DNA of 22,725 bases, taken from a virus. Location: the IMG/VR virus record IMGVR_UViG_3300025759_000754, positions 1-22,725 of that record. The stretch is one strand, 5' to 3'. The stretch's first letter is position 1. Each line of letters opens with the position of its first letter. Both the position numbers and the translations under genes were made by a program. A model generated the notes under the pieces. That model was not told the DNA's origin and made no database searches. It was given only the letters and a program-made list of their open reading frames with translations. Positions 1-22,725 of this stretch are shown here, in pieces.

Positions 1-365
1 TGTCTACGAATTTCTGCTAATGCATCTTGTGTAACATTTTGTTGATAAGGATCCATGAAGGCTTGTGCGGCACCGGGTTGAAACATTTGACCGGCTTGTG
101 TTGCAATATTTTGTGCTTGCCCTGTGGCTGCTTCAGCGGCCTGAAGATACGGCATATAACCACCAATACCCTGTTGTGCTAAAGTAAAGGCTTGTTGTTG
201 TGCAGGACTGAATCCTGCAACCTGTTGTGCAATTACAGGTAGGGGTGTTTCTACTAAACCTTGTTGTCCATTTACTCCAAATAAAGTGTTTAATAATTCT
301 TGTTGTCTCTGCTGAACATATTCAGGAGGCATCTGATATTGATATGATTTTACTACTTCCGCCAT
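1..365 (-). CDS. Partial Gln-rich phage protein, possibly internal virion protein (3' end outside window)
   Basis: The reading frame starts with ATG at 365-363 and stays open to base 1, so only the first 121 residues are visible. It begins MAEVVKSYQYQMPPEYVQQR and is rich in Gln and Ala, with a central stretch QQAFTLAQQGIGGYMPYLQA followed by FMDPYQQNVTQDALAEIRR at the cut. The visible part looks largely helical, with no signal peptide or membrane segment. Its start codon overlaps the stop of the upstream 286-aa gene (TAATG), so the two are probably translated in a coupled way. From memory, similar Gln/Ala-rich proteins with an FM(N/D)PYQ motif sit among late structural genes of marine phages, and an internal or ejected virion role is plausible, but nothing visible proves it. 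That this is a real gene is well supported by the start, the overlap and the coherent protein sequence; the function is not. Confidence 0.75.
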   Translation of the reverse strand, partial: MAEVVKSYQYQMPPEYVQQRQQELLNTLFGVNGQQGLVETPLPVIAQQVAGFSPAQQQAFTLAQQGIGGYMPYLQAAEAATGQAQNIATQAGQMFQPGAAQAFMDPYQQNVTQDALAEIRR

Positions 366-1225
366 TATGCTACTGCCTCTAATTGATCCATTGTTTCATA
401 CATTTTTTGTGCGCCTAATCTCCTAGCTTCATAATCATCTCTAGCACCGGCTGCGTAACCTGCGCCTTTGACTGCGTTTGCATTCATGACGAACTCGCCG
501 TCACTTAACATAGCGGGGATTGAATCAGAGGTCTCGGTCCCCGGACCCTCTATCGCACCAATACCGTTCTCTCTTGGGAACTCGGGTGTACCGCCCATAG
601 CGGCATAGTATGGAATAGTACCATAATCATAAACTAATTCACCTCTTTTTTGTGGAGCACCGGGATAAAATATTTCAGGTCGTGAATAAGCATATGGACC
701 ACTACCACCTAAAGTTTCTGTTGTTTGAACATAAGAAGGCTCTTCAATCTGTTCATCTTTTTCCTCTGGCATCAATTGACCAAGTGTGATTGTTCCTAAG
801 GCACCTAATCCTGCTTTTTTTAAGAAACTCATTTTACCATCTTCACCTAATCCCGCTCCAAACTTTCCACCCGCACCTATAATACCTTCTGTACCTGCGG
901 GACCTTGGGCACTAGCGGCCTGTCCTAAAAATAATTCTTTTAAACCCGGAGCAACTGTTTTACCGCCACCGGTTAACATACTCATAATGCCGTCGCCACC
1001 GACACTTCCAAAACCACCACCAAAACCTTTTAAACCCGGACTCATGATACCGGATAATCCACCTGAGATAGCACCACTTGTGCCACCGCCAAGATATCCT
1101 GCTCCTGCTGCTAGTAAGGGATTACCTGTTGCTAAACCTACAATCGTTCCTAAGTATTTTTCGGTATCGCCGGGTAAAATATCTCCTACAAGCTTTTGAG
1201 CGCCTTTAATTAACTTCTTCAGCAT
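365..1225 (-). CDS. Gly-rich virion-associated protein with a tape-measure-type C-terminal motif
   Basis: This is a 286-aa protein. Residues 1-35 are amphipathic (MLKKLIKGAQKLVGDILPGD), 36-150 are Gly/Ala-rich and weakly hydrophobic, and 155-225 are low complexity with many Tyr and Pro. Residues 227-252 carry the motif GPGTETSDSIPAML then SDGEFVMNANAV. I know this motif, GxGTxTSDSIPAxLSxGEFV, from the C-termini of phage tail-tape-measure proteins and of minor virion proteins. The protein is far too short and has no long coiled coil, so it is not itself a normal tape measure. A minor or internal virion protein handled together with the downstream partial gene is a reasonable guess. It is the first minus-strand gene left of the plus-strand island, and a possible promoter of its own lies just upstream. 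Its stop overlaps the next start (TAATG). Confidence 0.8.
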   Translation of the reverse strand: MLKKLIKGAQKLVGDILPGDTEKYLGTIVGLATGNPLLAAGAGYLGGGTSGAISGGLSGIMSPGLKGFGGGFGSVGGDGIMSMLTGGGKTVAPGLKELFLGQAASAQGPAGTEGIIGAGGKFGAGLGEDGKMSFLKKAGLGALGTITLGQLMPEEKDEQIEEPSYVQTTETLGGSGPYAYSRPEIFYPGAPQKRGELVYDYGTIPYYAAMGGTPEFPRENGIGAIEGPGTETSDSIPAMLSDGEFVMNANAVKGAGYAAGARDDYEARRLGAQKMYETMDQLEAVA

Positions 1226-1233
1226 TTAGTATA

Positions 1234-1262
1234 TTTATAATCAAAAATGTGATATAAAACAA
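1234..1262 (-). promoter_or_regulatory. Possible minus-strand promoter before the 286-aa gene
   Basis: Read on the minus strand, TTGTTT (1262-1257) and TATAAA (1239-1234) are separated by exactly 17 bases, close to a sigma70-type -35/-10 pair. Initiation would fall almost on the ATG at 1225, giving a very short or no leader, which weakens the call. The region is AT-rich, so chance matches are common. A promoter here would make sense because the plus-strand island interrupts the minus-strand array. Confidence 0.25.
1236..1241 (+). promoter_or_regulatory. Possible -10 box of a plus-strand promoter for the two-gene island
   Basis: TATAAT lies 30 bases before the ATG at 1272, and a second, extended -10-like word TGATATAAA follows at 1250-1258. 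No good -35 is visible at 16-18 bases from either. The 46-base divergent gap is the only place a promoter dedicated to the two plus-strand genes could sit without lying inside the 286-aa coding region. AT-richness makes single boxes weak evidence. Confidence 0.3.
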
Positions 1263-1271
1263 TTAGAATAT

Positions 1272-2000
1272 ATGAGATTATTTACTGCTATTCCTTGCTT
1301 CGGGGGCAAGATAGAGTCCCGTACTACAGAAGCTTTAATACGACTACATCATTATTGTATTGATCAAAGTATTTCCATTAACCACAATTTCTTAAACAAT
1401 TCAGCCATTATTACTGAGGCTAGAAACGAGCTTGTTGCCATGTTTTTAGATAGTGATTCTACTCATTTCTTATTTATTGATGCTGATATTGAGTTCCCTC
1501 TAAGTGCTTTTAAACGTGCGGTAAGAGCAGATAAGGATGTCTTTTGTGTACCTTACCCTAGTAAGAAATTTCACTGGAAATACTATAAGCCTGAGAAGGG
1601 GGAGAGTTCTGCTTACTGGTTTCAGATGATGTTTGATACAACCAAAGAGTTCTCTTTAAATGATGGTGTAATGGAAATCGACCGTGCGCCTACAGGCTTT
1701 ATGATGATTAAACGACAAGTCTTTGAAATTATGCAAAAGAAGATGCCGGAGCTAAAATATAAAATGATGAGAAGTATGAATGGCGAATTAAAAGAAAGAG
1801 AATTGTGGGGATTCTTTGATTTGGGTAAAACACCAGAAGGAGGTCGAGTCGGTGAAGACTATGCTTTTTGTGACCGTTGGAAAGCTTGCGGTGGGCGGAT
1901 TTTCGCTAGTGTGCTTGACAAGATGGCTCACATAGGCAATCATAGCTATGAAGGAGCTGCGATCGATAAATTTGATGTCGAAAGAAAAGAAAAAAATTAA
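1272..2000 (+). CDS. Glycosyltransferase-like protein (GT-A fold, DxD), plus-strand island gene 1
   Basis: A 242-aa protein likely to transfer a sugar from a nucleotide-sugar donor. The N-terminus MRLFTAIPCFGG resembles the first beta strand of a GT-A fold. Hydrophobic FLFIDADIEF holds the DxD motif (Asp70, Asp72) that binds the metal and nucleotide sugar, followed by RADKDVFCVPYP at 85-96. PTGFMMIKRQVF (140-151) and GEDYAFCDRW (194-203) resemble acceptor-side and catalytic-acid segments, with His220 and His224 near the C-terminus. All of these blocks recur in the minus-strand protein at 4876-5721, so the two are paralogues. It lies on the opposite strand from nearly every other gene and overlaps the next plus-strand gene by 26 bases. 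The ATG at 1272 fits the beta-strand start, although no clear Shine-Dalgarno is visible. The acceptor is unknown; host surface glycan, virion protein and DNA-base glycan are all possible. Confidence 0.8.
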   Translation: MRLFTAIPCFGGKIESRTTEALIRLHHYCIDQSISINHNFLNNSAIITEARNELVAMFLDSDSTHFLFIDADIEFPLSAFKRAVRADKDVFCVPYPSKKFHWKYYKPEKGESSAYWFQMMFDTTKEFSLNDGVMEIDRAPTGFMMIKRQVFEIMQKKMPELKYKMMRSMNGELKERELWGFFDLGKTPEGGRVGEDYAFCDRWKACGGRIFASVLDKMAHIGNHSYEGAAIDKFDVERKEKN

Positions 2001-2262
2001 ATGCGAATTGGTCCGTGTTGCGTGGCTCGATGCCTATGAAGAACCGTCCGGTTGGCATGAACCGAATATTCTCAATACCATTAAATGTTCCGACTGTTTT
2101 AGTTACGGTCTAATGTATAAAAGAAAGAATGATATTATTTTATTTGCTGACGCGGCAAAAGATATTTCTCATGAGATAGGAAGAATTACCGTTATTCCTA
2201 AAGCATGGATCAAAGATATAAAATACTTCGGTGTCTACGAAGAAGTTATTCTGTCTTATTAA
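1975..2262 (+). CDS. Small conserved phage-type protein, unknown function, plus-strand island gene 2
   Basis: A 95-aa soluble protein starting MSKEKKKIKCELVRVAW. I place the start at 1975 because the preceding in-frame ATG at 1948 would add MKELRSINL, encoded wholly inside the glycosyltransferase gene; neither start has a well-spaced Shine-Dalgarno. The body, with VRVAWLDAYEEPSGWHE, a CSDC pair at about residues 39-42, then FSYGLMYKRKNDIILFADAA and ITVIPKAWIKDIKYF, has the look of a small beta-rich fold. From memory it resembles a family of short hypothetical proteins in phages of several morphologies, with the pattern W.D...SGW.....I......C.S.G and I.IPK..I......L; no function is known to me. 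Its 3' end overlaps the end of the convergent minus-strand gene by 17 bases, leaving no room for an intervening terminator. Confidence 0.75.
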   Translation: MSKEKKKIKCELVRVAWLDAYEEPSGWHEPNILNTIKCSDCFSYGLMYKRKNDIILFADAAKDISHEIGRITVIPKAWIKDIKYFGVYEEVILSY

Positions 2263-2500
2263 CAGCACCTAAATTTGCTAATCGTGGTGCAAAGATTGTA
2301 ACATCTCGCTTAATATCAGCATCGGTAGTATCGGTGTTAGGATCAGCAACGTCAGCAGAACAATGATCTTCTGACTCGTAAGTTGTACCAGTTCGTATAT
2401 TCGTAATAACAGTTTCTGTCTTACAGCTATAGATAGGCACTTGTTCACCGTTGATCTCCTTGTATCCTAGAATTTTTGGTTCATCGACTATTTTATGCAT
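2246..2500 (-). CDS. Small hypothetical phage protein (84 aa)
   Basis: The protein starts MHKIVDEPKILGYKEINGEQ and continues with beta-rich segments (PIYSCKTETVITNIRTGTTY), an acidic patch DVADPNTDTTDADIKRDV, and a C-terminal FAPRLANLGAVNKTE. It has no membrane segment. AAAGGT lies six bases before the ATG. Small proteins with this opening and the DPNTDT...DI(K/R)RDV pattern are, from memory, regular members of structural-gene arrays in marine phages, but their role is unknown. It is the last gene of the minus-strand run before the plus-strand island, and its 3' end overlaps the end of that island by 17 bases. Confidence 0.7.
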   Translation of the reverse strand: MHKIVDEPKILGYKEINGEQVPIYSCKTETVITNIRTGTTYESEDHCSADVADPNTDTTDADIKRDVTIFAPRLANLGAVNKTE

Positions 2501-2517
2501 CTTAACCTTTATTTGTA

Positions 2518-2883
2518 CTATTGTTGCGCTTTAATTTCAAGCAAAGAACAAGAGAAGTTAACCTCTCCATTATTGTTTGCTTTGATGATTAATTGATCCC
2601 CTGATTCAAAGACATAGATACCATTTTGTAGTAAATTTAAAGCTACTCCGGCGGTTACTTCTGCCTGAAAACTAATCGTATTGGTAGCACTAGAATCCAC
2701 ATGATAGATGGTTACCAACGTTTTAGCGTGAGTAATCAAATCATGCACCGCATATAGGGTCTTGGCTACATAGGTTGTTGCAGGAACAGGGGGTGTTGCT
2801 GCCACATCAGCTTGAGGAACTGTAAAGATAGTCGTGTTCGCTGTAGTTACAGCACCCGTGAAATTTTTAAATACGTCTGCCAT
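2518..2883 (-). CDS. Putative small virion protein, beta-sandwich type (121 aa)
   Basis: The sequence MADVFKNFTGAVTTANTTIF continues as alternating hydrophobic and polar strands: TLVTIYHVDSS, NTISFQAEVTAGVAL, GIYVFESGDQLIIKANN and EVNFSCSLLEIKAQQ. This is the pattern of a small jelly-roll or beta-sandwich subunit without catalytic residues. The 'LESGDxLxIxANNxGxVNxxxSxLEI' type of ending is, from memory, common in small phage decoration or tail-associated proteins. It follows the 59-aa gene, with GGAG five bases before the ATG partly inside that gene's last codons. A minor virion component is the best inference; no specific position in the particle can be assigned. Confidence 0.7.
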   Translation of the reverse strand: MADVFKNFTGAVTTANTTIFTVPQADVAATPPVPATTYVAKTLYAVHDLITHAKTLVTIYHVDSSATNTISFQAEVTAGVALNLLQNGIYVFESGDQLIIKANNNGEVNFSCSLLEIKAQQ

Positions 2884-3063
2884 TTAATCTCCTGCGGCAC
2901 TAAAGTACCATGCTCTTCTCGTCTGTTCATCCGAATTATCTTGCTGATAACTAGAGTTAAGCTGTAGCACAATTTGTTCTAATTGTCGAATAAGCTCAGC
3001 AAAAGCACGAGCATCATATTGTTCAGGTGGATCAGGAAATCTCGTTTGAGGTATTTTAGCCAT
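2884..3063 (-). CDS. Small phage protein of 59 aa, just downstream of the tail-hub gene
   Basis: The ATG at 3063 opens a frame of 59 codons ending in TAA at 2886-2884: MAKIPQTRFPDPPEQYDARA, then FAELIRQLEQIVLQLNSSYQ, ending RRAWYFSAAGD. Its start overlaps the stop of the propeller gene as TAATG, the junction used throughout this array, and its stop lies directly against the next ATG at 2883. A Pro-rich start with PPEQYD followed by one amphipathic helix (residues 20-42, Leu/Ile heptads) matches a kind of short protein I recall next to tail or fibre genes in marine podoviruses. The helix suggests oligomerisation or a coiled coil. Function is unknown. It is easily missed because it is so short. 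Confidence 0.75.
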   Translation of the reverse strand: MAKIPQTRFPDPPEQYDARAFAELIRQLEQIVLQLNSSYQQDNSDEQTRRAWYFSAAGD

Positions 3064-4928
3064 TAACGACCACCATCAGGATAGACATCCATTATAAAAG
3101 TACCCATTTTAAAGTTACCTCCTGCGGTATTACTTGTAATTTTAAAATTAGCTTGTCGACCACGACCTCTCATATCTTTTTTTGTATCGGTGGTGGCCAC
3201 CGTTAAGGCTGTTTGACTAACAACATTACCATAAGGATAGTTTTTAAAACTCCAAGTCACATCCACATCACCTGATTGATCTCTAAAGTCAGGAACAAAT
3301 TTTGCGATACGCATTAACTGTTCACCTCCTTCATCAATATTAAAATCACCTGATTGTATAAAAGACTGCATTACAGAACCATCAGCATCAACACCAAATT
3401 CTTGACGAAAGTAATTAGATGCACCATTAGATAAACCAATGACAGTGGGTGTTGTATTAACCGTTGTATCTGTTAAATATTCAGTAGCTAAAGGATTTTG
3501 AAATACACCACGGTCTACCCATGTTGTTCTATTCATTGATCCAATCGACCAAGATTGTTCTAAATAATTATAAACCACACAGCGATTAACTTGTGGTGAA
3601 GGATCGTTGTTAGGGTTAGTTACATAAAACCAAATAATTTCTGCAAACTCGGTATTCACTCCTGCAAAGATTTGATCGGTTTGTGTTAAATCTAAACTTT
3701 CAAAAACAAAATCATCAACAGTGCAAGGTATTTTTTTAACAGTACCATCAAAAGCAAAGAATGCATTCTGGCCCATCCAATAGGCTACGTCTCGCACGAC
3801 CACAGCAGCGTGTTGTCCTAAGAGTCCACAGTTACGACCTAATTGATTGAGTCCAAAAGTAAAAGGGGGACCAATAAACTGTAGTCCGTGAAGGGAGGTA
3901 TCTGTCCAAACTAATATTTGACCACGAGCTTTATCAGCACCAATAATAGTAGAACCGTCTTGTACTCGTAAGGAACCAGCAGTATTTTCTGCTCTCGGCT
4001 CATAAGTATTAATATCTTCTTGAGAAGAAAAACGTAATAAAAGAGGATCTTGAGAAGAACCTAAACCAATAGTTTTTTCTGTACCAAATAAAATTAAATG
4101 TCGATCAGGAGTGGAGACTAAAGAAAACTTAGAAGTAGTGGGTGCACTAGCAACTAAACTGGCTCTACCCGATAGTCCGTCCGTGGTCGGTGACCATTGA
4201 TACGTCGAACCATTCAAAACAGTTGCAATTAAAAGTTCACCGAAGTTATCTAAGGACCAGTCACGACCATCAAGGGTAACGGATGATGTCGAACGAGCCG
4301 TGCCCCATGTTTCGGTATTCCAAGTAGACGTACCCCAACCATAACCAAAAGTAGAAAAAGCAGGACCAACATTAATATCAAAAACAGCAGTTGCTGTTCC
4401 TGTTGTAGTTGAACCAGTGCTCTCAACACTATCTTGTTCAATAACAAAGGCATTGATATTTGTTACAGACTTAACTTCAAAACTACGATCAAAATCAGTT
4501 GCTGTAAAACTGGTACCGGATAAGCTAGTTGTTCCTGAAAAAGTAACAATGTCTCCTTGGTTTGCTCCATGACCATTAATATTAACGGTTACATTAGCAG
4601 AGCCACTGCTTGTTGTGAAAATACTTGTAACAGCGGTGTTTGTCTGTCTTATGGGAGTTATGTCGTAAAGAATATCGTTTGCATAAACGTATAACTTTTT
4701 GTCAGTGCCAATAGCTGCAAGCCTAGTTCCATCCAAAGAAACCCAGTGATGAGCATCACGAGCCACACCAATTAAACGACTGTCGGTTGTTTTTTCCCAG
4801 CCACCTATCTTCTCAGGTAAGCCATAACGAAAGCGAATATTGTCACCGTCCGTAAAACCACCAGACGCACCTAAATCACTGGTCTGTTTTTGGATCCCCG
4901 GTTTGAGTTGTATCTTTGTTAATGTCAT
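3063..4928 (-). CDS. Tail hub/nozzle beta-propeller protein (P22 gp10-like DNA stabilisation protein)
   Basis: A 621-aa structural protein. The N-terminus LKPGIQKQTSDLGASGGFTD, then GDNIRFRYGLPEKIGGW (residues 28-44), is the hallmark opening of the P22 gp10-like 'packaged DNA stabilisation' family of tail proteins. This is followed by propeller-like blades (SLDGTRLAAIGTDKKLYVY, VTLDGRDWSLDNFGELLIAT, FSLVSTPDRHLILFG, VRDVAYWMGQNAFFAFDG, NRCVVYNYLEQSWSIG). The end, MRGRGRQANFKITSNTAGGN then KMGTFIMDVYPDGGR, also fits nozzle-type tail proteins such as T7 gp12. It would sit below the connector and help close the DNA channel. About residues 105-190 look like an inserted Ig-like or beta domain. The gene begins inside the 3' end of the glycosyltransferase gene (53-base overlap in another frame). 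I keep that start because the family motif begins only a few residues after it. Confidence 0.8.
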   Translation of the reverse strand: MTLTKIQLKPGIQKQTSDLGASGGFTDGDNIRFRYGLPEKIGGWEKTTDSRLIGVARDAHHWVSLDGTRLAAIGTDKKLYVYANDILYDITPIRQTNTAVTSIFTTSSGSANVTVNINGHGANQGDIVTFSGTTSLSGTSFTATDFDRSFEVKSVTNINAFVIEQDSVESTGSTTTGTATAVFDINVGPAFSTFGYGWGTSTWNTETWGTARSTSSVTLDGRDWSLDNFGELLIATVLNGSTYQWSPTTDGLSGRASLVASAPTTSKFSLVSTPDRHLILFGTEKTIGLGSSQDPLLLRFSSQEDINTYEPRAENTAGSLRVQDGSTIIGADKARGQILVWTDTSLHGLQFIGPPFTFGLNQLGRNCGLLGQHAAVVVRDVAYWMGQNAFFAFDGTVKKIPCTVDDFVFESLDLTQTDQIFAGVNTEFAEIIWFYVTNPNNDPSPQVNRCVVYNYLEQSWSIGSMNRTTWVDRGVFQNPLATEYLTDTTVNTTPTVIGLSNGASNYFRQEFGVDADGSVMQSFIQSGDFNIDEGGEQLMRIAKFVPDFRDQSGDVDVTWSFKNYPYGNVVSQTALTVATTDTKKDMRGRGRQANFKITSNTAGGNFKMGTFIMDVYPDGGR

Positions 4929-5721
4929 TTGCTAAACTAAATATGGATCCAACGTGACCATTAAAATGCATGTTTCCATGATGTTGTAAAGGCGACGCGA
5001 CATCCGCCCATATCTTACCACCGATTTTAGACCATAGTCTAGAAAAATAATAGTCTTCACTGAGGTATCGATCGTCTTTGTCCCAAGGTAGCTTACCCAC
5101 TCCAAAGAAATCATAGCAATTATTAGATGCATAACGACCACCGTTAATAATTTGATCTGTTTTATACTGACGTTCGGGGTATGCTTTTTTCATCTTTTTG
5201 AAGACATCTCGTTTGATTAACATCATGCCTGTAGCGGCTTCTAAAACTTCACAAAAACCGTTTTTTAGTTCTATACCTTGTGGGTTTTCAAAATTTAAAT
5301 TATATCCCAAAGCTTTATAAGAAACTTCATCCTCTGTAATTTCAGGGTTTTTCTTTACTGCCTTAATCACTTGATCCCAGTGAATACATTTTCTTGGATA
5401 AATACCACAAGCAATATCTTTATCCGCTCTGATCAATCTTTCTATGTTTTCAGCCTTGAAACCAATATCGGCATCTATGAATAATAAATGTGTTCCCACA
5501 AAATTAGTATCGTCTAAAAACATGGATACAATGGTATTTCGAGCACGAGTGATTAAAGACTCATTACCCATCGTTTGTAGTTTCATTTCAACACCTTGGG
5601 TCAACATCCATTGTTGTGTATGAATTATTCCATGTAAAGTAGTCTCACTGAGCATTCCACCATACATGGGCATGCCTAAATAAATTCTAATATTATGATC
5701 TTTCAGATCGCCTTCTAACAT
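4876..5721 (-). CDS. Glycosyltransferase-like protein (GT-A fold, DxD), minus-strand copy
   Basis: A 281-aa paralogue of the plus-strand enzyme at 1272-2000. It has an N-terminal beta strand IRIYLGMPMYGG (11-22), NESLITRARNTIVSMFLD (53-70), LLFIDADIGF with the DxD at Asp83/Asp85, RADKDIACGIYPRK (98-111), ATGMMLIKRDVF (163-174), SEDYYFSRLW (221-230) and His247/His248. It is longer than the paralogue, with an insert after the YPRK block and a polar C-terminal tail (DINKDTTQTGDPKTDQ) encoded in the region that overlaps the propeller gene by 53 bases. GGAG precedes the ATG by six bases. The start overlaps the end of the upstream oxygenase gene by 7 bases, so the two enzymes are translationally linked. 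It probably transfers a sugar; whether to virion adhesins, host glycan or something else cannot be told from sequence. Confidence 0.82.
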   Translation of the reverse strand: MLEGDLKDHNIRIYLGMPMYGGMLSETTLHGIIHTQQWMLTQGVEMKLQTMGNESLITRARNTIVSMFLDDTNFVGTHLLFIDADIGFKAENIERLIRADKDIACGIYPRKCIHWDQVIKAVKKNPEITEDEVSYKALGYNLNFENPQGIELKNGFCEVLEAATGMMLIKRDVFKKMKKAYPERQYKTDQIINGGRYASNNCYDFFGVGKLPWDKDDRYLSEDYYFSRLWSKIGGKIWADVASPLQHHGNMHFNGHVGSIFSLANDINKDTTQTGDPKTDQ

Positions 5722-6398
5722 ATTTTACTCCATGTCTCAGGGCTTGGTAGACAGTGTTCTGACTTGATCCCTGATTTCATCGTTAATAAAACATCAGCAG
5801 AAATACTGATGCGTGGTCTTTCTTTTTGATTTTCTTCTGTGTAATGTAATAAATTACTTGGAAAAATAATCAATCCTCCTGTTTCTGAGGGATATTTAAC
5901 AGAAGCAAAGTTAATCTCACTCCACTTTGTAAAATAATTATTATTAGCAGGAATATACATTCCTGTTTTTTGCCACATATCTTCTTCAAAAGTTATGTTT
6001 CCTTGCTCTTCTGCTTCGACATAATAAACTAAACTGTAGTGACTTGCTGTATGTTTATGACTGGCTATGTGTTGTCCCTTTGTAGAAAAGGTAGCCCAAG
6101 CTTTAATAATATGAACATCAAAAACACTTAGATCATAATGATGTTCTGTTAAAAATAAGATTATTTTTTTTCTAATCTGACTAAATAATTTTTCAAAACG
6201 TTTATCAGTATGAAGATTATCTGTAATTTCCTGTAAGGGTGTATCTGATTTTATATCAGTTGTTTTAGCGAATTGTGAGTTAGTTGGTTTTACCTCTTGA
6301 TTAATTAATTCTTTAATATCTTTGTTAATCGTTTCGTAGTTATCTATCTTAGTAATAAATATAGGGTTGCCAAACCATTTCTTAATTTCGTACTGCAT
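5715..6398 (-). CDS. 2-oxoglutarate/Fe(II)-dependent oxygenase-like protein
   Basis: A 227-aa protein resembling the phage and marine-bacterial 2OG-Fe(II) oxygenase family (TIGR02466 / PF13759 type), which hydroxylates a protein or small-molecule substrate using O2 and 2-oxoglutarate. WATFSTKGQHIASHKHTASH (101-120) followed by YSLVYYVEAE gives the first histidine cluster on the double-stranded beta helix, with the HKH at 114-116. GGLIIFPSNLLHYTEENQ (174-191) gives the distal His185, and RPRISIS (194-200) supplies the arginine that would bind the 2OG carboxylate. An EED acidic trio lies at 138-140. The exact metal ligands need alignment. AAGGAG with a 5-base spacer sets the start. It overlaps the downstream glycosyltransferase gene and follows the glycine-rich adhesin gene, so a hydroxylated then glycosylated acceptor is conceivable but unproven. 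Confidence 0.8.
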   Translation of the reverse strand: MQYEIKKWFGNPIFITKIDNYETINKDIKELINQEVKPTNSQFAKTTDIKSDTPLQEITDNLHTDKRFEKLFSQIRKKIILFLTEHHYDLSVFDVHIIKAWATFSTKGQHIASHKHTASHYSLVYYVEAEEQGNITFEEDMWQKTGMYIPANNNYFTKWSEINFASVKYPSETGGLIIFPSNLLHYTEENQKERPRISISADVLLTMKSGIKSEHCLPSPETWSKIC

Positions 6399-6403
6399 TA
6401 TTT

Positions 6404-6409
6404 CTCCTT
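6404..6409 (-). promoter_or_regulatory. Strong ribosome binding site of the oxygenase gene
   Basis: AAGGAG on the minus strand ends five bases before the ATG at 6398. It lies in the 13-base gap after the glycine-rich adhesin gene and fixes the oxygenase start, which is not coupled by overlap to its upstream gene as many others here are. Confidence 0.7.
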
Positions 6410-6411
6410 CT

Positions 6412-7335
6412 TTAATTTATACGTAAAAATCTGTATTTAATTTCTCCTGTGCCTCCGTTACCACCACCTGTTTGTCCTTGTGCTCCACCACCCCCGGCTC
6501 CTGATCCACGAGTACCATTACCACCTGAAGAGGAACTTGGAACACCTCCTGCTCCCCCAGCAATATTTCCAGCATAGGAAGCTCCACCAACACCACCTGT
6601 TATTTGGCAGTTATCACCACCACAGTTTCCGGGATTGGTTCCCGCTACACCATTGCCTGATTGATTAAATGTACCCACAGGTCCTTGATTCAAGGTTGTG
6701 GCTGTGCCAAACGTGACTGTTGCACCATTGGCTTCTCGAAACGTACCTGAAGTTAAAGGAGTAGCACTTACCGTTCCCGTACCCGCTATAGACGGACTAT
6801 TACTACGTAAAGGTCCTTGAACACCTCCTCCTGTTCCCGAACCTCCTTCGCCTCCTGTTAAGGTAAAAATTGTTCCTGTCGTACTTCCCGATAAGATTGT
6901 ATTTCCACCATCTCCTGCAGTAGAATTATAAGGACTACCAGTAGTTCCTGTTCCTCCTGCTCCTATCGTTAAGGTTAAGGTTTCTCCTTCGGTTACAGAA
7001 TAAACTTGATCCGAAACATATCCACCCGAAGCACCACCTGCTCCCGCAGACTCACCTCCTGCTTTATCATACTCAGCACCTACCACACCTCCTGAACCAC
7101 CACCAACAGCGGCTTGCACGTGAATGGCATTGGCTCCTGTGGGTACTACAACTGTTGTGGTTGATGTTTCTGTGGTAAAAGCAGTAGCGACAAAGGCTGT
7201 ATAAAATTGTTTCCACGATCCACCGACCTTGATCCATGCTTCTTGGATCTCTTTCCACGAACCGCTTTGTTTATAAAATGCTTCGTTGACTTGCTTCCAA
7301 GCACCAGAAACTTTGAGATACCATTCGCTCGCCAT
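6412..7335 (-). CDS. Glycine-rich tail adhesin with N-terminal tryptophan repeats
   Basis: A 307-aa putative receptor-binding or fibre-tip protein. Residues 9-50 contain three 14-residue repeats of the form (V/Q)(S/G)G(A/S)WK(Q/E). A beta-rich middle follows (TTVVVPTGANAIHVQAAVGG, YSVTEGETLTLTIGAGG), and the C-terminal part is packed with Gly in GG, GAGG and GNGG clusters (about 225-297), ending KYRFLRIN. Such glycine stretches form polyglycine-II-type sandwiches in distal adhesins of some phages (S16 gp38 is the known structural precedent), while W-repeat starts like this occur widely in fibre proteins. There is no enzyme motif. It starts by TAATG overlap with the preceding fibre gene and closes the adhesin block. 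A small surface-exposed adhesin is the best reading; the target receptor is unknown. Confidence 0.75.
   Translation of the reverse strand: MASEWYLKVSGAWKQVNEAFYKQSGSWKEIQEAWIKVGGSWKQFYTAFVATAFTTETSTTTVVVPTGANAIHVQAAVGGGSGGVVGAEYDKAGGESAGAGGASGGYVSDQVYSVTEGETLTLTIGAGGTGTTGSPYNSTAGDGGNTILSGSTTGTIFTLTGGEGGSGTGGGVQGPLRSNSPSIAGTGTVSATPLTSGTFREANGATVTFGTATTLNQGPVGTFNQSGNGVAGTNPGNCGGDNCQITGGVGGASYAGNIAGGAGGVPSSSSGGNGTRGSGAGGGGAQGQTGGGNGGTGEIKYRFLRIN
7186..7311 (-). repeat. Three 42-bp coding repeats (14-residue Trp motif)
   Basis: Residues 9-50 of the glycine-rich adhesin repeat with a 14-residue period: VSGAWKQVNEAFYK, QSGSWKEIQEAWIK, VGGSWKQFYTAFVA. The GxWKx core and the aromatic/Lys end are retained in each. 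At the DNA level the copies have diverged; the coding pattern, not the bases, is repeated. Confidence 0.85.
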
Positions 7336-8117
7336 TATGCATCATGGATAAGGTAAAAATCTCCATTATCACCTACACCACTACTAGGAGCTGAAGTGCT
7401 CGTTGTTGTAATTAAATTTCTAACAGAGATATTCCCTACCGTTCCATCGGTGTAAACTAATTCATTGGTGGATACAAAATTGTCAGCGTTGACATTTCCT
7501 GAAAAGGTTGCAGTTGTACCATTAATCGTTCCTGTAACATTGACATTCGCTGCCGCATTAACATCCGCCGTCACATTCGCTGTGCCTGTGACTGCTATAT
7601 TACCTGTGATGGCAGCATTGCCTGTAATATTAGCATTGATAGAAGCATTGACATTTCCTGTAACAGTTAAATCTTGTGTCGAGATCGCACCAAAGTTTGA
7701 TAAAATTCTTGAGACATTAAAATTAGGACTACCATCGCAGTAAACCACATCGTAAGCTCCTTGAGTAATAGCCACACCATTAGCACTGTGACCTGTAGCT
7801 GCAACAGTTAAAGAAAAAGAACCTGAAGTATTATTGTAGACAATATAATTGTTTTCTTTAGCAGGGATAAAGACTGTAATATTTCCTGTCAGAGTACCAT
7901 TTAAGTCTAAAACTTTATTAGAAGATTCTGCGGTCGCTGAAGCATTTGCTGTTGTTAAGGTGACGTCAGCCGATCCTCCGACATTCTTGGATAAAAAACC
8001 ACCTGCAAAAGCGTCAAGAACCTCGAGGTTATTATTGGTCTTATCGCCCCAAGTACCTGCGTTTTCGCCTGTTCCTTGAAGTTCGAGTTTGAGTCTATCT
8101 GAATATGTTGATGCCAT
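7335..8117 (-). CDS. Tail fibre protein with beta-helical TGN repeats
   Basis: A 260-aa protein. It starts MASTYSDRLKLELQGTGENA and continues GTWGDKTNNNLEVLDAFAGG (1-40), an N-terminal module I recognise from many marine phage fibre or fibre-adaptor proteins. Residues 50-135 form a beta-rich middle (NKVLDLNGTLTGNITVFIPA, YNNTSGSFSLTVAATGHSA). Residues 149-213 are short TGN/NVT repeats (DLTVTGNVNASINANITGN and onwards) typical of a trimeric beta-helix shaft. The C-terminus, SGVGDNGDFYLIHDA, is a short cap. The gene lies between the triplicated adhesin cassettes and the glycine-rich adhesin and overlaps the latter by TAATG. AGGA lies about 12 bases before the ATG, a rather long spacing. It probably carries or anchors adhesins on the tail. 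Confidence 0.8.
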   Translation of the reverse strand: MASTYSDRLKLELQGTGENAGTWGDKTNNNLEVLDAFAGGFLSKNVGGSADVTLTTANASATAESSNKVLDLNGTLTGNITVFIPAKENNYIVYNNTSGSFSLTVAATGHSANGVAITQGAYDVVYCDGSPNFNVSRILSNFGAISTQDLTVTGNVNASINANITGNAAITGNIAVTGTANVTADVNAAANVNVTGTINGTTATFSGNVNADNFVSTNELVYTDGTVGNISVRNLITTTSTSAPSSGVGDNGDFYLIHDA

Positions 8118-8131
8118 ACTATATTAATATC

Positions 8132-10564
8132 CTATCTTGCTGTGACAGGCAACCCTCCTGATGTAACGAATGGATTCTCTGCGAAGGCCATGTAAATCAT
8201 TGTGCCACCATTTACACCAACACCTGAACTTCTTATTTTAATTCCATTACTTAAAAAATCTATAGGTTGGCTATAGGTATTTTCTGCATTTGGTAAATTT
8301 GCATTTAAATTATTTGAAATTACATTGTATGTATCTCTAGCACTGTCAAACATATACCAATCATATCCAACACCACCAGTAGTAGAATTTTTACACATGA
8401 AAAAAGCAGGTCTAAACCCAGTATAGACGAATGTTCCGTCAGTATTTGCATTCCCTATATAGCTACCGAACTTGCCATATCCTTCTACGTTATTAAAACA
8501 ATACATTATATAATTATTTCCATTAGTATTTACTTCCGACCTAGTACCAATAGACACTGTTGTTGATGTAGGAGCAATATCATTCCACCAACCTGCACCA
8601 TTAACACCACCATAAGCATCATATAAATTTAATCTTAACGCATTAGTAAAACCTAAAGTGTTTGTCATTTGAACACCCCAATCTGCACTTGATGACCTAT
8701 TCTTTACGATAACCATATCTGGAACAACACCGAGTCCATGACCAACAGTAGCATTACTTCCTGTTCCTGTATAAGTGACTATAGAAAATCCTGCAGTGGT
8801 ATTAGCTTGAACTGTTGAGGTAATACTTCCGTCTGTGTTCGATGAAGTCGTGCCACCATTGGCTTTCCATGCCCATAAAACCAAAGGTTGAGAACTTCCA
8901 TTAATTCCTGCAGTTGAACCTACTTCTACTGTATTAGTTCCAACACCTCTTACTCCTGCACCAGTTGTGAGATCAGCTTCAGCCGAGTTTGCATTAGAGT
9001 AAAGTCTTTTTGATGAAGCGACTGTTGCACCTCTACTTGTATCCCATAATTGATGCCAATTAGCTGCTAGATTTCTTTCTTTAAACCACATAAAATCTGC
9101 TTGTAAATCAGAATTTCCGTTAAAAGTTAATGTCTGTGTACTACCATTTCCGTCAAAAGTTAATGTTTGGAAATAAACACTCCCATCATCAATCGTAGGA
9201 GATAATGCAGTTGCTAAATTAGCTGAGTTTAAAGATAAAAATCCTGTTGGGGGTGCGTAGTAGAAGTCACCATAGCCATTTCCGTCTGCGTTTCCTTGTG
9301 CAGTTTCTGTTCCTGCAAAACTTCCGTCTTGTCCAAAGTTTGGAATCATTATATTTCCACCAATACTAGTGTCAGAACGTATTTGAAAGAATGGTACATA
9401 TTCTGATGCAGTTAAATCAATGCCAGAAATACTTTCATTAGTTCCTGCACTAGGATCACCAGTAGCACTACCTGAATTATTATAATATGTGCCATTGATA
9501 CCAAACCAAATTTTGCCATTATCAAAATCTACTGCAATATTAATAATATTGCCACTACTCGCAGTTGGTGATGTACCATTATATGTTCCATCTTTGTAAT
9601 ATAGACTTGCCCAAGATAAAAAAGCATAATTATTAAATAAACTTGACACTGGATCACCACTTACTCCTTTACCATTTAAAACAACAGTTTGTGATGCTTC
9701 ATTACCTATCCATCCAGCCACGCATCTGAAGGTTGCTTCGGTATTACTCATACGCACTTCGTGATACCACTTACCACTTTTGACACCAAAAGTGCCAATA
9801 GTACCATCCCAATTTCCAGTTCTTGAAGTAGTTAATTTTAAATTACCTTCTGATAATGAAGTATTTGCCATTGGTAAAATCGTAGCAAAAACATTACTTG
9901 GTGCATCTGTCGTCTGACGACCACTACCTGACTTGGTAAAATTGTTTCCATTCCCGGAGCTATCGGCTCCCAAATCACCACTGTTAGAAAACTTTAAATA
10001 AAAACCATTAGTGCCGTACGATCCTGAATATCCTTTAGGTTTCCATATACCTGTGGAATCAGTCTGACCAAAGTCGGTAGGGGATAATGCTTGTCCGTCT
10101 ATGTTATAGATATCGGAGAAATATCCTTCGAAATAATTACTACTATCTAGTCCACCTATCTCATTTTGATTAGTGGAATTCCATAGACACGCTGTAGAAT
10201 TTAAAGTAGGAGTGCTTGAAAAAGTTATATCTACTTGAGATCCATTAACATATACTTTCATTCTATCGGAACCTGTAGCTTCTGTTGTATCTAAAACTGT
10301 TACAATGTGATACCAAGCTGAAGTATCCCTAAAAACTTGATTTGTAGAAGTATTACCCTTACCAGTAGTTCCTCCTGTATCAAAATAAAGTTTATTATCT
10401 GGATAAAAACTAACGTAAAATCTATTTTGTGATGTACCGTCGTAGGCATGAAACAGACTTTGTAAAGTATCTAACCCTGATCTTTTTAACCAAAAACTTA
10501 ATGTAAATCTTTTATTATCTGTTGGGCCACTACTTGGCGTTCTTGCTAATTTTGTACTAGCCAT
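8132..10564 (-). CDS. Large adhesin: LamG + SPRY + DUF7483-like domains (cassette III)
   Basis: An 810-aa predicted carbohydrate- or receptor-binding virion protein. Residues 15-165 are a LamG/concanavalin-like jelly roll (FTLSFWLKRSG, AWYHIVTVLDTT, MKVYVNGSQV, GYFSDIYNIDGQAL). Residues 185-215 are a linker with LGADSSGNGNNFT. Residues 255-415 are a SPRY-like domain (GVKSGKWYHEVRMSN, NIAVDFDNGKIWFGINGTYY). After YAPPTGFLSLNSANLATALS (436-455), residues 460-810 form a C-terminal phage domain that I know as DUF7483, with GHGLGVVPDMVIVKNRS, DGTFVYTGFRPAFF and the terminal IYMAFAENPFVTSGGLPVTA. It is homologous over its whole length to the protein at 14514-16850 and to the split pair at 11346-13735. 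It is coupled by TAATG to the IPT protein upstream. There is no catalytic motif, so binding rather than hydrolysis is inferred. Confidence 0.85.
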   Translation of the reverse strand: MASTKLARTPSSGPTDNKRFTLSFWLKRSGLDTLQSLFHAYDGTSQNRFYVSFYPDNKLYFDTGGTTGKGNTSTNQVFRDTSAWYHIVTVLDTTEATGSDRMKVYVNGSQVDITFSSTPTLNSTACLWNSTNQNEIGGLDSSNYFEGYFSDIYNIDGQALSPTDFGQTDSTGIWKPKGYSGSYGTNGFYLKFSNSGDLGADSSGNGNNFTKSGSGRQTTDAPSNVFATILPMANTSLSEGNLKLTTSRTGNWDGTIGTFGVKSGKWYHEVRMSNTEATFRCVAGWIGNEASQTVVLNGKGVSGDPVSSLFNNYAFLSWASLYYKDGTYNGTSPTASSGNIINIAVDFDNGKIWFGINGTYYNNSGSATGDPSAGTNESISGIDLTASEYVPFFQIRSDTSIGGNIMIPNFGQDGSFAGTETAQGNADGNGYGDFYYAPPTGFLSLNSANLATALSPTIDDGSVYFQTLTFDGNGSTQTLTFNGNSDLQADFMWFKERNLAANWHQLWDTSRGATVASSKRLYSNANSAEADLTTGAGVRGVGTNTVEVGSTAGINGSSQPLVLWAWKANGGTTSSNTDGSITSTVQANTTAGFSIVTYTGTGSNATVGHGLGVVPDMVIVKNRSSSADWGVQMTNTLGFTNALRLNLYDAYGGVNGAGWWNDIAPTSTTVSIGTRSEVNTNGNNYIMYCFNNVEGYGKFGSYIGNANTDGTFVYTGFRPAFFMCKNSTTGGVGYDWYMFDSARDTYNVISNNLNANLPNAENTYSQPIDFLSNGIKIRSSGVGVNGGTMIYMAFAENPFVTSGGLPVTAR

Positions 10565-11343
10565 TACACAAAACTCATTGACTCAAAGATGCCAACTTGG
10601 ATCGTGATCGAAAATGCACGATCGGCTGTTTGACTCTCTTGGTCAGTGCCTCGTAAAGTAAAGTTATATGTTGTTTCATTCGTGATTGAGCTACTCTCCG
10701 TACCAGCAATATACACTGTGTTCTGAGTGCTTCCAAGACTTAAACCTGTGGGTAGACTTCCTGATACCTGACTAAAGTCCACTGCAGAGTCAGAACTGGC
10801 TGTGACCGCTACGTTAATTGATGCTCCTTTATCAAACGTACCTAAGGTTCCTGAAGCCGTGACAAAAGTAACACCGTCAGAGACAGTGAGATCAGCAGCT
10901 GTGGATCGAACCGCTAGACCATTGGGATTTTCAATTCTGATAAAATAGTTTGCGTTTGTTGCTAAAGTAACATTGATTGTTAAAGAAGTAGAACTATTAA
11001 AAGTAATACTATTTGGTGTGAAAACATCACCATCGCTTGCAATGATTTCTATAATAGGCATGTTGGTAAAATTTGATCCTGTAATGGTAATATCGGTTGC
11101 TGTACTTGGCTCGATTGTGTCAGGGGAAATCGAAGTATAAACAGGAGCCGAAGCGGTTGTTAAAACATTACCTGATAATCGGTTATCATCTAAAGTTCCT
11201 GTGGTAATATTACTCGCATTTAATCCTGTCAGGCCATTGCCATCCAAGGTCCCTGTTACGTTGACCGTGCTACCTGCATTACCGAGAGTGAGGGTAGAAC
11301 TGGATTGAGGTAGAATAGTATCGACTTGAATTTCACTAGCCAT
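10564..11343 (-). CDS. IPT/TIG plus Ig-like (He_PIG type) fibre protein (cassette III)
   Basis: A 259-aa beta protein, probably extended on the virion surface. Residues 1-66 are fibre-like (QVDTILPQSSSTLTLGNAG, then TVNVTGTLDGNGLTGLNAS and TTGTLDDNRLSGNV). Residues 68-154 match an IPT/TIG immunoglobulin-like domain (YTSISPDTIEPSTATDITIT, GSNF, NANYFIRIENPNG). Residues 165-250 match a cadherin-like or putative-Ig (He_PIG) domain with the diagnostic SGSLPTGLSLGS and DRAFSITI. Its paralogues at 13735-14517 and 16850-17626 have the same layout, and each is followed by the LamG-type adhesin. The small protein may be the shaft or adaptor for the large one, but that is inferred from pairing only. 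It begins two bases after the upstream stop. Confidence 0.85.
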   Translation of the reverse strand: MASEIQVDTILPQSSSTLTLGNAGSTVNVTGTLDGNGLTGLNASNITTGTLDDNRLSGNVLTTASAPVYTSISPDTIEPSTATDITITGSNFTNMPIIEIIASDGDVFTPNSITFNSSTSLTINVTLATNANYFIRIENPNGLAVRSTAADLTVSDGVTFVTASGTLGTFDKGASINVAVTASSDSAVDFSQVSGSLPTGLSLGSTQNTVYIAGTESSSITNETTYNFTLRGTDQESQTADRAFSITIQVGIFESMSFV

Positions 11344-11345
11344 GA

Positions 11346-12401
11346 TTATCTCGCTGTTCCTGCTAAACCATTAGATCCGACTAAAGGAAACTCGGCAAAG
11401 GCCATGTAGATTATTGTTTCACCACTTGCGTTTTGACCACCATCACTTGTTCTTAATTTAAATCCATTACTTAAAATATCTAAAGAATCAAAACTACCTT
11501 CAGCAAGAGAATCATTTGCTCTTAAATATAAATCAGTTGGATTTCTTGTATCTCTAGTTGTATCCCACATCCACCATATAGCACCTGCCGTACTTCTGCT
11601 TGTATTTTTATACATAATAAAAGAAGGTCTAAACCCAGTATAGACGAATGGTCCGTCATTGCTTCCATTACCTGTGTAAGAACCAAACTTACTATATCCT
11701 TTTACTTCTGCGAAACAGTAGGCGATTGTTGCTTGACCACTTAAATTATTATTATATCCACCACCAATAACACCAAAGACTGTTGAATTAGGTGTAGATG
11801 TTCCCCAATAATTAGAAATTGTAGCAGTAGACGCAGTTTCGTTAAGTTGTACTGTTTTATCTTTACCTAAGTCTTTATTGTAAATTTGCCAAGCACTTGC
11901 ACTATCTCTTGATTTGGTAATGACCATAGCAACAGTGCTACCTAACCCATGTCCGACTGTACCTGCAGTTCCTGTTCCCGTGTAAGTGACAACACTAAAA
12001 CCAGAAGTTGTGTTAGCTTGAACAGTCGAAGTTATAGATCCATCGGAATTAGACGAAGTAGTTCCACCATTGGCTTTCCAATGCCACGAAGCATAAGTAG
12101 TTCCTGATTGACCTGAATTGTCTTTATTCCCTGTGGTAAACCCATCACTATCAAAACTATTTAAACCTTCTGTTTCTGTACTTTCAGATGCATTTGAATT
12201 TGTTACTAATGGTTTTTGAACACCCCTAGAACTATCATATAAAGTATGTGAATGAGGTTGTGACCTTGCTTTAGTCCATACCCAATCAGGTTGAAATCCA
12301 ACACCTGTTATTGATTGACCACCACTTCCTATTGCAGTTCCATCACCTGTATATAAAACAGTATTAAAAAAATCTCTTGGTTGAAAACTAATATATGCCA
12401 T
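11346..12401 (-). CDS. Stand-alone DUF7483-like adhesin part (C-terminal half of the split cassette II protein)
   Basis: A 351-aa protein equivalent to the C-terminal region of the 810- and 778-aa adhesins. It has TGVGFQPDWVWTKARSQ, WHWKANGGTTSSNSDGSI, TGTVGHGLGSTVAMVITKSR-type motifs, DGPFVYTGFRPSFIMYKN and the end IYMAFAEFPLVGSNGLAGTA. It starts MAYISFQPRDFFNTVLYTGD, where the full-length relatives run on from a SPRY domain through an ASVLSPTIGDGSQYF-type linker. Its ATG overlaps the stop of the LamG-SPRY gene as TAATG, so both halves are probably made from one transcript by coupled translation and may reassemble. All conserved motifs are intact, so it does not look like a decaying remnant. 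Confidence 0.82.
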   Translation of the reverse strand: MAYISFQPRDFFNTVLYTGDGTAIGSGGQSITGVGFQPDWVWTKARSQPHSHTLYDSSRGVQKPLVTNSNASESTETEGLNSFDSDGFTTGNKDNSGQSGTTYASWHWKANGGTTSSNSDGSITSTVQANTTSGFSVVTYTGTGTAGTVGHGLGSTVAMVITKSRDSASAWQIYNKDLGKDKTVQLNETASTATISNYWGTSTPNSTVFGVIGGGYNNNLSGQATIAYCFAEVKGYSKFGSYTGNGSNDGPFVYTGFRPSFIMYKNTSRSTAGAIWWMWDTTRDTRNPTDLYLRANDSLAEGSFDSLDILSNGFKLRTSDGGQNASGETIIYMAFAEFPLVGSNGLAGTAR

Positions 12402-13735
12402 TATCCATAACTCGCTATATTTTTAGTACACAATGCATAATACCCTGTTGGAGGAGCATATTCAAATATTCCGATACCTGCATCATCTGCGTTACCTGAT
12501 GATACAGCAGTTGTTCCGAAATAGCCATTGCCGAAGTTAATATCTAAAACATAAGATGTTGAACCACTACCATTGACAGTTCCAACAACATAATTATCAC
12601 CTGTTTTAACTGTAAAACTATGTGCGGTTGCATTTGAAAAATCTGCTTGGTCAAATCCCCCACCTAATCCGTCATTCCAAAGACCATTTTTTCCTACATA
12701 AAAATTTCCATTGTCTATATCAAATGCAATCATAAGAATATCACCATTTGATACACCGCCACCTAAACTTCCTTGTAAACTTCCATTTAGATATAGATTT
12801 GGAATACTTCCATAGACTCCTGCTGTGTTTGATGCAGTGAAAAGATTGGAAGAAGCAGGGTGTAAATTTTGTGGAACAACACCCAACCAAGCAGAAACTC
12901 CTGTTACTTCACATTCAAAATACCATTGACCACTTGATACTCCTAAAGTTGTATTAGATGAAAGTCCACTTGCTGGTTGTGATAGTGTTGTATTTCCCAG
13001 ACTTAATGTTGGAGGAACTGATGTACTTTTATCAAGAGCATTCCAAGTAGGAAAAACATTAGTCGGTGTGTCTTTAGTTTGGGTTAAGGTTCCACCGCCC
13101 ACGGACCAAGTGTTACCATTGCCTGAACTGTCGGTTCCCATTGCTCCTGAGTTTTCCATTTTTAAAAAGAATCCGTTAGTACCATAGGTCACTGAAGGAG
13201 CTGTTTTAGGTATCCAAATTCCTGTGGTGGAATCTGTTTGTCCAAAATCAGAAGCAGCGTATTGAGTGCCATCGGTGAAATGTACATGAGCCATATATCC
13301 ATCATAATAAGCAGAACCACTATATGCTTGACGACCTATTCCATGACCAACTGTATTATTATAAGCATAAGAACCTGACAATGAAGAACGATTATCAGTA
13401 GAAAAATCAGTAACTAAAGAACCATTTATATAAAGTTTTGCTCTATCTGATGCTGTTCCTTGTGTTGTATCAAAAGCAAATACAATATGATACCAAGCAG
13501 AAACGTCTCTAATTCTTTGAGAGGTTAGAAAAAAAGTTGTTGCATCTGTTCCAAAAATTATTTGGTCATTGTTTGTAATAGTTAATCTAATATCATCTGC
13601 AGCACTACTTCCCGCATTCCAAAGTGTTTGATAACTACCTGTGCTAATAGCTGACCTCTTAATCCAAGCACTCCAAGTCCAAGTTGTTCTATTACTTGCA
13701 CTGCCGGGTGTTCTTGTTAAATATGTACTTGCCAT
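12401..13735 (-). CDS. LamG + SPRY adhesin part (N-terminal half of the split cassette II protein)
   Basis: A 444-aa protein with a LamG-like jelly roll at about 15-160 (TWSAWIKRSAI, AWYHIVFAFDTTQGTASDRA, KLYINGSLV, YMAHVHFTDGTQYAASDFGQ) and a SPRY-like domain at about 265-425 (VSSGQWYFECEVTGVSAWLG, MIAFDIDNGNFYVGKNGLWN). It ends IFEYAPPTGYYALCTKNIAS then YG and a TAA stop. The 778-aa paralogue has YAPPSGYLALCTKNLASVLS at the same place and continues into the C-terminal domain, so the stop falls exactly at the domain boundary. The sequence around the stop does not contain a standard -1 slippery heptamer; termination and re-initiation at TAATG is the simpler way to couple the two halves. Confidence 0.82.
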   Translation of the reverse strand: MASTYLTRTPGSASNRTTWTWSAWIKRSAISTGSYQTLWNAGSSAADDIRLTITNNDQIIFGTDATTFFLTSQRIRDVSAWYHIVFAFDTTQGTASDRAKLYINGSLVTDFSTDNRSSLSGSYAYNNTVGHGIGRQAYSGSAYYDGYMAHVHFTDGTQYAASDFGQTDSTTGIWIPKTAPSVTYGTNGFFLKMENSGAMGTDSSGNGNTWSVGGGTLTQTKDTPTNVFPTWNALDKSTSVPPTLSLGNTTLSQPASGLSSNTTLGVSSGQWYFECEVTGVSAWLGVVPQNLHPASSNLFTASNTAGVYGSIPNLYLNGSLQGSLGGGVSNGDILMIAFDIDNGNFYVGKNGLWNDGLGGGFDQADFSNATAHSFTVKTGDNYVVGTVNGSGSTSYVLDINFGNGYFGTTAVSSGNADDAGIGIFEYAPPTGYYALCTKNIASYG

Positions 13736-14517
13736 TAGTTAAATTGTCCTCCGTTCAGTATACCTGTAGATATGGTGATTGAAAAGGCTCGATCGGAAGT
13801 CTGGCTTTCTGCATCGGTTGCTCGGAGTGTAAAGTTATAGGCTGTATCGGAAGTATCACTTCCTGATTCCGTACCTGAAATAGTGGCGGTATTCGATACA
13901 GTAGATCCTAAGGTTAAGCCTGTGGGTAGACTTCCTGAAACTAAAGTGATGTTGACGGCTGAGTCGGATGTTGCGGAAACATCGACACTAATCGCAGATC
14001 CTTGATCAAAGGTTCCCAAACTACCCGCAGCCGTAGTAAAACTAGGTGCTTGAGATACTGTTAAATCGGCATTCGTTGATCGTACCGACTGACCGTTATT
14101 GTTTTCAATTCTAATAAAATAATCCGTTTCTGTGGTGACATTAACGTTCGCTGTTAGTGATGTTGAACTATTAAAGGTTACTTTGTCGGCTCGAAGAATA
14201 GCTCCTGTTCCAGAAATCAATTCGACAACAGGAACGGATACAAAGTTTGTTCCAGTAATGGTTAGATCGGATGCTGTGCTAGGTTCGATCGTTGTTGGAC
14301 TGACTGAAGTGTAGGTGGGAAAATCGGTGGTGAGAACCACTTGTCCTGATAGTCGAGCATTAGCCAGAGTACCAGAGGAAATATTATCAGCGTTTAATCC
14401 TGTGAGTCCACTACCATCTAAGGTTCCTGTCACGTTAATCGTGCTTCCTGCATTACCTAAGTTAAGGGTTGTTCCACTTTGAGGTAAAATAGTATCTGCT
14501 TTAATTCTACTGGTCAT
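13735..14517 (-). CDS. IPT/TIG plus Ig-like fibre protein (cassette II)
   Basis: A 260-aa paralogue of the proteins at 10564-11343 and 16850-17626. It has the fibre-like N-terminus ADTILPQSGTTLNLGNAGST and continues NVTGTLDGSGLTGLNADNI. An IPT/TIG domain follows (YTSVSPTTIEPSTASDLTIT, GTNFVSVPVVELIS, DYFIRIENNNGQSVRS), then an Ig-like He_PIG-type domain (GSLGTFDQGSAISVDVSAT, VSGSLPTGLTLGS, DRAFSITIS). The C-terminal tail is GILNGGQFN, corresponding to GIFESMSFV and GITEGMRFS in the paralogues. The start overlaps the stop of the 778-aa adhesin as ATGA. It is followed by the split LamG adhesin. It shares a 20-base identical word with the cassette III copy (13919-13938 and 10745-10764). Confidence 0.85.
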   Translation of the reverse strand: MTSRIKADTILPQSGTTLNLGNAGSTINVTGTLDGSGLTGLNADNISSGTLANARLSGQVVLTTDFPTYTSVSPTTIEPSTASDLTITGTNFVSVPVVELISGTGAILRADKVTFNSSTSLTANVNVTTETDYFIRIENNNGQSVRSTNADLTVSQAPSFTTAAGSLGTFDQGSAISVDVSATSDSAVNITLVSGSLPTGLTLGSTVSNTATISGTESGSDTSDTAYNFTLRATDAESQTSDRAFSITISTGILNGGQFN

Positions 14518-16850
14518 CGTGCAGTCACTGGCCTTCCCGTGCTATCGACAAATGGATGTTCAGCAAATGCCATGTAGATATATGTGCCACCTGATGCGTT
14601 CCAGTCTGCTGATGTAGTTCTTGTTTTAAAACCATTAGATGTAAAATCATGCATTATAATTGATGAACTTTCTGCTGCATTTGAATTAGGGTCTAATCTT
14701 GCATCAGTTGGATTAAATGTGTTTCTTGTTGCATCATCAATATGCCAATCACCAGTGGTATCTGTTCTTTTAATTAAAACAAAAGAAGGTCTAAACCCTG
14801 TATAGACGAATGTTCCGTCTGTACTTCCATTCCCTTTGTACTTGCCAAACTTGCTATATCCTTCTATTTCTGCAAAAACATAAGACACAAAGTTATCACC
14901 AGAACTATTAAATTCAGTATTGTTAGTAAGATTTGGTAATGTAATAGTTGTTGAACTAAAAGTACAAGGAAGATTGCCATCATCCCCACCAGTGTCAAAT
15001 TGCATTCTATCAAAAATTGTACTTCCAAATATCTGCCAAGTCACTGCTTGGTCTCTATTTTTGTGAATCATAATCTTTGGAGTTATCCCTAGACCATGAC
15101 CTAATGACTGACTTGGTGTTCCATTACCAGTCCAAGTTAAAATTGAGAAACCACTAGTTTGAGATACTTGAACTGTTGTAGTAATATCTCCGTCTGTGTT
15201 CGATGAAGTCGAACCACCATTGACTAACCAGTTCCAAGTTACATAAGTTCTACTATTAAAATAAAATTCACCACTATTAATAGAACCTTCAACAACTGTC
15301 ATTCCACCATTTCTAGCACTTACAGTTGTATCTATTAAATTACCAGATGCAGTTGTTTCACTAACATTCCTATTACTACTTAACATTTTTGTTTCATTAT
15401 ATCCTCTTGATGAGTCAAAAAGAAAATGTGCTTCAATATTATTTCTATTTTTTCTCCAAGAAAAATCAGGTTGGAAACTTAGGTTACCAAGATTATAAGT
15501 ACCATTTGATGATGATGCAGTGTCTAAATAAGTATCAAAATACTGACTCCCATCACCAATCGTAGGAGATAAGACACTCGCTAAGTTCTTGGTACAGAGT
15601 GCGAGATAGCCACTAGGGGGTGCGTATTCAAAGTTTCCATATCCATTGTCGTCAGTATTACCGGATGTGATTGCGAATGAGGGATTGCCAAAGTTTACTT
15701 CAGTTATACCTATCCCAGTTGTTGTATTATCCCAAACTACAAAATTCCAAGTTTTTGATGTGTCAATTCCTGTAAACGCATCACCTTGAGAAACTCCATT
15801 TAAATAAAATGTTATTGTTCCATTATCGGCATCATATAATAAACTCACTATATCATTTGATGAAATAGCAGTACCATAAGCAGTGCTAGTTCCACCACTA
15901 CCTTCATAAGGTATTTTATCTCCATTCTTTTTATAAAAATAACCATACAAACTTAATGAATTTGCTCCTTGATTCCAAGTATCTAATTCTATTATTCCAA
16001 AATTTTGAAAACCACTAACATCAGTTGGTTTCATTTCACAATACCATTTACCTGTAGTCATACTAAAGGTTGATACTCCACTGTTATCTATTGTTTCACT
16101 AGAAGCACCATTAATTTTTAAATTACCTTCGCTTAATGTATAAGCACCTCTGATTAAAGGATTCAAAGTAGCAAAATTATTATCAGGAGTATCGGTTACT
16201 TGATCACCACTACCATTTTTTGTGAAATCATTTCCATTACCTGAACTATCTGTTCCCAAACTTCCAGAGCTAGCAAACTTTAAAAAGAAACCATTGGTGC
16301 CATACGTGACGCTTGGTGTTGTTTTTGGTTTCCATTGACCGTTAGTATCAGTTTCACCAAAGTCCGATGCTTGATAAGCAGTGCCATCGGTAAAATTATA
16401 ATGAGCCAAAGTAAACTCACTATATCTAACAACATCATTGTATCTACCTATGTGATGTGCGTTGGTGCTATTTACCCATGTACTTTCATTTTGAGGGAAA
16501 TCACCATAGTCTTGATTAAATGTAACTTGCTCACCGTTAACATATAATTTTACTCTGTTGGACGCACTTGCTTGAGTCGTATCGACAGCAAGAACTATGT
16601 GATACCAAGCAGACACATCTCTAAAAACCATGTCGGTTACGTAACCATAGTCCGTGCCACTGTCGGCATGATATATATAAAACTTATCGTTTGTTCTCCA
16701 TCCAATAGAATACCATTGACTTGCGTTTAAAAAAACATCCATGAGAGTAGTCGTATAGGCTAGTGTATGTCTTTTTACCCAACAAGATATTGTGTAAGTT
16801 CTTCTGTCTCCTTGACTACTTGGTGTTCTTGATAAATACGTATCAGCCAT
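14514..16850 (-). CDS. Large adhesin: LamG + SPRY + DUF7483-like domains (cassette I)
   Basis: A 778-aa paralogue of the 810-aa protein at 8132-10564. The LamG-like part is at about 15-165 (YTISCWVKRHTL, AWYHIVLAVDTTQASASNRV, KLYVNGEQV, LAHYNFTDGTAYQASDFGET). Then come the LGTDSSGNGNDFT linker and a SPRY-like domain at about 255-405 (FSMTTGKWYCEMKPTD, VSLLYDADNGTITFYLNGVS). After YAPPSGYLALCTKNLASVLS comes the C-terminal DUF7483-like domain (LGNLSFQPDFSWRKN, QSLGHGLGITPKIMIHKNRD, DGTFVYTGFRPSFVLIKRTD, ending IYMAFAEHPFVDSTGRPVTA). It follows the IPT protein at 16850-17626 by TAATG and overlaps the next IPT gene by ATGA. It probably binds host-surface glycans; the ligand cannot be told. Confidence 0.85.
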   Translation of the reverse strand: MADTYLSRTPSSQGDRRTYTISCWVKRHTLAYTTTLMDVFLNASQWYSIGWRTNDKFYIYHADSGTDYGYVTDMVFRDVSAWYHIVLAVDTTQASASNRVKLYVNGEQVTFNQDYGDFPQNESTWVNSTNAHHIGRYNDVVRYSEFTLAHYNFTDGTAYQASDFGETDTNGQWKPKTTPSVTYGTNGFFLKFASSGSLGTDSSGNGNDFTKNGSGDQVTDTPDNNFATLNPLIRGAYTLSEGNLKINGASSETIDNSGVSTFSMTTGKWYCEMKPTDVSGFQNFGIIELDTWNQGANSLSLYGYFYKKNGDKIPYEGSGGTSTAYGTAISSNDIVSLLYDADNGTITFYLNGVSQGDAFTGIDTSKTWNFVVWDNTTTGIGITEVNFGNPSFAITSGNTDDNGYGNFEYAPPSGYLALCTKNLASVLSPTIGDGSQYFDTYLDTASSSNGTYNLGNLSFQPDFSWRKNRNNIEAHFLFDSSRGYNETKMLSSNRNVSETTASGNLIDTTVSARNGGMTVVEGSINSGEFYFNSRTYVTWNWLVNGGSTSSNTDGDITTTVQVSQTSGFSILTWTGNGTPSQSLGHGLGITPKIMIHKNRDQAVTWQIFGSTIFDRMQFDTGGDDGNLPCTFSSTTITLPNLTNNTEFNSSGDNFVSYVFAEIEGYSKFGKYKGNGSTDGTFVYTGFRPSFVLIKRTDTTGDWHIDDATRNTFNPTDARLDPNSNAAESSSIIMHDFTSNGFKTRTTSADWNASGGTYIYMAFAEHPFVDSTGRPVTAR

Positions 16851-17626
16851 TAACTAAACCTCATCCCTTCTGTTATACCAACATCAATAGTGATTGAAAA
16901 GGCACGATCAGAAGTTTGTGACTCTTGATCCGTTGCTCTGATTGTAAAATTATAGGTCGTTGCTGCAATAATAGAACTGCTTTCGGTGCCTGCAATATAA
17001 ACGGTATTTTGTGTGCTTCCTAAACTCAGTCCTGTCGGTAGGGTGCCTGACTGCACACTAAAATCAACAGCCGAATCAGAGCTTGCTGTAATGGCTACGT
17101 TGACTGCATCTCCTTTTTCAAAAGTACCTAAGGTGCCTGCCGCTGTTGAGAATACAGGAGCCGTAGAAACTTGTAAGTCAGCGTTGGTGGAACGAGTCGC
17201 TAAACCTGAATCGTTTTCAATACGAATATAATAATCACCGGCGGTAGTAATATTCGTGCTAGCAGTAACATTGGAAGAACTATTTAAAGTAATGGTATTA
17301 GGTTTAAGAATAGCACCTGTTGTATTCACAAATTCAAAAACTGTTGTGGCTGTAAATCCTGTTCCTAAGATTGTTACGTCTGTTGTTGTGGAAGGTTCAA
17401 TGGCGGTTGGTGAAATAGAAGTGTAAGTTGGTGATTGACCAAGAAGTGTAACATTACCTGATAGACGAGCATCGGCTAACGTTCCTGAACTGATGTTGTC
17501 AGCATTGAGTCCTGTTAATCCGTTTCCGTCTAACGTACCTGTTACATTAACAGTGCTCCCTGCGTTTCCTAATTGAAGGGTACTGGAACTTTGAGGTAAT
17601 ATTGTATCGACTTCAATTTGTGACAT
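16850..17626 (-). CDS. IPT/TIG plus Ig-like fibre protein (cassette I)
   Basis: A 258-aa member of the triplicated family. The N-terminus is EVDTILPQSSSTLQLGNAGS followed by NVTGTLDGNGLTGLNADNI and SGTLADARLSGNV. The IPT/TIG domain is at about 68-152 (YTSISPTAIEPSTTTDVTIL, GTGFTATTVFEFVN, DYYIRIENDSGLATRS). The Ig-like He_PIG-type domain is at about 165-248 (GTLGTFEKGDAVNVAITAS, QSGTLPTGLSLGS, DRAFSITID), and the tail is GITEGMRFS. It is the first adhesin cassette gene in transcription order and overlaps the upstream 149-aa gene by TAATG. Its C-terminal domain is almost identical in protein sequence to that of the cassette III copy (VDFS...LPTGLSLGSTQNTVYIAGTE), closer there than to the adjacent cassette II copy. 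Confidence 0.85.
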   Translation of the reverse strand: MSQIEVDTILPQSSSTLQLGNAGSTVNVTGTLDGNGLTGLNADNISSGTLADARLSGNVTLLGQSPTYTSISPTAIEPSTTTDVTILGTGFTATTVFEFVNTTGAILKPNTITLNSSSNVTASTNITTAGDYYIRIENDSGLATRSTNADLQVSTAPVFSTAAGTLGTFEKGDAVNVAITASSDSAVDFSVQSGTLPTGLSLGSTQNTVYIAGTESSSIIAATTYNFTIRATDQESQTSDRAFSITIDVGITEGMRFS

Positions 17627-18075
17627 TAAATAACGACTAATGTACCTGTGACGGTAACATTTCCTGTAACTGACACAGGACCTGCTAAAACAGCCGAAGC
17701 AATAGTTTGGTCTTCTGTAATAATAGTATCATGTGTATTAATAAAAGTGGTTGCATCCATTCCTGCGGAAGGAGTTTTACTGGCGGGTAAAGTACAAATA
17801 ACTGTTTTTTCACCTGCTGCGAAATCTACTTTATTGTCAGCGTTTGATGATGAGATAACCGTGTCTCGTGATAAGGTATCGGGAGTAGCATCGGTAATTG
17901 TACCATAGCCCACTTCCCACTGATCATCGAGAAAAATAGAATAATAAGTTTGATTAGTATCTCCAACTCCAGCAACAAAAGTTTCAAATCCTTCAACTGC
18001 ACCATCTAAATCAAAAGTGCCTGTTCCTGTGGTTGTACTAGTTTCTTTTACACGATCATTTAAAATAAAAGCCAT
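17626..18075 (-). CDS. Fibre-adaptor-like structural protein (149 aa)
   Basis: The protein starts MAFILNDRVKETSTTTGTGT and continues DLDGAVEGFETFVAGVGDTN, with YYSIFLDDQWEVGYGTITDA, TPDTLSRDTVISSSNADNKV and VDFAAGEKTVICTLPASK at about 44-100. I recognise this as a recurrent module in marine phage late operons, usually next to fibre genes and sometimes as the N-terminal part of larger fibres. The C-terminal TIASAVLAGPVSVTGNVTVT then GTLVVI looks like a short beta-helix or trimerisation segment similar to the TGN repeats of the fibre at 7335-8117. It has no enzymatic motif. It is coupled by TAATG both to the repeat protein upstream and to the first adhesin cassette downstream, so it may link the cassette proteins to the tail. 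Confidence 0.78.
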   Translation of the reverse strand: MAFILNDRVKETSTTTGTGTFDLDGAVEGFETFVAGVGDTNQTYYSIFLDDQWEVGYGTITDATPDTLSRDTVISSSNADNKVDFAAGEKTVICTLPASKTPSAGMDATTFINTHDTIITEDQTIASAVLAGPVSVTGNVTVTGTLVVI

Positions 18076-19067
18076 TAAGCGACCTCTCTGTCATCTACGT
18101 CTGTCCATACATTTGTAGCAGAATCATCGACTTCTGTCCACGCATTAGTGTTGCTGTCATCGACAGGGGTCCAAGCGTTCGTGACTCCCGGGACCACAGG
18201 CGACCATGCAATAACACCTACGCCTGTTTGAGCAACTGATAATTCAATACCTGTTGGAATTACAATTGCTGAACCAGTAGCTACAACGCTTCCTTGAGCT
18301 GTGCTTAAAGCTTCGCCTGTAACATCGACATCTGCTCCTGCTTGAACTTCTACAGAACCTTGAATGATGGTTAACGGAATACCTGTTAAAGTAACGAAAG
18401 CCGAACCAGTGACAGTTTCATCACCAATCGCAGGTGTGAGTTCTTCGCCTGTAACATCAACCTGAGCCCCCGCTGATACAACAACGCTTCCTTGAGTAGA
18501 AGATAAAGCTTCGCCTGTAACAGGTACATTAGCATTTGCTATTACATTTTCGTCTCCAATAGATAATGTTAAATCTTGACCAGTAAGTTCGACAACTGCA
18601 GAACCTGTAACAACAGATTCACCGATTGAAGTTTCAATTAAAGCTTCTGCTCCAACGACAATGGTTGTTTGACCACCAGCAGAAATTGAATAGGGACCAA
18701 TTGCAAAGGACATGCTTTCACCAGTCGGGAAAGCAGTGATGTCAGGTAAGAAGACAGTAACATCTCCTTGAGTAGAAGAAACAGCTTCACCAGTTGGGAA
18801 GACGGTAGCTCCTGTTGCTGTTGCAACAGAGCCTTGAGCACTAGATAAGATTTGTCCAGTAACAGTAACATTAGCATCCCCACTTATGGTTGCGTTACCA
18901 ATTACTGAGTTAAGAGCTTGACCTGTTAGAGAAACAGTAGCATTTCCTACAACTGTGGTTGTACCAAAAGCTGTAGATAATGCTTGTCCAGAAACAAGAA
19001 CGATAGCATTCTTACTTCCTTGAGCACTAAACGAATCTTCAGCAAAGGTTGTAGTTCCAAAAAACAT
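18075..19067 (-). CDS. 22-residue-repeat beta-solenoid-like protein with an 11-residue Trp-repeat tail
   Basis: A 330-aa repeat protein of unknown function. After a short start (MFFGTTTFAEDSFSAQGSKN), residues 20-287 form twelve repeats, nearly all 22 residues long, of the type A.V.VTGEALSS.QGSV.V.(A/T)G. The TG pairs fall at residues 48, 70, 92, 115, 162, 184, 206, 228, 250 and 272, with degenerate copies at 26 and about 138. Residues 288-330 switch to four 11-residue repeats with Trp at exactly 288, 299, 310 and 321 (AWSPVVPGVTN, AWTPVDDSNTN, AWTEVDDSATN, VWTDVDDREVA). The pattern suggests a beta-solenoid or beta-roll rod with a distinct acidic tip. It lies between the 148-aa and the 149-aa structural genes, so a virion fibre or spike part is likely. 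Upstream is a 43-base gap with inverted repeats. Confidence 0.78.
   Translation of the reverse strand: MFFGTTTFAEDSFSAQGSKNAIVLVSGQALSTAFGTTTVVGNATVSLTGQALNSVIGNATISGDANVTVTGQILSSAQGSVATATGATVFPTGEAVSSTQGDVTVFLPDITAFPTGESMSFAIGPYSISAGGQTTIVVGAEALIETSIGESVVTGSAVVELTGQDLTLSIGDENVIANANVPVTGEALSSTQGSVVVSAGAQVDVTGEELTPAIGDETVTGSAFVTLTGIPLTIIQGSVEVQAGADVDVTGEALSTAQGSVVATGSAIVIPTGIELSVAQTGVGVIAWSPVVPGVTNAWTPVDDSNTNAWTEVDDSATNVWTDVDDREVA
18078..18209 (-). repeat. Four tandem 33-bp coding repeats (11 residues, Trp at each)
   Basis: Residues 287-330 of the same protein. Trp is spaced exactly 11 residues apart four times, with the following VDD retained in the last three. The period is half that of the preceding 22-residue repeat. 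Confidence 0.85.
18207..19010 (-). repeat. Twelve tandem 66-bp coding repeats (22 residues each)
   Basis: This is the DNA stretch coding residues 20-287 of the repeat protein. The period is 22 residues with two or three one- or two-residue insertions in the middle repeats. The consensus core is (V/L)TG(E/Q)(A/D)L(S/T)S.(Q/I)G, then a strand and a G(A/S) turn. Confidence 0.85.
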
Positions 19068-19088
19068 AGTTGTATCTTAGCCCAACTA
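19067..19088. repeat. Short inverted repeat upstream of the 22-residue-repeat gene
   Basis: TAGTTG (19067-19072) and CAACTA (19083-19088) are perfect inverted arms with a 10-base loop, right at the start codon of the repeat protein. In the transcript this weak hairpin would cover the ribosome-binding area. It could be chance, given the short arms. Confidence 0.3.
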
Positions 19089-19106
19089 CAACAAAAGCTA
19101 AATACT

Positions 19107-19129
19107 TATATTAAGATATTCTTAATATA
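19107..19129. terminator. Perfect 10-bp inverted repeat, possible weak terminator or attenuator
   Basis: TATATTAAGA and TCTTAATATA flank a three-base TAT loop and overlap the stop codon of the 148-aa gene (19113-19111). The stem is nearly all A-T, so its stability is low, and on the minus strand it is followed by a moderately T-rich stretch rather than a clean T tract. It sits in one of the longest gaps of the minus-strand array (43 bases), which makes a regulatory or RNA-processing role plausible. A normal strong terminator it is not. Confidence 0.4.
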
Positions 19130-19557
19130 GCGTTAGATGCGTCTGCTGTTGGGAACTGAATTGTAAACGTGCCTGATGTTGAAGTCTTCACTGCACCAAA
19201 ATCTAAAACCATTACCGCTGCATTTGTATTAGTAGTAGCAGAAGTATTAGAATTATAGATCACGGCAGCTTGTGCTGAAATTGTAGCACTGGTGAAACTT
19301 AAATCAGCAAAGTCAATAAATGCTGTTGCACCTGACCCCGAAGCACCTTGATTTGTTAATGCACCACCGCCCGCAGAATAAGAACCTGATGCACTTACTT
19401 CATTAGAAGTTGTGTATGCAGTGGTTGTATTACTGAGAGTTGCAGATGCGTCATACAAAGCAAGCTTAAATGCGTCTCCACCAGAGGATCTAAAATCATG
19501 CTCGCCTTCCAATAGTTCAACTTTAAAACTATCGCAGACTGCTTGTGTAATTGCCAT
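19111..19557 (-). CDS. Conserved phage structural protein (148 aa)
   Basis: It starts MAITQAVCDSFKVELLEGEH DFRSS and carries DAFKLALYDASATLSNTTTA, YTTSNEVSASGSYSAGGGAL, IDFADLSFTSATISAQAAVI and the end FTIQFPTADASNAILRIS. From memory, this exact type (MAITQAVC.SFK.ELL.G.HDF ... FK.ALY ... AYT..NEV ... FTIQFPT) is one of the most frequent hypothetical structural proteins in marine and aquatic phages, next to connector and fibre genes. The fold looks all-beta with alternating strands; no catalytic residues are evident. A GGAGGT site inside the end of the upstream gene gives a strong start. Minor tail or connector-associated virion protein is the best inference. Confidence 0.8.
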   Translation of the reverse strand: MAITQAVCDSFKVELLEGEHDFRSSGGDAFKLALYDASATLSNTTTAYTTSNEVSASGSYSAGGGALTNQGASGSGATAFIDFADLSFTSATISAQAAVIYNSNTSATTNTNAAVMVLDFGAVKTSTSGTFTIQFPTADASNAILRIS

Positions 19558-19559
19558 CT

Positions 19560-20222
19560 TTATTTACCTCCGGGATCTACTGATCTAAGAGGAATACGGA
19601 GGACCCCATCTGCGTATTCATCTCTGCGTTTTCTGCCCATTTGAGTTTGTGCTAAATTTTGCACTGCCTGAGCATACTTTTGTTCGTATAATTGCACATA
19701 TGGAGGATTTTTCAAGTAGGAAAAAGCTTCTGCTGTTGTGCCATAAATTAAAACTTCGGGTGCGTTGGTAGACAACCAAGTAGTTGTGTTAGAACTAGAT
19801 AAATGATCAGGTGTTTTGTTATACCATAATTCAATCTCATAAGCTAAATCGGGTGTAGGAGCGAATATCATCGTATTCTGATCCCAGTTTGCATAATATT
19901 TTGGCTTTCCTGTGTCGGAACGATCCACATTATACTCATCAATAAAGGTAGTATCCCTTTGTTCTAGCCATGTTCGATCCCCCGTAATTTGATCTTTTAT
20001 CTGAACTCCTCGCTCAAATGCAAAATCATCAGGCATCGTGATAAAAGGACTACCAATGGTGAAACTAGAAAACTGAAACTTTCGAAAAGCATCGAGGTCA
20101 AGTTCTCTTTGAATTTTGTTTTCTACATTTACAATAAATACATCAATAATAGAATCTGATAATACTTCAGACCCTACTTCTGTGTAGTTTCTTACATTTG
20201 TTAATAGTTCAGAATAATTCAT
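19560..20222 (-). CDS. Head-tail connector/adaptor protein (phage SU10 adaptor-like)
   Basis: A 220-aa protein with the layout of the SU10-type adaptor family that sits under the portal. The helical start MNYSELLTNVRNYTEVGSEV leads to SIIDVFIVNVENKIQRELDL DAFRK (24-48). A beta segment ITMPDDFAFERGVQI follows (61-75), then TWLEQRDTTFIDEYNVDR and TGKPKYYANWDQNTMIFAPT at about 84-123. YEIELWYNKTPDHLS (128-142) comes next, then TWLSTNAPEVLIYGTTAEAF (148-167) and the helix QLYEQKYAQAVQNLAQTQMG. The pattern ENKI.R.L.....R, LP.DF, G.P.YYA..., TWLS.NAP..L.YG and YE..Y is what I know for this family. It follows two further connector-region genes and overlaps the 112-aa gene as ATGA. Confidence 0.82.
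   Translation of the reverse strand: MNYSELLTNVRNYTEVGSEVLSDSIIDVFIVNVENKIQRELDLDAFRKFQFSSFTIGSPFITMPDDFAFERGVQIKDQITGDRTWLEQRDTTFIDEYNVDRSDTGKPKYYANWDQNTMIFAPTPDLAYEIELWYNKTPDHLSSSNTTTWLSTNAPEVLIYGTTAEAFSYLKNPPYVQLYEQKYAQAVQNLAQTQMGRKRRDEYADGVLRIPLRSVDPGGK
19566..19571 (-). promoter_or_regulatory. Strong ribosome binding site of the 148-aa gene
   Basis: GGAGGT on the minus strand lies eight bases before the ATG at 19557 and is embedded in the last Gly-Gly codons of the upstream adaptor gene. It is one of the strongest Shine-Dalgarno matches I saw in the window, fitting a protein needed in quantity. Confidence 0.7.
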
Positions 20223-20557
20223 GAGATCACCACTGTTACTGTGCCTGCTGCTACAGACATTTTTGTATCTTTATTTTTAGTCAATGGTTGCATTCCTGTC
20301 GATAAAAAAGTGTTGATGCTTGTGCCGTCTGTTGGTGGGTACACTGTTGTATCGGCAACCTGACCTTTAGCCATTTGTAAAGCTTCACGGTCTGTTGATT
20401 GTTTTTTTGTTTGAATTAATTGTGGATGCTTGGGCTCGAATTCTGAAACATGGACAATGGAACCGTTCCATTCTTTCACCATTTCTTTATAGGGGAAAGC
20501 TGCTCCCGAGCGATCGGATATTCTTTGTGAATATTTACCTGTTGCGTATTTTGCCAT
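20219..20557 (-). CDS. Small connector-region protein, unknown function (112 aa)
   Basis: The protein starts MAKYATGKYSQRISDRSGAA and continues FPYKEMVKEWNGSIVHVSEF, then EPKHPQLIQTKKQ, a polar middle and a beta-type end MSVAAGTVTVVIS. The first 50 residues, with S.RSG.AFPY.EMV.EWNG..VH.SEFE.KHPQL, are, from memory, a highly repeated motif in short phage proteins lying between the two adaptor-type proteins in marine phages. No function is known to me. Overlaps (TAATG on the upstream side, ATGA on the downstream side) tie it to both adaptor genes, so a part in head completion or tail joining is likely. Confidence 0.75.
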   Translation of the reverse strand: MAKYATGKYSQRISDRSGAAFPYKEMVKEWNGSIVHVSEFEPKHPQLIQTKKQSTDREALQMAKGQVADTTVYPPTDGTSINTFLSTGMQPLTKNKDTKMSVAAGTVTVVIS

Positions 20558-21225
20558 TATGAACCTACAAAGTAATTTTGAGGTGTAAGGAATACACTAT
20601 CTCTACCACCGTCAGTATCTGCGGCTCTTTTCCAAACATCTTCGTATTCAAATTTTAAATCTGCCATACGTTCAGGAGCTTTTTTCATTGCAATGTAATA
20701 TGCAAGTCCTGCTACTAAACAAGGATAAAATCTAAAAGGTAAATCGGTCGTGTTTGTGTATGCTCCCGCATCTTGTATTCTAGTTAAGGCGTTGTAAACA
20801 ATCGTATATGATTGATCCGCCGCCGGATAAAAGTACATGACTGGATTAATCTGACCGTCGAAAAAGAACTGAGTTGGTCTTCCTGTTGTTGATTTAACGG
20901 GAGTATTTAAGTATTCAGCTCTACTGATTTTATCCACGGTGTAATCAGTGGTTCCATCTCGAACAATAACATCCAAAACATCAACGATATCAGAAGCAAA
21001 ATCAGCAGTGTTACTTTGATCATTTGTGGATATTGTGGCCGTTCTTTGTTTAATCGTCCAAACATTAATCCCACGGTTTGCCCATTCAGCAAACATGATA
21101 TTAAGAACGCGTCTAGCAGAGTGTATGTCATATCCAGTACGAGTCTGAAGACCACATCTCTCATATGCTTCTTCTATAGCATCATCAATACTTAGATTAA
21201 AATCAGTTGTTCCCGAAGTTGCCAT
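20557..21225 (-). CDS. Head-completion/tail-accessory protein (P22 gp4-like)
   Basis: A 222-aa mostly helical protein resembling the gp4-type head-tail connector of short-tailed phages. The N-terminal helix LSIDDAIEEAYERCGLQTRT then GYDIHSARRVLNIMFAEWAN (11-50) is the typical signature. NVWTIKQRTATIS, IVDVLDVIVRDGTTDYTVDK and ISRAEYLNTPVKSTTGRPTQ provide the beta part. YFYPAADQSYTIVYNALTRI (131-150) and FRFYPCLVAGLAYYIAMKKA (164-183) form the next blocks, with a C-terminal helix DLKFEYEDVWKRAAD. It is expected to bind below the portal and complete the DNA exit channel. It begins with the TAATGGC junction, overlapping the stop of the tiny 41-aa gene. Confidence 0.8.
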   Translation of the reverse strand: MATSGTTDFNLSIDDAIEEAYERCGLQTRTGYDIHSARRVLNIMFAEWANRGINVWTIKQRTATISTNDQSNTADFASDIVDVLDVIVRDGTTDYTVDKISRAEYLNTPVKSTTGRPTQFFFDGQINPVMYFYPAADQSYTIVYNALTRIQDAGAYTNTTDLPFRFYPCLVAGLAYYIAMKKAPERMADLKFEYEDVWKRAADTDGGRDSVFLTPQNYFVGS

Positions 21226-21350
21226 TATTTTTTCATTTTCTTAACAGAACCACCATACATGTAACCCTTGACCATTCCGCCCTTCATCATTTTAACGGGA
21301 GATTTGCCACCTGTTTTCATGTAGGTTTTTTTCTTACAATTTGCTGCCAT
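21225..21350 (-). CDS. Tiny Lys/Met/Gly-rich phage protein (41 aa)
   Basis: The frame from ATG 21350 to TAA 21227-21225 encodes MAANCKKKTYMKTGGKSPVK then MMKGGMVKGYMYGGSVKKMK K. It is strongly basic (14 Lys) with Met and Gly-Gly repeats. AAAGGAG is spaced six bases from this ATG; an ATG three bases further upstream (21353) is possible but too close to it. The stop overlaps the next ATG as TAATGGC, the array's usual junction. Short proteins containing (M/V)KGYMYGG are, from memory, common in marine phage late operons; the role is unknown, and nucleic-acid binding is a guess from charge. It is too short for ordinary ORF calling. Confidence 0.75.
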   Translation of the reverse strand: MAANCKKKTYMKTGGKSPVKMMKGGMVKGYMYGGSVKKMKK

Positions 21351-21356
21351 CATAGA

Positions 21357-21363
21357 CTCCTTT
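21357..21363 (-). promoter_or_regulatory. Ribosome binding site of the 41-aa gene
   Basis: AAAGGAG on the minus strand ends six bases before ATG 21350. This favours the second of the two adjacent ATG codons as the start. Confidence 0.6.
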
Positions 21364-21378
21364 GTGCTTAAGGCACAA
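21362..21378. repeat. Short hairpin overlapping the ribosome binding site of the 41-aa gene
   Basis: TTGTGC (21362-21367) and GCACAA (21373-21378) are perfect six-base arms with a five-base loop. On the minus-strand transcript the hairpin ends just before the GGAG, so it could influence ribosome access or mark an RNA processing site. There is no T tract, so it is not a convincing terminator. Confidence 0.35.
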
Positions 21379-21402
21379 TGTATCAAAACCTTCTAGAAAA
21401 TT

Positions 21403-21498
21403 CTACTTTGTTTTTCTCTTTTTTGGTTTCTTTTTTCTTATCTTTTTAGAGGGTGGGTTGGCTATTTGCTTAGCCATTTGAGATCTACTAATTGTCAT
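21403..21498 (-). CDS. Tiny very basic protein (31 aa)
   Basis: ATG 21498 to TAG 21405-21403 encodes MTISRSQMAKQIANPPSKKI then RKKKPKKRKTK. About half of the last 14 residues are Lys, with Arg besides. The start overlaps the 3' end of the upstream gene by 11 bases; a later ATG (21477) would give 24 residues. I prefer the longer form because, from memory, short phage proteins opening MTISRSQM occur at similar places next to small Lys/Gly-rich proteins. There is no clear Shine-Dalgarno, so expression would depend on coupling. Nucleic-acid or lipid binding is only a charge-based guess. Confidence 0.5.
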   Translation of the reverse strand: MTISRSQMAKQIANPPSKKIRKKKPKKRKTK

Positions 21499-21709
21499 TT
21501 TTAGGCATATTTTCTTTTAGCCATGAAATATCTGTTTTTATAGCGGCCAAATCTTCCTTTATGCTTAATAACATTTCAGGAATGCCCATGGTATCTGCTT
21601 CTAGGCGAGTTACTCTGTTTTCTAAATTAGTCCACGCAATCACAACAATGGCAAATAAAATGATCCATCTAGTAGCTAGATTTCCCCAGTCTTTTATTTT
21701 ATCTATCAT
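21488..21709 (-). CDS. Small single-pass membrane protein with coiled coil (holin- or spanin-like size, function unknown)
   Basis: A 73-aa protein. MIDKIKDWGNLATRW is followed by a hydrophobic segment IILFAIVVIAWTNL (about 16-29), then an amphipathic helix ENRVTRLEADTMGIPEMLLS and IKEDLAAIKTDISWLKENMP with Leu/Ile heptads. One membrane helix near the N-terminus plus a soluble coiled coil is the layout of several small phage lysis-associated proteins (single-pass holins, inner-membrane spanins) and also of virion-associated membrane proteins. There is no lipoprotein partner or endolysin in the window, so a lysis role is unproven. It overlaps the upstream coiled-coil protein as ATGA; the two have a similar architecture and may act together. 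Confidence 0.7.
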   Translation of the reverse strand: MIDKIKDWGNLATRWIILFAIVVIAWTNLENRVTRLEADTMGIPEMLLSIKEDLAAIKTDISWLKENMPKNDN

Positions 21710-22164
21710 TGTTTAGCGCTCATTCCGTTTAAAGGATTGTTTAATGCTTTATTTATACTTAAGTTTAATTCATTTTCAATGATTTTTAATTCATCAAATA
21801 TCTCTCGCGTATCTTCTTTTTGTCTGTCTTCGATGTCATTTACTATTTCTGTAATGTGTCTGATATCATTATTCATGGACCTCAGATCAGTCTTCATGTC
21901 ATTCTTTAAATCTTTTGCAACATCCGCCACTAGAGTAATTTCATCAAGAATAGAGTCTATTTCTGTTTTCAAAACCGCTATTTGTTCGTCGTAAGATGAT
22001 AGATCAGGTGCTGTATATTCTTCTATTTTAGCTTTCATATCTAAATAGTCATCGTAGAACTTGTAACCAGTCCAACCACCGCCGATAATTGCACCTATTA
22101 AGGATAAGATAATGAAGAATTTACCCCCACTGAACTTCATCCCCTGATACTCAATACTGGGCAT
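21706..22164 (-). CDS. Membrane-anchored coiled-coil phage protein (152 aa)
   Basis: It starts MPSIEYQGMKFSGGKFFIIL, with a hydrophobic helix KFFIILSLIGAIIGGGWTGY (15-34), then KFYDDYLDMKAKIEEYTAPD and a long charged heptad region (about 40-140: DEQIAVLKTEIDSILDEITL, KNDMKTDLRSMNNDIRHITE and onwards). The glycine-rich membrane helix (GAIIGGG) suggests helix packing. From memory, proteins opening MPS(I/V)xYxGMxFxGGKFF are frequent in SAR11-type and other marine phages, but have no assigned function. Position upstream of the connector genes could suit a lysis or membrane-contact role. The start overlaps the end of the acidic gene by 14 bases. Confidence 0.72.
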   Translation of the reverse strand: MPSIEYQGMKFSGGKFFIILSLIGAIIGGGWTGYKFYDDYLDMKAKIEEYTAPDLSSYDEQIAVLKTEIDSILDEITLVADVAKDLKNDMKTDLRSMNNDIRHITEIVNDIEDRQKEDTREIFDELKIIENELNLSINKALNNPLNGMSAKQ

Positions 22165-22725
22165 TGATCATCTCCTGAATAGTATTTTCCTGCGCCATAT
22201 CAAACAACATACCATATTGATCTTCAATTGTAACAGATAAATAGTCATTAATATCTGTATCAACGATTGTTGATTGTGTATCAAAAAAGGTTTTGGTATC
22301 TCCTAGTATCTGCATGACGATTAGGGTTTTGGTCTGAGCAGTATCGTCATATCTTTCTTTATCATCGATTTCTTTTACAATTTTTGTAGCTGCTTTTTCT
22401 TTTGCTGTGGGTTCTTCTTTTGTTTCTTCTTTTACCTCTTCTACAGGAGATTCTTCATCAACTGCTTCTACGACTATTTCTTCAACAGGCTCCTCAACAA
22501 TCTCTATTTCAGCTTTTATTTCTTCTTCCATAGATTTCATTTCTGGCTCCATGTCTTCTATTTTCACATCTATTTCCACTTCGACAGTTTCATAAGTAAT
22601 CTCTTCTTTTGATGGCTCGATAGGAATAAACTCTACTTTTCCCGCATCATCAATTTTAATATCATTGTATTCAATGATTTCTTCTATCAAATCTATTTGA
22701 GTAGGATCTGTTAGATTTAGGTAAA
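22151..22725 (-). CDS. Partial acidic (Glu-rich) phage protein, 5' end beyond the window
   Basis: The frame is open from the stop (TGA at 22153-22151) to the window edge, about 190 residues, so the true start lies outside. The TTG at 22690 should not be taken as the start because the frame continues upstream as YLNLTDPTQIDLIEEIIEYN. The middle is extremely acidic (EVEIDVKIEDMEPEMKSMEE, EIVEEPVEEIVVEAVDEESP, VEEVKEETKEEP). After a basic helix (TAKEKAATKIVKEIDDKERY) comes a more ordered end: QTKTLIVMQILGDTKTFFDT, STIVDTDINDYLSVTIEDQY, GMLFDMAQENTIQEMINAQY. Low-complexity acidic phage proteins near head genes can be scaffold-like or head-associated, but the position just before membrane proteins does not settle this. 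The function is unknown. Confidence 0.75.
   Translation of the reverse strand, partial: YLNLTDPTQIDLIEEIIEYNDIKIDDAGKVEFIPIEPSKEEITYETVEVEIDVKIEDMEPEMKSMEEEIKAEIEIVEEPVEEIVVEAVDEESPVEEVKEETKEEPTAKEKAATKIVKEIDDKERYDDTAQTKTLIVMQILGDTKTFFDTQSTIVDTDINDYLSVTIEDQYGMLFDMAQENTIQEMINAQY

Follow-up and report, generated by a model that had tools for sequence, protein, structure and literature searches.

An array of three tagged fibre cassettes in a marine tailed phage, with head domains that appear to be exchangeable

Adjacent genes encode several receptor-binding proteins in the branched tailspike complex of the Ackermannviridae, where TSP1-4 have position-specific conserved N-termini and the tailspikes exchange receptor modules (PMC8432352, PMC11414711). 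The array described here has the same arrangement of adjacent genes. Its cassettes consist of an Ig-like stem (A) and a head (B) with a LamG/SPRY half (BN) and a DUF7483 half (BC). The cultured pelagiphages HTVC201P, HTVC011P, HTVC121P, Greip and Skadi have an A tip, BN and BC in the same order, but in one copy, with A fused to a long tail fibre and without slot tags; the B genes of Skadi are hypervariable. Each genome of the cultured SAR11 phages HTVC103P and HTVC104P contains two complete A-BN-BC cassettes with two other genes between them, and no anchor gene was found beside the cassettes. HTVC023P shares the anchor and the slot tags with the window phage, at the same place, but its tagged fibres (gp59-62) are four genes with glycine-rich bodies, annotated only as hypothetical proteins. 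In its main text, the paper describing 80 genomes of the HTVC023P type is silent on tail fibres, receptors and tandem arrays. Host-recognition genes are variable parts of marine phage genomes in metaviromic islands, and the passages on islands in that paper do not describe slot structure, tags or domain-level exchange (PMC3909814).

The window, the whole 22,725-nt stretch of DNA analysed, is an incomplete record, 22.7 kb of late genes, and our findings on virion parts are limited to it. A DNA search against known phages gave no match for the window. Three tandem A+B fibre cassettes occupy 17626-8132, all on the minus strand. The original prediction of three two-gene cassettes with units of about 3.11, 3.17 and 3.21 kb and an identical domain order agrees with the ORFs, exact to the base, with the spacing of the DNA repeats (3.11/3.17/3.21 kb) and with Pfam. 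In slot 1, the stem A1 (16850-17626, 258 aa) begins with a tag at 17513-17626 (MSQIEVD...) and is followed by a fused head, B1 (14514-16850, 778 aa), with LamG and SPRY at ~15567-16850 and DUF7483 at ~14514-15566. In slot 2, A2 (13735-14517, 260 aa; tag MTSRIKAD at 14404-14517) precedes a head in two genes, B2N (12401-13735, 444 aa, LamG/SPRY, phrog_27411) and B2C (11346-12401, 351 aa, DUF7483, phrog_24898). Slot 3 consists of A3 (10564-11343, 259 aa; tag MASEIQVD at 11230-11343) and the fused LamG, SPRY and DUF7483 head B3 (8132-10564, 810 aa). Neighbouring genes either overlap, at TAATG or ATGA, or have gaps of a few bp between them. Directly upstream of slot 1 lies a small gene of 149 aa (17626-18075, minus strand), the anchor or 'base' gene, with homologues at other loci.

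Gene A comprises a 38-aa N-terminal tag and two Ig-like domains (He_PIG and a weak TIG in Pfam), and the AlphaFold model of A (pLDDT 89.6) matched tandem Ig-like domains. Pfam found Laminin_G_3, a weak SPRY and a strong DUF7483 (E 1e-94 to 1e-118) in B, the LamG part being a laminin-G/ConA-like domain. The heads gave full-head profile matches to phrog_19943 (E down to 1e-153), phrog_27411 and phrog_24898, which places them among the DUF7483/LamG heads of marine phages. No mention of DUF7483 was found in the searched literature. The fold search with B recovered SPRY and laminin-G folds; whole-chain matches were poor because the model was only moderately confident (pLDDT 71.9). Between the copies, identity is 76-89% in the tag, 64-68% in A, 38-43% in the LamG/SPRY half and 44-46% in the DUF7483 half. 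The three copies are only 60-75% identical in DNA, and an assembly artefact is therefore very unlikely.

B2 is split at a genuine stop/start junction (TAATG), and B consists of two genes in 139 of 146 A-bearing cassettes. Thus a frameshift in copy 2 can be ruled out: the split of the middle copy is not damage, the split form is the rule, from which B1 and B3 depart by being fused. A single ORF of 1012-1038 aa encodes A, BN and BC together in contigs L019 and L008. The tail fibre of T7-like pelagiphages has the A domains as its C-terminal tip, and the BN and BC genes come next. These arrangements indicate that one cassette corresponds to one fibre. The DUF7483 protein of the middle slot has an insertion (~485-500 aa compared with 350) in L201 (12140-13627), L183, L189, L204, L209 and L230, a slot-specific feature of this subgroup. 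Synechococcus phage S-B68 (L252) has one LamG/SPRY part and three tandem DUF7483 in a single protein (12288-16538; 80203-84537 of the record).

A scan of IMG/VR contigs found many arrays with two or three cassettes, and a homologue of the anchor, 60-80% identical, lay directly upstream in 21 of 21 three-cassette loci. Because loci had otherwise been chosen by the cassette itself, an independent sample was drawn by the anchor gene (n=74 loci). A tagged fibre adjoined the anchor in 72 of the 74, and exactly three tagged fibres were present, irrespective of fibre type, in 15 of the 16 with at least 5.5 kb downstream; some third tags in this set (MSSILKVDTIQDQ) were scored by eye because the profile missed them. 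The other locus, L340, had no tagged fibre at all. The cassette-selected set had three tagged genes in 12 of 17 loci and four in 4 of 17. The anchor also occurs as a domain: an 879-aa fibre of phage CRP-603 has it as its N-terminal part. Fibre types without an A tip were found at L284, L294, L299 and L293, and the slots of one phage may hold mixed types (L286, L301, L218, L210). L095, L099, L101 and L103, which are most closely related to the window by a core protein (80-100%), have other tagged fibres in this position. The triplication in the original prediction is real, but it is not peculiar to the phage of the window: our data indicate that three tagged fibres behind a conserved anchor, whatever their type, are the rule in a large group of marine phages, for the most part known from metagenomes. 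Cultured HTVC023P has four tagged fibres and 023Pt_psg01 has three. The window and HTVC023P are 43% identical in the core protein and 62% in the anchor, and the neck genes and tagged fibres have the same order in both, a homologous order of structural genes as expected of an HTVC023P-type phage.

Other genes near the array were also annotated. A 330-aa protein at 18075-19067 has degenerate repeats of the VTGEALSTAQGSV type; its homologue lies behind the array in L187, L221 and L239, and before it in the window and L173. Two SU10_adaptor genes (PF24175) close together, at 19560-20222 and 20557-21225, encode paralogous head-tail adaptors. Extra fibres in phage PhiGT1 have been associated with a dual tail-tube protein (PMC10386132). 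Two glycosyltransferase-like proteins, both phrog_1574, are encoded on opposite strands (4876-5721 and 1272-2000). A 2OG-Fe(II) oxygenase (PF13759) lies at 5715-6398, and relatives have several such genes beside the fibre locus.

Head identity was independent of stem identity until stems exceeded ~80% (all cassettes). In 31 pairs of cassettes the stems were 85-98% identical, yet DUF7483 was at most 45% identical, and equivalent heads were found in different slots of different contigs. L195 and L221 share 5.6 kb at 99.4% identity, ending ~30 nt inside BN1, at the border of A and BN. Beyond this border, the LamG part of slot 1 in L195 is unlike either, and SPRY and DUF7483 are mostly 92-100% identical to slot 3 of L221. 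The examples of shuffling are mostly metagenome contigs. Among cultured phages, Greip and HTVC204P are 94% identical in A and 55-57% in the heads, and slot 2 of HTVC103P and HTVC104P is 89% identical in A and 51-58% in the heads. Comparison of the window with the two contigs nearest to it showed no shuffling; A1 is 99% identical in both, and part of B1 is 96% identical in one. In Skadi-1, published read recruitment placed a hypervariable region at 13,646-15,713 (PMC10504331), and we located BN at 14408-15730 and BC at 13353-14408. On our own reading of these two sets of coordinates, the region covers BN and most of BC, stops at the stem and spares A. Our comparisons indicate that stems are conserved and that heads move between slots and between phages.

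Part of a head in the window seems to have moved in this way. Over the SPRY module of B3 (aa 227-441, 9242-9886, minus strand), DNA identity to contig L085 is ~97%; the edges are sharp, and in the flanks identity is at the background of 40-75%, mostly 45-60%. L085 encodes a lambda-J-like central tail fibre and a distal tail protein, and its tail type therefore differs from that of the window phage. The contig is short and might be a chimera, yet its head flanks do not resemble those in the window. The module differs from L085 by 19 nonsynonymous and 6 synonymous changes; dN/dS is ~0.9, not different from neutral, so that positive selection was rejected.

These results bear on plain tandem duplication, in which a cassette was copied twice and the copies diverged, the heads faster, with no exchange and no meaning in the number three. 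The three A stems of the window fall in a single clade with those of L173 and L175 (support 100/98) and are therefore related within the lineage, as duplication would have it. A single clade of the three DUF7483 halves was not rejected (p 0.23), in trees that are weakly resolved, and faster evolution of heads is seen everywhere; both agree with duplication. However, monophyly of the three LamG/SPRY halves was rejected (AU p 1.2e-11), and for that half duplication is already contradicted. The LamG/SPRY heads therefore look, in part, like the unrelated acquisitions that the original prediction had set against duplication, the A stems do not, and 'one amplified adhesin unit' does not describe the array. 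The imported SPRY module, and the unrelated types of three tagged fibres that occupy the same slots in other phages, also argue against duplication alone, which we consider unlikely.

The tags differ by slot. In 13 non-redundant three-fibre loci, same-slot tags had an identity of 0.486, compared with 0.416 between slots (0 of 1000 permutations). Immediately before V[DN], 69 of the 74 tags adjoining the anchor have E and 85 of the 91 later tags have K; in the window this residue is E, K and Q in slots 1, 2 and 3, respectively. The tags thus appear to be slot-specific, with E in slot 1 and K (or Q) in slots 2 and 3. Third codon positions are only 0.29-0.58 identical over the window tags and the residues just after them. 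Because these positions are saturated, recent gene conversion can be ruled out and the likeness of the window tags is attributed to selection. No description of such tags was found in the searched literature, which leaves out most subscription journals.

Phage fibres are normally trimers. The fixed number three and the complementary charges of the tags might therefore suggest a single heterotrimeric fibre, with one chain per slot and with E tags pairing with K tags through their charges. However, the slots of one phage may hold quite different types of fibre, which is awkward for a trimer beyond the tag, and some loci have four tagged genes. We give this arrangement a still lower probability than duplication. 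Least probable of all is one displayed adhesin with two silent donor copies and switching by gene conversion, which would agree with the movement of heads between slots and with boundaries at conserved joints, but not with copies that are all intact and tightly coupled by TAATG/ATGA joints, each keeping its own type of tag under selection with third positions saturated, in an array without inverted repeats. The DNA repeat scan of the window found no inverted repeats in the array, and no reverse transcriptase or invertase was found among the window proteins scanned with Pfam and PHROGs; a diversity-generating retroelement or an invertible fibre switch within the 22.7-kb window was therefore rejected.

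We favour the view, and consider it probable, that the locus encodes a receptor-binding platform with three conserved slots and exchangeable heads, in a marine phage that is tailed, podovirus-like and of the broader HTVC023P/pelagiphage kind. The order and number of the cassettes, the slot tags, the decoupling of stem and head, the movement of heads and the domain-sized import in copy 3 can be read from the sequence. On this platform, the small anchor protein on the tail would carry three fibres, and the tags of ~38 residues would dock them at separate positions on the anchor or tail. We infer docking on the anchor from the position and conservation of the tags. Each two-domain Ig-like stem would carry at its tip a LamG-SPRY-DUF7483 head of one or two polypeptides, and the displayed heads would bind receptors on the host surface. 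The host is presumably SAR11 or similar. Recombination at the conserved boundaries between stem and head and between LamG and SPRY may renew specificity while the docking part stays. Both functions suggested in the original prediction, several adhesins on one particle and a reservoir for recombination, are consistent with such a platform.

The resemblance to the Ackermannviridae lies in position-specific conserved N-termini, here the tags, and exchangeable C-terminal modules. Pfam and PHROGs scans of A and B found no XD/gp10-like or tailspike families, and the array is therefore not a member of the Ackermannviridae type. It also differs in its Ig-like stem, in its LamG/SPRY/DUF7483 heads encoded by one or two extra genes, and in its separate anchor gene. 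The adaptor genes of the window are of the SU10 type, unlike those of contractile tails. The array is probably analogous to the Ackermannviridae complexes rather than homologous with them.

Host recognition is very poorly understood in phages that infect SAR11 and other streamlined marine bacteria of this sort. The recurrent short slot tag may be a handle for finding receptor-binding proteins of uncultured phages, and it would allow combinations of heads to be read and the role of multi-fibre display in setting host range to be tested. The hypervariable region of Skadi would be explained as an exchangeable head, cut off at the border of stem and head. It is quite possible, and we propose it tentatively, that a large group of SAR11-type marine phages shares a fixed three-slot dock with charge-coded tags, E in slot 1 and K in slots 2 and 3, and that heads pass from slot to slot and across tail types one domain at a time, which would give each phage a combinatorial set of three receptor specificities.

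Follow-up and report, generated by a model that had tools for sequence, protein, structure and literature searches.

A split LamG/SPRY-like and DUF7483 gene pair of mosaic ancestry in a putative host-recognition cassette array of a viral metagenomic contig

The two genes that overlap in a TAATG sequence near the middle of the window (the whole stretch of 22,725 nucleotides analysed, positions 1 to 22,725 of IMG/VR record IMGVR_UViG_3300025759_000754) code for proteins of 444 and 351 residues, hereafter N444 and C351. They probably form a co-translated two-chain host-recognition adhesin encoded in a hypervariable cassette array. The pair would be made of ordinary genes of a widespread split adhesin type; here the N gene and start peptide are of split type, and the DUF7483 body behind them is apparently recombined from genes of the fused, one-chain type.

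Organization of the gene array

On the minus strand F778, the pair N444 and C351, and F810 follow one another, each preceded by an Ig-like gene (258, 260 and 259 aa, respectively). The features of the array are:

16850-17626, minus strand: Ig-like gene of 258 aa (He_PIG, TIG), preceding F778
14514-16850, minus strand: F778, unsplit paralogue of 778 aa, whose N half groups with split-type genes
13735-14517, minus strand: Ig-like gene of 260 aa (He_PIG), preceding the split pair
12401-13735, minus strand: N444, 444 aa, free-standing LamG/SPRY-like half (PHROG 27411)
12399-12403, minus strand: TAATG junction, N444 stop and C351 start with one common base
11346-12401, minus strand: C351, 351 aa, free-standing DUF7483 protein
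10564-11343, minus strand: Ig-like gene of 259 aa (He_PIG), preceding F810
8132-10564, minus strand: F810, unsplit paralogue of 810 aa, fused lineage

N444 ends in ...YAPPTGYYALCTKNIASYG and C351 starts with MAYISFQPRDFFNTVLYTG... The ORF coordinates agree with the first-pass annotation, made from the sequence alone, which had described 444-aa and 351-aa ORFs overlapping in TAATG, with one shared base, beside unsplit paralogues. The two genes are adjacent on one strand, N half before C half, and their one-base overlap places them among split pairs, defined here by an overlap or a short gap. The same annotation had reported at the junction a GCCATTA word found also at natural gene boundaries, and this holds: the word occurs 13 times in the window (2.8 expected), a count reached in 0 of 100 shuffles, and the GCCATTA/TAATG word is found mostly at minus-strand gene starts, the majority of the natural gene starts in the window bearing it. 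A consensus scan of the array for promoters and terminators gave no excess over shuffles.

Positions 10601-11715 (the end of C351 and the downstream Ig gene) and 13772-14877 (the end of F778 and the downstream Ig gene) share ~66% DNA identity across 1.1 kb, a similarity suggesting that Ig-adhesin cassettes were tandemly duplicated. Downstream of the array, positions 6412-7335 code for a glycine-rich protein of 307 aa (Gly_rich_2) that has 60-73% identity in many close relatives. Two proteins encoded on opposite strands, at 1272-2000 and 4876-5721, resemble each other on visual inspection (MRLFTAIPCFGGKIESRTTEALIRLHHYCIDQ and IRIYLGMPMYGGMLSETTLHGIIHTQQWML), which also suggests a likeness to glycosyltransferases.

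Family assignment and predicted structures

C351 matches Pfam DUF7483 (PF24299) with 394.3 bits (E 5e-118) over profile positions 2-330 of 330, above the gathering score of 27 over the whole profile, in agreement with the initial statement that the 351-aa ORF holds the whole C-terminal domain. Residues 1-441 of N444 align to positions 2-438 of 439 of the phrog_27411 profile (E 8e-84); PHROG 27411 consists of free-standing proteins of the same length as N444. Both halves are full length, and the degraded domains that the first-pass annotation had named as evidence against its reading are found in neither. N444 matches no Pfam family at E<=0.01. It does not reach the gathering score of LamG (PF13385), which F778 and F810 do, and has no match to SPRY (PF00622, gathering score 26.3), for which F778 and F810 fall just below with 25.3 and 23.0 bits, respectively. 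Because N444 has no Pfam match of its own, it is LamG-like only through homology to F778 and F810, each of which joins LamG, a SPRY match below threshold and DUF7483 in a single chain.

AlphaFold2 models were obtained for C351 alone (pLDDT 93.4, pTM 0.92) and for whole F778 (pLDDT 89, pTM 0.89). The junction adjoins a short helix (residues 420-426) in the F778 model; together with the confidence of the whole-chain model, this suggests that the unsplit protein holds its N and C parts together as a single rigid body. The N half of the F778 model is similar to LamG and SPRY domains of known structure (for SPRY, e.g. 4xw3_B with TMt 0.74). Foldseek found nothing in the PDB at E<=0.001 for the DUF7483 fold. 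Two candidate relatives were rejected, namely AerE, whose structural re-alignment (best Z 5.8, partial coverage of the model) was too weak, and the cannula protein CanA, whose match by sequence profile against the PDB (E 0.019) was marginal and distrusted. DUF7483 thus appears to be without a confident PDB relative, which does not by itself establish a novel fold. The named strong matches in BFVD are DUF7483 proteins, the other strong matches there being unnamed.

Distribution of the split and fused organizations

Searched with C351, viral contigs yielded 80 loci; a further 167 came from searches that used N444, F810 and the neighbouring structural protein of 621 aa as queries. With the three from the window itself the set comes to 250 loci. 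Their DUF7483 ORFs follow a separate LamG/SPRY-like ORF in 111 cases and are fused to one in 64 (90 and 54 once clustered at 95% identity), a ratio that is no census since the sample is biased to relatives of the queries. The alignment with homologues advised by the first-pass annotation accordingly recovers both split and unsplit versions in nature. The one-base (-1) TAATG overlap is present in 45 distinct split pairs, the window's included. Annotated pairs with this overlap are found in Pelagibacter phages HTVC011P, Skadi-1, Skadi-4, HTVC031P, HTVC103P, Greip and HTVC024P, and annotated pairs with short gaps in Pelagibacter phages HTVC204P, HTVC021P and HTVC121P, while the single-gene form is that of cyanophages, roseophages and one methylophage. 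By sequence, split pairs form a separate and widespread type, already common in SAR11 viruses. None of the other fetched loci, mostly short fragments, carries both forms, so that the window may be exceptional in having the two together.

The window pair matches HTVC011P gp36/gp37, Skadi-1 genes 46/45, Greip gp3/gp2 and HTVC031P gp42/gp43 in gene order, one-base overlap and families, with similar sizes. It differs from the Pelagibacter phage pairs in its weaker Shine-Dalgarno (SD) sequence, in being surrounded by two fused paralogues and three Ig-like genes, and in that much of its DUF7483 body matches fused genes. The fused proteins of PHROG 19943 (cyanophage SS120-1 CYYG_00029, MEP301 gp16, CRP-811_32) have the modules of the window pair in the same order, but in one chain with a linker where the window has a stop and a start. 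No description of how the split form relates to the fused one, and no mention of DUF7483, was found in the open papers searched.

The DUF7483 gene of Greip (L258, MT375525.1 977-2047) is annotated as 'SprT-like protease' and looks misannotated. At 4384-8020 of HTVC200P (L270, MH598801.1 27000-39000), two LamG-type genes enclose a DUF7483 gene, gp036, which is on the opposite strand. The two copies of a 58-nt inverted repeat (95%) coincide exactly with the N/C junctions (5401-5458 and 6934-6991) and flank gp037 in this phage. The segment could be an invertible adhesin segment or the relic of a cassette duplication; no inverted C gene was found among the fetched metagenomic loci.

Composite ancestry of the two genes

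The labels split and fused need only 2 changes on the tree of N halves (141 rows). The starred set that includes N444 has 54 rows, F778 and 53 split ones, and the 11 other N halves nearest to N444 are all split; by this tree N444 belongs to the split lineage. Since F778 falls in the same set, it carries a split-type N half before a fused linker and is itself likely a recombinant. The DUF7483 tree groups C351 with the fused L004 and L006 (SH-aLRT 98), its body being closest to fused genes (64% to L004). The stretches with distinct affinities are:

13269-13729, minus strand: 5' part of N444, 90-92% identical to the N genes L084 (split) and L085
12372-12401, minus strand: split-type start peptide MAYISFQPRD of C351, found also in the split L024, L038, L040, L053 and L105
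11621-12086, minus strand: C351 segment with 86% identity to the fused L006 (97 nt exact, 11727-11823) and 85% to L005
11401-11650, minus strand: C351 segment of 250 nt identical to the fused L004, in three contiguous exact runs (C351 nt 752-1001)

The start peptide, MAYISFQP.D.FNT, is typical of split genes and absent from fused linkers. The linker motif of fused genes, SPTI.DGS.YF, is absent at the window junction, where the split-type peptide stands instead. As the linker is missing and not divided between the halves, the window pair is no simple cut fused gene. The initial view that the stop falls at a domain boundary is thus right in that N444 ends where its paralogues enter the linker, but no fused linker motif is parted there. 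Farther into C351, as far as residue ~130, neither type is clearly the closer one, and a tree of residues 12-128 did not separate a split from a fused origin. Residues 131-240 are about 73-90% identical, scan window by scan window, to the fused L005 and L006. Amino-acid identity to L004 is 97-100% in 30-residue scan windows starting at residues 236-296, L004 differing strongly from C351 outside the 250-nt identical stretch. Partition trees agree with the scan for the second and third parts of C351. On these comparisons C351 is a mosaic, with a split-type start and a body patched in by recombination from fused genes.

The mosaic implies DNA exchange between split and fused forms, and the pieces passed on are presumably functional in one chain as well as in two. 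Part of it could be an assembly chimera, the contig being metagenomic. The dN/dS ratio is <1 in both N444 and C351 against their nearest relatives. The correlation between N and C distances is modest (Mantel r 0.36 in split pairs and 0.49 in fused genes), an indication that the partners of split pairs are often exchanged.

Translation of the second gene

An SD core (GGAG, AGGA or GAGG within 20 nt of the second start) is usual in the family, not universal. Of 53 overlapping pairs, 51 have it, placed inside the final codons of the upstream gene; of pairs with a gap, 24 of 40 have it. Among overlapping pairs with an upstream C terminus (A/S)-E-(Y/F/H)-G, the E codon is GAG in 24/24 cases and part of GCG GAG in 22/24, for a background elsewhere in those genes of 13% (GAG) and 3.8% (GCG). 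Pairs whose second start lies downstream have GAG in 4/7 (Fisher p 0.008 versus the overlapping pairs, indicative because the pairs are mutually related). This SD placement and codon choice show that the second start is real in the split-pair family. The window has no GGAG and holds only the following feature:

12411-12413, minus strand: GAG, weak SD remnant 9 nt upstream of the C351 ATG (relatives have GCGGAG 8 nt upstream)

Given this weak SD, reinitiation by the terminating ribosome would be the likelier route to C351 in the window. The coupled translation proposed in the first-pass annotation is plausible: ribosomes finishing the LamG/SPRY-like protein on the N444 gene would go on to translate the DUF7483 protein from the ATG in the overlap, through reinitiation, an internal ribosome-binding site or both.

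Alternative explanations

The first-pass annotation saw in the pair a functional fission, not decay, of the middle adhesin of the array. The functional part stands well with the intact halves, their dN/dS, the recurrent start and stop positions and the predicted foldability of C351; the fission within the array does not. A recent local event, in which a fused gene of the array gained a stop and an overlapping start, would account for the closeness of the C351 body to fused genes (64% to L004, starred with L004 and L006) and for the two fused paralogues nearby. It is nevertheless improbable in view of the grouping of N444 with split-type N halves (all 11 nearest others), the split-type start peptide and stop position, the missing fused linker, the 111 split against 64 fused ORFs, and the recombinant source of the C351 body. 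Decay of one half to a dying pseudogene, which has nothing in its favour beyond the split itself, is scarcely credible with full-length profiles, dN/dS <1 in both halves and a high-confidence C351 fold.

An artefact has to be weighed too, the contig being metagenomic and its exact junction not found in a second viral contig by a search that may omit near copies. A sequencing or assembly error is very improbable there, as dozens of independent contigs, and isolate genomes too, share its start and stop positions and its TAATG, and a single frame across the junction would not give the fused linker. Programmed -1 frameshifting to a full-length product has the right downstream frame, and a slippery heptamer is found at 22 of 65 split junctions of that frame, but it is absent from the window (ACT AAA AAT) and not conserved in the family, whose conserved feature is the SD-ATG arrangement; this route is likewise very unlikely. 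N444 and C351 might instead be separate tail components that make no single adhesin, C351 serving as an accessory tip or in a chaperone-like role, as gp38 or Tfa do for fibre proteins. The loose correlation between partners and the folding of C351 alone in silico, with no convincing PDB relative, fit that proposal, which is nevertheless unlikely: both modules are found in one chain in 64 ORFs, and the 250-nt piece of C351 identical to part of a fused gene argues that the module works within a single chain too. A co-translated two-chain adhesin of the split lineage is the preferred explanation.

Role in host recognition

Close phages, whose 621-aa protein has 80-100% identity, carry other genes between the flanking 149-aa and 260-aa genes, which marks the array region as a variable cassette region. 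The hypervariable region published for Skadi-1 (13,646-15,713), which its authors link to host recognition (PMC10504331), takes in most of the DUF7483 and SPRY gene pair (13353-15730). For this reason the window pair is taken as the two-chain, co-translated equivalent of a fused adhesin. A putative role as virion tail-fibre adhesin draws on annotation and position, the pairs of isolates adjoining tail-fibre genes. A literature search on virion proteomics of Pelagibacter phages found nothing relevant. We infer that N444 and C351 are expressed, bind each other, are located in the virion and bind a receptor; on the tail, the two chains would most likely come together in a single host-recognition unit that corresponds to the flanking fused paralogues.

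Separate genes and a conserved junction sequence would make the halves easy to exchange. Domain shuffling and recent fragment exchange in phage receptor-binding proteins are described by Smug et al. 2023 (PMC10684548), and the exchange of fragments between host-recognition proteins seen in the window is of this kind; it differs in crossing between one-gene and two-gene versions, for which no description was found in the open papers searched. A bolder idea, put forward tentatively and with some doubt, is that the split has evolved as a means of swapping: the receptor-binding module of SAR11 phages would be a separate co-translated chain whose DUF7483 tips, or pieces of them, are freely exchanged with one-chain adhesins across unrelated phages, and some phages (HTVC200P) might even switch them by inversion at junction repeats.

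The window itself is ordinary, an intact and commonplace gene pair in a hypervariable region. Its interest lies in showing that abundant marine phages have one putative host-recognition module in one-chain as well as two-chain versions, which are interchangeable and trade fragments. Cultured SAR11 phages have the split pair, and a two-chain adhesin would be directly testable there.
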